A stretch of DNA of 64,000 nucleotides, from the NCBI GenBank assembly GCA_945873695.1, contig CAMCDX010000001.1, forward strand, positions 28,080 through 92,079. The letters are read 5' to 3'. The position numbers and the translations under genes are program-made. A model generated the notes under the pieces. The model saw nothing but the letters and a program-made list of their open reading frames with translations, was not told where the DNA came from and made no database searches. Origin of the DNA: an uncultured Clostridia bacterium (lineage in GTDB: Bacteria; Bacillota; Clostridia; Oscillospirales; Oscillospiraceae). This document shows, one piece after another, positions 1-64,000 of the stretch (positions within the stretch are counted from its first letter, which is position 1; each line of letters begins with the position of its first letter).

Positions 1-649
1 GCCTGTTTTTCTCCGGCTGCTTGCCGAAAAGGCTTCGGTACCACTTTTTGAAATGGTAGTAGGCGGGCTTGGACCGCAGCCGGGCCAGGTGGCCGGGCAT
101 GGCTCCCACGTTGGGATTGATGGACATGCCGTTGTCGTTGAGGATGACCACCAGGGGCTCCCCGGAGGCGCCGGCATTGTTCAGTCCCTCGTAGGCCAGG
201 CCGCCGGTGAGGGCGCCGTCGCCGATGAGGGCCAGGACGCTGTAATCCTCGTGCCGCAGCGTTCTGGCTCTTGCCATGCCCAGGGCAACAGACACGGAGT
301 TGGAGGCATGCCCCGCAATGAAGGCGTCGTGGACACTCTCATAGGGCTTTGGAAAGCCGGAAAGCCCCCCGAACTGGCGGAGGGTGGCAAACAGCTCCCG
401 ACGGCCTGTCAGGGCCTTGTGGACGTAGCACTGGTGGCCTACGTCGAACACCAGCCGGTCCCGGGAGGTGTCGAACACCCGGTGGATGGCCACTGTCAGC
501 TCTACAGCTCCCAGGTTGGAGGCCAGGTGGCCGCCGGTCCGGGACACATTTTCGATCAAAAACTCCCGCAGCTCCTGACACAGCCGGGGCAGTTGTTCTT
601 TCTCCAGCCCCTTCACGTCGGCGGGAGAGTGGATGGTTTCCAATATCAT
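1..649 (-). CDS. dxs: 1-deoxy-D-xylulose-5-phosphate synthase, N-terminal part (truncated by window edge)
   Basis: Manual minus-strand translation MILETIHSPADVKGLEKEQLPRLCQELREFLIENVSRTGGHLASNLGAVELTVAIHRVFD...VGHQCYVHKALTGR...GDGALTGGLAYEGLNNAG; typical DXS N-terminus. Absent from ORF track because it has no stop inside the window. Confidence 0.95.
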   Translation of the reverse strand, partial: MILETIHSPADVKGLEKEQLPRLCQELREFLIENVSRTGGHLASNLGAVELTVAIHRVFDTSRDRLVFDVGHQCYVHKALTGRRELFATLRQFGGLSGFPKPYESVHDAFIAGHASNSVSVALGMARARTLRHEDYSVLALIGDGALTGGLAYEGLNNAGASGEPLVVILNDNGMSINPNVGAMPGHLARLRSKPAYYHFKKWYRSLFGKQPEKNR

Positions 650-665
650 ACTTGTCGCCTTTCTC

Positions 666-1223
666 TCAGCGATGGAACAGGTGTAAAAAACGGCCGGTCC
701 AGTAGACCACCTTGGTGCTCTGCTTCATGGCGAAGGTCTTGCCCAGTGCCTTGCCGCCGATGGTCAGGCCGGAAATCAAGGCGGTGACCGCCACGGAGAT
801 CAGCACGGACTTCACGCTCAGGGCATTTTGAAGCCGAACCACGATGATGGCGCCGGTGGTGCCGCTGACGATGCCGCAGATGTCCCCCACCACATCGTTG
901 CAGACGCTGGAGACGTGGCTGGCGTTCCGCAGCAGGCGCAGCGCCTCCCTGGCCCCCGGCTCCTTGTGGGCCGCCATGGAGTGAAAGGGACGGGCGTCCG
1001 CCGCCGTGACCGCAACACCGAGGATATCGAACAGGATGCCCAGGCCAATGAACAGCGCCAAAATCAAAAGGGCGACCGCCACACCCGCGCCGTCCAGCAT
1101 CGATTCCGACGCCAGGCTCAGCGCCGCGGACAGGGCGACCGCCAGCAGAAAGACCGTAATGGCCCAACGGTATTGGGAGGGGCTTTTTTTCTTCTCCTCC
1201 CCAGGATGCTTTGTTTTTTTCAA
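666..1223 (-). CDS. oapA: OapA-like multi-pass membrane protein (OLE-associated protein A)
   Basis: Small membrane protein between the OLE-like region and dxs; probable TTG start at 1223 with GGAGG 8 nt upstream (ORF track starts at 1247). Location matches OapA next to OLE RNA in the ispA-dxs neighbourhood. Confidence 0.72.
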   Translation of the reverse strand: MKKTKHPGEEKKKSPSQYRWAITVFLLAVALSAALSLASESMLDGAGVAVALLILALFIGLGILFDILGVAVTAADARPFHSMAAHKEPGAREALRLLRNASHVSSVCNDVVGDICGIVSGTTGAIIVVRLQNALSVKSVLISVAVTALISGLTIGGKALGKTFAMKQSTKVVYWTGRFLHLFHR

Positions 1224-1249
1224 ACAGGATGACCTCCGTTGTATCAAAA

Positions 1250-1908
1250 ACGCTAAGCCGGCGGCAGCGGAAAAAGTAAATCTTACGGCTTAGGTACGGG
1301 TCGGATTTCCCCGCGGCGCACCTCTCGTTGCCGATGGAGGCGGTTCCCCTTTCAGTGCCGCAGCGTGTCGTCGCCAGTTCACGCTACCCGATTGCCACTT
1401 AGTCCGCACTGCAATCCTTTTTTCGCCCGGAAAGACAGCCTAGGTGATTTCCACCCCAGTCCGTCCGTCTCTTTAGCCTCTTTTGCAGCCAGGGTTTCAG
1501 AGAGCAGGGGGCCGCCGGCTGCTCCGGCCGGGAGCGAAGGCGGCCTGGCCTCTCATTCGCCATACCCACGCAAGGCAGGCTACGTCTGCACACAGCGTTA
1601 CGGCCCCGCAGGGCCGATGCACCGCATTGCAGGTTCATCATCTGCTTCGTACACAGCTCGGAAATACCGCGATGGGAGTACGGCTGTGCACAAGAGCAGG
1701 TCTCCACGGAAACAGGGTCGGGATAACCATGCCATTGGAAAGCGCCCTGAGTCCGCAAGCGCGCGCCGCGCGCTTCCCCCCAGCACCCACCCAAAACTGG
1801 GCGTATCAAGCAGGCACCAGAGGTTTCATCGGTGTGCCCTTCAGAGGATTTTTAGGCCCTCCCTAGGAGACGGCAGATCTGACTAGAATACTGCGCCGCC
1901 GCTTAGCG
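1250..1908 (-). ncRNA. ole: OLE RNA (ornate, large, extremophilic RNA), ~660 nt
   Basis: Long non-coding gap between ispA and the OapA-like gene, upstream of dxs; own promoter; 5' CGCTAAGCGGCGGC (1908-1895) pairs with 3' GCCGCCGGCTTAGCG (1265-1251), followed by a T-run. No convincing ORF. Confidence 0.75.
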
Positions 1909-1914
1909 AGATTC

Positions 1915-1943
1915 AGTATAACACGATTCTCATAAATATACAA
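1915..1943 (-). promoter_or_regulatory. Sigma-A-type promoter of the OLE-like RNA
   Basis: Minus strand TTGTAT (1943-1938), 17-nt spacer, TATACT (1920-1915); predicted TSS about 1908, coincident with the start of the closing stem. Confidence 0.7.
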
Positions 1944-1993
1944 CATATTCTGTATATACAAATTATGAATTTTTTGATAGCGGGCAGGCAAAT

Positions 1994-2017
1994 GCCGGGG
2001 AGAAAATCCTCCCCGGC
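1994..2017 (-). terminator. Hairpin after ispA
   Basis: Inverted repeat GCCGGGGAGG/CCTCCCCGGC just downstream of the ispA stop; weak T-run. Confidence 0.45.
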
Positions 2018-2024
2018 GCCGGTC

Positions 2025-2900
2025 TTATTTTTTTCGCTCCGCTAAACTGTCCGCCAGGGCAGCCAGGAATCCGTCCTCGTCCCAGGGCGCCACCGCGTCC
2101 CTGGCGGCCCGGGTGCAGGCCAGCACCTTTTTTCCGCAGCCCTCCAGGCCCAGCAGGTCCACGAAGGTCACCTTGCCCTCCTCCTTGTCGGAGCCAATGG
2201 GCTTGCCGAAGTCGGCGTCACCGATGACATCCAGCATATCGTCCCGGATCTGGAAGGCCAGTCCCAGCTGGTAGCCGTACTCCTCCGCGGCGGACAGCAG
2301 CGATTCCCGTCCGCCGGCGGCCGCCACGCCCAGCTTGCAGGCCCCAGCGATCATGGCGCCGGTCTTCAACCGGTGGACCTCCGTCAGTTCCTCCTCCGTT
2401 TTAGGGGCGTGGAGGGTGTCGATCACCTGGCCAGCCACCATGCCGTCGGCCCCCGCGGCGCCCGCCAGGATCAGGGCGCAATTTGCCCGCCGCTCCGGCG
2501 TCAGGCCTGGGGCGGTCAGGATCAGGCGGAAGGCCTCGGGCTGGAGGGCGTCCCCCGCCAGTACCGCCAAGGTCTCGCCGTAGACCTTGTGGTTGGTGGG
2601 CTTTCCCCGGCGGAGGTCATCGTCATCCATGCAGGGCAGGTCGTCGTGGATCAGCGAATAGGTATGCACCAGCTCCAGGGCGCAGGCCACCGGCAGGGTA
2701 TCACGCCAGTCCATCCCCGCCAGCCGGGCGAACTCCAGCGTCAGCACCGGCCGGATGCGCTTGCCACCCGCCAGCAGGGAGTACCGCATGGCTTCGTACA
2801 GGTCGGCCCAGTGGGTGGTCTCCTCGAACTGGGTGCGGAGAAAATGCTCGATCTCCTGGCGGTACGTCTCGTACCGCTGGTCAAACGCCGCTTTTTCCAT
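2025..2900 (-). CDS. ispA: Polyprenyl (farnesyl/geranylgeranyl) diphosphate synthase
   Basis: LLAGGKRIRPVL, LVHTYSLIHDDLPCMDDDDLRRGKPTNHK and FQIRDDMLDVIGD motifs. Confidence 0.95.
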   Translation of the reverse strand: MEKAAFDQRYETYRQEIEHFLRTQFEETTHWADLYEAMRYSLLAGGKRIRPVLTLEFARLAGMDWRDTLPVACALELVHTYSLIHDDLPCMDDDDLRRGKPTNHKVYGETLAVLAGDALQPEAFRLILTAPGLTPERRANCALILAGAAGADGMVAGQVIDTLHAPKTEEELTEVHRLKTGAMIAGACKLGVAAAGGRESLLSAAEEYGYQLGLAFQIRDDMLDVIGDADFGKPIGSDKEEGKVTFVDLLGLEGCGKKVLACTRAARDAVAPWDEDGFLAALADSLAERKK

Positions 2901-2902
2901 GG

Positions 2903-3139
2903 TCAGTCCTCCTGTTCCGCAAAGGGCAGCTCCACGGGGGCGCCGTCGGCGCCCTTCATCAGCTTCACCACCTGCTGCTCCGCCTGGTCCAGCTGTTTGG
3001 AGCAGGACGCGATCAGCTTCGTGCCCTCCTCAAAGAGGGCCAGGGAATCCGCCAGGGGCGCGTCGCCCTTCTCCAGGGCTGCCACGATCTCCTCCAGCCG
3101 TTGGAGCTGCTGCTCGAATGCCGCTTTCTTTCCACTCAT
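2903..3139 (-). CDS. xseB: Exodeoxyribonuclease VII small subunit
   Basis: FEQQLQRLEEIVAALEKGDAPLADSLALFEEGTKLI; adjacent to xseA. Confidence 0.95.
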   Translation of the reverse strand: MSGKKAAFEQQLQRLEEIVAALEKGDAPLADSLALFEEGTKLIASCSKQLDQAEQQVVKLMKGADGAPVELPFAEQED

Positions 3140-4338
3140 GGATGTACCTCCTCAACTTTGGCGGTGAAGCCGCCCTCTCCCAGTGTAACGGAGACCCGGT
3201 CCCCGGGCGACGCGTCACGATAGCTTTTCATGATCTGTCCTTGTTCATTCTGGGCCATGGCGTAGCCCCGGCCCAGGACCTTCAGGGGGCTCATGGCGTC
3301 CAGGGACGCCGCCAGGGCGGCGAAGCTCTGCCGCTTCCGGGCCATCTGGCCGGAGGCCAGGTCCCCCAGCCGCTGCTGGACGTGGACCAGCTCCATCCGC
3401 TTGTCCTGCACATAGGCCAGCTGGTCCGTCATCACCCGCTTTTGGGCCAGGGAGTCCAGCTTCTCCCGCAGGGCCTCCAGCCGGGCCGTTTCGCTCTGCT
3501 CCATCCGCTCCCCGGCGCCCCGGAGCCACCGCAGCAGCTCCACCTGATCCGGTACGGCGATCTCGGCGGCGTTGGAGGGCGTGCTGGCCCGTGCGTCCGC
3601 CACGAAGTCGGAGATGGTCACATCCGGCTCATGGCCCACGGCGGAAATCACCGGCGTCTTGCAGTCGTAGATGGCCCGGGCCACCCGCTCGTCGTTGAAG
3701 GCCCACAGATCCTCCATGGAGCCGCCGCCCCGGCCGGTGATGATGACGTCGCCGGTCTTCCACTTATCCGCGTATCGGATGGCCCCGGCGATCTCCGGCG
3801 GTGCCTCGGCGCCCTGGACCCGCACCGGCAGCAAAATCACCTTGGCAATCGGGTAGCGGCGGCGCAGGATGCGGATCATATCGTGGACCGCGGCGCCGGC
3901 AGAGGAAGTGACGATGGCGATCTTCTCCGGGTAGGCGGGCAGGGGCTTCTTGTGGGCGGGGTCGAACAGGCCCTCGGCGTACAGCTTGGCCTTCAGCTGC
4001 TCGAAGGCAGCCGCCAGGTCCCCCACGCCCTCGGGGGTCATGGTGTTGCAGTACAGCTGGTAGGCCCCGTCCCGGGGGAACACCGTCACCCGGCCCGTCA
4101 CCAGCACCTTCATGCCGTTCTCCGGCCGGAACCGAAGTTTCATAGCGGCGCTCTTGAACATGACGCAGCGGATGGCGCCCTCCGGGTCCTTCAGGGAGAA
4201 ATAATGGTGGCCGGATGGGTACATCTTGTAGTTGGACAGCTCGCCCCGGACGCAGATGTTTTGCAGCATGGGCTCGCCGTCCAACAGGAGCTTGACCAGA
4301 TTGTTGACTTCGGTAACGCCGAAGATGTGTTGTTCCAT
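3136..4338 (-). CDS. xseA: Exodeoxyribonuclease VII large subunit
   Basis: FGVTEVNNLVKLLLDGEPMLQNICVRGELSNYK..., IAIVTSSAGAAVHDMIRILRRRYP, GRGGGSMEDLWAFNDE. Confidence 0.96.
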   Translation of the reverse strand: MEQHIFGVTEVNNLVKLLLDGEPMLQNICVRGELSNYKMYPSGHHYFSLKDPEGAIRCVMFKSAAMKLRFRPENGMKVLVTGRVTVFPRDGAYQLYCNTMTPEGVGDLAAAFEQLKAKLYAEGLFDPAHKKPLPAYPEKIAIVTSSAGAAVHDMIRILRRRYPIAKVILLPVRVQGAEAPPEIAGAIRYADKWKTGDVIITGRGGGSMEDLWAFNDERVARAIYDCKTPVISAVGHEPDVTISDFVADARASTPSNAAEIAVPDQVELLRWLRGAGERMEQSETARLEALREKLDSLAQKRVMTDQLAYVQDKRMELVHVQQRLGDLASGQMARKRQSFAALAASLDAMSPLKVLGRGYAMAQNEQGQIMKSYRDASPGDRVSVTLGEGGFTAKVEEVHP

Positions 4339-4431
4339 GGGCTGCCTCCTAACAGGTTGTCCCTTGACGGGAAAACAAAGAAAAGCAGAGCCGGACGGGG
4401 AACTTTCCCCCTGCCCCGCTCTGCCGTTTGC

Positions 4432-4881
4432 TTATTCGCCGGTCTCCTGCCGCACGAAGCTGCCCAGGATGCCGTTGATGAACTTCACCGTCTCCGGCGT
4501 CTCATACTTCTTGGCGATCTCCACCGCCTCGTTGATGGAGACGCTGTTGGGGATATCCGGCATGTACAGGATCTCGTACATAGCCACCCGCATGATGGCG
4601 GAGGCCACCAGGGGGATGCGGGCAAAGTTCCAGCCCTTGGCGTACTTGGCGATGTAGCCGTCCAGTTCCGCCCCGTGTTCGTCCACGCCCTTCACCAGAC
4701 GGCGGATGTACTCCGCCTGCTTGGCGTTGGGAGACTCCTGGTAGATCTCGTCCTCCGCCGCCAGGGTGGCAAAGGTCTCCGCCGTCAGGCGGTCATCCAG
4801 CAGGGCATCCACATCCTTGTCCGTGAAGCTCAACTCATAGGAGAGATGGATCGCAATCTCCCGCGCAGTGTTCCGTACCAT
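4432..4881 (-). CDS. nusB: Transcription antitermination factor NusB
   Basis: [14 protein letters not shown]..., [31 protein letters not shown]-type pattern. Confidence 0.93.
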   Translation of the reverse strand: [149 protein letters not shown]

Positions 4882-4906
4882 AAACTTTCTCGTCCTTTTC
4901 TCTCTT

Positions 4907-5284
4907 TTACGCCAGGGTCACGCCGCCCACGTGGATGTTCACGGCGCTCACAGAACAGCCGGTCATGGCCTCCACCGCGGAGATAACCGCCTTCTGGGCG
5001 TTCTCCGCCACCTCGGGGATGGGGGTGCCGTACTGCACCGTCAGGTACAGGTCCAGCACCAGGGCCGCGCCGGTCATATCGATCTTGACGCCCTTGGCGC
5101 CCTTCTGCGCGTTCTTCTTATTGCTCACCAGGTCCGTGACGCTGCCGCCCAGAGGGGTCATCATGCCGGAGACGCCTTCCACGTCCCGCACGGCCCCCAC
5201 GGCGATGGCGGCGATGACCTCCTCGGAGATGTTGATGCTGCCATTTTCCTCCGGCAGGGTCATATAATCCTTGCTCTCGCCCAT
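4907..5284 (-). CDS. Asp23/Gls24 family envelope stress response protein
   Basis: GSINISEEVIAAIAVGAVRDVEGVSGM...VNIHVGGVTL. Confidence 0.9.
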   Translation of the reverse strand: MGESKDYMTLPEENGSINISEEVIAAIAVGAVRDVEGVSGMMTPLGGSVTDLVSNKKNAQKGAKGVKIDMTGAALVLDLYLTVQYGTPIPEVAENAQKAVISAVEAMTGCSVSAVNIHVGGVTLA

Positions 5285-5373
5285 TCTATCGAATCTCCTT
5301 ACTCATTTATCCTTGGTAAAAGGTCATATTCTTAGGTTGTTATTGTACCATGTCCCGCCGTAAATTACAACTG

Positions 5374-5955
5374 CTAATTTGCGGCCATGATCTTGATTCC
5401 GCTGGCGGGGTAGCCAGTCTCCGTCATGGTGATGTCGGTGATTTTGGCCACATCCTCTTTCGTCAGCTCCCCGGTGCCGGTAGACACCACCACACTGATG
5501 CTGTCCTCTCCCATGAAGGCCACGCAGTCGGCGTAGCCCTTGGCGGTAACCAGGTTCTCAATCTGGGCCTCCTTCATGGTGTAGGACGCCAGGACGGCGA
5601 TGCCCTCGCTGGCCTCGTTGGCCACGGTCTGGTCCGCGCCCTCCTGCTCCGCCGCCTCCTGAAGGAGGCTGACGGCGCTGTCCCGGGCCTGCTGCCGGGT
5701 CAGCCGGGCAGAGGCAAAGTAGTCGGAGCCGGTATAGACCTCCGTCTCATCCACCTGGCCCGGCTCCTCTTCCCCGCCGTCCTCCCGGCCGGAAACCAGG
5801 GCGGCCTCGCCCAGGATCTTGGTGCCGGTCTCCTGGGTTTCCTTGGCCTCTTCCGTCGCCCGGTCCCCGGAGAACTTCCAGTTCAGCGCCGCAGCGCCGC
5901 ATACCAGCAGCGCCATGGCCACTACCACCGCGTTTCGTCTCAGTCTGCTGCTCAT
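5374..5955 (-). CDS. spoIIIAH: Stage III sporulation protein AH
   Basis: MSSRLRRNAVVVAMALLVCGAAALNWKFSG..., last gene of the spoIIIA operon; start refined from the ORF track. Confidence 0.88.
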   Translation of the reverse strand: MSSRLRRNAVVVAMALLVCGAAALNWKFSGDRATEEAKETQETGTKILGEAALVSGREDGGEEEPGQVDETEVYTGSDYFASARLTRQQARDSAVSLLQEAAEQEGADQTVANEASEGIAVLASYTMKEAQIENLVTAKGYADCVAFMGEDSISVVVSTGTGELTKEDVAKITDITMTETGYPASGIKIMAAN

Positions 5956-5978
5956 AGGTCCTTTCCTCCTCCAAACGA

Positions 5979-6494
5979 TCACTGCCATTTTGCCACGGTG
6001 ACCCGATCGGCGGAAAGGCCGGTCAGAGCCGTCACCGCCTCGGTCACCGCCAGCTTCACCTCCGCCCGGTCGCCTCCCTGGCACACCACCAGAGCTCCCC
6101 GGTACGTGGGCCGCCGAGTCTGGGTCACCACCGGCTCCTCGCCGTCGTCTCCATCCGTCAGCACCGTCTCGGACCGCCGCTCGTAGTCCTCCGGCGCCTC
6201 CACGGAGCCTTTGTAAGAGAGTTCCGTGTCCTGGGCCAGCTGGCGAATGTCCTCGGTATCCACCGTCAGCATCACCTGGACCTGGCCCACGCCGCTGATC
6301 TTGGAGAGGATATCCTCCATCTCCCCTTCCACATCCCGCTCCGTCCGGGTCTCCGGCACGCCGCCGGAGATTGCCGTCTCCCGCCGCCCACTGGGCCATA
6401 ACAGCAGCACGACGCCGATCAGCACCACCAGCGCCACGAATTTGTATTTCTCCCATAGTATCCGTACTCCTTCAGTTTTCTTCTTCCTGTCCAT
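5979..6494 (-). CDS. spoIIIAG: Stage III sporulation protein AG
   Basis: MDRKKKTEGVRILWEKYKFVALVVLIGVVLLL...ILSKISGVGQVQVMLT...RRPTYRGALVVCQGG. Confidence 0.9.
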   Translation of the reverse strand: MDRKKKTEGVRILWEKYKFVALVVLIGVVLLLWPSGRRETAISGGVPETRTERDVEGEMEDILSKISGVGQVQVMLTVDTEDIRQLAQDTELSYKGSVEAPEDYERRSETVLTDGDDGEEPVVTQTRRPTYRGALVVCQGGDRAEVKLAVTEAVTALTGLSADRVTVAKWQ

Positions 6495-6957
6495 GCCAAA
6501 CCTGCCTCTCCCGGGAGATTCCCAGTGTTTCCGCCATGTAGGACGACAGCTCTTCGGACCAAGGGCCGTGGATCTCCGTCCGGACAGGCACCGGCACACC
6601 GTCGCCGCCGGTCTCCGTCTCCACCCGGACCCGGACCTCCAGACCCAGCTCCTCCGCTTTGTCCGATATATATGACGCTGTCCGCTCCGCTATGCCTGAC
6701 GCCAGGGCCTCCTCCTGGTCAGCGGACAGCTCCTCCTGCCGCTTCTCGATGGCCCTGGCCCAGTCCTCCATCCCCGTGTCCAGGCCGGAGAGGTCGATCT
6801 CCGCCGCCGGCCGCAGCAGCACCGCCAGCAGCAAAAGGCCCCCGCTAAAGCCGGCGATCTTCCGCAGGCTCCCCTCCGGCACCAGGGTCTGCACCACCGA
6901 CAGCAGCAGCGTCACCGTCACCACCGCCGTCAGCCACTCCCGCGCCGCCGCCATCAT
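6472..6957 (-). CDS. spoIIIAF: Stage III sporulation protein AF
   Basis: MMAAAREWLTAVVTVTLLLSVVQTLVPEGSLRKIAGFSGGLLLLAVLLRP; overlaps the spoIIIAE stop. Confidence 0.88.
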   Translation of the reverse strand: MMAAAREWLTAVVTVTLLLSVVQTLVPEGSLRKIAGFSGGLLLLAVLLRPAAEIDLSGLDTGMEDWARAIEKRQEELSADQEEALASGIAERTASYISDKAEELGLEVRVRVETETGGDGVPVPVRTEIHGPWSEELSSYMAETLGISRERQVWHGQEEEN

Positions 6958-8030
6958 ACCGTCACCGCCGATACCGACGCCAGGATGGACACCAGCAGCA
7001 GCAGGGCGCAGGCACCGGTCATGCCCAGCACCAGCCCAAAGGCTCCCCCCAGGCCGTCGATGAGCTTGCACAGTCCCGGAGCGCCCACGGCGGAGGCCAG
7101 GAAGGCGGTGAGCTTGTACAGCAAATACTGGATGCCCAGCTGCAAAAAGGGGTAGGCGCAGGCCGCCAGCACCGCCAGCATCCCGAAAACGCCGATGGTG
7201 CCCCGAAGCAGTCCCGCTCCCGCCAGCACCGTCTCCGACACCTCGGAGATGATCCCCCCCACCACCGGCACCACGCCGGAGATGGCAGCTTTCGCCACCT
7301 TCACCCGGGCGCTGTCCGCCGTGCCGGACACCACCCGGACCACGGAGAGGTATACCGTGAAGGCGATGAGAGGCGTGGTCAGCAGCCATGTGGTCACCTT
7401 CTTCACCCCCGCTGCGATGGCCCCCAGCGGCCCCTCCGGCAGGCAGGCGGAGGCGGTGAGGACGCCGATGTACAGGTACACCAGCGGCAGCAGCACTCCC
7501 TTGGCCAGCCGTAAAAACAGGTCCACCAGGAACACCGTGGCCACCTGCTGGAAGGTGGCGGTGGTGATGGCGCCGGAGGCGGCGGTTGCCGCCGCCAGGG
7601 TGGGCAGCAGCGCCTGGGAGAAGGCGGACAGGTCCTCCATGGTCCGGGCCCCCAGGCCGATGAGATTGTCCAGGCTCCCCGCCGCCGCCAGGGTTACGGA
7701 TAGTGCCCCCGCCATGGGCAGGAAGGGTGATGACCGTCCTCCCGCTCCCTGGTGGAAGCCCTCCACCGCACCGCACAGCACCACGATCAACAAAATGGAC
7801 GCCGCGCCCCGGACACGCTGTGTCAGCACTTCCTTTGCCTGGTCCCCGGTCCAGGCCAGCACCTTCGCCACACCGCCGGTGAAGTCCTCCGGCTCGGTAT
7901 CTTCCAGATCCTCCAGTACCTCCTCCGCCCCGGGGGGCAGGGCATCGGTCACGTCTTCGGGGATGTCCGCCCCCCGGGCGGGCACCGTCAGCGCCGCCGT
8001 CAGCGCCAGCGCCAGGATCATCATTCTCAT
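6954..8030 (-). CDS. spoIIIAE: Stage III sporulation protein AE
   Basis: Multi-TM 358-aa product MRMMILALALTAALTV...; operon position. Confidence 0.92.
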   Translation of the reverse strand: MRMMILALALTAALTVPARGADIPEDVTDALPPGAEEVLEDLEDTEPEDFTGGVAKVLAWTGDQAKEVLTQRVRGAASILLIVVLCGAVEGFHQGAGGRSSPFLPMAGALSVTLAAAGSLDNLIGLGARTMEDLSAFSQALLPTLAAATAASGAITTATFQQVATVFLVDLFLRLAKGVLLPLVYLYIGVLTASACLPEGPLGAIAAGVKKVTTWLLTTPLIAFTVYLSVVRVVSGTADSARVKVAKAAISGVVPVVGGIISEVSETVLAGAGLLRGTIGVFGMLAVLAACAYPFLQLGIQYLLYKLTAFLASAVGAPGLCKLIDGLGGAFGLVLGMTGACALLLLVSILASVSAVTV

Positions 8031-8416
8031 CCCATCAGCTCCATCAGCAGTTCCAGCACCGCCCGTAGCAGCGGCAGGGACACCAGCAGGGCGCAGACCG
8101 CTCCCGCCGTCTCCACCACCGACGCCAGGGCGGATTCCCCGGCATCCCGGCAGAGGCCGGCCCCCACCTTCACTACCAGGGCAATGGCTACCGTTTTGTA
8201 CAGCGGCCCGAACAGGGCCAGAGACACGCCGCTGTTCTCCGCCAGTTCCTTGAGGAAGGCGGTCAGCTCCTCCAGGGCGGAGGAGAGGAACAGCAGCACC
8301 GCCACGGCGGCGGCCAGGGTGACCAGCAGGGCCGTCTCCGGGCTGCCCCGCTTCACCACCACCGCCAGCAGCGCCCCGATAACGCACAGGGCCGCCGCCT
8401 GCATGGCCTGTTCCAC
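8027..8416 (-). CDS. spoIIIAD: Stage III sporulation protein AD
   Basis: 129-aa membrane protein, operon position and family look. Confidence 0.9.
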   Translation of the reverse strand: MEQAMQAAALCVIGALLAVVVKRGSPETALLVTLAAAVAVLLFLSSALEELTAFLKELAENSGVSLALFGPLYKTVAIALVVKVGAGLCRDAGESALASVVETAGAVCALLVSLPLLRAVLELLMELMG

Positions 8417-8418
8417 GG

Positions 8419-8613
8419 CTAGAGATCAAACAGCGTCTTGATGAGGTCAAAGAGGTCGCTGATCTCCCGGACCATCATCATCAGCACCACCACAAGGCCC
8501 GCCAGGGTGGTCATCATGGCCTGCTCCTCCCGGCCGGAGCGGACCAGCAGTTGGTTCAGCACCGCCACCAGGATGCCGATGGCGGCAATCTTAAAAATCA
8601 AATCCACATCCAT
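8419..8613 (-). CDS. spoIIIAC: Stage III sporulation protein AC
   Basis: 64 aa MDVDLIFKIAAIGILVAVLNQLLVRSGREEQAMMTTLAGLVVVLMMMV. Confidence 0.93.
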   Translation of the reverse strand: MDVDLIFKIAAIGILVAVLNQLLVRSGREEQAMMTTLAGLVVVLMMMVREISDLFDLIKTLFDL

Positions 8614-8623
8614 ACGCTCGTCC

Positions 8624-9121
8624 TCATATCAGCAAGATCACCACCAGCGCGGCGGCGGAGAAGCACAGGGCGGTGGTCCGCTTCTCCCGCTCCGCCCGGG
8701 TCCGCCGCCGCTCTGCCAGGCTGTCTCCCAGCCGGGCGGAGGCCAGGGCCAGTCCCCGGCAGAGCTGCTCCTCGTCTCCCTGGAGGCTGGCCGCCGCCTC
8801 TTCCACGGCGGCCCGGTCCTCCCGGCACAGGGGCAGGTCCTCCGCAACCCGCCGCCAGGCCGCCGCCGGGGACTCTCCCCGGTTCGCTGCCGCTGAGACG
8901 GCAGCGAAGAAGGCGGTGGTGTCCCCCGCCTGTTCCCGCCCCAGGTCCGCCAGCAGCCGGGGCAGGGGCGCTCTTGTGAGCCGCACCGCCTGGGCCAGCC
9001 GGTCCAGGGCCGCGGCCAGGTCGAACAGCGTCTCCAGTTCCCGGCGGCCCTCCCGGAGCCGGCACTGCCGGAGCCAGGCCCCGCCGCCCAGAACACACAG
9101 CGCTCCCATCAGCTTCATCAT
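8624..9121 (-). CDS. spoIIIAB: Stage III sporulation protein AB
   Basis: MMKLMGALCVLGGGAWLRQCRLREGRRELETLFDLAAAL; start overlaps the spoIIIAA stop. Confidence 0.88.
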   Translation of the reverse strand: MMKLMGALCVLGGGAWLRQCRLREGRRELETLFDLAAALDRLAQAVRLTRAPLPRLLADLGREQAGDTTAFFAAVSAAANRGESPAAAWRRVAEDLPLCREDRAAVEEAAASLQGDEEQLCRGLALASARLGDSLAERRRTRAEREKRTTALCFSAAALVVILLI

Positions 9122-10029
9122 GGCAGCTCCTCCACCTGATAGGCCCGTCCCGCTTCCGTCCGCAGGATACGGACGGCCAGATGGAACACCCGGTCCGCCA
9201 GCAGCTGGCGGTACAAGGGCTTCTCCTCCAGTTCCTCCACCCCGGCGGCGTGGATGGTGGCCAGCAGCCCCACGCCGCAGCCGCAGGCCAGGGACATGGC
9301 CGCCAGGTCCTCCCGCTGGGTGATCTCGTCCACGGCGATGATCTGGGGATTCATGGCCCGGAGCACCATGGGGATGCCCAGGGCCTTGGGACAGCCGTCC
9401 AGCACATCGGTCCGGGGACCCACATCCATCTGGGGTTCTCCCCGGTAGACCACCGCTACCTCCCCCCGCTCGTCCAGGAGGGCGATCCGCTGGGGCGCCG
9501 TGCCGCCGCTGCCGGAGGACAGACACCGCACCAGGTCCCGCAGCAACGTGGTCTTTCCGCCCCCTGGGGGAGATAAGATCAAGGTATTGCGGAACCGGCC
9601 CTCCCGGAACAGCTCCGGCGCCAGGCCGTCGGCGATGCCCTTCCGCTCCCGGGCAATGCGGACCACCGCCGAGCTCAGGTCCCGCAGGTTTGTATTTGCG
9701 CCGTTTTTCATCACCGCCGTGCCGCACAGCCCCACCCGGAAGCCGCCCCGCACCGGCAGGAACCCCTCCCGCAGCGTCTCCGCCGCGGCATAGCGGGAAA
9801 AGTCAGTGGCCAGGTCGCAGAGGGTCTCCAGCTCCTCCGGCTCCACCTCCGCCTCCAGCGGCATCTCTCCCGACGGCAGCAGCACCGTCATGGTCCGTCC
9901 CGCCCGCAGGCGGAACTCCTCCGCCAGGGCCTGCTGGTCTGCCGGCAGGGTCAGAGCCAGCTTCCGCAGCCGGGCGGGCAGGATGGCGGCGGCTTCTTCA
10001 TAGCGCAGGATGTTCTTGTCCTTCTCCAA
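9118..10029 (-). CDS. spoIIIAA: Stage III sporulation protein AA (ATPase)
   Basis: Walker A SPPGGGKTTLLRD, LLDERGEVA, DEITQREDLAAM; probable TTG start at 10029. Confidence 0.93.
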   Translation of the reverse strand: MEKDKNILRYEEAAAILPARLRKLALTLPADQQALAEEFRLRAGRTMTVLLPSGEMPLEAEVEPEELETLCDLATDFSRYAAAETLREGFLPVRGGFRVGLCGTAVMKNGANTNLRDLSSAVVRIARERKGIADGLAPELFREGRFRNTLILSPPGGGKTTLLRDLVRCLSSGSGGTAPQRIALLDERGEVAVVYRGEPQMDVGPRTDVLDGCPKALGIPMVLRAMNPQIIAVDEITQREDLAAMSLACGCGVGLLATIHAAGVEELEEKPLYRQLLADRVFHLAVRILRTEAGRAYQVEELP

Positions 10030-10114
10030 GGGCGCAGCCCCCCTTTCTTTGGTTGGTCTACTGTATGAGAGCTCGTCCGGGGATATGACTGAATTTTGTT
10101 CCCCTGACCAGGGG

Positions 10115-10150
10115 ATGCAAAAAGGACCAGCCCTTTCGGACTGGCCCTTT
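10115..10150 (-). terminator. Rho-independent-like hairpin after the split gene
   Basis: aaaaaggaccagccctttcggactggccctttt. Confidence 0.65.
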
Positions 10151-10153
10151 TCA

Positions 10154-10900
10154 TTATTTCCCGAAGCCGCAGAAGTTCTTGGTCTCCTCGTAGTTTTCCG
10201 GCATCCGCACTGTGTTGGGCGGGAAGAACTCCCCCACCGGGAAGGAGATGTTCCGGAAGATGCCGCAGGGGTCCTCTCCGCCGCCGCTGCCGCAGGAGCA
10301 CTCCTTGTCAGGCATACAGTAATCGTACACCGGCACCAGCAGCTGGGAGTCCCGCTCCAGCCGCACGATGGAGAACTGGCCCAGGGTGACGTAGATGCGG
10401 CGGCTGTCATCGCCGCTGGACAGCTCGCCGTCGAAGCAGCTGTTGACGAAGGAGGGCACCTCACACAGATCGCAGTCGCAGTCCCGCTTGCCGCAGCAGT
10501 CCAGGATACGGGCGTCCAGCACGATGGGGTCCACCGCCTCCACCACGGCGATGGGGGCGTTGGCCCGGCGCATCATCGGGATGTCCGGCTCCCCGGTCCG
10601 CATCTCGCTGGAGAAGATCTTGGCGTTGCCCTCGCTGCCGAACAGGATGACCCGCTTGTCGAACACGCACAGCCCCTCCACGGTGACCGGCGCAGGGCAG
10701 CTCAGGTAGGCCTGGAGGGTCACGGAGTAGAAGAACCGCATATCCACGGTATAGAAGCCACGGTTGAAGCTGACAGGCTCCACGTCCACGTATACGTACA
10801 GCAGTCTGGCGGTGCCGCCCTTCACGGACAGCGCCCGGTTGATGACATCCACATACTGCAGTTTGGGATAGAACCGCAGATCCTCGATACAGTCTTTATC
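10154..10900 (-). pseudogene. 3' portion of a conserved cysteine-rich clostridial protein interrupted by the prophage
   Basis: Reading frame continues upstream of the ORF-track start as ...CCDKDCIEDLRFYPKLQYVDVINRALSVKGG..., with no start codon before prophage DNA; 5' piece is at 50977-51078. Confidence 0.85.
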
Positions 10901-10919
10901 ACAGCAAAGAGCAGTTTAA

Positions 10920-10950
10920 AGAAAAAGGCCGCTCGAAAGCGGCCTTTTTC
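10920..10950. terminator. Bidirectional hairpin at the prophage end
   Basis: aaaaaggccgctcgaaagcggcctttttctc. Confidence 0.8.
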
Positions 10951-13900
10951 TCATTTTACCAGCCTCGGCATGGTAATGTCACTACTTTTCTTCTCAAACG
11001 GGTTCCAAACTTCCCCGTTCTCATCCGTCAACCTCGGCATAGTGATATCCTGCGGCTGAGCATTTGCTCCCCGCAGCAGCTTTAATGCCTCTTCCCTGCT
11101 CCGTCCCACGCTCTTCCCGGAGATCCACGGTGCATCGCTCAGCGTGCTCTCCTTGTACCCGGCGGCATAATAGAGGGCCGTTTTCTGGCTGTCGGTGATC
11201 TCCATGGCGTCTATGGCCGCCAGGACTTTTGCCTTCTTGCTCCCGGAAACAGTCTTTCCGTTGACCTTGTCCGCATACAGTCCGTCTGTGGCTCTCTTGA
11301 ACTCCAGGAACTTCTCCGGAGAGATACCGGCAGCATAGGCCGTCTCCAGCTTCTCGAACTCGTAGTCCTCCATCATGCTCTCCAGGGCGGTCAGCTGCTC
11401 TTCCTCTGTCAGCCCTCCATACTGGACCACGGTCTCATACCGCTGCTGATTGCTGACGGTCTGCTTGCCGGCTTCCGGCTTCAGCTCGCTGATCCGCAGC
11501 GCCAGCCCTTCTGCTGTGTCGGACGCCACGCCCGCTTCAGTCATTGCGGTATAGCGCCCGGCCTCTGCCTTCGCCTGGCTGTAAAAGGCCATGCTGTCCT
11601 TCAGCGCTGCCCTCTGGTCCGATGTCAGGCCCTGCCCGTCTGCCCAGCTGGCAAACCTGGTGGCTTTCTCGCCCGCCGCCATGTTATCATTCCCGTTCAG
11701 GTCCAGATACATGGTGTAGGCCTCGGAAACCTGTGCCCAGCTCATCCCCATGTCCATCAGCTGGCGGAAAGTCTCCGGCCGCTTGCTCTCGCTGGTGGCG
11801 ATGGTTTCCTGGTAGATCCGCAGCTTCTCCCGGTCGGACAGATCCGCCTCATTCAGCCGCACCATCTTTTCCCTGGTATCCGGTGCGGCCCCTGTCTCCG
11901 GGTCCTTCCTCCGCAGGATCTGGATGGTCTCATAGACCTTGGTCCGGTCGGAGCCCTCCGCCGCCATCTGCTGCACGGTCCTGGTCTGCTTCGCCGTCAG
12001 GCCCGTATCCCCGGAAGCGTAGAAGTCCCTTGTCTCAGACAGTCCTGAATTCCCGAACAGTACCGCCTGCGCCCATTTCCCCGGCGTCTGCTCCACCGGA
12101 TACTGCATCCGCTGTTTGCCCCCGTATCCGTAGGTCCTGCCGCCCTGCAGCATAGTGCTGACGCCCTGGGCTGTCTTCTGGAGCTGCCGTCCGCCCGGCA
12201 GCAGTGTGCTGCCCAGCTCCAGCAGACTCCCGCCGATCTCTCCGGCGGACTTCTCCTCCGCCGTCAGCGCCTTTCCGACGCCCTGTACCGCCTCTGCCAT
12301 GTTGGCGAACGGCATGGTCTGGTCGCCCAGGCCCAGCAGGCCCGCCGCATTCCTGATGAACGGGATATCGTTGGAGACGTTGTATGCAGCATCGGACGCT
12401 GCCGCGCCCCAGTCGAAGGGCCGCAGCTCCTTCTCATCGTCGTCTCCCAGCAGCCCTTCCCCGAACATGGCCTTCCACCCGGCATTCACAAGCTGCTTCA
12501 ATCCCTCGTTGGTGGTCATGCCAAAGCCGGAAGACACGAAGTTAGCGATGTAGCCCAGCACATCAAACGGCGCCGGCGTGCCGCCGTAAACGGCCTCCGC
12601 CGCCCGGTTCAGCAGGAAGGCGGACACCAGTCCCCTGGTCACCACCGTGGCCACCGCCCGGGTGGCTGCCTTCTTTCCGTGTGTCTTCTCGATGTTCCGA
12701 TACTTATAGGGCAAATCCTGGCTCAGATGCTCCCAGCTGTTCATGGCCTCCACCTGGAACATGTGCAGCATCTGGTTGACCACGTTCTTGCTCTCGAAGG
12801 CCATGGGGCGGCTGCCCTTCATCCGGGAGGCCATGATCTGCGTGGCCCAGCGGTCTGCCTCCAGCATTGCCGCCTCGGATGGTTTCCCCTCCGCCACCAG
12901 CTGGTTGTACTTGCTCTGGACCGCCAGGGCGGAGACCATGCTGTCCATGATGTCCGCCGGTTTGAACATAGCGGATACCATCCGGTCGAACTTGCTGTCG
13001 TTGGCCGTCAGGTACTCAATGCCCTTTTTCCCCGTCAGCAGGTCGCTCTGGTCGAAGAGCTGCGTCTCCTTGATGTTCCACAGCTTTCCCCGGGTGCTCT
13101 TAGCAAGGTCTGCCGCTGCCTTGGCGATGTACTTCCCATCTACCTCCGCAGCGATCTGCGCCAGCTGGGAGCTCTGGTTCAGCACGGAAGACACGTTCCC
13201 GGCCACCTGGGCCCGCCCGAAGGCAGCCACCAGCTTGTTGCCGGCGTTGAGACTGGTGCGGCCCGCCATGTACTCCATACCGCGGTCCGCCATGCTTTGC
13301 TTACCCGCCAGGAGGTTGGCATAGTTGTCGATGTACTTCACGAACTCGCCGTACTTGCTTACCTTGGTCACGTTGTCGTACAGCTCGTCGATGTACTCGT
13401 CCATCATGGCCTTGGCATCCTCATAGGTGAGCTTCGTCCCCTCCGAGATCTTCCCTGCGTCCTTCAGCACCTCGGTCTGGGTGTGGAGATCCGCATAGCG
13501 CAGGCTCTCCGCGTGGTCGATGGCGTTGTTGATCTCCTCTGGTCCGTAGGTCTTCCGCAGGTACCTGGAGACGCCCCGCAGGCGGGCGATATCGTCCGTG
13601 TGATAGAAGATATCGCCCAGATAGCTCACATAGGACTCATAGCCCTTCGCCACATCGTAGTCGGTGTTCTTCCCTACACGCTGCTGGAAGAAGGGATTCC
13701 ACCGTTTCCCTGGCTTGTAGTCCGCCGTCAAGCCGGAAATGGACGTTGGCAGGCTGGAGGCGTCGGTATTGACTCCCATGGACCGCAGGGCGCTCAGCAG
13801 CTTGTTCTGGGTGTCCACGCCCTGCATGTGGGGCGCGTAGCCCTTGATGAAACCGATGGTTCCGTACCCGTGTGCCGTCAGGAAGTCGTTCACCGCGTCG

Positions 13901-16900
13901 TAGAACAGGTCGTACTGCTCCGCATATTTCTGTACGGCGTTGTTGATCTTCACGCCGTCCAGCTCCCCGGACTGCAGCCGCTCCTGGTTCTGCGTCCAGC
14001 GGGCCAGCTGCTGGGCAAGGCCCCGCTCCTCGGCGTCCAGGCTGAATTCCCTGGCGGCGTCCGCCGGGTCCCATCCCTTTCGGATATTCTCCGCCGCGTT
14101 CTGGATGCCCTCTGCCATTTCCATGGAGGCCACGGTCTCACCCACGAAGCGGTCCTCCATGATCTGCTGCACGATGGCCCGCTCCGCTTTGGTCAGCTCG
14201 CTCCGCTGCCCCTGGCTGTCCTCAAAGGTCCGCACAGCGTCCAGCTGCCGCTGGATGAAGCGCATTTTCCCGGCCTCATTCTGCTGCACCGGGTAGATGT
14301 ACTTCTCGTTGATGATCTCACCCTGCCGGTCTCCGAAGATGTTCCGCATGACCCGCTCCGGCGTCCGCTCATTCATCTTCAGCATGGATATGGGCTTGAA
14401 GCCTCCCTCGTCCTTGAACAGCTCCGCCGCCATCCGCTCATTCTGCTCCCGGATCTGACGGCCCCGCTCCCGGACGCCGTCCACTGCCTTGTAGCTGTTC
14501 TCCACCGTGTAGTAGTCCGCCAGCTCCGTCACGGTGGCCCGTCTCATGGAAGCCGGGATATCCTCCACGGTGTAGTCCCCGTTGGCGATTCCCTTGGCAA
14601 ATTTCTTTTCGCCTCTTGTAGGCTGCAACCTGGCTTCTGCCTGCCGGCGTGCCCGGACGGTGTCCTTCTTGCCCTGGTCCGCTCCCCGCCGGAAGTCCGT
14701 GTTGGTGTAGTCTCCCTGGTCTCCCACGACCTTCGGTCCTCCCAGCCTCTCAGTGGGGGTCTGCTGCGCTGTTTGCTTCGGCTCCCGGACCGTTTCCGTA
14801 AATTCCCCGTTGTTTCTTTCCTGATCCTGTGGTATACTGTTATCAGAAAGCTCGGAACCAGCCACGGTGTCCTGCGGTTTGACCGCGGGCCCGTCAGAGG
14901 CGGTATCCGGGCTTTTGTTTTGCCCAAAGATCATATTTCCGTTCTGGTCCACAGCCTCATGCAGGTAATATCGGTTTGCGCTGTCCTTGATCACGATGGC
15001 CGTCACGTAAACAGGCTCCCCCCGATACTGCACAGGAGCGGCAAACACATAGGAATCGTACCCGCGCCCCTTCCAGTTTTCTGTAAAGCCGATCTGCTTT
15101 CCGTACTGGATCACTCCAGGTACTCCGGCCATCAGCTCTACCTTGGCCTCTCCAAAGCCATGACCCAGCAGACTGTTTTTGACCTTCGACTTGGAAAAAA
15201 GGACCTCGCCGAAGCCCGGCCGATTCACCTTCCCCCCGATGTTTTTGAGGAACGCCATCGCCCGTTCCGTTGCGATTCCTGTTTTTGGGACTTCCTGTCC
15301 TGTCACCACGGCCACAGGCTGCATACCGCTGATCTCTCCCAGGTTTTTCTGCAGCAGCGCAACAGCTCCCAGATGATCCGGTACGGTTTTGCTCTCGAAT
15401 GCCGCATCTTCCATGCTTGTTTCCTGTCCCATGGACGTGCCGGCCTGTCCATTCTGCTCACCAGCAGAATGCTTTCTGCCACCTGCATCATACCAGTTTC
15501 CGTTTTCATCCGTGAGCCTCGGACGGATGCTGTCCAGTTCCGTTTCTGTCACGCCCTGATACAGCTTCGGCATGATGTCCTCCGCATCCCTGACCGCCTG
15601 CCGCGCCTCCTGGGAGAACATGCCCTTTTCCCGCATCGTGTCATAGGCGTTGTCAATGGCCGCGTCCTGCACCTCGGTCTGGTACCCCCGGTACTTTCCC
15701 CTGGCGCCCGTCACGCCTTCTACAGCGCCTCCAAGGCCGCCCAGCGCGCCGCCGATGATGCCGTCATACAGCATCTCACCGAAGTCAAAGTTTTCTCCGT
15801 ATGTCCGTTTGATGTTCTCCCAAGCGCCTTCTTCGCTGTCGCTCTGATAAATCAGCTTTAAAAGCGGATTCACCAGGTCTTCAAGCATTTCTTCTGCGCC
15901 CTCGCTCACCGTCGATGCTCCAGTCTTCAGGATCGCGTTCAGCGCGGTCTTTCCCATTGGCGTTTTAGCCGCGGACTCAACCAGCTTTCCAATGACTCTC
16001 TCAGCCGCATCATCACCAAGTCCCTTACCAAAGGCTTTTGAGAATGGCGCTGCCAGATTCCCAAGCTTCTCCGTTAAAATGGACGTCAGCGCACTTGCCG
16101 ATCCGTATGCCACCTGCTGTCCAAGGGTCGCTCCGTCCTGCTTTGCCTCCCTTGCGCCGCCGCCGAAGCCTCTCACCGCCATGGGCACCAGCGCCCCGGT
16201 CCCCATCGCTGCTCCCGCCGCGATGTCTCCGCCCATTTGGAGCCCCGCCACGCCGGCGTCCACGACGCCTCTTCCCAGCGTTCCAAGCCCCTCTTTGGCG
16301 TTCTCCACATCCGCCGCCGAGGACTCTCCCAGCTTCCCCGTGATCTCATGGGAAGCCTCCGTGGCTCTCTCCTGGGCATTCCCGGCTTTCTTCATGGCGT
16401 CCACCTTTCTCTGGGCGTCCTCCACGATATAGAGTTGGGACTGGATGTCCGCGTCCTTCCAAGTCCCCGGGGCTTTCAGGTTGTCTGCCCGCATGGCTTC
16501 CAGATCCCTCTGGGCCCTGGCAAGGGCTGTCTGGTATTGCTCCAGGCTTTCCTGGTTCTGACTGGTTCTGGTTTTCTGCCCCGTCTCGTAGAGCGTGGTC
16601 ATCGTGCTGCTCAGATCCGACGCGATCCCCTTTGCAGCGCCGGATCCTATCTTCACAAGCCTCCCGGCCAGCGTCGGCATCTCCACATCCCGGTAAGAGA
16701 CCTTTCCTCCCCGGCCCGCGCCCGCCTGCTGTTGGACGGTCTTGGTCAGGAGAGGTGCTTTTTTCTCCGTGCTCAAATCTGATTCCATTTGCTCAACAGC
16801 CGGGGACGCATTTCGCGTCCCCGGCTGATAAGCTGTGTTTCCGACAGGTGCTTTTACCCGCTTATTCTCCAGTGCCTTCACCGGGTCAATCATCCGTACT

Positions 16901-16962
16901 GAAGTTTGTTTTCCGCCCTTTTTGTCCTTCAGTTCAACGGGATCTAGCATCTTAATACTCAT
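10951..16962 (-). CDS. 2003-aa virion (ejection/internal) protein with an internal PBECR-like nuclease-type domain
   Basis: Very large ORF downstream of tail/lysis genes; internal segment GKVNRPGFGEVLFSKSKVKNSLLGHGFGEAKVELMAGVPGVIQYGKQIGFTENWKGRGYDSYVFAAPVQYRGEPVYVTAIVIKDSANRYYLHEAV resembles phage-Barnase-EndoU-ColicinE5/D-RelE-like domains. Confidence 0.75.
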   Translation of the reverse strand: MSIKMLDPVELKDKKGGKQTSVRMIDPVKALENKRVKAPVGNTAYQPGTRNASPAVEQMESDLSTEKKAPLLTKTVQQQAGAGRGGKVSYRDVEMPTLAGRLVKIGSGAAKGIASDLSSTMTTLYETGQKTRTSQNQESLEQYQTALARAQRDLEAMRADNLKAPGTWKDADIQSQLYIVEDAQRKVDAMKKAGNAQERATEASHEITGKLGESSAADVENAKEGLGTLGRGVVDAGVAGLQMGGDIAAGAAMGTGALVPMAVRGFGGGAREAKQDGATLGQQVAYGSASALTSILTEKLGNLAAPFSKAFGKGLGDDAAERVIGKLVESAAKTPMGKTALNAILKTGASTVSEGAEEMLEDLVNPLLKLIYQSDSEEGAWENIKRTYGENFDFGEMLYDGIIGGALGGLGGAVEGVTGARGKYRGYQTEVQDAAIDNAYDTMREKGMFSQEARQAVRDAEDIMPKLYQGVTETELDSIRPRLTDENGNWYDAGGRKHSAGEQNGQAGTSMGQETSMEDAAFESKTVPDHLGAVALLQKNLGEISGMQPVAVVTGQEVPKTGIATERAMAFLKNIGGKVNRPGFGEVLFSKSKVKNSLLGHGFGEAKVELMAGVPGVIQYGKQIGFTENWKGRGYDSYVFAAPVQYRGEPVYVTAIVIKDSANRYYLHEAVDQNGNMIFGQNKSPDTASDGPAVKPQDTVAGSELSDNSIPQDQERNNGEFTETVREPKQTAQQTPTERLGGPKVVGDQGDYTNTDFRRGADQGKKDTVRARRQAEARLQPTRGEKKFAKGIANGDYTVEDIPASMRRATVTELADYYTVENSYKAVDGVRERGRQIREQNERMAAELFKDEGGFKPISMLKMNERTPERVMRNIFGDRQGEIINEKYIYPVQQNEAGKMRFIQRQLDAVRTFEDSQGQRSELTKAERAIVQQIMEDRFVGETVASMEMAEGIQNAAENIRKGWDPADAAREFSLDAEERGLAQQLARWTQNQERLQSGELDGVKINNAVQKYAEQYDLFYDAVNDFLTAHGYGTIGFIKGYAPHMQGVDTQNKLLSALRSMGVNTDASSLPTSISGLTADYKPGKRWNPFFQQRVGKNTDYDVAKGYESYVSYLGDIFYHTDDIARLRGVSRYLRKTYGPEEINNAIDHAESLRYADLHTQTEVLKDAGKISEGTKLTYEDAKAMMDEYIDELYDNVTKVSKYGEFVKYIDNYANLLAGKQSMADRGMEYMAGRTSLNAGNKLVAAFGRAQVAGNVSSVLNQSSQLAQIAAEVDGKYIAKAAADLAKSTRGKLWNIKETQLFDQSDLLTGKKGIEYLTANDSKFDRMVSAMFKPADIMDSMVSALAVQSKYNQLVAEGKPSEAAMLEADRWATQIMASRMKGSRPMAFESKNVVNQMLHMFQVEAMNSWEHLSQDLPYKYRNIEKTHGKKAATRAVATVVTRGLVSAFLLNRAAEAVYGGTPAPFDVLGYIANFVSSGFGMTTNEGLKQLVNAGWKAMFGEGLLGDDDEKELRPFDWGAAASDAAYNVSNDIPFIRNAAGLLGLGDQTMPFANMAEAVQGVGKALTAEEKSAGEIGGSLLELGSTLLPGGRQLQKTAQGVSTMLQGGRTYGYGGKQRMQYPVEQTPGKWAQAVLFGNSGLSETRDFYASGDTGLTAKQTRTVQQMAAEGSDRTKVYETIQILRRKDPETGAAPDTREKMVRLNEADLSDREKLRIYQETIATSESKRPETFRQLMDMGMSWAQVSEAYTMYLDLNGNDNMAAGEKATRFASWADGQGLTSDQRAALKDSMAFYSQAKAEAGRYTAMTEAGVASDTAEGLALRISELKPEAGKQTVSNQQRYETVVQYGGLTEEEQLTALESMMEDYEFEKLETAYAAGISPEKFLEFKRATDGLYADKVNGKTVSGSKKAKVLAAIDAMEITDSQKTALYYAAGYKESTLSDAPWISGKSVGRSREEALKLLRGANAQPQDITMPRLTDENGEVWNPFEKKSSDITMPRLVK

Positions 16963-16978
16963 AAGTTCCTCCTTTGCT

Positions 16979-18421
16979 TCATCCGTAATACTTTTGAGTC
17001 AGTGCGTTCAGTTCATTTCTCTGTTCATCGGAAAGGCTTTCCCAATATTGCGTTGCCATATTCTTCGCGTCATCGGCCCTTCCCTGGATCAAAGCGTTTC
17101 GGAATCGGTTCCTCAAGGTGTTGTAATCCATAGTCCCCTGCCCCTGGTATGCCGCCCAGGCCTGATCCGCCGTCATGCCCCCGGCCGCCGCCTGTGAATT
17201 TCTGCCCCACATGCCGTCCGCCGTGACGCCCAGGGCCTTCTGGAGCTGCATGACCTGGCTGGAAGTCAGACTGCCGTTGTTATACCCGCCTCCTGACGCT
17301 TTTTTCACTGCCTGCTGCGTCATCTGCTGTATCGCCTGCTGCACGCTCCCTCCGCCATTCTCCCCCAGCGCCAGAGCCACCTGCTGCTGCGCTGCCTGCT
17401 TGCTGATGCCCGCCGCCGTCAGGGTCTCGTCGTCCGGCAGGATGCCCTTTGCCATCTGCTGCATGGCCCAGCTCCGGGCGCTCTCCTGATTCTGCATCGC
17501 CAGGTCCTGCTCGTTCCAGTAGTTCTGGTTGTCCAGCTGTTTCTGGTTCCAGTAGTTCTGCTGCGCCATCTGCTGCCGGCTCTGCACGTAGCTCGCCCAC
17601 TGGCTCTGGATGTTCTGCAGGTAGCTGGCCAGTTCCTGTGCCGTCTGCATGTCTCCTGTGAGCTGGGCGTTGGTGATGGCGCTCTCCAGCTCCTTCACGG
17701 TGGCCAGCCGCTGCTTCTCAATCTCACTGAGCTGGTTCTGGTAGTCCGTCTCCGTGGCGATGCGCTGGCTGTCCGCCATGCCTCCGGCGTATCCGTTGAC
17801 CGCCATCTGCTGCCCCAGGTTCTTCTGCCCCAGCATCTTGGCGATGTAGGCCTGCCGTGCCAGCTTGTCGCTGTCCTGGTTGGTGGTGTCGATCTGACCC
17901 CGGTACCCGTTGACGGCATTCTGCACCGCCGCCTTGATGGCCGCCTGGGTCTGCTCCGCGTACTGGTCATACCCGGTCCCGGCCAGAAAGTCCTCAAAGG
18001 ACCCGTACTGTGCCGCCTGTTCCTCCTGCCGCTTCTGGTCGATGTACTGCTGCGCCGCCTGGGAGATGCTGTCGTTCCCGGAGATGCCCAGGGCGTCATA
18101 GTGCGCCTGATTGGCCGCGATCTTGTTGTTCCGCTGATTCATCAGGTATTCCACAACGTCAGCGGAAGCTCCGCGGTCCATGGCGCTCTGCATCTGGCTG
18201 GACCAGTCCGTTCCGCCGCCTGCGGCTGCTCCTCCGGGCGGTGTGCTGGTCAGGTTCTTGTTCGTTCCTCCGATCACCGTTCTGGATCCGCCGATCACAG
18301 TTCCGGATCCGCTGGTGCCTCCTGTGCTCGTCTTTCTTCTGACCGTTCCGGTCGCCACCTTGGATGCGTCATTGACAGACTTCGCCACAATGGCTTTTAC
18401 CATGTCCGTTACACTTGCCAT
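16979..18421 (-). CDS. Virion internal protein, Gln-rich coiled coil with C-terminal peptidoglycan-binding-like motif
   Basis: Low-complexity/coiled-coil sequence; VMQLQKALGVTADGMWGRNSQAA resembles PG_binding_1. Confidence 0.55.
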   Translation of the reverse strand: MASVTDMVKAIVAKSVNDASKVATGTVRRKTSTGGTSGSGTVIGGSRTVIGGTNKNLTSTPPGGAAAGGGTDWSSQMQSAMDRGASADVVEYLMNQRNNKIAANQAHYDALGISGNDSISQAAQQYIDQKRQEEQAAQYGSFEDFLAGTGYDQYAEQTQAAIKAAVQNAVNGYRGQIDTTNQDSDKLARQAYIAKMLGQKNLGQQMAVNGYAGGMADSQRIATETDYQNQLSEIEKQRLATVKELESAITNAQLTGDMQTAQELASYLQNIQSQWASYVQSRQQMAQQNYWNQKQLDNQNYWNEQDLAMQNQESARSWAMQQMAKGILPDDETLTAAGISKQAAQQQVALALGENGGGSVQQAIQQMTQQAVKKASGGGYNNGSLTSSQVMQLQKALGVTADGMWGRNSQAAAGGMTADQAWAAYQGQGTMDYNTLRNRFRNALIQGRADDAKNMATQYWESLSDEQRNELNALTQKYYG

Positions 18422-18424
18422 GGC

Positions 18425-18904
18425 TTACTCCTCCTTCCCTCCGCTGGCTGTTTCCCCGGCACTGTCCACCGTCGCCTTCAGCACCGCGATCATCTTTTTC
18501 AAAAATTCCGGCAGCGGAGCGCCCATCTTGCCCACATTTTCCAGAATGCTGCCCAGCTCCATGAGTAAGTACCACGTCACGACCAGAGGGCAGATAATGA
18601 CCGTATACTCAAAGGGGAGCGCCAGTCCCTGAATATCCCCCAGCAGATAGCCCACAACGGCGTCCAGAATGCCGGCCACCAGCACGGCGAAGATGCACCC
18701 CGCCTTGTGCCACAAGCCCTCCCTGGCGATCTGCGAGGACCATTCCCCGTTCTTCATGGCGGCCCCGTAGCCTGTGATATAGTCCACCGCCATGCAGGCC
18801 ACCCAGGCCAGCACCAGCCAGCCGAACCAGCCCCACAGGGCCGTCATAGCCGCCAGGACTGCGGCCAGCGCCGCCTTGAATCTCGTCACATTCTCCATCA
18901 TCAT
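18425..18904 (-). CDS. Phage holin, phi-LC3/toxin-secretion (phage_holin_4) family
   Basis: Multi-TM small protein with WLVLAWVACMAVDYITGYGAAMKNGEWSSQIAREGLWHKAG. Confidence 0.85.
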   Translation of the reverse strand: MMMENVTRFKAALAAVLAAMTALWGWFGWLVLAWVACMAVDYITGYGAAMKNGEWSSQIAREGLWHKAGCIFAVLVAGILDAVVGYLLGDIQGLALPFEYTVIICPLVVTWYLLMELGSILENVGKMGAPLPEFLKKMIAVLKATVDSAGETASGGKEE

Positions 18905-18919
18905 TCTTTCCTCCTCTGT

Positions 18920-19903
18920 TCACTCTGTCCAGTCCGCCCGGGTCTCCCGGACGTCCACATGCACGAATCCCTTCTTGCTGTAAATGCCCACGCCACCCCA
19001 GTCCGGCATGATGCTGCGGGCATAGGCGGCCACGTCGGCCACGGACACACCCTTGACGGAGATGTCCGCCGCCGTGCCGTAGGTGTGCTGGCTGTTCGAA
19101 ACGCCGCCCACCTTGGTGTTGTATGGCGGTGTGCGGTAGCCGCTGTGGATGGTGACCGCCTTGCCGAAATGGCTGCGGATGCTCTGCAGCACCATCACCA
19201 GCCGGGGCGCTACAAACACGGTGTCCGTTCCGTCGCCGCAGGCGAACTCCTTCACCGCAAAATTGGATGACAGCTTCTTTCCGCCGTCCTTTTTCTTGGA
19301 ATACGCGTTGATCTCAACCATGGGTCTCTCTCCTTCTCTCTCATTTGGCTCCAGTGCTTCCCAGAAGCACAGGAGCGTCGCCACCTTGCGGATGCTGGTC
19401 ACCTTCCCGCCCGGGAAGATACCCTGGGTGCTGCCGCCGCCGTCGAACATCAGTCCGTCCACGCACCCGATGTCCAACAGCTTGTCCTGCAGCTGCTCCC
19501 TGGTGAGGATGGCCCTGTCGCACCACAGCAGCACCCGGCCGTTCTTCATCCAGCCCACCGCCGTCCGCTCCGCCGGGCGGGCCACATCCGGCGTCAGATC
19601 CCGCGCCAGCTTCTTCCCGTCCTTCAAGATGGGCACCGCTGACGTGAACCAGGTCAGCGTTCTGTCCGTGGACATGATCGGAGGCCCGTCCAGATCGCAG
19701 CCAAGGCCCCAGTCCTTGTACTTGCTCTTGCTCAGGACCTTTCCTGCCACAATGCAGTCGTCACAGGGCTGGAACTTCTTGTTGAACACCCACCCGTTCA
19801 TGATGTGGGTGCAGCCGGTCCTGGCCTGTACCTGCGCCGGCGTCAGCCGCAGCGCCCGGTTGTCAAACACCTCCATCCTGGAGGCTTTCATGATCGTGTA
19901 CAT
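18920..19903 (-). CDS. Fusion lysis protein: phosphodiester glycosidase (NAGPA)-like N-domain plus peptidase M15A-like C-domain
   Basis: N: CVDGLMFDGGGSTQGIFPGGK; C: VKEFACGDG...VTIHSGYRTPPYNTKVGGVSNSQHTYGTAADISVKG...HVDVRE. Confidence 0.78.
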   Translation of the reverse strand: MYTIMKASRMEVFDNRALRLTPAQVQARTGCTHIMNGWVFNKKFQPCDDCIVAGKVLSKSKYKDWGLGCDLDGPPIMSTDRTLTWFTSAVPILKDGKKLARDLTPDVARPAERTAVGWMKNGRVLLWCDRAILTREQLQDKLLDIGCVDGLMFDGGGSTQGIFPGGKVTSIRKVATLLCFWEALEPNEREGERPMVEINAYSKKKDGGKKLSSNFAVKEFACGDGTDTVFVAPRLVMVLQSIRSHFGKAVTIHSGYRTPPYNTKVGGVSNSQHTYGTAADISVKGVSVADVAAYARSIMPDWGGVGIYSKKGFVHVDVRETRADWTE

Positions 19904-19906
19904 TCG

Positions 19907-20347
19907 TCAACCCCCGGTATATGCCGTCCAACCCGCCGGATAGGCGTCCGGCGCCCAGACGTTGCCGTCGATGGTGGACTGGTACAGATTGCCGTTATAG
20001 CTCACGATGTCGCCGGTGTTGTAGGCGTCGCTGGCCCCCAGTGGCTGCACCCACTCAGGGTATCCGCTCTCCGTCACGCCGATGGCCTTATAGAGGGAGG
20101 TGGCCGTGTCCGGCGTCCACTCCGCGGCAGAGGTGTGGTCCTGGAGAACCTGGTAAAGCTGCGGGTCTCCCACGCTGTTCTCGCCATAGCGGAACACGTC
20201 CTTGGCCTTGTACGCCTTCCCCGTCTCATATGCCGGGAACACGCTGGCAACGGCCAGCATGTCCTCCGCCTGTGTGTCAGCGTCCATCGTGGACAGAAAC
20301 AGCTGCAAGGCTTTCCGCAGCTCCAGAGCTGCCTGTACTTTGTTCAT
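19907..20347 (-). CDS. Carbohydrate-binding (CBM5/12-like) phage protein
   Basis: SDAYNTGDIVSYNGNLYQSTIDGNVWAPDAYPAGWT. Confidence 0.7.
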   Translation of the reverse strand: MNKVQAALELRKALQLFLSTMDADTQAEDMLAVASVFPAYETGKAYKAKDVFRYGENSVGDPQLYQVLQDHTSAAEWTPDTATSLYKAIGVTESGYPEWVQPLGASDAYNTGDIVSYNGNLYQSTIDGNVWAPDAYPAGWTAYTGG

Positions 20348-20350
20348 ACC

Positions 20351-20587
20351 TTAACCCTCCCCTGTCAGCAGGACATCCAAATATCCCTGCGTCTCCTCAA
20401 TAACGTTTCCTCCATCCACCTCACAGCACATAGCACCATCCTTGAACAGATACGGTGTGCCGTGATAAGCCACGCCCTCTGCGTGGTTAGCATCCGTCAG
20501 CAGATACACGCCGTTCTTGTGAACACGGATGTAGTTGGCCTTTTCGGTCAGGAAGGATTCTCCTGTCGCAGTCGTGATTCTGTACAT
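20351..20587 (-). CDS. Hypothetical phage protein
   Basis: ORF in tightly packed phage operon. Confidence 0.6.
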   Translation of the reverse strand: MYRITTATGESFLTEKANYIRVHKNGVYLLTDANHAEGVAYHGTPYLFKDGAMCCEVDGGNVIEETQGYLDVLLTGEG

Positions 20588-20589
20588 TC

Positions 20590-20982
20590 TTACACCTCCA
20601 AAAGTAAACGGATACGCCGAAGCTCATTCACATCCGCATTGTAAAAATCTTGATTCCAAACCCAAAAATCCTTGTGGTCCGTTCTCCGAAGGCGGTTCGA
20701 TCCGGCATCCGCCCACAGCTTGTCCCACCGTGCCTGGTGCTTTGCATCCCGCCGCTCCAATGTGCCCCGGATGTCCTGCACCAGCTTTCCACGCTCCATT
20801 CCGAGGCCGTCATCGTCCCGTGAGAAGTGGTCGTAGGCGTTCTGGCTGGTGACCGCGCACAGGCGTCTCCCGTCCTCCAGAATCAGGTAGCCGTCCTGCG
20901 TCTCACAGGCTGTCCCGTACGGCAAGTTTACCGCGCCGCAAATGGCTTTCCCGCGAAACCGCCGTATTACGATATAGCGCAT
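20590..20982 (-). CDS. Hypothetical phage protein
   Basis: ORF in phage operon between CBM-like and tail-tip genes. Confidence 0.65.
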   Translation of the reverse strand: MRYIVIRRFRGKAICGAVNLPYGTACETQDGYLILEDGRRLCAVTSQNAYDHFSRDDDGLGMERGKLVQDIRGTLERRDAKHQARWDKLWADAGSNRLRRTDHKDFWVWNQDFYNADVNELRRIRLLLEV

Positions 20983-21010
20983 AGATGATCCTCCTCATAC
21001 AGTGCGATGA

Positions 21011-21850
21011 TTAGACACAAAAGCCGGGGGCCACGCCGCGCGAAAAGTCCGCGGAGTTATAGTTGGCGCTGCCGCCGGTGCCGACAAGGCAGAAAATGGT
21101 GGAGTTGCCGGAATAGACGGACCGGCACCACGCATAGGCCGCCGTGCCGGTGGCGTTGTGCTTGTAATGGATCTTGCTGTTGCCCGCCTTGTAATAGTCA
21201 TACTGGGCCTGGTAATTCTGCTCCGCGCTTTTGGCGTAGGTCCTGGCGCCGTGGTATTCAAACTCCGAAAGCAGGAACAGGTAATCGGTGGTACTGGTGA
21301 CATAACTGGCGGTGTTGGATCCGCCGCCGGTGTTGTCGCTGTACTTGGTCACCGCTTTCATCACAGCCCGCAGGTCAGCCGGCAAGGCTGCCAACAGACT
21401 GCCGGAGGGCGGGCTGGTGGGGGTGCCGCTGTTGCCCAGCAGGGTCTTTCTCATACTGGAACCGTTCCACCCGCCGCTGTTTGTGTTGCTGGCGTTCATC
21501 TGGAAATAAGACGCGGAGGATCCGCTGCTGCCGTAATTGCTATCGCAGAGGGCAATATGTACGCCGCTGATCTTTCCGATCTTGAAATGGATCCGGTTGG
21601 CGCCCTCTCTTCTGCTGTTGTGGTTAAAGCCCAAAACAAAGGCGTCCACGGACAGGTTGGAGAAAGTGGTGTTTCCCACCGCGCCGTTGATGGTGATGGT
21701 TTTGGTATCGCCCACAGCCCAATACTTCTCAGCAAGTCCCATTTGGCTGACCTTGCTGATCGTCTCCCAGCTGTTGTTGTTCAGCACCGGGTCGACCAAC
21801 ATTGGAGCCTCATGGGTTTCTCCCTTACGCATGAATAAACAGTTACCCAT
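21011..21850 (-). CDS. Tail-tip/adhesin protein, DUF6273-like
   Basis: MGNCLFMRKGETHEAPMLVDPVLNNNSWETISKVSQMG...; ends AYAWCRSVYSGNSTIFCLV...GVAPGFCV; tandem with 21850-22578. Confidence 0.65.
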   Translation of the reverse strand: MGNCLFMRKGETHEAPMLVDPVLNNNSWETISKVSQMGLAEKYWAVGDTKTITINGAVGNTTFSNLSVDAFVLGFNHNSRREGANRIHFKIGKISGVHIALCDSNYGSSGSSASYFQMNASNTNSGGWNGSSMRKTLLGNSGTPTSPPSGSLLAALPADLRAVMKAVTKYSDNTGGGSNTASYVTSTTDYLFLLSEFEYHGARTYAKSAEQNYQAQYDYYKAGNSKIHYKHNATGTAAYAWCRSVYSGNSTIFCLVGTGGSANYNSADFSRGVAPGFCV

Positions 21851-22578
21851 CACGCAACCCCCTTGAGAATGAGTGTGGTTTTGTCGAACAGTGCGTTGCT
21901 TGGAAGTACCAAAGCGGGGCGGATGCCATACGAGTTGGAGCAGCCGCTGCCGCCGCAACTGCCGTCGGTGCTGACGCACCAGGCGCTGCCGGTGCCGTTG
22001 GCGTACGGGGAGCGGAGCCACCAGCTGGCGGCCGCCCCGTTGAGGTAGCCGATACGCTTACTGTCGGTTGCTGCGGTCCCGCTGAAGTATGACAGGCAGG
22101 CACCGTCAATGGGGAAATACCTGTTGGTGCTCTGCGTCCAGCCTACCTCATAACCAGACAGCAGGAAGATCTTCGCAGCCAAACCGTTTGCTCCAGAAGC
22201 AACGGCAGAGTTGGCGGTTCCGTTTACATACGGAATCTTCACTTCTTTGATTGCAGCCTGGATGTCGGAATCAAACAGGCCAAGGAACGTGCTGTTGAGA
22301 TACGAATGGATGGTGGAAGCCTTGTAGCTGTTTCTGTTGGAGCTGTGCCACGCGCGAGAATCGAAGATATCTTTCCTAAGTAACCACGTTCCATCACAGC
22401 TTGCATCATACAGACTGGAACCACTGGGAGCCCCCTGATTTACTACCAGATACTCCACAGCACTCCCGTTCTCCATCAGGTACACGGAAGAACCAACAGA
22501 AAGTGTGCTTGCAAGAATACCCGTCATAGGAGCGGTTAGATTTTGGACCTCTTTGCTCAACAGGACATGCCCCATCAC
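21850..22578 (-). CDS. Tail-tip/adhesin protein, DUF6273-like
   Basis: WWLRSPYANGTGSAWCVSTDGSCGGSGCSNSYGIRPALVLPS signature. Confidence 0.72.
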   Translation of the reverse strand: MMGHVLLSKEVQNLTAPMTGILASTLSVGSSVYLMENGSAVEYLVVNQGAPSGSSLYDASCDGTWLLRKDIFDSRAWHSSNRNSYKASTIHSYLNSTFLGLFDSDIQAAIKEVKIPYVNGTANSAVASGANGLAAKIFLLSGYEVGWTQSTNRYFPIDGACLSYFSGTAATDSKRIGYLNGAAASWWLRSPYANGTGSAWCVSTDGSCGGSGCSNSYGIRPALVLPSNALFDKTTLILKGVA

Positions 22579-23504
22579 GCTACCTCCACAACGATGGGTA
22601 TACTTACAGTCGGTGCATCCCCGAAGATATAGAACGTGATACCGCCGTCATAGGTCTCCGCATACCCGTTGGTGATGTAGGTCAGGTACTGATTCTCCGC
22701 TTCCACAAAGGCCGCATAGCCATCGGAAGTGCCGTCCCCGGTGTAGGCGTGGTCTACCTTGGCGGTGTGCTTTGCCAGAACGCCGGTGATGGGAACGGAC
22801 TGGGACTTCACGCCAGTGTCCTCGTTCTCCGTCCATGTGGTGCCGATGGTGGCGGTGTAGGTCTTGACAGAACTGATTTCAGGAAGCTGCCCCGTCGGCA
22901 CCTTTCCGTCTGTCCCCAGCGTTGCCACGCCGGATGCCGCGCCTTTTTCAGAGGAAGGGATGGCGCCCACCTGTTTCGCGTTATAGTCGCCTGCCTGCGG
23001 TACCACAGCTCCGTTTCTGCCGTTAAAGGACATGACGCCCCCTCCTGCTGCCGCTGCTGCCTGCTCCGACCAGTATTTCGCGTTGTTGGTGTCCTCCCCT
23101 TCCCGGGTCCCGGTACCGCCGACCGCCCAGCTCTCGGACGCCTTGGCGCCGTTCTCGGACCTTGCCACGTACCCGGTCTCCAGGTCCTGCCGCTGCGTTT
23201 CCGCTTCCTGTCTCTGCTGCTCTGCCTCGGCACGTCCGCTCTCCGCCTGTGCTCTGGCTGTCTCCGCCTCCACACGCAGGTTTTCAGCGGCCACCCGCAG
23301 TGCCTCCGCAGCCTCGATGCCGCTCTCCGTCTGCTCCATGGCGGTGATGGCTTCCACCGCCTCGTTGTAGGCCGGAGCGATAAGCTCCCGCACCATGCGG
23401 TCAAAGACGGCCTTGTTCTGCGCCGGTGTTCCGCTCAGTACGTCAGGCGCCGCGCAAACGCCCTTTGTGTCCATCTGCTGTGTCGTGATCTTCTCCAGCG
23501 CCAT
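22575..23504 (-). CDS. Phage tail fibre protein
   Basis: Ala/Glu-rich coiled coil, SWAVGGTGTREGEDTNNAKYWSEQAAAAAGG, SFNGRNGAVVPQAGDYNAKQVGA fibre motifs. Confidence 0.82.
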   Translation of the reverse strand: MALEKITTQQMDTKGVCAAPDVLSGTPAQNKAVFDRMVRELIAPAYNEAVEAITAMEQTESGIEAAEALRVAAENLRVEAETARAQAESGRAEAEQQRQEAETQRQDLETGYVARSENGAKASESWAVGGTGTREGEDTNNAKYWSEQAAAAAGGGVMSFNGRNGAVVPQAGDYNAKQVGAIPSSEKGAASGVATLGTDGKVPTGQLPEISSVKTYTATIGTTWTENEDTGVKSQSVPITGVLAKHTAKVDHAYTGDGTSDGYAAFVEAENQYLTYITNGYAETYDGGITFYIFGDAPTVSIPIVVEVA

Positions 23505-23516
23505 ACGCTATCACTC

Positions 23517-25382
23517 CTATCTCTTGTAATTCCCGCCCGGTTCCCGCCACTCCAGGCCGAATAGATACAGGCCAAATGGCTCGTTCAGCTCCTTGTTCTG
23601 GAGGCGGAACCGAACCTTGTCCACCTTCTTGATCTTGATCTTCCCGAAAAGGGTCCGTGGCGTCTGATCCGCGCTGAAGACGAACTTGGCGAAGTCGATG
23701 TAGCTCCAGTCGAAGTACCTGGCCCGCTCCTTGGCGTCAAATACCTGGCTCCAGATGCCCCGCTTCTGGGCGAAGATCTTCACGCCGGTGAGCACCGCCG
23801 CCGCCAGGCGGCAGCTGACGGAGGTGAAGGTCTTGCTGTGGAAGAAGGCCTTCCCGTCAAAGTCGCTGGTCTCCCAGTAGGCGTCGATGGCCTCTCCGTC
23901 GTCGTTGTAGCTCTCCGGGTCGTCCACGTTGGTGCCGAACCGCCGCAGCTTTCCGTCCGCCGTGCCGAAACACAGGGCGTCTCCGTCCACCCACAGCACC
24001 CGGGCCTGGATGCCCGGCCAGTAATAACATTCGTACTGGTAGCTGCTGTACGGGCTGTTTTTCTCATAAGTCCGCTGCTGCAGGTCCAGGAGATACAGGT
24101 CTCCCGCCAGACTCAGCACGTAAAAGTCCCGGTAGACCACCCCAAAGGCATCCTCCTTCCCGTCGGCCTCCTGGAGGGCGCTTCCGATGTAATAGCTCCG
24201 CTCCTGGCTGTACTTCTCCCCGGTCAGCTCTTCCGCCGTGATGGCGTATACCCCCTGGTTTGTCAGGAACAGGGGTTCCTTTCCGCAGAAGGCGAAGCTG
24301 TCCGTGGCCACAGCGTTCTCTCCAATGAGGGTGTTTGTGATGCGGAAGATGGCCTCTCCGCTATTGTCCAGGCTGCCGGTGCGGATCACCACGTTCCGCC
24401 CGTCCGCTGCGCCGTCCAGAAAGGCCGCCAGGGCATTGTTCAGTACGGCGTAGCCCACCACCCGGCTGCCGTCACGGCTGAGCTTGGTGTAGCTGGTGTC
24501 CGGGATGAAGGTAGGGTCCTCGTAGGCGCTGTAATAGTCCATGCCCGCCTGCTCTGGATTCCCGGAGAGGAATACCCGATCCGCCGCACCTCCCACGCCG
24601 TATACGGCAAACATCGTGCAGTGGTTCACCCGGTCCAGATATCCCTCCCTAGTCTTTGCCGCCGTGATCTTCACGTTGTCCTGGCCGGTCACAGGCGGTT
24701 TTCCCGGTGCCGTGGAGAATGTGACAGTCCCCTTGGCCCGATCCACGGTGAAGTCTGTCCCCTCTGTCTTTTCCACCCATTCTCCATCGGTGTTCATGAC
24801 TTCCGCCGTCACCGGGTCGCTGTCCAGCTCCTCTGTGGTCAGCTGATAGGTCTTGTCCGTTTCCGTGCCCAGAAAGGACTCCGTCCACTTTCTGCTCAGC
24901 AGGTTCAGGGCCTCGTAGGTCGTTCCTCCACCGCTTGGATTCCTGCTGATGATAATGGTGGGCACCTTGGCGTTCTCGGACACCGCCGCCAGGGTGGTCC
25001 CGTCGTACACCTGATAGGTGGTCCCGTCCAGCAGATACAGCTTCTGGTCGAAGACGAAGCCCCGGCTCCTGGCATCCGCCATGGCGCCCAATTCCGTGAA
25101 GGCGGTCTCCCCATCCCAGCGGTACAGCTTGTCCCCGGCGTGGACCAGGGCCTCCTCCCCCAGGCGGTAAACGCCGTTGACGCGGCCGCCGTTTGGCGCC
25201 GTGGCCACGGTCTTATAGCCCATGCGCTTTCGCACCTTGCCCACCTGGTCCCGGATCATGTTTGGCGCCGCCGGCGACCGTGACGGATCCACGTTGGTAG
25301 GCGAGTTGTTCATGTCCACACCCCGGAAATAGTCAATGACGGTGGTGTACTTGGGAGATTCGCTGGGAATATCAAACGCCAT
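23517..25382 (-). CDS. Podovirus tail/stabilisation (tail tubular B-like) protein
   Basis: DYFRGVDMNNSPTNVDPSRSPAAPNMIRDQVGKVRKRMGYK; position after head-tail adaptor. Confidence 0.65.
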   Translation of the reverse strand: MAFDIPSESPKYTTVIDYFRGVDMNNSPTNVDPSRSPAAPNMIRDQVGKVRKRMGYKTVATAPNGGRVNGVYRLGEEALVHAGDKLYRWDGETAFTELGAMADARSRGFVFDQKLYLLDGTTYQVYDGTTLAAVSENAKVPTIIISRNPSGGGTTYEALNLLSRKWTESFLGTETDKTYQLTTEELDSDPVTAEVMNTDGEWVEKTEGTDFTVDRAKGTVTFSTAPGKPPVTGQDNVKITAAKTREGYLDRVNHCTMFAVYGVGGAADRVFLSGNPEQAGMDYYSAYEDPTFIPDTSYTKLSRDGSRVVGYAVLNNALAAFLDGAADGRNVVIRTGSLDNSGEAIFRITNTLIGENAVATDSFAFCGKEPLFLTNQGVYAITAEELTGEKYSQERSYYIGSALQEADGKEDAFGVVYRDFYVLSLAGDLYLLDLQQRTYEKNSPYSSYQYECYYWPGIQARVLWVDGDALCFGTADGKLRRFGTNVDDPESYNDDGEAIDAYWETSDFDGKAFFHSKTFTSVSCRLAAAVLTGVKIFAQKRGIWSQVFDAKERARYFDWSYIDFAKFVFSADQTPRTLFGKIKIKKVDKVRFRLQNKELNEPFGLYLFGLEWREPGGNYKR

Positions 25383-25527
25383 TTTCTTCTCGCTCCTTTC
25401 CAATCATTTTTGCCGCGGCGTGTACGTGGCAAAAATACATTGACCCAGCCGCCTTGGGCGGCGTTCACCAGTCCGCAGACTGGTGGTGGGGAATCCTCAA
25501 GGGGGAGCCTGCTCCCTCTTGACGTTT

Positions 25528-26187
25528 TTACCACCACCCCGTTGTGTTTTTTACCCTGCTGACTGTCCCGCCCTTCGGCTGCTCCCGGTAGCTCATCTGC
25601 AGCTTCAGCAGCCCGTCCTCGAACTCATTGCGGAACATGGTAGCCATGGCTAGTTCGTCCTCCTTGTAGAGCTCCGCCGCCATGTACAGCGGCACCAGGG
25701 CAGCCGCCTCCTCCGCCAGCTCCAGTTCCGTCTCCTCCGGCGTTGCCGCCGTGATCTTCACCGGATAGGCGTCGTACCAGACGGTGTAGGTGCCCGCCAT
25801 GTCTCCCGGCAGGATCAGCACGTCGTCCCCCTCCAGGTCCCAGTCCTGGGCCCTGCCGTAGCCGTCCTCCGTCTCCAGCATCAGCTGGTTTCGCTCGATG
25901 CACCGGAATCTGGGACAGTATTCCGTCAGCGTGATGCGGTAGTTTTTTTCCACAGTGGGCAGCACCAGCTCCTCCCCACTCTCCGCCGCCGTCACGCCCG
26001 GCTGCAGCCGGATGCGGAAGGTCTTCAGAATGGGCCTGCCCACTGTGGTGATCTGGAGCATGGCCTCGTTGGCCTTCCCCGGCATGGCGTCAATGTAGTC
26101 CTGGTTCACATCGTCCACGTTGATGGATGCGCCCTCGTTGGAGAACATGGTCTGCAGCGCAATGAGCTTGCATTCTCCCCAATTCAC
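25528..26187 (-). CDS. Head-tail adaptor (tail tubular A-like) protein
   Basis: 219-aa protein after the major capsid gene; acidic helices typical of podoviral adaptors. Confidence 0.55.
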   Translation of the reverse strand: MNWGECKLIALQTMFSNEGASINVDDVNQDYIDAMPGKANEAMLQITTVGRPILKTFRIRLQPGVTAAESGEELVLPTVEKNYRITLTEYCPRFRCIERNQLMLETEDGYGRAQDWDLEGDDVLILPGDMAGTYTVWYDAYPVKITAATPEETELELAEEAAALVPLYMAAELYKEDELAMATMFRNEFEDGLLKLQMSYREQPKGGTVSRVKNTTGWW

Positions 26188-26252
26188 AAATGAATTCCTC
26201 CTTCAAAGAAAGGCCTGGGAACCCCCAGGCCTTTCTATTCTTTGTTGCTCTA

Positions 26253-27260
26253 TCAGAGCGCAGAACCGCCGGTCATGCCGCCAACCGCGACGAACCGCCA
26301 GTCGGCAAAGCCGGCCGCGAAGCGGCCGCGGCCCTTCCACAGGTTGTTGTCGTTGTTGTCATCCAGCACGGAGCGGACGATCAGCTTCACACGGTCCTGG
26401 AAAATGGAGCCGTCCATATCCGCCAGGATCTTGCTGTCCAGCAGGAACCAGGGCTTGTCCGTGATACCGGCCTTCTCCAGCGCCTCGGTCAGATAGGGGT
26501 CCACCAGGATGTTCCAGCGGCCGTACTGCTGGTTGTAGGCGTTGGTGCTGTCGGTGGGGTTCTTGTCAGAGCCCACTGCCGCGAAGGCCTTGTCCTTCAG
26601 GACGCCGTCATTGGGGATCCAGATGGTGTCCGGGGCGATGTTCAGCAGCTCGCCGTTGTCGCCCACGGTGTTCTGCATCCGGGTCTCCAGCAGGCTCAGG
26701 TTGGCCGCCGTCAGGTCGCCGGTGAACAGGTTGGACTGGGCCTTGCCCTTCACCTTGGCGGGGTGGTCCTTGGCGAACAGGGCCTTGTGGTCCGCCGCTG
26801 CGCAGTCGAAGGTCTTGGCGCCGAACTGCACGGTGGTGCCGGTCAGGCCGCCCACATACATGGCCCGGCCATAGCGCTCCCGGGTACGGGCATAAGCGGT
26901 GATCAGCTTGTTGGCCCGCTTCTTCATGGTGCTCAGGCGGTTGTCCTCCACCAGCTCCTGGGTCACGGCGAACTGGTTCTTCCAGGTCTCGTTGACGATG
27001 TCCTTGGGGAAGCCCTCCTCAAAGCCGGTGTTGGGGTACTGGCCGCCTTCACCCACGGGCTCGAAGTCGTCCATGGCGGTCTCGCCGGTGTAGCGCTCCG
27101 CCCAGTGCTTGCTGTTCTCCATGCGGAACAGGTTGGGCAGCAGGCTGGCCTGCTCCAGGGCCTCACCGCGCTTTTCCAGATAGCTCTTGATGGGGAACTG
27201 GCTCTTGCCGAACATGGAATCCACCACGCCGGAGCCAATGCTTACAGTTACGAAACTCAT
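26253..27260 (-). CDS. Major capsid protein
   Basis: Position downstream of scaffold/decoration genes; HK97-type coat appearance. Confidence 0.75.
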   Translation of the reverse strand: MSFVTVSIGSGVVDSMFGKSQFPIKSYLEKRGEALEQASLLPNLFRMENSKHWAERYTGETAMDDFEPVGEGGQYPNTGFEEGFPKDIVNETWKNQFAVTQELVEDNRLSTMKKRANKLITAYARTRERYGRAMYVGGLTGTTVQFGAKTFDCAAADHKALFAKDHPAKVKGKAQSNLFTGDLTAANLSLLETRMQNTVGDNGELLNIAPDTIWIPNDGVLKDKAFAAVGSDKNPTDSTNAYNQQYGRWNILVDPYLTEALEKAGITDKPWFLLDSKILADMDGSIFQDRVKLIVRSVLDDNNDNNLWKGRGRFAAGFADWRFVAVGGMTGGSAL

Positions 27261-27278
27261 CGTTCTCTCTCCTCTCTC

Positions 27279-27662
27279 TTAGAACTTCACCAGCACGCCG
27301 GAACCGACGGCGGTGCCGTCCATGCGGACGATCTCCGCCACGCCGGAGGCGGTGGTGGCCGTCACCTGCAGACCGTCGGTGTGCAGGGTCACCTTGCTGC
27401 CGATCTTCAGGTCGGTACCTACGGCCTGCAGGGTGGTCTCAAAGGTCATGTAGTCCTGCACGGCGATGACCGGAGCCTCGCCGGCAGCGTTCTTGGGGCC
27501 AACCGCCACAAAGGCGGGCTTTGCGGCGGCTCCGCACTTGGTCAGCTTCCCGGCGCTGAGCACCAGCGCCTCGCCCAGCACGATGTCCTCACTGGCCGTC
27601 ACGGGCAGATACTTGATGGGCGGGGTGTGACCCACGTCCATGCGAGAAAGCATAAAGCTCAT
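27279..27662 (-). CDS. Head decoration/capsid-associated protein
   Basis: MSFMLSRMDVGHTPPIKYLPVTASEDIVLGEALVL...; position between scaffold and capsid. Confidence 0.6.
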   Translation of the reverse strand: MSFMLSRMDVGHTPPIKYLPVTASEDIVLGEALVLSAGKLTKCGAAAKPAFVAVGPKNAAGEAPVIAVQDYMTFETTLQAVGTDLKIGSKVTLHTDGLQVTATTASGVAEIVRMDGTAVGSGVLVKF

Positions 27663-27694
27663 ATCGTCCTCTCTTTCTTCATATCCTTCGCTTT

Positions 27695-27797
27695 CGTCGT
27701 CACAAAGTCCGCTCCGCTTCGTTTCCACCTATGGTGAAAACTTCACGTGCTCCCTTGTTCCTCCTCTCCCCACCGCACATGTGCGGCGGGGTCCCCG
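27695..27797. repeat. Dispersed hairpin repeat family A, copy 1
   Basis: cgtcgtcacaaagtccgctc...gtttcc...ggtgaaaac...gctcccttgttcctcctctccccaccgc...gcggcggggtcccc. Confidence 0.85.
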
Positions 27798-27826
27798 GAA
27801 ACGGCGAAAGCTCACTCATTTCGAAG

Positions 27827-27934
27827 CTCGTCCTCTCCCCACCGAACCCGCTCACCCGCAAGGGGTGCGCCGCATCCGTAAGCGGCAAAGCCGCCAACGG
27901 CTGCGCAGGCGCTGGGCTTCGGCGGGGGACCCCG
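27827..27934. repeat. Partial family A hairpin with family B segment (27854-27907) nested in its loop
   Basis: ctcgtcctctccccaccgaacccgct[...acccgcaaggggtgcgccgcatccgtaagcggcaaagccgccaacggctgcgca...]gctgggcttcggcggggg. Confidence 0.85.
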
Positions 27935-27936
27935 CT

Positions 27937-28875
27937 TCATCCTTTCTTGATATCCTTCAGATACTTGGTGTACGCGGCCTTGATCTCCGCATCGGTAGCG
28001 TCCGGCATCATCTCCCGGTAGGCGTCCCGCATGTCCGCGGGCACCTCCACCGGCTCGCTTCCGCCGCCGGCAGGCACCGGGTTCAGGTGCTGCTTCCCGG
28101 CAACGCCGTGGACCGCCGCCGTCTTGGCCGCCGCGATCTTCCTGGCCTCGATCTCCTTCCGGTTGGCCAGATAGAAGGCGTCCTCAATGGTATTGCCCAT
28201 CTGCACCAGCCGGTTGAAATCGTCTCGCGTGGGCAGGGCGATGATATCGTCCATGCTCTTGATCTCCGGCCAGGTGGCGGAGATGTTCTTGATAGCCGCG
28301 CCGATGGCCTCCTGGGCCTGCTGGTTGACAGCCCGGGCCCTCTCCTGCGCCGCCTGCATCTGGGCCCGCATCAGCTGCTCCCGGACGGGTCCCAGCTGCT
28401 GGTCCACGATGCCCCGGATGGTCTCCGGCTGGATGCCGGCCTGCTGCAGCTGCTCTGCCTGCCTGCGCCGCTCCTTCTCCGCCTGATAGGTCCGGAACTC
28501 CGCCTCGGTGGTGATGGGCTTCCCGGTGTAGGGGTTCGTCTGACCTGCGAACATCTCGGCAAAGATCTGATCCCTCCGCAGCTGTTCCTCCGCCTGACGC
28601 TCCTGCGCCTCCCTGGCCCGTCTGGCCTCCGCCTGGCGGTGCCGCTCCTCCGGGCTCATTTCCCGGCGTGCAGGATGCTCTGTGCCGCCTTCCGCCGCTC
28701 CCGGCTCCTGGGCCCCGCCGTCGCTTCCATCTTCGCTCTCAGCGGCCGTCTGGCTGCCTTCCGGCGGGTTTTCTGCGCCGCCTTCCGCTTCCGCGCCTTC
28801 CTGTTCCTCCGCCTGGGTCGCTTCCAGGCCGAAAGCCTCGGCATATTCCGGGCTGATATTCTCGGTGATCTCCAT
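27937..28875 (-). CDS. Phage capsid scaffolding protein
   Basis: Acidic, Gln/Glu-rich coiled coil MEITENISPEYAEAFGLEATQAEEQEGAEAEG...; start refined. Confidence 0.75.
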   Translation of the reverse strand: MEITENISPEYAEAFGLEATQAEEQEGAEAEGGAENPPEGSQTAAESEDGSDGGAQEPGAAEGGTEHPARREMSPEERHRQAEARRAREAQERQAEEQLRRDQIFAEMFAGQTNPYTGKPITTEAEFRTYQAEKERRRQAEQLQQAGIQPETIRGIVDQQLGPVREQLMRAQMQAAQERARAVNQQAQEAIGAAIKNISATWPEIKSMDDIIALPTRDDFNRLVQMGNTIEDAFYLANRKEIEARKIAAAKTAAVHGVAGKQHLNPVPAGGGSEPVEVPADMRDAYREMMPDATDAEIKAAYTKYLKDIKKG

Positions 28876-28913
28876 TTTTGTATCCTCCTGTTCGATTTTT
28901 TCGCTATTCGATG

Positions 28914-29030
28914 CGTCGTCTGAGCAAAGTCCGCTCATCTCCGTTTCCGCCGATCGGCGAAAACTGCGCTCGCTCCCTTGCTCCTCCTCTCCCCACTGGA
29001 ACCGCTCCGCTGGGTTCCAGCGGGGGCCCC
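28914..29030. repeat. Dispersed hairpin repeat family A, copy 2
   Basis: cgtcgtctgagcaaagtccgctcatctccgtttccgccgatcggcgaaaactgcgctcgctcccttgctcctcctctccccactggaaccgctccgctgggttccagcgggggcccc. Confidence 0.9.
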
Positions 29031-29059
29031 GTGAGCAAATTTCCTAATCGGCGTCCGTT

Positions 29060-29203
29060 TTACTTGCCGCTCTTGTTGCCGGTCCGAAGGTCGCTGCCCG
29101 TGATGCGGGTGCTGCCCTTGGGAGCGGGCCGGCTGCCGTTGGGCGCCTTGATGTTCTGGGTGCCGCTGTTCTGGATGCGGCCGGTGTAGCCCTTGTTCTT
29201 CAT
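29060..29203 (-). CDS. Small basic phage protein (47 aa)
   Basis: MKNKGYTGRIQNSGTQNIKAPNGSRPAPKGSTRITGSDLRTGNKSGK with RBS ggagag; missing from ORF track (below length cutoff). Confidence 0.7.
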   Translation of the reverse strand: MKNKGYTGRIQNSGTQNIKAPNGSRPAPKGSTRITGSDLRTGNKSGK

Positions 29204-29221
29204 CTGCCTCTCTCCTTTCTC

Positions 29222-29338
29222 TCGTCGTCACAAAGTCCGCTCTGCTCATTCCCGCCTGCGGCAAGAATTCGCCACGCTACCTTGCTCCTCCTCTCCCCAC
29301 CGAAACCGCTATGCTGGGTTTCGGCGGGGTGGCCCCTT
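29222..29338. repeat. Dispersed hairpin repeat family A, copy 3
   Basis: tcgtcgtcacaaagtccgctctgctcattcccgcctgcggcaagaattcgccacgctaccttgctcctcctctccccaccgaaaccgctatgctgggtttcggcgggg. Confidence 0.9.
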
Positions 29339-29378
29339 TTGGATGTTTCCGCTGTCCATGCGTAAATCAATGTTCAAG

Positions 29379-29514
29379 ATGGCTGGCTTCCCCGGGTGCG
29401 CCACTTGCGCAGCGCACCGGGGGAGGTACTTCGGGGTGAAAATCCGATGCCTCGCACCGGCAAAAGCCCCTCGGGTGCCGTGATGGCGGTCACGCACCCG
29501 GGGAAGCCAGCCAT
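29379..29514. repeat. 136-bp MITE-like element bounded by perfect 22-bp inverted repeats
   Basis: atggctggcttccccgggtgcg (29379-29400) is the exact reverse complement of cgcacccggggaagccagccat (29493-29514). Confidence 0.9.
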
Positions 29515-29518
29515 ATCC

Positions 29519-29677
29519 TTACAGGCGCTCTGTCTCTTTCTCCTGCTCCTTCCGAAGCCGCTTGTCAAACCGGGCACACTTGGGATTCCGGCAGACGTAC
29601 ACCGTCTCTCTGGTTCCGTCCTCTTTCTCCTCTACCCGGTAGATCACCATCTCAAGCCCGCACTGTTTACAAACCAC
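29519..29677 (-). CDS. Small zinc-ribbon phage protein
   Basis: VVCKQCGLEMVIYRVEEKEDGTRETVYVCRNPKCARF; GTG start likely; overlaps portal end. Confidence 0.65.
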   Translation of the reverse strand: MVCKQCGLEMVIYRVEEKEDGTRETVYVCRNPKCARFDKRLRKEQEKETERL

Positions 29678-31739
29678 TTTGCTGCCCTCCCTGCATGGGC
29701 GTCTCCGCCGCCGTCTGCACACCCGGTGAGCCGCCCATATCTCCGACTGCACCGCCGGCCATAGCCGCCTGTACCGCCTGCTGCTCCCGCTGCTGTTCCA
29801 GCTCCTTCTGCAGGTCCTTCTTCATCTGGGCCGCCGTTGGATAGTGCAGCTGCTCCATGATGGTCCAGAACCGCACCAGGGTGGCCAGCTCCGTGGGCAC
29901 CCCGAAGGCGCCCTGCTGGAAGTTCATCCGGGTCTCCTGCCACATGGCCTCCCGGTTGGATGCCAGGGGCGCCGACGTGTCGCAGGAGAACAGGAAATCG
30001 GTGTTGTAAAGCCAGTTCCCCGCCTCGTCCTGATACAGGAAGTCGTGGCGGTCAAACAGCTTGTACTCCTTCTGGCCCTGCTCGTTGTAGGCCACCACCG
30101 GCCTGGGCTCGTCGCAGTAGGCCAGCAGGAACTTGAACATCAGCTCGAACAGGTCCTGATACTGTGCGTTCTTCATGGTCCGCTTGGACTCCAGACGGCC
30201 CGCCGCCTGTGCCGCCGCGAACTCCTTAGCCTTGCCGCTGGTGGCGGTGGGGTCCTTCCGGCCCTGGAAGCTGTCGGTGATGCCGATGGTCTCCTTGGCC
30301 TCCTCGTAGATCATGGCCCGCAGCGCCAGGTCGCTGTTCACATCCACCTGGGTGTTCCGCACCTGGAAGCACTCGATGTCCGCCGGGCCGTCCACTTCCA
30401 CCACCACGTTGTCCTCGTCGGTCACCGTCAGGTTCATGGACTTCTTCTTGGTGATGATGCTGCCTCCGCCCAGCACCTTCCGGTTGATCTTGGTAGACAG
30501 CTTGTTCAGGGTGTTCTGCTGGTCCTCGATGGCGTCAATGTCGCTGCCGCCCAGGAACCGCCCGCTCTTGCTGACGTTCTTCCGCAGCACCACCGGGAAC
30601 ACGTCCGGCTTGTAGTAGGGGATCTTCGTCGGCTCCATCACAGGCTCCTGCCTCGTCAGAGCAAAGTCCGCTACATTCGCCCCGGCCATCCGGCCAGGTC
30701 TCATGCCGCTCCCTTGCTCCTCCTCTCCCTCCGCAAACGCTCCGCTGGTTTGCGTCGGGGTTGGAAACGGTGTCAGCAGTTCCGAGTTCTCAGCGTTCCA
30801 ATAAAGCTGATTTCCAGGCATATCCCGGAACACCGGCTGGCCGTTCTCGTCCCTGGCCTGGCTCATAGCCGGGATCTTTGTGCCCATGGCGGTGGTCAGG
30901 TCCTCCGCCAGCTCTTCGTACTCCTGCAGCTCTTCGGTAAACCGCTTGCTGCCGCAGTACGGGCACTGGACGCCGTCGCCCACGGCCCCGCACTTGGCGC
31001 AGACCTGCACCCGCCGGGTCTGGTAGTCCTCCAGATCCTCACACACCACATCGTTGACCCACCGGAACCGGCCCACGCCGCCCTTGTCGTTGCGATAGTA
31101 TGCCGTGTGCAGCGTCACCAGCTCGTCGGAGGTGCTGTTGGCCCCGGCGCCGCGGAGCTCCGGGTCCTCCTCGTTCTCGTTGGACACGTCCACGCCGAAC
31201 CGCCGCTTCACCTGCTTCTTGGTGACGTACTCGTCCACAAACAGGTAATCCATGTCCGCCACCTGGTCTATGCCGTCCTGGGGCACGACCTTCCGGGGAT
31301 GCAGCAGCGTCAGCTTCAGGTCGCCCATCCAGCCCCGGCCCCGGGCCTGGGTAAACCACTCCAGCAGCAGCGCCATGCCGCCCTGGGTGGGGGTGATCCG
31401 CTCCGCCTCGTCGTTGATCCGCTCCATGGGCAGCCGGTCCAGCAGGTTCCGCAGCATGTCCTCCGCGATCTTGGCCAGAGGCTCGTCTTCCTCCCGCACC
31501 GCCGTCACCTTTGGCTGGGGGATGTTGCTGTCCACCTGGCTCTCCACCACCTCGAAGGCCACGTTCCTCACGTGTGTAGCGCTCTTTTTGGATGCGGTAC
31601 CGTCCGGCGTCATAATGACATGACTTCCGTCCACGATGTCCTCCCGCCGCTGCATCCGCTCCTTCTCGTCCGCGTAGGCCGCCGCCGACAGCCTGTATCT
31701 CTCCTGCCAGTGGTCCAGTCGATTGTTTTTCTTCTCCAT
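29667..31739 (-). CDS. Podovirus-type portal protein
   Basis: 690 aa, position between terS and scaffold; GGSDIDAIEDQQNTLNKLSTKINRKVLGGGSIITKKKSMNLTVTDED. Confidence 0.8.
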   Translation of the reverse strand: MEKKNNRLDHWQERYRLSAAAYADEKERMQRREDIVDGSHVIMTPDGTASKKSATHVRNVAFEVVESQVDSNIPQPKVTAVREEDEPLAKIAEDMLRNLLDRLPMERINDEAERITPTQGGMALLLEWFTQARGRGWMGDLKLTLLHPRKVVPQDGIDQVADMDYLFVDEYVTKKQVKRRFGVDVSNENEEDPELRGAGANSTSDELVTLHTAYYRNDKGGVGRFRWVNDVVCEDLEDYQTRRVQVCAKCGAVGDGVQCPYCGSKRFTEELQEYEELAEDLTTAMGTKIPAMSQARDENGQPVFRDMPGNQLYWNAENSELLTPFPTPTQTSGAFAEGEEEQGSGMRPGRMAGANVADFALTRQEPVMEPTKIPYYKPDVFPVVLRKNVSKSGRFLGGSDIDAIEDQQNTLNKLSTKINRKVLGGGSIITKKKSMNLTVTDEDNVVVEVDGPADIECFQVRNTQVDVNSDLALRAMIYEEAKETIGITDSFQGRKDPTATSGKAKEFAAAQAAGRLESKRTMKNAQYQDLFELMFKFLLAYCDEPRPVVAYNEQGQKEYKLFDRHDFLYQDEAGNWLYNTDFLFSCDTSAPLASNREAMWQETRMNFQQGAFGVPTELATLVRFWTIMEQLHYPTAAQMKKDLQKELEQQREQQAVQAAMAGGAVGDMGGSPGVQTAAETPMQGGQQSGL
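30653..30763. repeat. Family A repeat, copy 4, inside the portal CDS in an open frame
   Basis: ctcgtcagagcaaagtccgctacattcgccccggcc...gctcccttgctcctcctctccctccgcaaacgctccgctggtttgcgtcgggg. Confidence 0.88.
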
Positions 31740-31749
31740 CGTTTATCCT

Positions 31750-31841
31750 CCCGTAGGGCGGGGCGCCCCGCCCCGCCGCGTCGTCCTCGCACTCTCCTGT
31801 CGTCGCATATCCCGTAGGGCGGGGCGCCCCCGCCCCGCCGC
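31750..31841. repeat. Two copies of family D GC hairpin (31750-31779 and 31811-31841)
   Basis: ccgtagggcggggcgccccgccccgccg and cccgtagggcggggcgcccccgccccgccg between terS and portal. Confidence 0.85.
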
Positions 31842-31856
31842 TCGTCCTCTCAATCG

Positions 31857-32345
31857 CTAAAACTCCCGTCCTCCGGCGTTTCCGCCCATCAGCATGTCCT
31901 CCAAGCTATTCCCAGCTTCTGTCTCTTCGTGTTTCATCTCCGGCAGCATCTGCCGCAGCATGTCCAGAGCCTTCAGAGCGCCCTTGACGTTGAACGCCCA
32001 TTCTCCGCTTGGCACCCATTCCCGGTTGACGCTGTCCCATTCCATGACAGGCTCTTTCTGACAGCATTTCTGGTAGATGCCCCAGACCTCCGCCGCAATG
32101 GAGTGCTTCGTCACGCCAATGGCGTCGAATTGCTCCTGGAGCAGCGCATCCCGGTAGGCCTGTACATCGGGCTTGCGCAGCAGGCGGCTGGCCTGGCTGG
32201 CGGCTGTCTTCTCGGAGTAGCCGACCCGGATGGCCGCCTGTGTTCCGTTCAGGTCCACCAGATACTGCCGGACGAAGGCCCGTTCCCGTTCTGTCAGCTT
32301 TTTCCCCAGCTCCACCACCGTGGTCCCGCTCTTTTCGCCTTCCAA
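31857..32345 (-). CDS. terS: Terminase small subunit
   Basis: KKLTERERAFVRQYLVDLNGTQAAIRVGYSEKTAASQASRLLRKPDVQAYRDALLQE, Terminase_2-like. Confidence 0.92.
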   Translation of the reverse strand: MEGEKSGTTVVELGKKLTERERAFVRQYLVDLNGTQAAIRVGYSEKTAASQASRLLRKPDVQAYRDALLQEQFDAIGVTKHSIAAEVWGIYQKCCQKEPVMEWDSVNREWVPSGEWAFNVKGALKALDMLRQMLPEMKHEETEAGNSLEDMLMGGNAGGREF

Positions 32346-32479
32346 GGTCCCGCTCCTTTCGCGCCGTCATAAGTTGTCCTGATAATAGCCTAGCACGCCT
32401 TGACCTCTCGTTATCACACACTTTTCAGGCTGTGAAAAAGCACCGGAAGCCCATGGCCTCCAGTGCTTTGACGGTGATT

Positions 32480-32749
32480 TTATTCGAACCATTTCTCATA
32501 GAAAACTTTTCGCATAGCATACAGTTTGGTTTCCGACACGTAATGCTCCCTGGATATGGCTGTGATGCTCTTCCGGCTGCACATGACCTCCCGCAGGGCA
32601 GCACCATAAGCGCCTCCCACATCGTCGCAGAGGCGCTGGATCTTGTCCTGTATTCGTTTTGGCTGGCTGTCGCAGTTGAGGCAGATGTACCGCACCAGCC
32701 CCTGCTTCTCCTCCGGCAGGTCAACGCCTCTGAGCTTCTTAAACCCCAT
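32480..32749 (-). CDS. Small HTH-like phage protein
   Basis: MGFKKLRGVDLPEEKQGLVRYICLNCDSQPKRIQDKIQRLCDDVGGAYGAALREVMCSRKSITAISREHYVSETKLYAMRKVFYEKWFE. Confidence 0.65.
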   Translation of the reverse strand: MGFKKLRGVDLPEEKQGLVRYICLNCDSQPKRIQDKIQRLCDDVGGAYGAALREVMCSRKSITAISREHYVSETKLYAMRKVFYEKWFE

Positions 32750-33545
32750 AGTCGCCCCCTCCATCATCGTCTGACAGAGCCATGGCCATCTCCTTGTGGC
32801 CGCCCACCTTCCGCCGCGGGTCTTTGCGCTTTGGTATGTACCGCACGAAGTTCTGGCCCTTCTCCGGGTCGTACCGGGTGCCCGGCAGCTCCACGGCCCC
32901 GGCCGGGACACGCAGCTGGCCTCCGCTGGTGACGATCTCCCGGGTGACCTTTGGCTTTGCCAGGTTCCTGGAGCATGTCCACTTCTTCTCGTCCGGCACG
33001 CCCCTGGCCTGTTTGACCAGATACACCGCCAGGTCGTAGTAGTCCTTCTGGTGCCGCAGGAACTTGACATCCACGCTGCCAAGACCCCAGATGCTGTCCA
33101 CAGTCTCACTGCCCAGCCAGAGCTGCCGGTCCCTCCAAGCGAACGCGGCGCCGCCGATAATGATATGCACATGTGGCCGCACCAGCTCTCCAGTGTCGCC
33201 ATCGATCTCTGAAGCTGCCAGGACCCACTTGCACACCAGTCCCATCTTCCGCAGCCGGTATGCCAGGCGGTCGATAAACTTCCGCCCTGCTTTTCTGGCT
33301 CCTTCGAAGGTTCCTCCGATAGACTCCAGCCCTTCCTGGTCAAATTTCGCCGTCAACCACAGGTCACCAGGCACAAAATTGCAGTTGAGTGTCCTTGTCA
33401 GCTTGAGCTTCGCATGTTCCGTGTTCCCCACGATCTTCTTCTCGCTGCTATTCCCCCGGACGCGCCCGCCCCGCTTCGCCGGCCACCGTGCGATCTTCGT
33501 TTTCCTCCGTTCGATCACGTTCCCGCTGACGATCTTGGTTATCAT
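32739..33545 (-). CDS. HUH-type rolling-circle replication initiator-like protein
   Basis: HUH motif in RPHVHIIIGG and candidate YxxK motif in DLAVYLVKQ; MITKIVSGNVIERRKTK start with GGAGG. Confidence 0.72.
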   Translation of the reverse strand: MITKIVSGNVIERRKTKIARWPAKRGGRVRGNSSEKKIVGNTEHAKLKLTRTLNCNFVPGDLWLTAKFDQEGLESIGGTFEGARKAGRKFIDRLAYRLRKMGLVCKWVLAASEIDGDTGELVRPHVHIIIGGAAFAWRDRQLWLGSETVDSIWGLGSVDVKFLRHQKDYYDLAVYLVKQARGVPDEKKWTCSRNLAKPKVTREIVTSGGQLRVPAGAVELPGTRYDPEKGQNFVRYIPKRKDPRRKVGGHKEMAMALSDDDGGGDYGV

Positions 33546-33653
33546 GTATAAACCCTCCTGTCCCGTTTTGGCCATGGTTGGTCCATCCTTTCCTGCGTGA
33601 TAAAAGCATAGGTACCCGCGCACCTGCCCGGGAGCCGCCTTAACATTTCTCAA

Positions 33654-33926
33654 CTACCCGCAAGGGGTATGCGACATCCGTAAGCGGCATAGCCGCCAAC
33701 GGCTGTCCAAAGGCTCTTTTCCAATTCCCAGCCGGGAGGCGGACCGCTGTTCCGTCTCCCTGGGAAAAGAGCCTTCCGCCCAAACATAGGCGTTTAAGAG
33801 CCCCTCAAAGAACGCACGCGCGTCCTTTGAATTGATATAGGTGTGTTCACTTCTCAAATCCGCCCCGGCCCAGCCGGAGTAGATTTCAAAGGTGATCTTT
33901 CCTACGGTATTCGCTCTTGACATTAC
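33654..33926 (-). CDS. Small hypothetical phage protein whose C-terminus is formed by a family B repeat
   Basis: MSRANTVGKITFEIYSGWAGADLRSEHTYINSKDARAFFEGLLNAYVW...; C-terminal RWRLCRLRMSHTPCG-stop is repeat-derived. Confidence 0.55.
   Translation of the reverse strand, partial: VMSRANTVGKITFEIYSGWAGADLRSEHTYINSKDARAFFEGLLNAYVWAEGSFPRETEQRSASRLGIGKEPLDSRWRLCRLRMSHTPCG
33656..33709. repeat. Family B repeat, solitary copy
   Basis: acccgcaaggggtatgcgacatccgtaagcggcatagccgccaacggctg matches the segments nested at 27854-27907 and 39781-39835. Confidence 0.85.
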
Positions 33927-33976
33927 GTCCAATTGGTCATAGACTAGATTTTACTATGGATAAAGGAGAATCAGAC

Positions 33977-34264
33977 ATGGAGTATAAGGATGATTTTACG
34001 TTTCCGCCCTCTGTTTCAAATTTGAATGGTTTAGAATTATCAACTATATACCCCTCTCATCTCGCCTTAAAACTTCGCCGTGAACAGATCAACCTCACTC
34101 AACAAGAAGTTGCGTATAAGGCTAAGATTGCGCTTCGTCAGTATCAGCGGTTTGAATCCGGAGAGCGCAGCATGAGTTCCGCATCTTTAAGAATAGGGCT
34201 TTCTATCTGTCATGTTCTCAAATTGGACCCTTTACGTTTTGTGACGCTTCCTGATTCCGAATAA
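33977..34264 (+). CDS. XRE-family HTH regulator
   Basis: ALKLRREQINLTQQEVAYKAKIALRQYQRFESGERSMSSASLRIGLSICHVLKLDPLRF; RBS aaaggag. Confidence 0.85.
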   Translation: MEYKDDFTFPPSVSNLNGLELSTIYPSHLALKLRREQINLTQQEVAYKAKIALRQYQRFESGERSMSSASLRIGLSICHVLKLDPLRFVTLPDSE

Positions 34265-34275
34265 TAGGCGTTATT

Positions 34276-34305
34276 GCCAGCCGGGTTGCCCCGGCTGGCT
34301 TTTTT
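34276..34305 (+). terminator. Rho-independent terminator
   Basis: gccagccgggttgccccggctggctttttt. Confidence 0.9.
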
Positions 34306-34330
34306 AGCGCTCACATACCCAAATACTTTT

Positions 34331-34468
34331 TCATTTTCTCTTCCCCTCCTTCCCATTGATCACCTGTACCACCCGGACATGCCCAAACTGTTCCAACGCC
34401 ATGGCGACAGCCTCCTTCGTGGCAAGTTTTTCACCGTAGTCCTCAATGTCGATCACGATGCGGACCAT
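34331..34468 (-). CDS. Small hypothetical protein (45 aa), ATGA-coupled to the DUF2829 gene
   Basis: MVRIVIDIEDYGEKLATKEAVAMALEQFGHVRVVQVINGKEGKRK. Confidence 0.6.
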   Translation of the reverse strand: MVRIVIDIEDYGEKLATKEAVAMALEQFGHVRVVQVINGKEGKRK

Positions 34469-35268
34469 CACCCAACGACCATCCAATCCTCCGCCAGCAT
34501 GTCCGCCTGGCTGGCCAGCCAGCCCATCTGGACGCCGGAGGTCCCGCAGAAAGCAATGGCCTTATTTCCGATAGCCTCATGCTCGACATTCACGAAAACG
34601 CCCTCGGCGGTCATATAGCTGATACGGTTCGCCAACTCAATGTGCTGGTTCTTCCCGTTCCACCCAGCCCGGGCCACCTTCTTCCCCGCCTTCATTTCCT
34701 CGATGGCCCTGCCGAAGCTCATGTAGTTCCATCCCGGATCACCGCATGTCTCACCCAGGTCTGCCGAAACCTCTTTGGTGTCCATTTTCGGCACTGCGTC
34801 GCCATCCACACCATGTACCGCCGTCTGGAGCAGGAAGCCCAGCAGGAACCACACCTTGTCCTTGATCTTCTTCATGCAGATGTCCGCGCCCAGCTTTTCG
34901 TCGTAGTTCTCGGCGCTGACGCAAGCGGAGCTCTCCACGATCTCGAAGCCGTTCCGCAGGACGGCCCGGACCACGGTGCACTTGTCGCCCATGGTGGTGA
35001 CATCGGCGGCCACGATGAAGTCATCCACCATCTCCTGGCTGATGGAGGGCTTGTCCGTCTTCAGATGGGGATTGACCGTCATCTTCAGATAGGCCCGCTC
35101 AAATACGTACTTTGGGCTCCAGCTCTCGTAGCCGTCCGCATACCGGACCTTGTAGCCGGATTCCACAACTGCGCCCGTTGGGCACATTTCGTGAAGCGTG
35201 AAAACCTTACCGTCAATACGGTTCGCAGGCTCCGCCTCAATCAGCTTCGTTCCGATGTACTTGTCCAT
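34468..35268 (-). CDS. Fusion of gp49/66-like and C-terminal DUF2829 (Tad2-like) domain
   Basis: C-terminus MSFGRAIEEMKAGKKVARAGWNGKNQHIEL...GVQMGWLASQADMLAEDWMVVG is typical DUF2829; middle ISQEMVDDFIVAADVTTMGDKCTVVRAVLRNGFEIVESSACVSAENYD is gp49/66-like. Confidence 0.8.
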   Translation of the reverse strand: MDKYIGTKLIEAEPANRIDGKVFTLHEMCPTGAVVESGYKVRYADGYESWSPKYVFERAYLKMTVNPHLKTDKPSISQEMVDDFIVAADVTTMGDKCTVVRAVLRNGFEIVESSACVSAENYDEKLGADICMKKIKDKVWFLLGFLLQTAVHGVDGDAVPKMDTKEVSADLGETCGDPGWNYMSFGRAIEEMKAGKKVARAGWNGKNQHIELANRISYMTAEGVFVNVEHEAIGNKAIAFCGTSGVQMGWLASQADMLAEDWMVVG

Positions 35269-35283
35269 AAAAAATCCTCCTTT

Positions 35284-35484
35284 TTATTTGAAAACGGCTC
35301 TGCCGCTTCCTTCTTTCACGTTCCGGACTTCCTCCACCAATTCGGCCACACATTCATCGCAGAGGTCCAATTCTCCATCAGGCAGCCCTTGCCCAGTCAT
35401 ATGGTTGATTCCCTTTGGTGAAAGAGCCAGTCCATCTTCCAGCAAAATGACTTTCCCTCATTTATCGCATACAAACGCTCTCAT
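35284..35484 (-). pseudogene. Zinc-ribbon-like ORF interrupted by in-frame TGA at a CxxC position (or recoded)
   Basis: MRAFVCDK-TGA-GKVILLEDGLALSPKGINHMTGQGLPDGELDLCDECVAELVEEVRNVKEGSGRAVFK-stop; TGA at 35460-35458. Confidence 0.7.
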
Positions 35485-35645
35485 GTCCCTCTCCCTCCCA
35501 GAAATGTCCGCAGCATCCTCTGCTTCCACTCCGGCTCCTCCTTTTTTTCGAATTTACAGCGAACTAATCCGCACCCGGCAATATCTGACCATGCAGTACA
35601 TACCTCTCCGGTGATCCTGCACTTGCTGTTTGCATAATTAAACAT
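35481..35645 (-). CDS. Small cysteine-containing phage protein (54 aa)
   Basis: MFNYANSKCRITGEVCTAWSDIAGCGLVRCKFEKKEEPEWKQRMLRTFLGGRGT, coupled to neighbours. Confidence 0.6.
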   Translation of the reverse strand: MFNYANSKCRITGEVCTAWSDIAGCGLVRCKFEKKEEPEWKQRMLRTFLGGRGT

Positions 35646-36136
35646 CAGCCCTCACCGCCTTTCAGCGCCGCCTCTTTACGGGCCTTTACTACTTCCCTCC
35701 TGGAAGAGCGCCACATCATCATGAGCATTTCGCTTACAGACCTGTCCCGATCTTTCCTATGTGGCTTTTTAACAACCTGCAAACCATACTTCCCCGGCAC
35801 AAGCACGCCGACATTGTAAGGTATGATGGATTTCACAGCCTCAAAGACATCTTCCTGCATGACATAGTAGTTATAGTCGCCGATGAAGTTGTGTCCGTTC
35901 TTGGAGCGGAAGTCCTCAATGGATGACTTTACCTCGTAGCAGTAGAAATCTCCCTTTTCAATGCCGGATACAGTATTGTTGACCGGCTTGAACTTCATGT
36001 AGTCCACACGAATAGGAGTTGCTGACGCATAGTCGAAGGTAACTTCCTTTGCCCAGTAGATGCGCGGGTCATTATGTGGGTCCAAATACTTTTCAAGCGA
36101 ATTACTAAGGCTATCCGTGATCTCCGGCCTAGTCAT
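35645..36136 (-). CDS. Phage protein, PD-(D/E)XK nuclease-like
   Basis: GDFYCYEVKSSIEDFRSKNGHNFIGDYNYYVM pattern (E-x-K core). Confidence 0.55.
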   Translation of the reverse strand: MTRPEITDSLSNSLEKYLDPHNDPRIYWAKEVTFDYASATPIRVDYMKFKPVNNTVSGIEKGDFYCYEVKSSIEDFRSKNGHNFIGDYNYYVMQEDVFEAVKSIIPYNVGVLVPGKYGLQVVKKPHRKDRDRSVSEMLMMMWRSSRREVVKARKEAALKGGEG

Positions 36137-36806
36137 TGCTACCTCCTTTCTGCGCCAGCGCCGCCTCCGCCTCCTCGCGGGTCAGAAAGACGGTTTTGCC
36201 GATTTCAGCAAAAGGAATATCGATATACTGCATGTTGTCATAGAATTGCGCATGTAGGTATCGCTCTGTTTCATATCCAAAAAATTCTTCAACTATCGCT
36301 TCTCTGCCATCAACAAATACATGTTCGCCCACCTTGCACGGCAGCACCACCAGCCGCCCGTCCTGCTCTGCTTGGATGATGTCACAGATCTGCTCTGGCG
36401 TCGTATTGAGCACATGTGCCGCCACCCTCAAAATGACTTCATCACTAAACGCTTTATGGAAGTCCTCCGGCTCCAGCCCTGTGTCCTCATACCGCATCAG
36501 CTTGTGCCGAAGTTCCGCATAGGCCCAGGCTGCGGTATACAGCAACGCTACAATACCTTCGGCGCTTTCAATACCATCCATAAGCCACTCCGGCATCATA
36601 TTGGACAAAGCATCATCGTCTGCCGGGAGTTCCGCATCTGGTATGTGCGTTTTGACAATATCCCTGGTAAGGTCAAACAGACTCACATCCGCATACTCAG
36701 GAGCAGATCCATATCCCCGTACCCAGGTCTCATGGTCCTTGATGTAAAACAGGTTCAGCGCCGCTTCCAGATTGTCCTTCGGCGTGTCAGTCGTCAGTCG
36801 TTTCAT
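36129..36806 (-). CDS. Hypothetical phage protein
   Basis: 225-aa ORF in phage operon. Confidence 0.65.
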   Translation of the reverse strand: MKRLTTDTPKDNLEAALNLFYIKDHETWVRGYGSAPEYADVSLFDLTRDIVKTHIPDAELPADDDALSNMMPEWLMDGIESAEGIVALLYTAAWAYAELRHKLMRYEDTGLEPEDFHKAFSDEVILRVAAHVLNTTPEQICDIIQAEQDGRLVVLPCKVGEHVFVDGREAIVEEFFGYETERYLHAQFYDNMQYIDIPFAEIGKTVFLTREEAEAALAQKGGSND

Positions 36807-37520
36807 TTCTTTTTACCTTCCATTCTCTCCAAAGTCCGGCGGCATACACTGCCCATCACCATACATGCTCTCATGCTCATTTTTTCTATGCTTCCCGACA
36901 AAGTTATGAGCAGCCGATTTTTCTCTACCTCGTCCTTCGGCACCCCACAAAACCCACAGCTTCTGAAATACTGTTCCAGGCTCTTACCGCCGCTATCTCC
37001 CTCACCTCTCTGCTCCCGCATCTTTCTGTCTTCGGCCACGATCTTGCTTGCGGTGTACCAAACTGCCTTTTGCAGAGCTTCATGACTGAGCTGCGAACTG
37101 TATCCAAAATTCATCTTTACATAGTCCGCTTTCCTGTCCAGGTATACCCGGATATCCAGCAGCTCCGCCGCCAATATTTCCGTGTTTCTATTGGCGTTTA
37201 CCAGTTCCCTTTGCGTATCCGCCAGCTCTTCCAGCTTCTCCGTGAACTCTCTGACCATCACCGCCTGGGCGTCAGTCAGCTCCGCGTTCATCTTCTGCGC
37301 GGCCGCCAAACGCTTCCCCAGCTCCGCCCTGGCCGTCTCGCTTTCTACCAGCAGCTTCTCCGCCTGTTCTGCCTGTTCCTCATACCTGGCCAGCTTTTCG
37401 CACACCTCGTCAAAATGTACGCAGCGGCAATAACCCGCGTTGCCTCCACATCCGTCGCATTCCAGGATATACGCATTCCCCCCCTGGGTCTCTCGCCGTC
37501 AATCTTTTCTGTTCCGCCAT
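36803..37520 (-). pseudogene. Coiled-coil phage protein frameshifted at a G7 tract
   Basis: MAEQKRLTARDPGG then removing one G restores NAYILECDGCGGNAGYCRCVHFDEVCEKLARYEEQAEQAEKLL...; ORF track shows only 36803-37405. Confidence 0.75.
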
Positions 37521-37728
37521 GCCTCATCTCTCCTTTTCCATCCACCTGCAGCGCAGGCACTTTTTTTGCGTTGATCCCCGTACAGTCGGCTTTCCCAAAC
37601 AGACGTTGTGCCGATATGTCTCATAGCACTTTGGTTTCCTCCGGCTTTCCTTCTTCACTTCGGATTCCCCCACATTTTGATCATCCGCTCTCTTGTCTGG
37701 GCATCCGCCGCCCGGTAGTCCTCCCACT

Positions 37729-37836
37729 CGTCGTCACAAAGTCCGCTCACCTTCGTTTCCGCCTTCGGCGAAAACTGCGTTCACTCCCTTGCTCCTCCTC
37801 TCCAACTTGAACCCGCTCCACTGGGCTTCAAGTTGG
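37729..37836. repeat. Family A repeat, copy 5, immediately after the terL stop
   Basis: ctcgtcgtcacaaagtccgctcaccttcgtttccgccttcggcgaaaactgcgttcactcccttgctcctcctctccaacttgaacccgctccactgggcttcaagtt. Confidence 0.9.
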
Positions 37837-39627
37837 TTATGAAGGTAGTCCCCACTTTTTCAGCAACATCCGCCTCGTCTCAGCGTCTGCCCTCTCATAA
37901 TCTTCTCTCATATCTTCCGTCCACTTCCGTTTCTCTCCGGCTGCCGCCTCCACGGTGTACCGCTGCTGTCCCCGGATGGCGTGGGCGATGGCCGCCGCCA
38001 TCACCAGGTCGTCGTGCTCTCCAGACGCCGCCTCCGGCTTCCGGTCCTTGCCGTATACAAAGGTCAGCATCTCCCCCAGTGTCTCGAAGCTCACCACCAG
38101 CTCCGGGGCCTCGTCCATGACCGTGTGGAGCCCCGCCAGAATGATGGGCCGTGTCTTGGGGCTGGTGACCCAGCCGAAGGACTTGACCATCTTGTTTTTG
38201 TAGGTGTCGAACCGCTCCCGCTGGTACAGGTTCGGGTAGTGCCACTCCTCCAGCTTCAGCTCCGGATAGGTGGAGAAGTTCACCTCCACGCCGATGAGCG
38301 CGTCGTTATAGTAATGCCCCAGGCAGAAGATCTGCCGGGCGTACAGGATCTCGCTGAGCGGGTGCTGCAGCTCCGCCACCTGGTGGCCGTCCGTGTTGTC
38401 GATGACGTGGGCCGTGAAGCAGTCGCTGCCCTCTCCGGCGGTGTCTCCGCCGATGACATATGGCCGCCCCGGCACCGGCTCCTCGTAAATACGGATAAAG
38501 TTGTTTTCCTTTCCACCCTCTGTAAACCGCCAGTTTTTGGGCTCTCCGCCCTCGATCTCCGGCTCGTCGTGCTGGAACAGGCCCATTCGCAGCGGCGTCG
38601 GTGTCGCCCGCCGCCGGGCCATGACGATGTCGTTGTCGAAGAACGGATCACCGGACAGCAGGAAGGCCTCGTCCGGTGTGTTTGGGTACTCCTGTCGGAA
38701 CAGCTGCTCGTCTCCGCCGCAGTTGGTCTTGATGCACCACCGCCGCCAGCTCAGCTGCTCCTCGTCGAGGCAAAGTCCGCTATACTCGCCCCGGCCTTTC
38801 GTCCAGGGCTCGAACCGCTCCCTTGCCTCTCCTCTCCCCACCGGACCCGCTTCGCTGGGCTCCGGCGGGGGCCCCATCATTGCCTTCTCCGCTTCTGTCC
38901 AGACGGTTCCTGGTTCTACCGGCTTGCGATACTCCGGCTCCATGTACCATGGCAGGAACACCGGCCGCCAGCCGTTGGTCCCGGCCACGGCTCCGTCCCA
39001 GAGGTCCTTGAACTCGTTGAAGCCGTTGGCGGTGCTTTCGATGATGACCATAGTGTCCGGATCATCCGGCACAGCCTGCATAATGCCCAGCAGCGTCTCC
39101 TTGACCTCTCCCGTCCAGAAGGCCAGCTCCGACAGATGCACGTTGTTGAAGGTCTCCGACCGGCCCACGCCCTTGCCGCCTGCCGTGACGCAGCTGATGC
39201 GGGACCGCAGCCCCGGCCGCCGCCGCTTCTCGTCCTCGTTCCGGGTGGGGTTCTCGAACACCAGTTCCTTGGCGTTGGAATTCTTCCGCATGGGCTGGAG
39301 CGCCTTGGGCAGGCAGTCGTAGAACAGCTTGTTCATGCGGAACAGGGCGCTGGTGGCCTTGTCCTGGTGTGCCACGATCAGGGTGTTCACCATGGGCCGG
39401 GTGGCGCTGTCCTGGAACATCAGGGCCTCTGTGGCGGTAGAGATACCCTCCTGCCGCCCCTTCAGCACGATCAGGCGCACCGGCCGTCCGGCCTGGTGCT
39501 CCTCCTTGATGATGCGGTACAGGTTCTCCTGCGCCGGCTTGAACTTCAGCTTCACCAGCTGCTGCTTCTTATCCCGGATGTACAGGTAGTTCTCGCAGTA
39601 TTCCTTTGGATTCCTAATGTTGATCAC
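37837..39627 (-). CDS. terL: Terminase large subunit
   Basis: VLKGRQEGISTATEALMF, SELAFWTGEVKETLLGIMQ, VIIESTANGFNEF, FRQEYPNTPDEAFLLSG; GTG start at 39627. Confidence 0.92.
   Translation of the reverse strand: MINIRNPKEYCENYLYIRDKKQQLVKLKFKPAQENLYRIIKEEHQAGRPVRLIVLKGRQEGISTATEALMFQDSATRPMVNTLIVAHQDKATSALFRMNKLFYDCLPKALQPMRKNSNAKELVFENPTRNEDEKRRRPGLRSRISCVTAGGKGVGRSETFNNVHLSELAFWTGEVKETLLGIMQAVPDDPDTMVIIESTANGFNEFKDLWDGAVAGTNGWRPVFLPWYMEPEYRKPVEPGTVWTEAEKAMMGPPPEPSEAGPVGRGEARERFEPWTKGRGEYSGLCLDEEQLSWRRWCIKTNCGGDEQLFRQEYPNTPDEAFLLSGDPFFDNDIVMARRRATPTPLRMGLFQHDEPEIEGGEPKNWRFTEGGKENNFIRIYEEPVPGRPYVIGGDTAGEGSDCFTAHVIDNTDGHQVAELQHPLSEILYARQIFCLGHYYNDALIGVEVNFSTYPELKLEEWHYPNLYQRERFDTYKNKMVKSFGWVTSPKTRPIILAGLHTVMDEAPELVVSFETLGEMLTFVYGKDRKPEAASGEHDDLVMAAAIAHAIRGQQRYTVEAAAGEKRKWTEDMREDYERADAETRRMLLKKWGLPS
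38761..38875. repeat. Family A repeat, copy 6, inside the terL CDS in an open frame
   Basis: ctcgtcgaggcaaagtccgctatactcgccccggcctttcgtccagggctcgaaccgctcccttgcctctcctctccccaccggacccgcttcgctgggctccggcgggggcccc. Confidence 0.9.
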
Positions 39628-39630
39628 TAC

Positions 39631-39857
39631 GTCGTCCTCACAAACTCCACTGTTTTCGCCCCCCGGCCTTGCCGAGGTCTCAATTCGTTCCGTTGCTCGA
39701 TCCCTATCCCCTCTGTCGCCTCCGGCGACATCTCCCCTTGATAAGGGGAGTCTTCCTCTCCCCACCGAACCCGCTACGACACCCGCAAGGGGTACGCCGC
39801 ATCCGTAGCGCTCCTTCGTCGCTGACGGCTGCGCAGTGGGCTTCGGTGGGGTCCCCC
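39631..39857. repeat. Composite repeat upstream of terL: family A tail, family C hairpin and nested family B (39781-39835)
   Basis: gtcgtcctcacaaactccact...cccctctgtcgcctccggcgacatctccccttgataaggggag...cctctccccaccgaacccgct[acccgcaaggggtacgccgcatccg...cggctgcgca]gtgggcttcggtgggg. Confidence 0.82.
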
Positions 39858-39903
39858 GAATCTCCGTCAGATATCCACGGTTTGGGTACCTGACGCAAAT
39901 ACG

Positions 39904-39934
39904 GCGTAGGGCGGGGCGCCCCCTCCCCGCCTCC
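39904..39934. repeat. Family D GC hairpin, third copy
   Basis: gcgtagggcggggcgccccctccccgcctcc. Confidence 0.75.
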
Positions 39935-40065
39935 TATTTCTTCTTGTAATTGTCCTTGCAGGCCGCTCTGCTCCGTCCGACGTACAACCGTTTCCCCGGC
40001 CTGTGCTTGTCCTCCCGCACCTTGCAGTAGCCGTATGCCGTTCCCGGGATGATGTCATAATTTCC

Positions 40066-40281
40066 TCAGGTGCCGCATTTCCGGCCCTCTACCGGCGGCC
40101 GCACCTTCAGTCTCCCCTGGGTCTCCAGGTCCTTGTAATAGGCCAGCTTCTCCTCGTGTGCCTGGTTGATTTCCAGCAGCATCTCAATGGTGTCCGCCGC
40201 ACGTCCGGCCAGAGGCATGTCCATCAGTCTCCCGCCGTTTTCCACATGTCTGAGATCTTCCAATACATCATCCAACAGCAT
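40066..40281 (-). CDS. Small phage protein
   Basis: MLLDDVLEDLRHVENGGRLMDMPLAGRAADTIEMLLEINQAHEEKLAYYKDLETQGRLKVRPPVEGRKCGT. Confidence 0.65.
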   Translation of the reverse strand: MLLDDVLEDLRHVENGGRLMDMPLAGRAADTIEMLLEINQAHEEKLAYYKDLETQGRLKVRPPVEGRKCGT

Positions 40282-40456
40282 TTTCTCCCGCTCCTTCCTC
40301 TTCAAAATCCTCCCTGGCCAGCAGCGCCTCGCGGTATTCCGCCAGCTCCCGTTTCCCGTCTCCGCCCTGGGTCAGCGCCCGATCCAGCTCCCATCTTTTG
40401 GTGTCCGCATCCTCCCGCAGCATCTTCCGAATGCGGTCTCTGGTTTCCTTCTTCAT
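40268..40456 (-). CDS. Small phage protein (62 aa)
   Basis: MKKETRDRIRKMLREDADTKRWELDRALTQGGDGKRELAEYREALLAREDFEEEGAGENAVG; start overlaps upstream stop as ATGA. Confidence 0.65.
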   Translation of the reverse strand: MKKETRDRIRKMLREDADTKRWELDRALTQGGDGKRELAEYREALLAREDFEEEGAGENAVG

Positions 40457-40968
40457 GGTCTTTTTCTCCTCCCTTGCAGGCTCCGCCGCCTGTCCTGTCC
40501 TGTCCTGTCCTGTCCTGTCCTGTCCTGTCCTGTCCGCGTCCTCTCTGGCTCCGTATCCCTCATGGGTGTCTTCCTCGTGGGTATTTTTTCTCCGTGTCTT
40601 CCGCCGGAGGTTGCGTTTGCCGGCAGCTGATTTCGCCTTCTCCAGTTGCAGACGGTGGGCGGGCTCACGCCGATCTCCCTTGCGATCTCCCCGTCGTTTG
40701 CGCCGGTCCGGTACAGCTCCTCCGCCCTTTCCCAGTTGACCTTCTTTCTGCCCGGCTTTGTCTGCGTCTCCACCGCTTTCGGTTCTGCTCTCTTTTTCAG
40801 GAACTCCGCTGCCGCTTCCGGTGTCTCCAGCTTTCCCCCGGCGATGAAGTATGTACACTTCTCCTCCGGCTGTGCCTTTCTGGTATGCCCCACCAGCCAT
40901 GCATAATCGCACATGTTCTTTCCGGGCTTCCCTCGGAAGGCGCATTCCTTACACCGAATCTCTTCCAT
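40453..40968 (-). CDS. HTH DNA-binding phage protein with N-terminal Cys motif and repeat-encoded C-terminus
   Basis: MEEIRCKECAFRGKPG...WERAEELYRTGANDGEIAREIGVSPPTVCNWRRR...RTGQDRTGQDRTGQDRR. Confidence 0.7.
   Translation of the reverse strand: MEEIRCKECAFRGKPGKNMCDYAWLVGHTRKAQPEEKCTYFIAGGKLETPEAAAEFLKKRAEPKAVETQTKPGRKKVNWERAEELYRTGANDGEIAREIGVSPPTVCNWRRRNQLPANATSGGRHGEKIPTRKTPMRDTEPERTRTGQDRTGQDRTGQDRRRSLQGRRKRP
40491..40535. repeat. Pentanucleotide tandem repeat (TGTCC)9
   Basis: Nine perfect consecutive tgtcc units inside the HTH CDS. Confidence 0.98.
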
Positions 40969-41347
40969 GTTCCTCCTCCAGCACTGATCCGCAGCAGGCA
41001 CAGATATACCGCCCCGCCGCCCTGGTGAACTGCGTCCCGCCGCAGTCCTGACACTTCAACTGATTGGTCCCATGTGCGTCAATGTTCCAGACCTCCGTTC
41101 GCTTTTTCCGCAGGTCCTCCATCTGCTTCCTGTCGCTGCGCAGGATCTCCAAGGCATCCTCCAGCACAAGATCCAGCCCGTATAAAGCCGCATGTGTGAA
41201 TACATTGCTAACGCCCAGCGCCCATCCTACCAGCAGAATGATGATACCGGGCCACAGCTGATGCTCCCAGAAGTTCCACGCTGCGATCCCCAAGTATGCC
41301 AACAACAGGATGGCCCAGGAGATTGCGTATTTCTTGTTCTTGTTCAT
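40949..41347 (-). CDS. Membrane protein with C-terminal zinc ribbon
   Basis: Two hydrophobic segments then LKCQDCGGTQFTRAAGRYICACCGSVLEEE. Confidence 0.7.
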   Translation of the reverse strand: MNKNKKYAISWAILLLAYLGIAAWNFWEHQLWPGIIILLVGWALGVSNVFTHAALYGLDLVLEDALEILRSDRKQMEDLRKKRTEVWNIDAHGTNQLKCQDCGGTQFTRAAGRYICACCGSVLEEEHGRDSV

Positions 41348-41358
41348 GTCGTTCTCCC

Positions 41359-41835
41359 TCACAGTAAGTAGTTTTTCAGATCCACCGATACAGCATGTAA
41401 TGGCAGCACCGGCTTGAACAGCTCGTCCAGCTTCTCCGTCCGAACGCTCTGCCTGGGGCCTCCGTAGTCCTTGCCGAAATAGATGTAATATTCCCATCCA
41501 TCCTTGGTCAGGCCCAGGCCCTGCAGATGCCCCACGGCATTCGTGTCCAGCCCCAGTTCCCGCAGCGGATACCCCGGCCGGATCATGGCGTCCGGGATGG
41601 AGAAGCTGATCCGTATGCCCTCCGCCGGGTCCTTCGGATCATAAAACCGTGTATTCTCAGTATTCTCATTTTTCCATTCCGGGTTCTGCTTGGCACACAG
41701 CGTGACTCCCGACATCCCCGGCGTGCTCCAGGCGAAGAAGTCCAGCCCTGTCAGCACGAATCTCCCCCGCTTGCACATCACCACGCCGTCATAAGTGAAC
41801 CGCTCTCCCATCCGGCATGGACACTCAATTTTCAT
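41359..41835 (-). CDS. Hypothetical phage protein
   Basis: 158-aa ORF in phage operon. Confidence 0.65.
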   Translation of the reverse strand: MKIECPCRMGERFTYDGVVMCKRGRFVLTGLDFFAWSTPGMSGVTLCAKQNPEWKNENTENTRFYDPKDPAEGIRISFSIPDAMIRPGYPLRELGLDTNAVGHLQGLGLTKDGWEYYIYFGKDYGGPRQSVRTEKLDELFKPVLPLHAVSVDLKNYLL

Positions 41836-43052
41836 GCCGCACCTGCCGCCTTTCTGATGGCGTCGGCCAGTGCATTCAGGGCCGCCCGCATCTTCCCCTG
41901 GTTCTCCGGTGTATCATGCTCCATGGCGTCCGCCATGCGGTTCACCGTGTCCTGGGCCTGATTGAACAGGACGCCGAACTTCACCAGGTTCTCGTTGGAG
42001 CTGAGTTTGGCCAGCTTGCCGGACTCCTCCGCCTGCTTCTTCGCCTCCCGGGCCGCCTTCTCCGCGTTCTGGAGGTTGACGTTGGCGGTCATGGCCTCCT
42101 CCCGGGCCTTCCGCAGGTCCTCTTGCAGTTTTTTGGCCTTCTCCTCCGCCGCGGCCAGGGCTTTCTCCTTGGCGTCCAGAATGGCCTGGCTGGACTTCCT
42201 TGCCTGAGAAAGTCCTTCCTCCCTGGCAGCGTCCAGCTCCTTTGGGTCCGTCCGGTACTCCACGGCTACGTCCACCGGCCGGGCTTTGAGCTCTGCCAGC
42301 TCCTTCTCTGCCCTGCGCAGCTCCTCTGCCTTCTGCTCCTCGGCCTGCCGTGCCCGCCGCTGCAGTTCTTTCAGTTGGCGCATATCCTGCTCCATCTTCT
42401 CCCGGGACTGCTCGGCCACCTCGGCTCTGGCCTTCATGGCCTCCATGGTCTGCCGGGCGGCGTCCCGCTCCTCGATGGCCTTTTTCAGCTCCTTTGTGGT
42501 CATGTCCGCAACGGACTTTTCCACGCCGTCCACGTCGTGTTTTTCCGCCGCGAACCGCTCCCGCTCAGAAACCGGCAAAGCCAAGAGCGCCAAGGCTTTG
42601 GAGGCTCCCAAATCCGCAATTTCTGCGGATTTGGAATACTCTCTGGCAAGCCTCATGAAGTCCTGTGCAGACCGCTCGGAAATGTCCACTTTTTCCCGCA
42701 GCCAGGGCAGCCACTCCCCGTGGGAGAGCTGCGCCTTGGCCTCGTTCAGCCGCTTTCCGATCTCGATAATGGACTGTCCCGCCTGCCGCTTGAATACGAG
42801 GATCTCTGCCTCGATGATCTCCAGTTCCCGAGGCTCCGCAGCCTGCGCCGCTTCCATGCCCATGGCCTCCGCCAGATAGGGCGCATCCGGGTCCTCTTCC
42901 CTTTTCGTCGCTGCCTCCATCTGCTCCCGGTAGTATCCGTCCGTCATCTTGTATGCCGCCGCCATGGGGTCCACAGGTCTCTTCTGCTCCGGCGAATCGA
43001 TCCCCAGCTCCACCGCCAGCTTCTTCGCCTGTTCCAGATCGCTCATGCTCAT
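41832..43052 (-). CDS. DUF3102-like protein with long coiled coil
   Basis: SIIEIGKRLNEAKAQLSHGEWLPWLREKVDISERSAQDFMRLAREYS. Confidence 0.82.
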   Translation of the reverse strand: MSMSDLEQAKKLAVELGIDSPEQKRPVDPMAAAYKMTDGYYREQMEAATKREEDPDAPYLAEAMGMEAAQAAEPRELEIIEAEILVFKRQAGQSIIEIGKRLNEAKAQLSHGEWLPWLREKVDISERSAQDFMRLAREYSKSAEIADLGASKALALLALPVSERERFAAEKHDVDGVEKSVADMTTKELKKAIEERDAARQTMEAMKARAEVAEQSREKMEQDMRQLKELQRRARQAEEQKAEELRRAEKELAELKARPVDVAVEYRTDPKELDAAREEGLSQARKSSQAILDAKEKALAAAEEKAKKLQEDLRKAREEAMTANVNLQNAEKAAREAKKQAEESGKLAKLSSNENLVKFGVLFNQAQDTVNRMADAMEHDTPENQGKMRAALNALADAIRKAAGAA

Positions 43053-44719
43053 GCCACATTACCTCTCTTTTTCTTTTCTTTCCCAAGCGCCCGGATATGC
43101 TCCAGCCACGCCGTTTCAAATTCCTCTACCTGCTTCGTCCTGGAACAGTTGCATTTTCCTCGGTTCTGCACCACCAAAAGGTCCTTCACATTCAGTTCCA
43201 GCGTGAAATACGGCTTGTCCGGCTCTTTTACCTTTCGAATGAAGAAAATGACCCGCTGGCCCTCTGCATGACTGTTCTTGTAGTTCGCCACGCAATGATT
43301 CAGCGCCTTTCCCTCCTGGTCCAGTTCCTCCGGAGCCTCACACAGCCGGATGATCAAACTGCCTCTGGTCCAGTTGAAACGCTTCAGTTCCTTCGCCCGT
43401 TTTTTGAACCCTTCCTTAAGCTTTCGGTTCTGCTCTTCCCGCTCCTTTCTCCGCTTTGCTTCCTCCCGGAGTCGCTGCTCCTGGACCAGTCTGTCATGCT
43501 CCCGCATCAGATTCTTCGGAAACCGGACATGGTCGTCTTCCAAGTCATAGCCCTCTCTTCTCGCGATTCTCCAGTAATCGTCGAGGATATTGCTGTCCAC
43601 TCGCTTATCCATCGCTTTCTGCTTCTTCAAATAGCGGACACACCGCATCATGGGAAGCCCTTCCTCCAGGATTCGATTGCACCACCATGTTCTCGCATCG
43701 ATGCAGTCTTTCAAATCTTCAGGAAGCCGTAGCTTCACCCCCTTCTCCAAGCAATTCCGATAAAACAGGAGTGTTGACTCCTCCCACTTCATATCCCGGC
43801 AAAATTGGAAGGCATCTTTGTCCAGCCCCAGCATTTTGAAAGGACGCACCTCTTTCCACCGGATCTCCTCCAGCTTCGGAACGCCTTTCGCCCGCTGGTA
43901 ACTGTATCGATGGCTTTCTGATTCAATCAGCTCTCCAACCAGGAAGCCGCATCCCTGTACCACCAGATTTTCAATGTTCCGGTGGCGCTGCCAAACGCGC
44001 AGATACGTCACTGGATATTTCTCTTTCGCCTGTTTCATGTACAGGTCCAGCTTGCTGTTTTCCGCCGTGGACCCTTCCAGAATGGCTGGGTCCCATGGGT
44101 ACACGACAGGCGCTTGACCCCAGTTGTCCAGGCATGTTTTCCGCTGCTCCCAGTGTCCGAAGAAGCTGATAGTTGACATACATTTCATGTATCCCATCAG
44201 CCGGACGACCTTCTTTTGCTCTACAATGTATGCTTCATAGGGCCGTACAGAAATCGTCTCAACGTTGTCCTTGTCCACATCCTGACTGACATACCATCCG
44301 ATCAGAACCAGCTTGTCCTCCAGCCGTTCCACAGTCATGGGCCACTCGCTTTCCAGCGTCTTTCCATTCCGACAGTTGGTGACATGCACCGCTTCTGCAG
44401 CACACTCACACATCGGGCAATGCACTTTGTCCCCGCTGAGCACGTCATGCTTCGTTACCGGGTCCAAATATCCGAACGGCGCCGGTGCGCAACTGTTATG
44501 GCATCCCCCCGCCTCGACCCGTGCAGCGTACATGGTCTGCCCGCATCCGCTGCACTTCAGTTCCACAGCTTTTTCCCACTGGTCCGTGAGAGGGTCCAGC
44601 ACTCTGGAGGCTTTGTATCGGATCATGTGCTTCCTGAATTTTCCTTTGCTTTTCAGCCAGGGGAGCAGCCCCTCCGGAGGCTCCAGCGGCAGATCCTTGG
44701 AATAGTCTCTCTGCTCCAT
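43049..44719 (-). CDS. PcfJ-like protein
   Basis: EGKALNHCVANYKNSHAEGQRVIFFIRKVKEPDKPYFTLELN. Confidence 0.8.
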   Translation of the reverse strand: MEQRDYSKDLPLEPPEGLLPWLKSKGKFRKHMIRYKASRVLDPLTDQWEKAVELKCSGCGQTMYAARVEAGGCHNSCAPAPFGYLDPVTKHDVLSGDKVHCPMCECAAEAVHVTNCRNGKTLESEWPMTVERLEDKLVLIGWYVSQDVDKDNVETISVRPYEAYIVEQKKVVRLMGYMKCMSTISFFGHWEQRKTCLDNWGQAPVVYPWDPAILEGSTAENSKLDLYMKQAKEKYPVTYLRVWQRHRNIENLVVQGCGFLVGELIESESHRYSYQRAKGVPKLEEIRWKEVRPFKMLGLDKDAFQFCRDMKWEESTLLFYRNCLEKGVKLRLPEDLKDCIDARTWWCNRILEEGLPMMRCVRYLKKQKAMDKRVDSNILDDYWRIARREGYDLEDDHVRFPKNLMREHDRLVQEQRLREEAKRRKEREEQNRKLKEGFKKRAKELKRFNWTRGSLIIRLCEAPEELDQEGKALNHCVANYKNSHAEGQRVIFFIRKVKEPDKPYFTLELNVKDLLVVQNRGKCNCSRTKQVEEFETAWLEHIRALGKEKKKRGNVA

Positions 44720-44723
44720 GCCG

Positions 44724-45065
44724 TCACCTCAGAAAATCCTCAAAGTTGAGGACCACGGCGCCCTGCGGTTTTGCCTGTTCTCCTAGCTTCGGCAGGCCGT
44801 AAAACTCCCGGAGGATGTTCTCCGCCTCCGCAGGCGTTACACAGGCAAAGCTCCCTGTCTTATGCTTGTCCGCGAAAGCCTTGATCTTCTTCTCTGCCTC
44901 CACAATGGACATGGACGCATTCTCCAGGTCCTGGGCGATCAGTTCCGCGCTGACTGGCTCATTTCTGCAAATGTCTATCAGCTGCTCCGCCACCATCCAC
45001 TGGGCAGATCGTTCCTTCACCTTGCTCTGCTGCTCCCGCAGCATCTGGATAGCTTTTTCACTCAT
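44724..45065 (-). CDS. PcfK-like / AcrIIA9-family candidate
   Basis: Upstream partner of PcfJ-like gene; SEKAIQMLREQQ...SMSIVEAEKKIKAFADKHKTGSFACVTPAEAENILREFYGLPKLGE. Confidence 0.5.
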   Translation of the reverse strand: MSEKAIQMLREQQSKVKERSAQWMVAEQLIDICRNEPVSAELIAQDLENASMSIVEAEKKIKAFADKHKTGSFACVTPAEAENILREFYGLPKLGEQAKPQGAVVLNFEDFLR

Positions 45066-45099
45066 TCGTATGCCTCCATTTATCGCTCCCGCCAGAGCA

Positions 45100-45429
45100 T
45101 TACATGACCTTCCCCAGCTGGTAGGCCCTGGTCAGCCTCCGCCGCAGGTGCTCTTCCTCCAGCTTCTGGTCCTTCTCGCACACGGTGCACATGGGCGGTG
45201 CTCCGTAATACATCTTTCCGCACCGGCAGCAGATATTTCTTGGCGCCCCCACCACCTTCTTCTTCATCTCGCACTGGGCGGCCACTTCCTTCCAGGGCAC
45301 GCCCCAGAACTCCGCCGCCGCCACGGTGGCCTCCTCCCAGCTCTTCGCATTCACCCAGGCGTCCACATGGCCCTCGCAGCCCACTTCCCAGAGAATGTCC
45401 CGGTTGATTTTCGCCGCCAATTCCTTCAC
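45100..45429 (-). CDS. Small zinc-finger phage protein
   Basis: ICCRCGKMYYGAPPMCTVCEKD. Confidence 0.65.
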   Translation of the reverse strand: MKELAAKINRDILWEVGCEGHVDAWVNAKSWEEATVAAAEFWGVPWKEVAAQCEMKKKVVGAPRNICCRCGKMYYGAPPMCTVCEKDQKLEEEHLRRRLTRAYQLGKVM

Positions 45430-45435
45430 CTCCGT

Positions 45436-45663
45436 CTAATAATGCCCATTCACCTTTTTCCGGCTGAATCGTATCCTGCTCTCGCGGGTGTAATCTCTTC
45501 CCACGATGGCCGCCAGCCGCTCCTGGCTTGTCCGCTGCTGTTCCTCCGCCAACGTGTCCTGGTAGTCCCCCCACTTCCGGCAGCGCCAGGCCCCGTCCCG
45601 GTCCTTTCCGTGGCAGCCCACGCAGCGCATCTCGCAGTCCTTGCAGGGCCCTCCCTCTGTCAT
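45436..45663 (-). CDS. Small Cys-rich phage protein
   Basis: MTEGGPCKDCEMRCVGCHGKDRDGAWRCRKWGDYQ. Confidence 0.6.
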   Translation of the reverse strand: MTEGGPCKDCEMRCVGCHGKDRDGAWRCRKWGDYQDTLAEEQQRTSQERLAAIVGRDYTRESRIRFSRKKVNGHY

Positions 45664-45854
45664 GACCAGTCCTCCGTTACGAACACGGCCTCGTACAGCT
45701 GTTCGCCGCAGGTCTGCCCGCACCACTGGCTGTTGACCTTCATGGTCATGAGCAGCACGGCCAGGATCACAGTGACCGCCGTCACACCGATCTGCCCCGG
45801 CGTCATGCCGCCCCTGGACCTCCGGCCCTTGTATCGCCCATCAGCAGACCTCAT
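45660..45854 (-). CDS. Small single-TM phage protein
   Basis: MRSADGRYKGRRSRGGMTPGQIGVTAVTVILAVLLMTMK. Confidence 0.5.
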   Translation of the reverse strand: MRSADGRYKGRRSRGGMTPGQIGVTAVTVILAVLLMTMKVNSQWCGQTCGEQLYEAVFVTEDWS

Positions 45855-46080
45855 ACTCCGGCTCCTTTCCCTTGTAGATAGCCCATGCTTCATTAGCGAT
45901 ATAGTCCTCTTGTTCCAAATCAATGAGACCGATGATATGCATGGAAGCGGCAATACCGCAGATTTCACCAACGTACATCAAGGCCGTGCCTTCTATTCCC
46001 TTGTCCATCGCGCTCTTTAGAGACTCTTTCCGTCTGCTCAGAAGATCCCGGAACTTCTCCTGCATCTCGCTCTTTTTCAT
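45841..46080 (-). CDS. Hypothetical phage protein
   Basis: 79-aa ORF in operon. Confidence 0.55.
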   Translation of the reverse strand: MKKSEMQEKFRDLLSRRKESLKSAMDKGIEGTALMYVGEICGIAASMHIIGLIDLEQEDYIANEAWAIYKGKEPEYEVC

Positions 46081-46087
46081 GCTTGTC

Positions 46088-46134
46088 CTCCTCGTCCTCT
46101 TCGCCCACGATTCGCTTCGCTGGATTCGTGGGCG
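46088..46134. repeat. Short family A-like hairpin (copy 8, hairpin-1 part only)
   Basis: ctcctcgtcctcttcgcccacgattcgcttcgctggattcgtgggcg. Confidence 0.6.
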
Positions 46135-46146
46135 ATCTTCAGAAAT

Positions 46147-46341
46147 TTACATATGCCCCTTGCGCATCAGCTCCTGGCACGTTTTTAGGATGGCCTCCCG
46201 GCGCTTCTGCTGGGCATCTTCTGTGATGCACGGGTCCAGCACCTCCACCCGGCAGCACCCGTTCTTCGGCCCGAAGTCCACGGTGTACTCGGAGCGCAGG
46301 TACGCCTTTCCGTCGATATGTACGATTGAGTTTTCCTCCAA
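46147..46341 (-). CDS. Small hypothetical phage protein (TTG start likely)
   Basis: LEENSIVHIDGKAYLRSEYTVDFGPKNGCCRVEVLDP with GGAGGAGGT upstream. Confidence 0.55.
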   Translation of the reverse strand: MEENSIVHIDGKAYLRSEYTVDFGPKNGCCRVEVLDPCITEDAQQKRREAILKTCQELMRKGHM

Positions 46342-46447
46342 GGCGTCCACCTCCTCCGTGTAACCTATGGCCCGGTCAGTTTGTCCTATGCCCTCTTGCT
46401 CCTCTCCGCCGCCGGTGATATACTGGCCGCAGAAAGGATGTGAAAAT

Positions 46448-46834
46448 ATGGTCCTGAACCATGACTGTGTCCGTTCATTGCTTCTCTGGCTGGAAACCAA
46501 TCAATCCGTTGGTCCTACCGGGAAGCCAGATTCCGTGATGATGCGAAAGATCTATGGTCAGTTCCCAGACTTTTCTCCAGCAGAGCTGAACTTGGCTGCA
46601 ACTTACCTCGTTCAGAAAAAGCTGATTTCTCTCCGCTCCGGCATGACAGTTGAAAACGCAGCCCCCCGGGCCTATGTCATTTCCGGTATTACAGCTGCCG
46701 GATACGATTATCTTGCTGCCGTGAAAGATGATTCCGTATGGAAAAAAATCAAAGAGAAAATCGGCTCAACCGCCCTTGCGTCAGTCCCCAACGTCATCGC
46801 TGTCGCCGCTGAGATCTTTGCATCCACGTTCTAA
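46448..46834 (+). CDS. DUF2513-like phage protein
   Basis: CVRSLLLWLETNQSV...ITAAGYDYLAAVKDDSVWKKIKEKIG; RBS aaagga. Confidence 0.7.
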   Translation: MVLNHDCVRSLLLWLETNQSVGPTGKPDSVMMRKIYGQFPDFSPAELNLAATYLVQKKLISLRSGMTVENAAPRAYVISGITAAGYDYLAAVKDDSVWKKIKEKIGSTALASVPNVIAVAAEIFASTF

Positions 46835-47059
46835 TTCTCGAATCTGGATGCCTGCTCTGATGTGCGCATGCAGCAATCCGGTCATGTACTGTTCCGCAAC
46901 AGTGATGATTTGTTTCCCCTTCTCCCCCATCCATTTGGTTGTCTCTTCGTCGACATTTCCTGTCATCGAATATGGCCCAAATTCTGCTCTTGCCAGCTCT
47001 TCCAATGCTGGCAGGAGCTTTTTTTGAATGATGACTGCCGTTTCCTCGTTCTCAAACAA
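46781..47059 (-). CDS. Hypothetical phage protein
   Basis: 92-aa ORF, overlaps convergent + ORF at its 3' end. Confidence 0.5.
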   Translation of the reverse strand: MFENEETAVIIQKKLLPALEELARAEFGPYSMTGNVDEETTKWMGEKGKQIITVAEQYMTGLLHAHIRAGIQIRELERGCKDLSGDSDDVGD

Positions 47060-47081
47060 CTCTAATTCCTCCTGTTCATTC

Positions 47082-47237
47082 TCATGTACCTGTGCCCCGC
47101 TTCTTTCCCATAATCCGCTCCTGTTCTTCCTTGACAGCCGCCTCCCGCAGCTTCTGTCTCGCCAGCTCCTGTCCCTGCGACGACACCTGACGGTATTTCA
47201 GGATGAATGACCGCTCCTCCATTGACAGCTCCATCAT
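47082..47237 (-). CDS. Small hypothetical phage protein
   Basis: MMELSMEERSFILKYRQVSSQGQELARQKLREAAVKEEQERIMGKKRGTGT. Confidence 0.5.
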   Translation of the reverse strand: MMELSMEERSFILKYRQVSSQGQELARQKLREAAVKEEQERIMGKKRGTGT

Positions 47238-47443
47238 GCGCTCACCCGGTCCTTTCCCAGGATGATGTCGTCCGTGCTGCAATTCAGCAGCTCGGCGAAC
47301 ACTGCCACCTGTTCCACGCTGGCCCGCCGCACGCCCCGCTCGATGGCGCTGATATACGGCACCCGCACGTCAATGGCGTCCGCCAGCTGCTGCTGGGTCA
47401 CGCCCCGCTCCTCCCGGAGCGCCTTCAAATTCTTTCCGACCAT
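47234..47443 (-). CDS. XRE-family regulator (Cro-like)
   Basis: GKNLKALREERGVTQQQLADAIDVRVPYISAIERGVRRASVEQVAVFAELLNCSTDDIIL. Confidence 0.9.
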   Translation of the reverse strand: MVGKNLKALREERGVTQQQLADAIDVRVPYISAIERGVRRASVEQVAVFAELLNCSTDDIILGKDRVSA

Positions 47444-47517
47444 TTTTTGTAACCTCCTCTTGACGTTCTATGTGTCTTTGTGTAAACTGTTGTTGGTTTC
47501 CTTGTGTTAATATGATA

Positions 47518-47535
47518 TTCCCTCAAAAGAGGGAA
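47518..47535. promoter_or_regulatory. Operator O1
   Basis: TTCCCTCAAAAGAGGGAA, 7-bp arms. Confidence 0.85.
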
Positions 47536-47547
47536 GTCAATAGCATA

Positions 47548-47565
47548 TTCCCTCTTTTGAGGGAA
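47548..47565. promoter_or_regulatory. Operator O2
   Basis: TTCCCTCTTTTGAGGGAA; 30 bp from O1. Confidence 0.85.
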
Positions 47566-47631
47566 TATTGTCGTATCATACAAAAACAGCACCGCCAAAT
47601 TGACGGTGCTGTGCAGAAAGCCGGTGTATTT

Positions 47632-48024
47632 ATGATTGGTCTCCAGTATGAGATTCTCCGTTATATCCAGTGGACGCCTCGCAGTAAAGAAGAAATTTGC
47701 CGCCGCATCAACCGTTTCCGTATTAAGGAGATTCCCTCTTACTTGATTGGACACATGATTGATGAGTTGGAATATGCGGGATTGATTGAGGAATTTTCTC
47801 AGGCGGAGATTGATAAGATGCTTGCTGGTGAAAACCCCGACGATATCAAGATCGTATCCAGCTCCGATTTTGTTGGCAAATACGGTCTAACTGGTACTTC
47901 CGGTTTTTCCATGATGCAGGAACTTCGTGAAGACAGCAGGCGCTTTTATGTACCTCTTTTGATAACCGCTGGATTTAGCCTTGCTTCTCTGATTTGCTCA
48001 ATTATTGGCCTTTTTTGTAATTAG
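47632..48024 (+). CDS. Putative winged-helix + TM phage protein
   Basis: MIGLQYEILRYIQWTPRSKEEICRRINRFRIKEIPSYLIGHMIDELEYAGLI...LITAGFSLASLICSIIGLF. Confidence 0.6.
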   Translation: MIGLQYEILRYIQWTPRSKEEICRRINRFRIKEIPSYLIGHMIDELEYAGLIEEFSQAEIDKMLAGENPDDIKIVSSSDFVGKYGLTGTSGFSMMQELREDSRRFYVPLLITAGFSLASLICSIIGLFCN

Positions 48025-48109
48025 AGATTGTCCCGCACAAAAACCCATAATAAAATCCCGATGAAAATTAAAGCTTCAAGCAAAATGATGCACGCCAGAA
48101 CTTTTATAA

Positions 48110-48526
48110 TTGATAGCAGCATTGGTTTCCCTCCCCATTTATCTTATGTTTCGAAAGCTGGTGAGCCTGTTGGATAAGCGCCCAAAAGAAGTCCCCTTCT
48201 GGGAGGATGACTATTGGGAAGACTGGAGAAACGAGCGCACCGATGATGGCCGCAGCAGGCTCCTGCTTCACCATGGTGCTCCTCCGGAGCTCCGTTCCGA
48301 AGTTGATAGACTATTTCCCAATGATCTTGAAGACGCAGATAAGAAATGCGCACCCGGAAAAAATAATCATTCTCAAGTAAATCTTCCTTCTTTTCATCAC
48401 TTTAAAAAGATTTTTAAAAAAGTTTGTATTGCAGTTGGCGGCACAACAGCTTTTTTGGCCGCAGTCCCTGATGCCAGAAACACCTTGCTGTCCATCTTGC
48501 GCTTTCTCGGTTCCCTGTTCCAATAA
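48110..48526 (+). CDS. Hypothetical membrane-associated phage protein
   Basis: ORF with N- and C-terminal hydrophobic segments in the rightward lysogeny module. Confidence 0.45.
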   Translation: MIAALVSLPIYLMFRKLVSLLDKRPKEVPFWEDDYWEDWRNERTDDGRSRLLLHHGAPPELRSEVDRLFPNDLEDADKKCAPGKNNHSQVNLPSFHHFKKIFKKVCIAVGGTTAFLAAVPDARNTLLSILRFLGSLFQ

Positions 48527-48661
48527 TCTCTCTAAAAAAACATTTGTTTGAATGAATTGATATATTTCATCGCACAAAGCCCAGAAATTCATGATAGCAA
48601 GAATCGTCCAGAAATATTTCATTTTCCCGCACCCCCATTCATCTTGTGTTTATATTATATA

Positions 48662-48679
48662 TTCCCTCATTTGAGGGAG
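48662..48679. promoter_or_regulatory. Operator O3
   Basis: TTCCCTCATTTGAGGGAG upstream of the repressor gene and adjoining tatattatat. Confidence 0.8.
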
Positions 48680-48692
48680 TCAAGGAGTTATT

Positions 48693-49055
48693 ATGAATAG
48701 AACATTAGAGTTGATCTTTTTCCTTATATCTCAAAAAGGAATGTCTCAAAATCAATTTTTAGCCGAAGTTGGTTTAACTAAAAATACATTCCAAAACTGG
48801 AAAGCTCGGGATACTGTACCTAAAGGCGAAGCTCTTTCTATTATTGCAAATGGACTCGGTGTCACCGTAGACTACCTCCTTGGACGTGATACTCCTTCCG
48901 GTCTTTCCCTCAGCCCCGATGAAGAAGAGCTTGTCCGTTGCTATCGGCGTTTGAACAACGACGGAAAGAAAAAAATGAACGACTACCTGGATGATTTGCT
49001 TGGAAATGAAAAGAATCTCACCGTCCCCGCCGCATCCGGCGTGTCGGCCGGGTAA
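48693..49055 (+). CDS. XRE-family repressor (CI-like)
   Basis: KGMSQNQFLAEVGLTKNTFQNWKARDTVPKGEALSIIANGLGVTVDYLLGRD. Confidence 0.9.
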   Translation: MNRTLELIFFLISQKGMSQNQFLAEVGLTKNTFQNWKARDTVPKGEALSIIANGLGVTVDYLLGRDTPSGLSLSPDEEELVRCYRRLNNDGKKKMNDYLDDLLGNEKNLTVPAASGVSAG

Positions 49056-49097
49056 TCTATATAGACTTTAATAAACAAACATAGGGGGGGCGTTTTT

Positions 49098-49400
49098 GTG
49101 CCTTTCTGGTTAATTATGCTAATTGGATTTGTCGCAGTATTAATTTTTGTTCCAGCTCTGTTTATTCTTTATTGTGAATTATCTTCATCAGAAAACAAGC
49201 ACGCAAAAACCGCTCTTTCCATCTTTTCTAAGTTTTTTTATTTGGCACTTACAATCATGATTATCTTTGCTTTTGGCAGCTATCTTCATTCATGCTCCTC
49301 AGAAGCGTATGACCGTGGATATGAAGCCGGCTATGAAGCCGGTATCGAAGAAGGTATCGCAAAAGTAAAAGAAGATCCTGCAAATTATTTAGATTGGTAA
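49098..49400 (+). CDS. Two-TM protein of lysogeny module
   Basis: MPFWLIMLIGFVAVLIFVPALFILYC...; between repressor and recombinase. Confidence 0.65.
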   Translation: MPFWLIMLIGFVAVLIFVPALFILYCELSSSENKHAKTALSIFSKFFYLALTIMIIFAFGSYLHSCSSEAYDRGYEAGYEAGIEEGIAKVKEDPANYLDW

Positions 49401-49412
49401 GGTGATACCCCC

Positions 49413-50951
49413 ATGCTCCGCGAAATGCTGGAACAATATAAAAGCGTCGGCCGCTGGGTCCGCTCTGCTATCTACCTGCGCAAGTCCCGGGCAGAGGAGC
49501 ACATGAGCCTGGAAGCCGTCCTGAAGCGTCACTTGGCAGACCTTCAGGAGTACGCTGAGAAATACGGTTTCCTGGTGAATGAGGAAGACATCTACAAAGA
49601 GGTTGTCTCTGGCGAAAGCCTGTTTTCCCGTCCCCAGATGCTGCGGCTGATGGAGGCCGTCAGTTCTGGGAAGTATGAGGCCGTCCTGGTCATGGATATG
49701 CAGCGTCTCGGCCGTGGCGGCATGTATGACCAGGGCTTCATCCTGGATACCTTCAAGGACTCGCAGACCCTGATCGTCACCCCGGAGCGCATCTATGACC
49801 TGACGAAGGAAATGGATGAGGAAGCCGCCGAGATGCAGACCTTCCTCTCCCGCAGCGAGTACCGCATGATCACCAAGCGCCTCCGCCGCGGCACCCTCCA
49901 TTCCGTGAAGAACGGCGCCTATATGGCCAACGCCCCCTTCGGCTATCAGAAAGTCCGTATCAATAAAATGCCCTCCCTGGAGATCGTCCCGGAAGAGGCG
50001 GAATGCGTCCGTCAGATCTTCCAGCTCTATGCCGACGGCAGCGGCTGCACCAAAATCGAGCAGGCGGTGAACGCCATGGGCTACCATGGCCGCCGTGGCA
50101 GCCGTTTCAACCGCAACACCATCCGCCTAATCCTGGATAACCCCGTCTATATCGGCAAGGTCCGCTGGGATAAGACCTCCACCGTGAAGTCCGGCATCGG
50201 CGCTGATCGCCAGAAGAAGGTGGTCTATAACCCCGCCGAGAAAATCCGCATCATCGACGGACATCACCCCGCCATCATCAGCCAGGAGCTGTGGGACACC
50301 GTTCAGGCCCGCCGCAAATCCCGGTATTTCTACGTGGACAATAAGCATGTTGCCAGTCCCCTGGCCGGTATGGTCCACTGCTCCAAGTGCGGCCACCTGA
50401 TGAACATGCAGGGCAAGAACAAGGGCGTGCCCTACCTCCTCTGCCCCACAAAGGGCTGCTGCGCCGGCGCCAAATTCGAATTCGTGGAGAAAGCCGTGCT
50501 CAAAAAGCTGACGATGCTCTCCAATGATCTGGAAGTGGAAGTCTCTGAAGCCGCTCCCCCGGATGTCTCCAATCTGGAAACCGCCCGCTCCAAAATGCAG
50601 TCCCATCTTGTAAGGCTGGAGGACCGCCGGAACCGGCTATACAGTCTGCTTGAGGACGGCACATACTCCCGGGCACTGTTCTCCGAACGCATGCAGGTGC
50701 TGGCACAGGAAGAATCCAGTCTCAAGGATACGCTCGCGGCCCTGGATGCCGAAATCCACCTTACCCTCTCCCGCAACAAGGAGAAGCAGCTCTCCCAGAT
50801 CAAGACCGTTCTGGCACAGTATCAGTCCTCCGACATTCCCAGCCGCAAGGCTCTTCTCCAGTCCATCATCAGTGATATCCGCTACACAAAAGAAAAGAAG
50901 ACGAAGCCCGGTGACTTCGCCCTCTCCCTCAAACTCAAAGATTTTATTTAG
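49413..50951 (+). CDS. Large serine recombinase (integrase)
   Basis: Resolvase N-domain (RSAIYLRKSRAEE, VLVMDMQRLGRGGMYDQG), recombinase domain, zinc ribbon (GMVHCSKCGHLM), coiled coil; lies at prophage end. Confidence 0.95.
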   Translation: MLREMLEQYKSVGRWVRSAIYLRKSRAEEHMSLEAVLKRHLADLQEYAEKYGFLVNEEDIYKEVVSGESLFSRPQMLRLMEAVSSGKYEAVLVMDMQRLGRGGMYDQGFILDTFKDSQTLIVTPERIYDLTKEMDEEAAEMQTFLSRSEYRMITKRLRRGTLHSVKNGAYMANAPFGYQKVRINKMPSLEIVPEEAECVRQIFQLYADGSGCTKIEQAVNAMGYHGRRGSRFNRNTIRLILDNPVYIGKVRWDKTSTVKSGIGADRQKKVVYNPAEKIRIIDGHHPAIISQELWDTVQARRKSRYFYVDNKHVASPLAGMVHCSKCGHLMNMQGKNKGVPYLLCPTKGCCAGAKFEFVEKAVLKKLTMLSNDLEVEVSEAAPPDVSNLETARSKMQSHLVRLEDRRNRLYSLLEDGTYSRALFSERMQVLAQEESSLKDTLAALDAEIHLTLSRNKEKQLSQIKTVLAQYQSSDIPSRKALLQSIISDIRYTKEKKTKPGDFALSLKLKDFI

Positions 50952-50976
50952 TCTATTTCCTCTAAACCGCTCATCG

Positions 50977-51078
50977 CTATTCTCGGCAGGAATCATAGAT
51001 CTTCCTGGTATGGACGCAGACCGCCTCCCGGATGCCGTCGGGGCCCTCCACCGGGCCGGGCATGACTTTATCGGCCAT
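50977..51078 (-). pseudogene. 5' stub of the split cysteine-rich gene
   Basis: AGGAGGT RBS then MADKVMPGPVEGPDGIREAVCVHTRKIYDSCRE-stop. Confidence 0.85.
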
Positions 51079-51158
51079 TGCAATACCTCCTAATAAGTAG
51101 CTGATGAAAGCATGAGGCTTTCAATCCAGTGTATGCGGGCCGCCCCGGGAGGTGAAAA

Positions 51159-51186
51159 AGCCGGCGGACCTTTCGGTCCGCCGGCT
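51159..51186 (-). terminator. Terminator of DUF3048 gene
   Basis: agccggcggacctttcggtccgccggct. Confidence 0.75.
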
Positions 51187-51196
51187 GAAGCCCTCC

Positions 51197-52294
51197 TCAT
51201 TGATAGGTCAATGTACTGCGCTTGGGACTCATGATACAGACGTAGCTGTTGCCCTGTCCCAGGGCCAGGGGGCTGCCGTCGGCCAGGGTGTAGACGAAGG
51301 GGCTGTTCCGGTCTGCCTTGCTCCACTGGATGGGCACACATTTTCCGCCGCAGAAGTAGGTGCCGCTGCCAGTGCCGGTGAGCTTCACCGTAAGGCGGCC
51401 ATAGGTATCCCCCGGGATCTCGCTGATAGCGGTCTCCAGTACCAGCAGATTCGTGGCGCTGACCTGTTCTCCCGTAGCGCCGTCGGTATGGGCTCCGCCG
51501 TACTGGCTGGCCATGTACTTGCCGGTGGCGGCGTCATAGTCGAAAACACCGGTCTTGTAGTTGGAGAACTTCAGCGTCACCTTTGTGGCCGCCGCGCCGC
51601 CAGCGGGAGTGCCATCCTCCGTAAAAGCCTGGGAGTAAGTATAACCTTCCTTGTGCTCTATGCGGAAGTGGGCCGCCGCGTATTCCTGGATCTTTTCGCC
51701 GGAAGTCACCAATGTGTGCTCATAGCTCATGGTCTTGCGGCGCTCGGCGTCCCGCCAGAAGATCCTGGCGTCGCTGCCGCCGTTGACACCGTCCATGTTG
51801 TCTACGCCCCAGGCGGGAATGTCCTGATAGGCCTGGGGGCTGCCGCCGGCGTGGACGTACAGGGCATCATGGCCCAGGGCCAGCTCCAGGTAATAGGGCC
51901 GAGAGGAACGGATACTGCCCAGGGTACCAATGCCCTCCAGGCTCTGGAACACTCCCAGCATCCGGGTGATGCCGCCCTCGGCGGGGACCTCGTAGATGAT
52001 GTCCGCCTGGCTGATCCCCAGTTGGGGCTGGGCGGCCTTCAGGTTGTTGAACATGACGGCCACCGGGCGATTCGTCTCATACTCCGGCTCCATAGGCTCC
52101 CCCGTCAGCGGGTTGGTGCCCGCCGGCCCAGCCGGCTCGGGCTCAGGCTCGGGCTTCGGTTCAGGAACAGGCTCTGGCTCCTGGATAGGCTCCGGCTCCG
52201 CGGCGGGGACCGCCGGCTCCTCCTTCTCTCCGCATCCCGCCAGGGAAACCGCCAGCATCGCCGCCAGGATCATCGCCAATACCCGCTTTTTCAT
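51197..52294 (-). CDS. DUF3048 family (YerB-like) lipoprotein
   Basis: Lipobox VSLAGC; NPLTGEPMEPEYETNRPVAVMFNNLKAAQPQLGISQADIIYEVPAEGGITRMLGVFQ. Confidence 0.92.
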   Translation of the reverse strand: MKKRVLAMILAAMLAVSLAGCGEKEEPAVPAAEPEPIQEPEPVPEPKPEPEPEPAGPAGTNPLTGEPMEPEYETNRPVAVMFNNLKAAQPQLGISQADIIYEVPAEGGITRMLGVFQSLEGIGTLGSIRSSRPYYLELALGHDALYVHAGGSPQAYQDIPAWGVDNMDGVNGGSDARIFWRDAERRKTMSYEHTLVTSGEKIQEYAAAHFRIEHKEGYTYSQAFTEDGTPAGGAAATKVTLKFSNYKTGVFDYDAATGKYMASQYGGAHTDGATGEQVSATNLLVLETAISEIPGDTYGRLTVKLTGTGSGTYFCGGKCVPIQWSKADRNSPFVYTLADGSPLALGQGNSYVCIMSPKRSTLTYQ

Positions 52295-52453
52295 GTGGCC
52301 GCCGCCTTTCGTATTATGGTTAACCTCATGATACCAATCTCTCCCGGTCCCGTCAAGGCAAATTCCAGCCTTTTTCGATTTCGGACTGTACAAACCGACA
52401 CCAGATGATGTATACTATCATTGAGTAAAAATCTACATCTGGAGGTGGTCCCC

Positions 52454-52999
52454 ATGGGGCGCGGTTTCATCCACGACAAGCTGGAGATCAAATTCCTTAT
52501 CCTCTATATCACTGCCCGGGTCATTGAGCCAATCCCCTTCGACACAGTGCTGGACCTGACCATGTGCGACGACGGCGTGGATTATTTCGATTTTTCCGAA
52601 TGCCTCAACGACCTAGTGAAAACAGAACACCTGACGCTGTCGGAAGACGGGCTGTACGCCATCACCGACAAGGGATTGCGGAACAGCCAGATCTGCGAGT
52701 CCTCCCTGCCCTACTCCGTGCGGCTGCGGTGTGACAAGAATCTGGTGGCCTGTAACCGCAAGCTTCGGAGGAAGAGCCAGGTCCGGGCCTCCTATGAAAA
52801 GCGCCCTAACGGCACCTACACCGTGAAGCTGAATCTGGACGACGACATGGGCAGCGTCATGGACCTGAAGCTGATGGCCGTCCGGGAGGACATGGCCAAG
52901 ATGCTGACGGAGCGGTTCCGCAAGACTCCGGAGCGCATCTACACCGAACTGATGAACGCCCTGCTCAGCGGCGATGAGGACGACAAAATCGAAAAGTAA
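52454..52999 (+). CDS. DUF4364 family protein
   Basis: IHDKLEIKFLILYITARVIEPIPFDTVLDLTMCDDGVDYFDFSECLNDLVKTEHL. Confidence 0.85.
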   Translation: MGRGFIHDKLEIKFLILYITARVIEPIPFDTVLDLTMCDDGVDYFDFSECLNDLVKTEHLTLSEDGLYAITDKGLRNSQICESSLPYSVRLRCDKNLVACNRKLRRKSQVRASYEKRPNGTYTVKLNLDDDMGSVMDLKLMAVREDMAKMLTERFRKTPERIYTELMNALLSGDEDDKIEK

Positions 53000-53002
53000 A
53001 GC

Positions 53003-53039
53003 AAACAGCCGTCCCCGAAATGGGGACGGCTGTTGTTTA
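53003..53039 (+). terminator. Rho-independent terminator
   Basis: caaacagccgtccccgaaatggggacggctgttgttt. Confidence 0.88.
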
Positions 53040-53075
53040 TGCGTTCAGCAGCGCTCCGCTCCAAACCGCCACTTT

Positions 53076-56000
53076 TTATTTCACCACCACGTTCTCCGGT
53101 CCCAGCGTCTCCCTAGCCTCTTCCACAAGAGCCTTGTGGAGCAGCACCTGGGTGGCGTAGACCTTGCGGGTGTCCGCCATGACCATTTTCACCTGGGTGG
53201 TGCCTGGGAACATATTGAATACCAGCTTCATGTGGCGCACCGCCGGATGGTCGATGCTGGGGAACTTCAGATACAGGGTGTGCCCCTCCGCCTGCTTCTT
53301 CCCATCGGACGTGGACGCTGCCTGTGGGACGCCGCCCTCCGAGCTGGACAGGGGGTACACAGAGTCGCACATGATCTGCGGGGCCTTCTCATCCCGAACG
53401 GACAGCTTGCCCTTCACGACCACCGCCTGATTCTCCTTCAGGTAGGCGCCGCAGGTGTTCAGCACCCGGGAAAAGCACAGCAGCTCCATGGCGGCGGTGT
53501 CGTCCTCCACCGTCACGTAGGCCATCAGGCTGTTGTTCTTCGTGGTCTTGGTCTTGCTGGAGGTCACCACGCCGCAGATGGTCACCCGCTGTTCGTCGGA
53601 AAACCGGGTGGGCCCGCCATCCTGGGCGAAATCCGCCAGAATTGACGCAATGGTGGGGGCGTTCAGCCGCCGCACGATGTCCCGGTACTGGTCCATGGGG
53701 TGGCCGGAAAGGTAGAGGCCGGTGGTCTCCTTCTCCATGTTCATCAGCTCCTGGGGGCTGAACTCCAGGATATCCGGCAGGGGGATTTCCTTGACAGAGC
53801 TTGCGCCGCCAGGTGTTCCAGCCGCCAGGGAGAAGAAATCCATCTGGCCCTCCACGTTCTCCCGCTGCTGGGCGGCCACGGATTCCATCACCTTCTCGTA
53901 GACGTGGATCAGCTGGGACCGGCGGGCACCAAAGCAGTCAAAGGCGCCGGAACGGATCAGGTTCTCCACCGCCCGCTTGTTCATGTCGCTGCCGTTCATC
54001 CGCTCGCAGAAGTCGGTGAGGGACGTGAAGAGGGCCTTCTCCCGCTCCCGCATCACCGCCTGGATGAAGCCCCGGCCGATGTTTTTGATGGCCACCAGGC
54101 CGAACCGGATGCCTCTCTCCTCCACGGTGAAGCAGTCGCTGGAGCGGTTGATGTCCGGCGGCAGCAGCTCGATGCCGCTGTCCCGGCACTCGCTGATATA
54201 GCCCGCCACCTTGTCGGAGTTGTCCAGCACGCTGGTCAGCAGCGCCGCCATGTACTCCCTTGGGAAATGGCATTTGAAATACGCCGTCTGGTAGGCCACC
54301 ACCGCGTAGGAGACGGCGTGGGCCTTGTTAAAGGCGTAGTTTGCAAAATCATAGATCTCCTGGTAGATGGCCTCGGCGGTGGATTCTGGGATGCCGTTGG
54401 CCACGCAGCCTGTAATGTTTCTCTCCTTGTCACCGTGGATGAAAGCGTCCTTTTCCTTCTGGATCTGGGCGGCTTTCTTTTTGGAGATGGCCCGGCGCAC
54501 CATGTCCGCCTGGCCCAGGGAGTACCCGCCCAGCTGCTGGAAGATCTGGATGACCTGCTCCTGGTAGACGATGCAGCCGTAGGTGATGGACAGGATGGGC
54601 TCCAGAGACGGGTGCTTGTACTTGATGAGCCTGGGGTCCTGCTTACAGGCGATGAACCGGGGGATGGAGTCCATGGGGCCGGGGCGGTACAAGGCGATGA
54701 TGGCGGTGATGTCCTCAATATTCTGGGGTTTTAAGCCTACGCAGACGCCGGTCATGCCGGAGGACTCCATCTGGAACACGCCGGAGGTCTTGCCGGCGGA
54801 AATCATCTCAAAGGTCTCCCGGTCGTCCTCGGGGATGTCCGCTAGGCGGAATTCCGGCTGACGGGCCTGGACCATCTTCACCGCGTCGTCCAGCACCGTC
54901 AGGTTCCGAAGGCCCAGGAAGTCCATCTTCAAGAGGCCCAGCTCCTCCAGGGTGGTCATGACGTACTGGCACACCACGGACTCGTCGTTTTTCGCCAGGG
55001 GCACGTACTCGTACACCGGCCGCTTCGTAATGACCACGCCGGCGGCGTGGGTGGAGGCATGGCGGGGCATCCCCTCCAGAGCCCGGGCGGTGTCGATGAG
55101 CTTTTTCACCTGTTCGTCGCTGTCGTACAGGTCGGAGAGGGGCTTGGAGAGCCTCAGGGCGTCGTCCAGGGTGATGTGGAGGGTATTGGGCACCTGCTTG
55201 GCGATCTGGTCCACCTCGGCATAGGGGATGCCCATGACCCGGCCCACGTCCCGGATGACACCCCGGGCAGCCATGGTGCCGAAGGTGACGATCTGGGCCA
55301 CGTGGTCGTCGCCGTACTTCTGGCGGACGTAGTCCACCACCTCGCCCCGGCGGGTGTCGCCGAAGTCCATGTCGATATCCGGCATGCTGACCCGTTCCGG
55401 GTTCAGGAACCGCTCGAAATACAGGCTGTACTTCATGGGGTCGATATCCGTGATATGAAGGCAGTAGCTGACCATGGACCCGGCGGCGGAGCCGCGGCCC
55501 GGGCCCACGGGGATATCCACGCTCTTGGCGTAGCGGACGAAGTCGGACACGATGAGGAAGTAGTCGGTGAAGCCCATCTTCTCGATCATGTCCTGCTCGT
55601 AGGTGAGCTGGTCCCGGTACTGGTCGTCGTCGCCGTACCGCTCCCGGTAGCCCTCGTCGCACAGCTTTTTCAAATAGGAAAAGCTGTCATAGCCCGGAGG
55701 CAGCTGAAATTCCGGCAAGTGGTACTTGCCGAAGGTGAATTCCAGCTCGCACATCCCGGCGATCTTTTCGGTATTCTCGATAGCGCCTTCGTAGCCCTCG
55801 AACAGGTCCGTCATCTCCGCCTCGCTGCGGAGGTAAAAGTTCCGGGGCTCATAGCGCATGCGGTTTTCGTCGTCCAGGGTCTTGCCGGTCTGGATGCACA
55901 GCAGCACATCGTGGGCCTCGGCGTCCTCCTTCCGCAGGTAGTGGGCGTCGTTGGTGCACACCATGGGGATGCCGGTCTCCTGGTGGATGCGCAGGATGCT

Positions 56001-56567
56001 CCGATTGACGGCGGCCTGCTCCCGGATACCGTGGTCCTGGAGCTCCAGATAGAAGTGGTCCGGCCCGAAGATCTCTCTCATTAGCAGGGCGTAGCTTTTT
56101 GCGTTTTCGTACTCCCCGTTCCGCAGCATCCGTGGAATCTCACCGGCAAGGCAGGCCGACAGGGCGATCAGGCCGCGGCTGTGCTCCTTCAGCAATGCCA
56201 GATCGACACGGGGCTTGATGTAAAAACCCTCGGTCCAGGCCATGGAAACCATATAGGAGAGGTTGCGGTAGCCCTCCTCGTTCTCGCACAGCAGCACCAG
56301 ATGGCGGCTCTCGGCGTCGAACTCGTGGACCTTGTCGAACCGGGAGCGGCCCTTGGGCGCCACATAGACCTCGCAGCCGATGATGGGCTTGACCCCCTCT
56401 GCCTTGCAGGCACGGTAAAAGTCCACGGCGCCGTACATGACGCCGTGGTCCGTGATGGCGCAGGCGGTCTGGCCCATATCCTTCACCACCTTGGGCAGGT
56501 CCTTGATGCGGCAGGCGCCGTCCAGCAGGCTGTATTCGGTATGGACATGCAGGTGGACAAAGGACAT
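53076..56567 (-). CDS. dnaE: DNA polymerase III subunit alpha
   Basis: MSFVHLHVHTEYSLLDGACRI..., MPDIDMDFGDTRRGEVVDYVRQKYG. Confidence 0.97.
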   Translation of the reverse strand: MSFVHLHVHTEYSLLDGACRIKDLPKVVKDMGQTACAITDHGVMYGAVDFYRACKAEGVKPIIGCEVYVAPKGRSRFDKVHEFDAESRHLVLLCENEEGYRNLSYMVSMAWTEGFYIKPRVDLALLKEHSRGLIALSACLAGEIPRMLRNGEYENAKSYALLMREIFGPDHFYLELQDHGIREQAAVNRSILRIHQETGIPMVCTNDAHYLRKEDAEAHDVLLCIQTGKTLDDENRMRYEPRNFYLRSEAEMTDLFEGYEGAIENTEKIAGMCELEFTFGKYHLPEFQLPPGYDSFSYLKKLCDEGYRERYGDDDQYRDQLTYEQDMIEKMGFTDYFLIVSDFVRYAKSVDIPVGPGRGSAAGSMVSYCLHITDIDPMKYSLYFERFLNPERVSMPDIDMDFGDTRRGEVVDYVRQKYGDDHVAQIVTFGTMAARGVIRDVGRVMGIPYAEVDQIAKQVPNTLHITLDDALRLSKPLSDLYDSDEQVKKLIDTARALEGMPRHASTHAAGVVITKRPVYEYVPLAKNDESVVCQYVMTTLEELGLLKMDFLGLRNLTVLDDAVKMVQARQPEFRLADIPEDDRETFEMISAGKTSGVFQMESSGMTGVCVGLKPQNIEDITAIIALYRPGPMDSIPRFIACKQDPRLIKYKHPSLEPILSITYGCIVYQEQVIQIFQQLGGYSLGQADMVRRAISKKKAAQIQKEKDAFIHGDKERNITGCVANGIPESTAEAIYQEIYDFANYAFNKAHAVSYAVVAYQTAYFKCHFPREYMAALLTSVLDNSDKVAGYISECRDSGIELLPPDINRSSDCFTVEERGIRFGLVAIKNIGRGFIQAVMREREKALFTSLTDFCERMNGSDMNKRAVENLIRSGAFDCFGARRSQLIHVYEKVMESVAAQQRENVEGQMDFFSLAAGTPGGASSVKEIPLPDILEFSPQELMNMEKETTGLYLSGHPMDQYRDIVRRLNAPTIASILADFAQDGGPTRFSDEQRVTICGVVTSSKTKTTKNNSLMAYVTVEDDTAAMELLCFSRVLNTCGAYLKENQAVVVKGKLSVRDEKAPQIMCDSVYPLSSSEGGVPQAASTSDGKKQAEGHTLYLKFPSIDHPAVRHMKLVFNMFPGTTQVKMVMADTRKVYATQVLLHKALVEEARETLGPENVVVK

Positions 56568-56611
56568 GGCTCTCTCCCCTTTCGTTGACATTCCGATCAC
56601 GTGCGAAGCGG

Positions 56612-57052
56612 TTATGCCCGCTCCGCCAGCATCTCCTCCACGAGTTCCACAGCGGTGACGATCATAATGTCACAGTGGCCTGTCAGGCCCATGTGATGGG
56701 CGGCGGGGGTGGTTTCGTCGGGGGTGAACTTGTTTTTCAACAGCTCTTTGCACCGCAGGGCGCCGAACTTCTCGGAAAACCGCTTTTGCAGCTCCTTGGA
56801 AAGGGCCATCGTCCGCTTTTTGCTGCCCACCGGGTCGGCGGTATCCACCGGCGTCACCAGGCCCAGCGTCATGACGGCGCCGGAGATGGCTCCGCACAGC
56901 TCTCCCGTGCCCGCGCCGGCGCCGAAGCCGCCGCCGATGTCAAAGCTGGCCTGCTCGGAAAGACCGGTCAGATTGGAAAACGCCGCCAGCACGCTCTGTG
57001 CGCAGTTGTAGCCCTTTTTGTGATACTCATTTGCCAATTCCACTCGGTTCAT
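56612..57052 (-). CDS. C-GCAxxG-C-C family protein
   Basis: YNCAQSVLAAFSNLTG...GGGFGAGAGTGELCGAISGAVMTLGL. Confidence 0.9.
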   Translation of the reverse strand: MNRVELANEYHKKGYNCAQSVLAAFSNLTGLSEQASFDIGGGFGAGAGTGELCGAISGAVMTLGLVTPVDTADPVGSKKRTMALSKELQKRFSEKFGALRCKELLKNKFTPDETTPAAHHMGLTGHCDIMIVTAVELVEEMLAERA

Positions 57053-57103
57053 AGGTGTATTCTCCTTTAATCTGAATATATGTATTGTTTTTTTGCTTTA
57101 CAG

Positions 57104-57997
57104 CTACTTCGCCAGCTCCATCAACTTCCGCAGCCGGTGATTCAGGCAGGATTTGGTCACTGGCGGATCAAACTCCCCTGCCAGCTCGCTGAGGGTCATC
57201 TCGGGATTGGCCTCCCGGAGGGCCGCCGTCTGCCGCAGCTTCTCCGGCAGCTGGTCCAGCCGGTCCGACGCCCGGAGGCGGCGGATGGCCTCCAGCTGCT
57301 CCTGGGCGGCCTCGATGGCCTTGTCCACGTTGGCGCTGTCGCAGTTGATGCGGCGGTTCACGCTGTTCCGAAGGTCCTTCTCCAGCTTGGCACTCATGAT
57401 ACTCATGGCCGCCACCGGGGCACCGATCAAAGTGAGGAAATCCTCGATCTGGTCGCTCTGCTTAAAATATGTAATGAAGCTGCCGCTGCGGCTGAGGCTC
57501 TTGGGGGGATATCCGCACTCCCGCAGCAGCACCTCCAGCTCCCGGCTGGCCTGGGCATGGGAGGTGGTCAGCTCCAGATGATACCGCTTCAGCGGGTCGG
57601 TGATGCTGCCGCCGGCGAAGAACACCCCCCGCAGGAAAGACGCCCGACAGCACTCCTCCTCCAGCATCCCGAAATTGATGTGCAGCACCAGGCTCTGTTC
57701 CGGGCTGTACCCAAACAGGTCGATGATGTGGGAGAGCTTCTTGGGGTCCGTGATCTGGAACACCATCTTCCCCGGCGCCCCCGGCTCCGGCTGGCGGTCG
57801 AACCCCAGGCCAAAGGCCCGGTGGAACAGCTTGGGCAGCCGCCCGGCAAAGTTGGGGTTCTCCGTGATGACGCGGATCTCCGAGGCGCTAAAGGTATTGC
57901 AGTACAGCAAAATGCCGTAGGCCTCCGCCCGGGCGCAGCAAAGCCGCTGCACCGGCAGGCGGCACAGTTCGTTTTTCGTGTCAAAGGAAAAAGACAT
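57104..57997 (-). CDS. whiA: DNA-binding protein WhiA
   Basis: MSFSFDTKNELCRLPV..., LRGVFFAGGSITDPLKRYHLELTT. Confidence 0.93.
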   Translation of the reverse strand: MSFSFDTKNELCRLPVQRLCCARAEAYGILLYCNTFSASEIRVITENPNFAGRLPKLFHRAFGLGFDRQPEPGAPGKMVFQITDPKKLSHIIDLFGYSPEQSLVLHINFGMLEEECCRASFLRGVFFAGGSITDPLKRYHLELTTSHAQASRELEVLLRECGYPPKSLSRSGSFITYFKQSDQIEDFLTLIGAPVAAMSIMSAKLEKDLRNSVNRRINCDSANVDKAIEAAQEQLEAIRRLRASDRLDQLPEKLRQTAALREANPEMTLSELAGEFDPPVTKSCLNHRLRKLMELAK

Positions 57998-58022
57998 CTC
58001 GCACTCCGTTCCCTCCGGGCAC

Positions 58023-59078
58023 TCACTCCACCCGGTATGTGTCGTCCCGATAGTCAAAGCTGCCGCCGGCGATGCGGACGCTGCGCTCGGCGTGGAGCAG
58101 GATCAGCTCCCGAGCCAGATGGCCGGGATGATGACGGACGTAGCCGTTGGTCACCGTGGCGATGGGGCGGTCCACCACTTCCACCCCCAGCCGATTACAG
58201 GCGGGGGTGTCACATTTCAGCAGCTCCGCCCCCTCCTCGGCGTACCGGGCAGCCACGCCCTTTGGAATGGGCGAGGAGTTGGTCAGACAAAGCTGAAACA
58301 GCCCCGGCGCCGAGTGGGCGAAGATGGCGGCAATGTGGTCGGAGACGGTGTAGCCCTCCGTCTCCCCCTCCTGGGTCATGACGTTGCAGACGTAGACCTT
58401 CAATCCGTCAGATTCCCGGATGGCCTCCACGATGCCGTCCACCAGCAGATTGGGGATGACGCTGGTGTACAGGCTGCCGGGGCCCAGGACGATCATGTCC
58501 GCGTCCCGAATGGCCTCCATGGCGGCGGGCAGGGCCTTAGGATGCTCCGGCAGCAGGCGGACCTGGCGAATGCGGCAGTCCTCCTTTTTCTTGCAGTGGA
58601 AGATCTTGGACTCTCCCACCACCGAGGCGCCGTTTTCAAACTCCGCCTCCAGCTGGACGTCCGCCGTAGTCACCGGCAGCACCCGGCCAGTGATGGCCAA
58701 AACCTCGCTCATGCGGCTCACCGCCATATCGAAGGAGGGGGAGATGCCGTTCAGCGCGGCCAGGAACAGATTGCCGAAGCTCTGCCCCGCCAGGGAGCCC
58801 TCTGTAAAGCGGTAGCGCATCAGCTCGCTCATCAGCGGCTCCGTGTTGGCCAGGGCCTCCAGACAGTTGCGGATATCGCCGGGAGGCGGCATGCCCAGGT
58901 CCTGGCGCAGCATCCCGCTGCCGCCGCCGTCGTCCGCCACCGTAACGATGGCGGTGATGTTCTCCGTGTATTGCTTCAGTCCCCGCAGCATGGTGGACAG
59001 GCCGTGGCCGCCGCCGATGACCGCCACCTTGGGCCCGTGGGCCCGGGGGACGCGATAGGACACTCGTTGTTTCTCCAT
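58023..59078 (-). CDS. yvcK: Gluconeogenesis factor YvcK family
   Basis: KVAVIGGGHGLSTMLRGLKQYTENITAIVTVADDGGGSGMLRQDLGMPPPGDIRNCL. Confidence 0.94.
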   Translation of the reverse strand: MEKQRVSYRVPRAHGPKVAVIGGGHGLSTMLRGLKQYTENITAIVTVADDGGGSGMLRQDLGMPPPGDIRNCLEALANTEPLMSELMRYRFTEGSLAGQSFGNLFLAALNGISPSFDMAVSRMSEVLAITGRVLPVTTADVQLEAEFENGASVVGESKIFHCKKKEDCRIRQVRLLPEHPKALPAAMEAIRDADMIVLGPGSLYTSVIPNLLVDGIVEAIRESDGLKVYVCNVMTQEGETEGYTVSDHIAAIFAHSAPGLFQLCLTNSSPIPKGVAARYAEEGAELLKCDTPACNRLGVEVVDRPIATVTNGYVRHHPGHLARELILLHAERSVRIAGGSFDYRDDTYRVE

Positions 59079-59094
59079 GGCCTTCCTTTCCGCC

Positions 59095-59958
59095 TCAGCT
59101 GCCCCGGGTCATGTCCCGGTGGTTCTCGGACACCTGATAGCCCAGGCCCCGGATGTACTCCGTCAGGGCGTGGGTCACCGCCACGGAGCGATGATGTCCG
59201 CCGGTGCAGCCCACGGCGATGGACAGCGTGGTCTTTCCCTCCTCCGCGTACAGCGGTAGCGTAAAGGCCAGCAGGTCCTCCAGCTTTTTCAAAAAGTCCC
59301 GGGTCTGTGGAAAACTGAACACATACTCCGCCACCGGGGCATCCAGCCCCGTCTGGGGCCGCAGGTCCTCGATGTAGAAGGGATTGGGCATGAACCGCAC
59401 GTCGAACACCAGGTCCGCCTCCAGGGGCAAGCCGTGCTTGAAGCCGAAGGAGGTGACGTTCACCGTCATGCCCCCCTTCTCACCCCTGGTGTCAAACAGC
59501 CGCAGCAGCTCGCCCCGGAGCTGGGCCGTGGAGGTGCGGGAGGTGTCGATGACAAAATCCGCCCGGCCCCGAACGGGGGCCATCAGCTCCCGCTCCTTCC
59601 GGACGGCTTCTTCCAGAGAGTCCGCCTGGTCCCCCAGAGGGTGGCGGCGGCGGGTCTCCTTATACCGTTTGATGATGGTCTCCGGCGAGGCCTCCAGAAA
59701 CAGCATGCGGCAGACGCCGTCCATGGCCTTCAGCTGATCCAGCACGACGAACAGCTCCGTGAAGGAGCTGGCCGTCCGCACGTCGTACACCAGGGCCACC
59801 CGGTCATACCGGCCGTTGCCCCCGGCGCAGAACTCCGCGAATTTCAGGATCATGGCGGCGGGCATGTTGTCCACAATATAAAAGCCCATGTCCTCCAGGT
59901 AGGAGGCCGCCTTGCTTTTTCCGGCGCCGGAGAGGCCGGAGATGATGAGGATTTCCAT
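59095..59958 (-). CDS. rapZ: RNase adapter RapZ / YvcJ nucleotide-binding protein
   Basis: IISGLSGAGKSKAASYLEDMGFYIVDNMPAAMI; CTGGHHRSVA. Confidence 0.94.
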   Translation of the reverse strand: MEILIISGLSGAGKSKAASYLEDMGFYIVDNMPAAMILKFAEFCAGGNGRYDRVALVYDVRTASSFTELFVVLDQLKAMDGVCRMLFLEASPETIIKRYKETRRRHPLGDQADSLEEAVRKERELMAPVRGRADFVIDTSRTSTAQLRGELLRLFDTRGEKGGMTVNVTSFGFKHGLPLEADLVFDVRFMPNPFYIEDLRPQTGLDAPVAEYVFSFPQTRDFLKKLEDLLAFTLPLYAEEGKTTLSIAVGCTGGHHRSVAVTHALTEYIRGLGYQVSENHRDMTRGS

Positions 59959-59977
59959 CAGGGACGCCTTCTTTCAC

Positions 59978-60895
59978 TCAGTGGATGATGCGGACTTCCG
60001 GCTCCAGCCGGACGCCCTTTTCCGCCAGCACCCGCTCCTGGACCTGGCGGATCACCGCCAGCACGTCGGCGCAGGTGGCGCCGCCGGTATTGATGACGAA
60101 GCCGGCGTGCTTCTCGCTGACCTGGGCACCGCCCACGGTCAGGCCCTTCAGGCCGCATTGGTCGATGAGCGTCCCGGCGTAATAGCCAGCTGGACGCTTG
60201 AAGGTGCTGCCGGCGCTGGGATACTCCAGGGGCTGGCTTGCCTTCCGCCGGGCCATCAGCTGGCGCATCTTCTCCCGGATGGCCGCCTCGTCACCGGGAG
60301 TCAGAGCAAAGTCTGCCCGCAGCACCACCGCGTCAGGATGGTCCGACAGCAGACTGTGGCGGTAGCCGAAGTCCATTTCCTCATTGGACAGGGTCTTGAT
60401 GCCCTCCTCCGGGAACAGGACGGTGACGCTTTGAATGACGCCCTTCATCTCCCCGTCATAGGCGCCGGCGTTCATGCACACGCCGCCGCCCACGGTACCG
60501 GGGATGCCGTGGGCGAATTCCAGGCCCGTCAGGCCCTGCTTGCAGGCGAAGTCCGCCAGTCGGGCCAGAGGCACGCCCGCCTCCGCCGTGACAATGCGGG
60601 GTCCCTCCCCCGCCTCCAGGCGGCACATGCCGGAGGTATCGATGACCAGCCGGTCCAGGCCCTCGTCAGGGGCCAGCAGGTTGGTGCCGTTGCCGATGAC
60701 CAGGGGCCTGGCGCCCAGGTCCCTGGCGGTCTCCAGCAGCAGCACAAGCTGCTCGCCCTTCTCCGGAAAGGCCATCCGCTTCGCCGGTCCTCCCACCCGG
60801 AAGGAGGTGTGGCGGCTCATGGGCTCGTCGCAGGCCACCTTCAGATCCGGGAGATAGTCAGCGATCCATTTGTCAAGTTCCGTATACCAGTCCAT
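59978..60895 (-). CDS. murB: UDP-N-acetylmuramate dehydrogenase
   Basis: MSRHTSFRVGGPAKRMAFPE, GIPGTVGGGVCMNAGAYDGEM. Confidence 0.95.
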   Translation of the reverse strand: MDWYTELDKWIADYLPDLKVACDEPMSRHTSFRVGGPAKRMAFPEKGEQLVLLLETARDLGARPLVIGNGTNLLAPDEGLDRLVIDTSGMCRLEAGEGPRIVTAEAGVPLARLADFACKQGLTGLEFAHGIPGTVGGGVCMNAGAYDGEMKGVIQSVTVLFPEEGIKTLSNEEMDFGYRHSLLSDHPDAVVLRADFALTPGDEAAIREKMRQLMARRKASQPLEYPSAGSTFKRPAGYYAGTLIDQCGLKGLTVGGAQVSEKHAGFVINTGGATCADVLAVIRQVQERVLAEKGVRLEPEVRIIH

Positions 60896-60919
60896 GAAAG
60901 GACCTCCCACATATCGAGA

Positions 60920-61858
60920 TCAGATGGCCCGGCCCAGCATGGCCGCGCCGATGATGCCGGCGTCATTGCCCAGCTCCGCCCGGACGATCCGGGTCAGTTT
61001 GCCGCCCCGGTGGGCGAAGCACTCCCGGGCCACCAGGTCCTGGAGTGGCTCCAGCAGCAAACGGTCCGGCGCCGCGGCCACGCCGCCGCCCAGAGCCACC
61101 GCCTCGGGCTGGAGGATGTTCACCAGGTCGATAACGCCCAGGGCCAGCTCCTCCACATACCGGCGGCACACCGCCAGGGCGGTCTCGTCACCCATTTCCG
61201 CCGCCTGGAAGGCCGTCCGGCCCTCCACAGCGCCGTTCTCCGCCGCCACGGTATGTAAGGCGCTCTCAGGATGCTCCGCCATGGCAGCCTTCGTCAGGTG
61301 GATGAGGCCGGTGGCGGACGCATACCGCTCCCAGCAGCCGCTGCGTCCGCAGTTGCACAGGTCCCCGCCGGGATGGGTCACCAGATGGCCAACCTCACCG
61401 CCGGAGCCCATGCCGGTGTAGAGCTTTTTGTTCAGGATCAGGCCGCCGCCAATGCCGGTGCCCAGAGTCACGATGATGAAGTTCTTCGTGCCCCGGCCGG
61501 CGCCGCAGAAGTATTCTCCCACGGCGGCGCAGTCCGCGTCGTTGCCCAACAGCAGGGGCAGATCCAGATACCGGCGGAACAGGTCCGCCAGGGGCACGTG
61601 CTCCATGGGGATGTTGGTGGTGTAGAGGATCTCTCCGTCCAGCACCGCACCGGGGATGCCGGCGCCCACGTTTTTCACGTCCTCTTTTGCCACGCCGCCC
61701 TGGGCCATAACAGCCTCAGCCAGCTCCGCCAGGGACTTGGCGAATGCCTCCGGCCCCTGAAAATTCAGGGGCGTCCGCTCTACCGCCACAATGGTTCCCG
61801 CTTCATCCACCAGGCCGGCCTTCAGGTTGGTGCCGCCCACATCGATACCAATATACAT
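60920..61858 (-). CDS. ROK family kinase (glucokinase-like)
   Basis: MYIGIDVGGTNLKAGLVDEAG, LGTGIGGGLILNKKL. Confidence 0.94.
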   Translation of the reverse strand: MYIGIDVGGTNLKAGLVDEAGTIVAVERTPLNFQGPEAFAKSLAELAEAVMAQGGVAKEDVKNVGAGIPGAVLDGEILYTTNIPMEHVPLADLFRRYLDLPLLLGNDADCAAVGEYFCGAGRGTKNFIIVTLGTGIGGGLILNKKLYTGMGSGGEVGHLVTHPGGDLCNCGRSGCWERYASATGLIHLTKAAMAEHPESALHTVAAENGAVEGRTAFQAAEMGDETALAVCRRYVEELALGVIDLVNILQPEAVALGGGVAAAPDRLLLEPLQDLVARECFAHRGGKLTRIVRAELGNDAGIIGAAMLGRAI

Positions 61859-61887
61859 TTCCCTTGCCTCCGATATTTCTCGATTTC

Positions 61888-62832
61888 TCAGATCTTTCCG
61901 CTGCCGGCGTCGGCCCGCAGGTCCACCCGCCGGGCCAGCTCCTGCGCGGCGTTGTAGCCAAACTTCCGGTGGCGGTTGTTCATGGCTGCCACCTCCACGA
62001 TGCTGGCCAGGTTCCTGCCCGGCCGCACCGGGATGGTCACAATAGGCACCTGTACGTCCAGGATCTCAGTGAAGTGGTCCTCGATACCCAGGCGGTCGTA
62101 GAACTTCGTATTGTCCCACTGCTCGAAGTGGACCACCAGGTCCAGCTGGGATTCCACCTTGATGGCCCGCATGCCGAACAGCTGCCGCACATCGATGACG
62201 CCGATGCCCCGCAGCTCGATATAGTGCCGGATGACCTCCGGGGCCGTGCCGATGAGCTGGTTGGAGATGCGGCGGAGCTCCACCGCGTCGTCCGCCACCA
62301 GGCGGTGGCCGCGCATGATCAGCTCCATGGCGGCCTCGCTCTTGCCCACGCCGGAGTCGCCGGTGATCATGACGCCCTCGCCGTAGATGTCCAGCAGCAC
62401 GCCGTGGCGGGTGACGCAGGGGGCCAGCACCCGGTTCAGGTACTCGATGGTGTGGCTGGTGAAATCCACTGTGGTCTCCTGGGTCCGCAGCACCGTTTTC
62501 TCATGCTCTTTGGCGCTCTCCAGACACTCCGGGAACACATCCAGTCCCCGGGCAATGACCAGGGCGGGGATATCGTAGAGAAAAAGGTCGTCGAAGCACT
62601 TGCGGCGCTGCTCGTCCGTCAGGCTCTTCAGGTACGTCACCTCCGCCTTGCCGATGACCTGCAGCCGGCGGGGGTCGAAATAGTCATAAAAGTCATGAAA
62701 CTGGAGGCCGGGCCGGTTCACATCGGTGATGGTCAGCCTGTATTCCTCGTAATCGCTGCCCCGGTTCAGCACCTCCAGATCGAACAGCTTCACAAAGTCT
62801 GTGATTTTCAGGAAGTGTTCCTGCATCGTCAT
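61888..62832 (-). CDS. hprK: HPr kinase/phosphorylase
   Basis: GEGVMITGDSGVGKSEAAMELIMRGHRLVADD; IELRGIGVIDVRQLFG. Confidence 0.96.
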   Translation of the reverse strand: MTMQEHFLKITDFVKLFDLEVLNRGSDYEEYRLTITDVNRPGLQFHDFYDYFDPRRLQVIGKAEVTYLKSLTDEQRRKCFDDLFLYDIPALVIARGLDVFPECLESAKEHEKTVLRTQETTVDFTSHTIEYLNRVLAPCVTRHGVLLDIYGEGVMITGDSGVGKSEAAMELIMRGHRLVADDAVELRRISNQLIGTAPEVIRHYIELRGIGVIDVRQLFGMRAIKVESQLDLVVHFEQWDNTKFYDRLGIEDHFTEILDVQVPIVTIPVRPGRNLASIVEVAAMNNRHRKFGYNAAQELARRVDLRADAGSGKI

Positions 62833-62997
62833 CCTCCCCTTCCCGCCGGGCGAACACCCGGCGGAGCGGTCAAAATTTCTGTCCTGTTCCAGATGGATTT
62901 ATTATATATGAATTCCCCGCTTTTCGCAACACCTTCACGGTTCCGGGATGCGCTGGAAATGCTATGAAAATTTCTGTGATTTTTTTGAAATTTCTTC

Positions 62998-63026
62998 TTG
63001 CATTTTCGAAATTTTTCTGGTATTAT
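62998..63026 (+). promoter_or_regulatory. Sigma-A promoter of rpmB
   Basis: TTGCAT-17 bp-TATTAT. Confidence 0.75.
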
Positions 63027-63083
63027 ATCAGATGTGCCTGTGCAGCAGGCACGGAAGTACGCAACAGCAAGGAGGTGCAACGG

Positions 63084-63272
63084 ATGGCTAAGTGCGAGTT
63101 TTGCGACAAGGGCGTGACCTTCGGCATTCAGGTTTCCCACTCTCACCGGCGTTCCAATCGTCCCTGGAAGCCCAATGTGAAGCGTGTGAAGGCGATTGTC
63201 AACGGTTCCCCCCGCCATGTGTATGTTTGTACCCGGTGTATGCGTTCCGGTAAGGTCACCAGAGCGATCTAA
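63084..63272 (+). CDS. rpmB: Ribosomal protein L28 (zinc-binding C+ form)
   Basis: MAKCEFCDKGVTFGIQVSHSHRRSNRPWKPNVKRV...VCTRCMRSGKVTRAI. Confidence 0.96.
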   Translation: MAKCEFCDKGVTFGIQVSHSHRRSNRPWKPNVKRVKAIVNGSPRHVYVCTRCMRSGKVTRAI

Positions 63273-63287
63273 CAGTTGGACAAACAA

Positions 63288-63320
63288 AAATCCCGGACTT
63301 TTGTCCGGGATTTCTTTTTT
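63288..63320 (+). terminator. Rho-independent terminator of rpmB
   Basis: aaatcccggacttttgtccgggatttctttttt. Confidence 0.92.
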
Positions 63321-63372
63321 ACAAACAGCAAAGCGCCGGGAGCGGGTCATCCGCTCCCGGCGTCTTTTCGTT

Positions 63373-63999
63373 TCAGAGATGTGCAGGCCAATTCTCCGCC
63401 AGTGTCTCCAAAAAACGGACCGCGCCCCCGTTGGAGGGCTCCACCTCTGTCACCAGCGTGTTCTCCGGCAGACGGAACTCCGCCATCAGTGTCCCCGCGT
63501 ACTCTTTGCTCCGGGTCAGGGACACCCCCTCCAAAGACGCCCAGGGGATGGCCGTGAACTCGGCGCTGTACTTCTGTTCCCCTTTCTTCTCCGGCTTGCC
63601 GCTGCGCAGAAGCAGCAGCTCCCGTCCGTTGTGGAGGTACAGTGTCCCGGCGAACTCCTCCTGCTTCGTCCAGGGCAGGCGGCGGCCGGCAGGATAGGCG
63701 CTGTGATAGGGCTGGTAGGCGTCCAGGGAAAAGTCCACCCCCCGGTCCCGCAGGTCCCGCAGCTGGTTATAGAGCCAGATGTCCACCTGCTCCTCCTTCA
63801 CTCCCTCATCCCGGACCAGGCCGGCGGGGCAGGCGCTTTCCCGGGGCCAGGACCGGCGCACCAGGTCCAGCAGCTTCCAAAAGGTGTCGGCGGAGACGGT
63901 GTTGTAGGGCAGCGTCACCGTCCCTTCCCTGCCGCACAGGGTACAGGATATGTTATCATCCGAAGTGCAACACCTCAAAAAAAGAAAGACAATACGCAC
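63373..63999 (-). CDS. Hypothetical protein (5' end uncertain at window edge)
   Basis: Long ORF with coherent composition; no family recognised. Confidence 0.5.
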   Translation of the reverse strand: MRIVFLFLRCCTSDDNISCTLCGREGTVTLPYNTVSADTFWKLLDLVRRSWPRESACPAGLVRDEGVKEEQVDIWLYNQLRDLRDRGVDFSLDAYQPYHSAYPAGRRLPWTKQEEFAGTLYLHNGRELLLLRSGKPEKKGEQKYSAEFTAIPWASLEGVSLTRSKEYAGTLMAEFRLPENTLVTEVEPSNGGAVRFLETLAENWPAHL

Positions 64000-64000
64000 T

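Follow-up and report, generated by a model that had tools for sequence, protein, structure and literature searches.

Palindromic mobile DNA that resides in frame within protein-coding genes has been described for Rickettsia, in the form of the Rickettsia palindromic elements (RPEs; for review see PMC10969869). The element that is the subject of this analysis resembles the RPEs in being short (~100-150 bp), palindromic and mobile, and in being found and tolerated in frame in unrelated genes, in this case terL, portal and metK. It differs from them in that it belongs to another host phylum, consists of two separate hairpins with conserved linkers, occurs in phages and mobile elements besides chromosomes, and lacks a conserved peptide, as the frames used in terL and portal are different. 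Moreover, we know of no RPE for which gene-end duplications or guides that match the target have been found. Taken alone, the terL case described below is a new instance, in phage genes, of RPE-type behavior. It shows a structured mobile repeat that is tolerated in frame in two essential phage packaging genes, and it thus touches on the question, raised long ago by the Rickettsia elements, of how such in-frame insertions work.

A second likeness is to the ends of the IS200/IS605 elements, including their non-autonomous, PATE-like derivatives, which have a hairpin near each end and a 5' guide that pairs with the cleavage site, the target being chosen by base pairing (PMC5934647). The guide layout has been described for IS608, which can be redirected by altering the guide and for which targets of 12/17 nt were engineered (PMC5934647). 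The same type of organization is seen here in helices 1-5, in a guide helix at the insertion point P (see below) and in the pairing of GAGGAGGAGC with GCGACGACGA. Nevertheless, the guide is 10-18 nt long and spans the junction, against 4 nt in IS200/IS605, the element neither contains a transposase gene nor adjoins one, and gene ends are duplicated. IS200/IS605 elements, in turn, make no target duplication.

Two further groups deserve mention. The REP/BIME sequences that are associated with RAYTs are also palindromic, present in high copy number and mostly extragenic; TnpA_REP, which is related to the IS200/IS605 enzymes, cleaves at CT (PMC8266576), and the junction is here usually T|G. The present element is longer, has two hairpins, lacks the GTAG tag, forms no head-to-head dimers and flanks no RAYT-type gene. 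The enterobacterial units RU-1, RU-2 and RU-3 are, according to the accessible part of their description, mobile intergenic repeats of ~100-170 bp that also occur inside genes (Delihas 2007, PMC2759123); they are unrelated, MITE-like units, and that part of the description reports neither a guide nor a gene-end duplication. The literature that was searched contained no description of a covarying two-hairpin family, of gene-end duplications or of natural long guides, an absence that is in itself no proof of novelty.

The insert in the large terminase gene

The window, by which we mean the whole stretch of 64,000 nucleotides that was analyzed, contains a prophage with genes for a portal protein (phrog_156), a virion structural protein, a candidate small terminase, an integrase and the large terminase TerL. 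The terL ORF (37837..39765, minus strand) encodes 642 amino acids and was identified by its match to PHROG phrog_2, terminase large subunit (1.2e-24), whereas a Pfam search with TerL gave no match. A sequence-only reading of the window had noted a repeat at 38761-38875 within the open terL frame, encoding MMGPPPEPSEAGPVGRGEARERFEPWTKGRGEYSGLC and followed by LDEEQLSWRRWC. This was confirmed, with the ends now placed at 38762..38875 on the minus strand. The repeat is a full-length copy of a two-hairpin element of 102-122 nt, here 114 nt or 38 codons, which runs from GGGG at its 5' end to GACGA at its 3' end (E 4e-18 with the covariance model of the family) and is read in frame as GPPPEPSEAGPVGRGEARERFEPWTKGRGEYSGLC(LDE). 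Its presence is not due to chance, because the window harbors further members of the family, all of them on the minus strand.

TerL relatives were drawn from viral contigs and 86 congeneric genomes, and the alignment comprised this TerL and 17 other sequences. Residues equivalent to the insert were looked for in close homologues without the repeat, and the claim that an insertion is involved survived this comparison: 15 homologues lack the insert, and in these EE(Q/K/R/E) and LDxEQ are separated by seven residues (KLREEYG, KLQEQYG, ALMEAYH and others), compared to 38 in this TerL. The event was not a pure addition, since residues of the KLREEYG type have been replaced, 38 for seven, with a net gain of 31. 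The sequence-only reading had also asked whether the insert falls in a linker away from the active sites, and its position is indeed a linker. The insert covers about amino acids 297-333, downstream of the ATPase motifs (GRQEGIS around amino acid 100 and STAN around 244) and upstream of the nuclease motifs (GGDTAGEGSD with D441, and HDD at 584-586). In an AlphaFold model of TerL, based on nine sequences and with a mean pLDDT of 48, residues 300-331 score below 50 and are left unstructured, which weakly suggests that the region is a disordered linker. That the insertion is tolerated can be understood from its length of 114 nt, the lack of stops in frame and its position between the ATPase and nuclease motifs. 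TerL carries a second trace of the family at its N-terminus, where a degenerate upstream copy (39632..39755, minus strand; E 4e-6) provides the first ~45 residues, as judged from the alignment.

The same insert was recovered in two other terL alleles, L009 from a viral contig and L020 from genome G074. The allele L021 of genome G075 has no terL insert; instead, a copy of another subfamily lies in frame nine codons upstream, and was found by the same covariance model (L384 16095-16196, E 2.9e-6). With the inserts set aside, identity amounts to 98% between L009 and L021 and to 78% between the allele of the window (L019) and L009. Within the insert, the latter two, as well as L019 and L020, differ at only 3-4 of 117 positions. 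None of the 39 third positions differ in the insert codons, compared to roughly 20-47% in the flanking blocks, and the near-identity begins and ends within a few bases of the element. Considering that the insert is present or absent in alleles that are 98% identical elsewhere, it is both mobile and tolerated. The stretch that separates the two insertion sites also contains a short tract in which L009 differs from L021, and the insert may therefore have moved with a short recombination patch. Whichever way it was acquired, the terL insert is recent and dispensable, the insertion and its tolerance being established by the alignment and the comparison of alleles. The three alleles that bear the insert contain no stop, and in L020 the loop of hairpin 1 is expanded by 14 codons (42 nt) with the frame kept; on these grounds the insert is presumably translated.

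Conservation of the DNA rather than of the peptide

The sequence-only reading had further stressed that two essential packaging genes carry the same element in open frames. The second of these is the portal gene (29667..31739, minus strand; 690 codons; phrog_156 portal, 2.9e-46), and its copy (30653..30764, minus strand; E 1e-12) is indeed real and in frame, being read as ...SGAFAEGEEEQGSGMRPGRMAGANVADFALT in the portal alignment, where the homologues have variable and mostly shorter linkers before EPTRIPFYKPDIFP. The idea does not extend to the peptide: the element is read as ...VADFALT in portal and as ...YSGLC in terL, i.e. in two different frames, and therefore it is the DNA that is conserved and not the encoded peptide. 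In line with the variable use of frames, the numbers of copies, out of 89, with an open reading in the three sense frames are 67, 54 and 57, and the lengths of the copies are not confined to multiples of three. A third case of an in-frame copy is found in a metK paralog of genome G029, where a copy of 114 nt has entered at AT|GGG. Five paralogs lack the copy, and the comparison of filled and empty sites is clean, with no target duplication.

A family of two-hairpin elements

Copies of the element were found in many Oscillospiraceae and in some other Clostridia, with sharp ends (GGGG at the 5' side and GACGA at the 3' side) that can be written as GGGG...GACGACGA. The lengths given above were taken from 58 non-redundant copies. 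In the terL copy, hairpin 1 (38836..38870, minus strand) is formed by CCCCGCCGGA and TCCGGTGGGG and corresponds to the covarying helix 1, for which 97% of the cells are paired among 51 copies. Hairpin 2 (38762..38835, minus strand), assigned from the sequence and from helices 2-5, is closed by the pairing of AGAGGAGAGGCAAGG with CTTTGCCTCGACGA at the 3' end, in agreement with the family at large, in which the 3' tail is base-paired to the strand lying 5' of hairpin 2. The stems are variable and the linker GGGGAGAGGAGGAGCAAGGGAGCG and tail AGCGGACTTTGCGACGACGA are conserved. The linker GAGAGGC and the tail GCCTCGA of the terL copy represent a matched change, and as AGGC/GCCT takes the place of the tandem G.A pairs of the consensus, the pairing has been kept. 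Among the 51 diverse copies, 95.2% of the pair cells hold standard pairs and 17 of the 29 pairs have changed on both sides. The covariation score amounts to 0.336 for these copies, compared to 0.134 for shuffled alignments and 0.06-0.11 for slid structures. Rfam provided no family over the element, neither at E<=5 for the window nor at E<=1 for eight loci.

The family model has matches in 71 of the 86 congeneric genomes, with 21 matches in the genome studied here and up to 38 in a single genome. Within the window and in related prophages, all matches listed are on the coding strand. Besides the copies inside terL and portal, the window contains three intergenic copies on the minus strand, at 28916..29030 (E 2.2e-21), 29222..29334 (E 1.2e-18) and 27694..27796 (E 3.6e-20), and an adjacent copy at 27821..27932 (minus strand; E 0.0089), recognized also from its sequence, whose hairpin 1 loop harbors a different, nested repeat. 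Known phage records yielded one weak, partial match and known plasmid records none. Near-consensus copies were observed in contigs of Lachnospiraceae and Erysipelotrichaceae (L113, L118, L144 and L150), and their recurrent neighbors resemble genes of integrative elements, which suggests transfer on such elements.

Duplicated gene ends

A sizeable minority of the copies are followed directly by a duplicate of the upstream gene's 3' end, which starts from the first base past GACGA. We refer to the upstream and downstream gene ends as X1 and X2, respectively, and to the position in the gene where X2 starts as P. On basis of their C-termini, compared by eye, we take the genes involved to include eno, pgk, tpiA, fusA, alaS, smc, nadE, ychF, minD, rpsI, rnhA, telA, flagellin and phage portal. 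The functional stop codon lies in X1, and X2 is decaying in some genomes (G056, G032). X1 and X2 differ mostly by synonymous changes (118.7 versus 92.3, with around 3.4 times more nonsynonymous sites), giving a pN/pS of 0.23 for a set in which a few frames are uncertain. Most copies point in the same direction as the gene upstream (42 of the 58 intergenic cases that were clear).

The 3' end of terL itself provides an example. The element copy at 37728..37841 (minus strand; E 5.6e-18) overlaps the stop codon. X1, the functional end of terL (37837..37909, minus strand), encodes REDYERADAETRRMLLKKWGLPS and the stop, and is identical to prophage L022 at 54 of 73 nt. X2 (37655..37727, minus strand), which encodes WEDYRAADAQTRERMIKMWGNPK and a stop, starts right after GACGA and constitutes a complete alternative end of terL; it is identical to prophage L023 at 63 of 73 nt and to X1 at 41 of 73. 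Given that X1 is like L022 and X2 like L023, the two ends appear to come from two phage lineages. In fusA of L460 the duplication measures 118 nt and the coding parts are identical, so that it looks like a true target duplication.

Some variations on the theme were observed. Behind tpiA, nadE and telA, tandem arrays of gene end plus element occur, with units of ~195-222 nt (L156, L180, L195, L286). The genome studied here has a smc gene-end unit with a shortened X2 (L215, on G000:C9), the full unit being present in around a dozen congeneric genomes. In L130 (1239-1517) an element separates two c-di-GMP-I riboswitch aptamers, of which the upstream one is a weak match, and this tandem riboswitch may have arisen by a duplication of the gene-end type. 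An element in frame inside a methylase-related phage ORF (L123 5662-7411, in minus-strand coordinates) is preceded by a protein segment that is repeated after it (DLGEVSGALM / DLHDVAGALG), and represents a unit whose X1 has no stop.

Guide sequences at the insertion point

In many gene-end units, the 10-18 nt before hairpin 1 are complementary to the gene at P, as illustrated by smc, where the guide GCATGGTGACGCC faces GGCGTCACCATGC. In a scan of 110 copies that made no use of X2, P fell 6-9 nt inside the helix, in most cases at 7, for the strongest helices with a matching X2. P is usually preceded by T and followed by G (T|G). Each guide helix was then compared with every other position in its own upstream sequence. 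A helix with p<0.01 was obtained for 10 of 28 copies in the derivation set and for 9 of 16 in a newly fetched set (Fisher 5e-14), the latter including some orthologs of derivation loci (nadE), so that the copies are not all independent. At smc and the model loci the number was 12 of 20, many of which are orthologous and hence not independent. The smc guide is nearly invariant over around a dozen genomes and the next 4-6 nt vary. Around half of the duplicated copies showed no significant guide, and none that matches its own junction was found for the insert within terL. The latter copy is comparable to that in metK, in that the insertion is bare and only the element is present at both internal sites. 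The guides that match the landing site suggest that target sites were chosen by base pairing, and in that sense the family holds a readable record of target choice, with guides complementary to the insertion points in housekeeping genes such as eno, pgk, fusA, smc and nadE.

Proposed mobilization of the element

As for the mechanism, we infer that the terL insert is a non-autonomous element that was probably mobilized as single strand, in trans, via base-pairing guides, and that it is translated as a tolerated linker of 38 residues, an interpretation drawn from sequence comparison to which we give somewhat better than even chances. Mobilization would proceed in the manner of the IS200/IS605 ends. 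Each hairpin would be preceded on its 5' side by a sequence that pairs with one of two cleavage sites: GAGGAGGAGC would have its partner in the 3' end of the element itself, GCGACGACGA|, and the guide of 10-18 nt in front of hairpin 1 would bind the site of left cleavage and targeting (about -7 to +6, usually T|G). A putative enzyme supplied in trans would cleave and ligate at the paired sites. At the 3' ends of genes, the mobile unit would consist of the donor gene end (X1), the guide and the element. It would enter a homologous gene at the matching site and leave the old end of the recipient behind as X2; with X1 brought in and X2 left behind, the gene would stay intact. The direct repeats that flank the gene-end copies are taken, in this interpretation, as carried donor DNA. 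More tentatively, and with the odds somewhat against it, the gene-end units may be guide-directed homing units, in which a two-hairpin element, carrying a gene 3' end and an antisense guide of 10-18 nt, enters the homologous conserved gene of a different strain or phage at a precise position and swaps the C-terminal end while the gene stays intact. If the guide is active, this would be a compact natural system for programmable insertion, widespread among gut bacteria that are abundant, and mosaic gene ends would find an explanation; if the homing holds, gene ends would be inserted by a putative enzyme in a manner naturally programmed by base pairing.

Genomes with a Y1 transposase are richer in copies (median 16.5 versus 4.5, p 0.0009, for genomes that are at least 90% complete), a correlation that may reflect genome size or the general load of mobile DNA. 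Among 44 Y1 transposase loci (115 kb) there were none with an element nearby, and the element-rich genomes G002, G074, G082 and G083 have no Y1_Tnp. The recurrent neighbor proteins around the copies comprised integrative-element cargo only and no common mobilizer. The interpretation also does not account for the origin of guides for new genes. Based on the layout of guide and two hairpins and on the association with Y1, single-strand guide-directed mobilization in trans was nevertheless judged most likely, ahead of plain recombination, RNA-guided retro-homing and splicing.

Plain recombination would dispense with special homing altogether: one rare insertion would have made both the duplication and the inverted copy of the target, and vertical descent would have followed, together with ordinary homologous recombination in which X1 and X2 act as homology arms. 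The orthologous smc copies in many congeneric genomes, the decay of X2 in G056 and G032 and the patch around the terL insert, which resembles a short recombination tract, all fit such a history. We nevertheless regard it as rather unlikely, considering that the near-invariance of the smc guide beside the variable 4-6 nt suggests a function after insertion, that the P sites in eno differ in three genomes, which implies repeated insertions, and that gain or loss has occurred between terL alleles that are otherwise 98% identical.

Still less likely is RNA-guided retro-homing, in which a transcript composed of gene end, guide and hairpins would pair with the target, a nick would be made, and a target-primed reverse transcriptase would copy from the exact 3' end, the 5' side being resolved by homology or by a staggered second cut. 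Such a process would match the exact 3' junction and the duplicated or homology-floating 5' side, the shared direction of copies and upstream genes together with the coding-strand bias in the prophages, and the 118-nt duplication in fusA. However, the relation between presence of RVT_1 and copy number was not significant (p 0.08-0.14), several element-rich genomes have no RVT_1 match, and guides for new genes are equally unaccounted for.

The crowding of many repeats in the late-gene region could also mean that the prophage has decayed and that the terL and portal insertions mark a dead gene cluster. We consider this improbable, as both genes are open over their full 642 and 690 codons, the three insert-bearing terL alleles are free of stops, and L009 stems from a viral-contig collection. 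An intron-like behavior, with splicing from P to GACGA| and the same C-terminus produced from spliced and unspliced message, would agree with a guide that spans the exon junction (about -7 to +6, often ending in U) like the internal guide sequence of group I introns and with the coding constraint on X2, but is highly improbable given that the gene-end units lie at 3' ends where X1 is complete up to and including the stop, which makes splicing unneeded, that the frame is kept through the 42-nt loop expansion in L020, and that the element is too small for a known self-splicing intron and lacks an Rfam match.

Splicing of terL itself, as intron or intein, was rejected, since excision would delete the conserved REEYGLD region and the frames are preserved. 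An intein is also at odds with the 38 residues of low complexity and the other frame in portal, compared to a splicing domain of ~130 amino acids or more with conserved blocks.

Other repeats in the window

The repeat nested in the copy at 27821..27932 (ACCCGCAAGGGG..GCATCCGTA..GCCGTTGGC) was observed at 27854-27903, 33656-33705 and ~39780-39840, and occurs both solitary and nested in hairpin 1 loops of element copies. Upstream of the portal gene, a GC-rich palindromic repeat, TCCCGTAGGGCGGGGCGCCCC, is present in near-tandem arrangement (31749-31855). The candidate small terminase ORF contains tandem CTGTC repeats (~40500-40560) with several frames open, and this tract is a possible length-variable site. 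Finally, an inverted repeat of 40 nt (78%) with a 12-nt spacer is found at 47496-47587, near a change in gene direction and the integrase.
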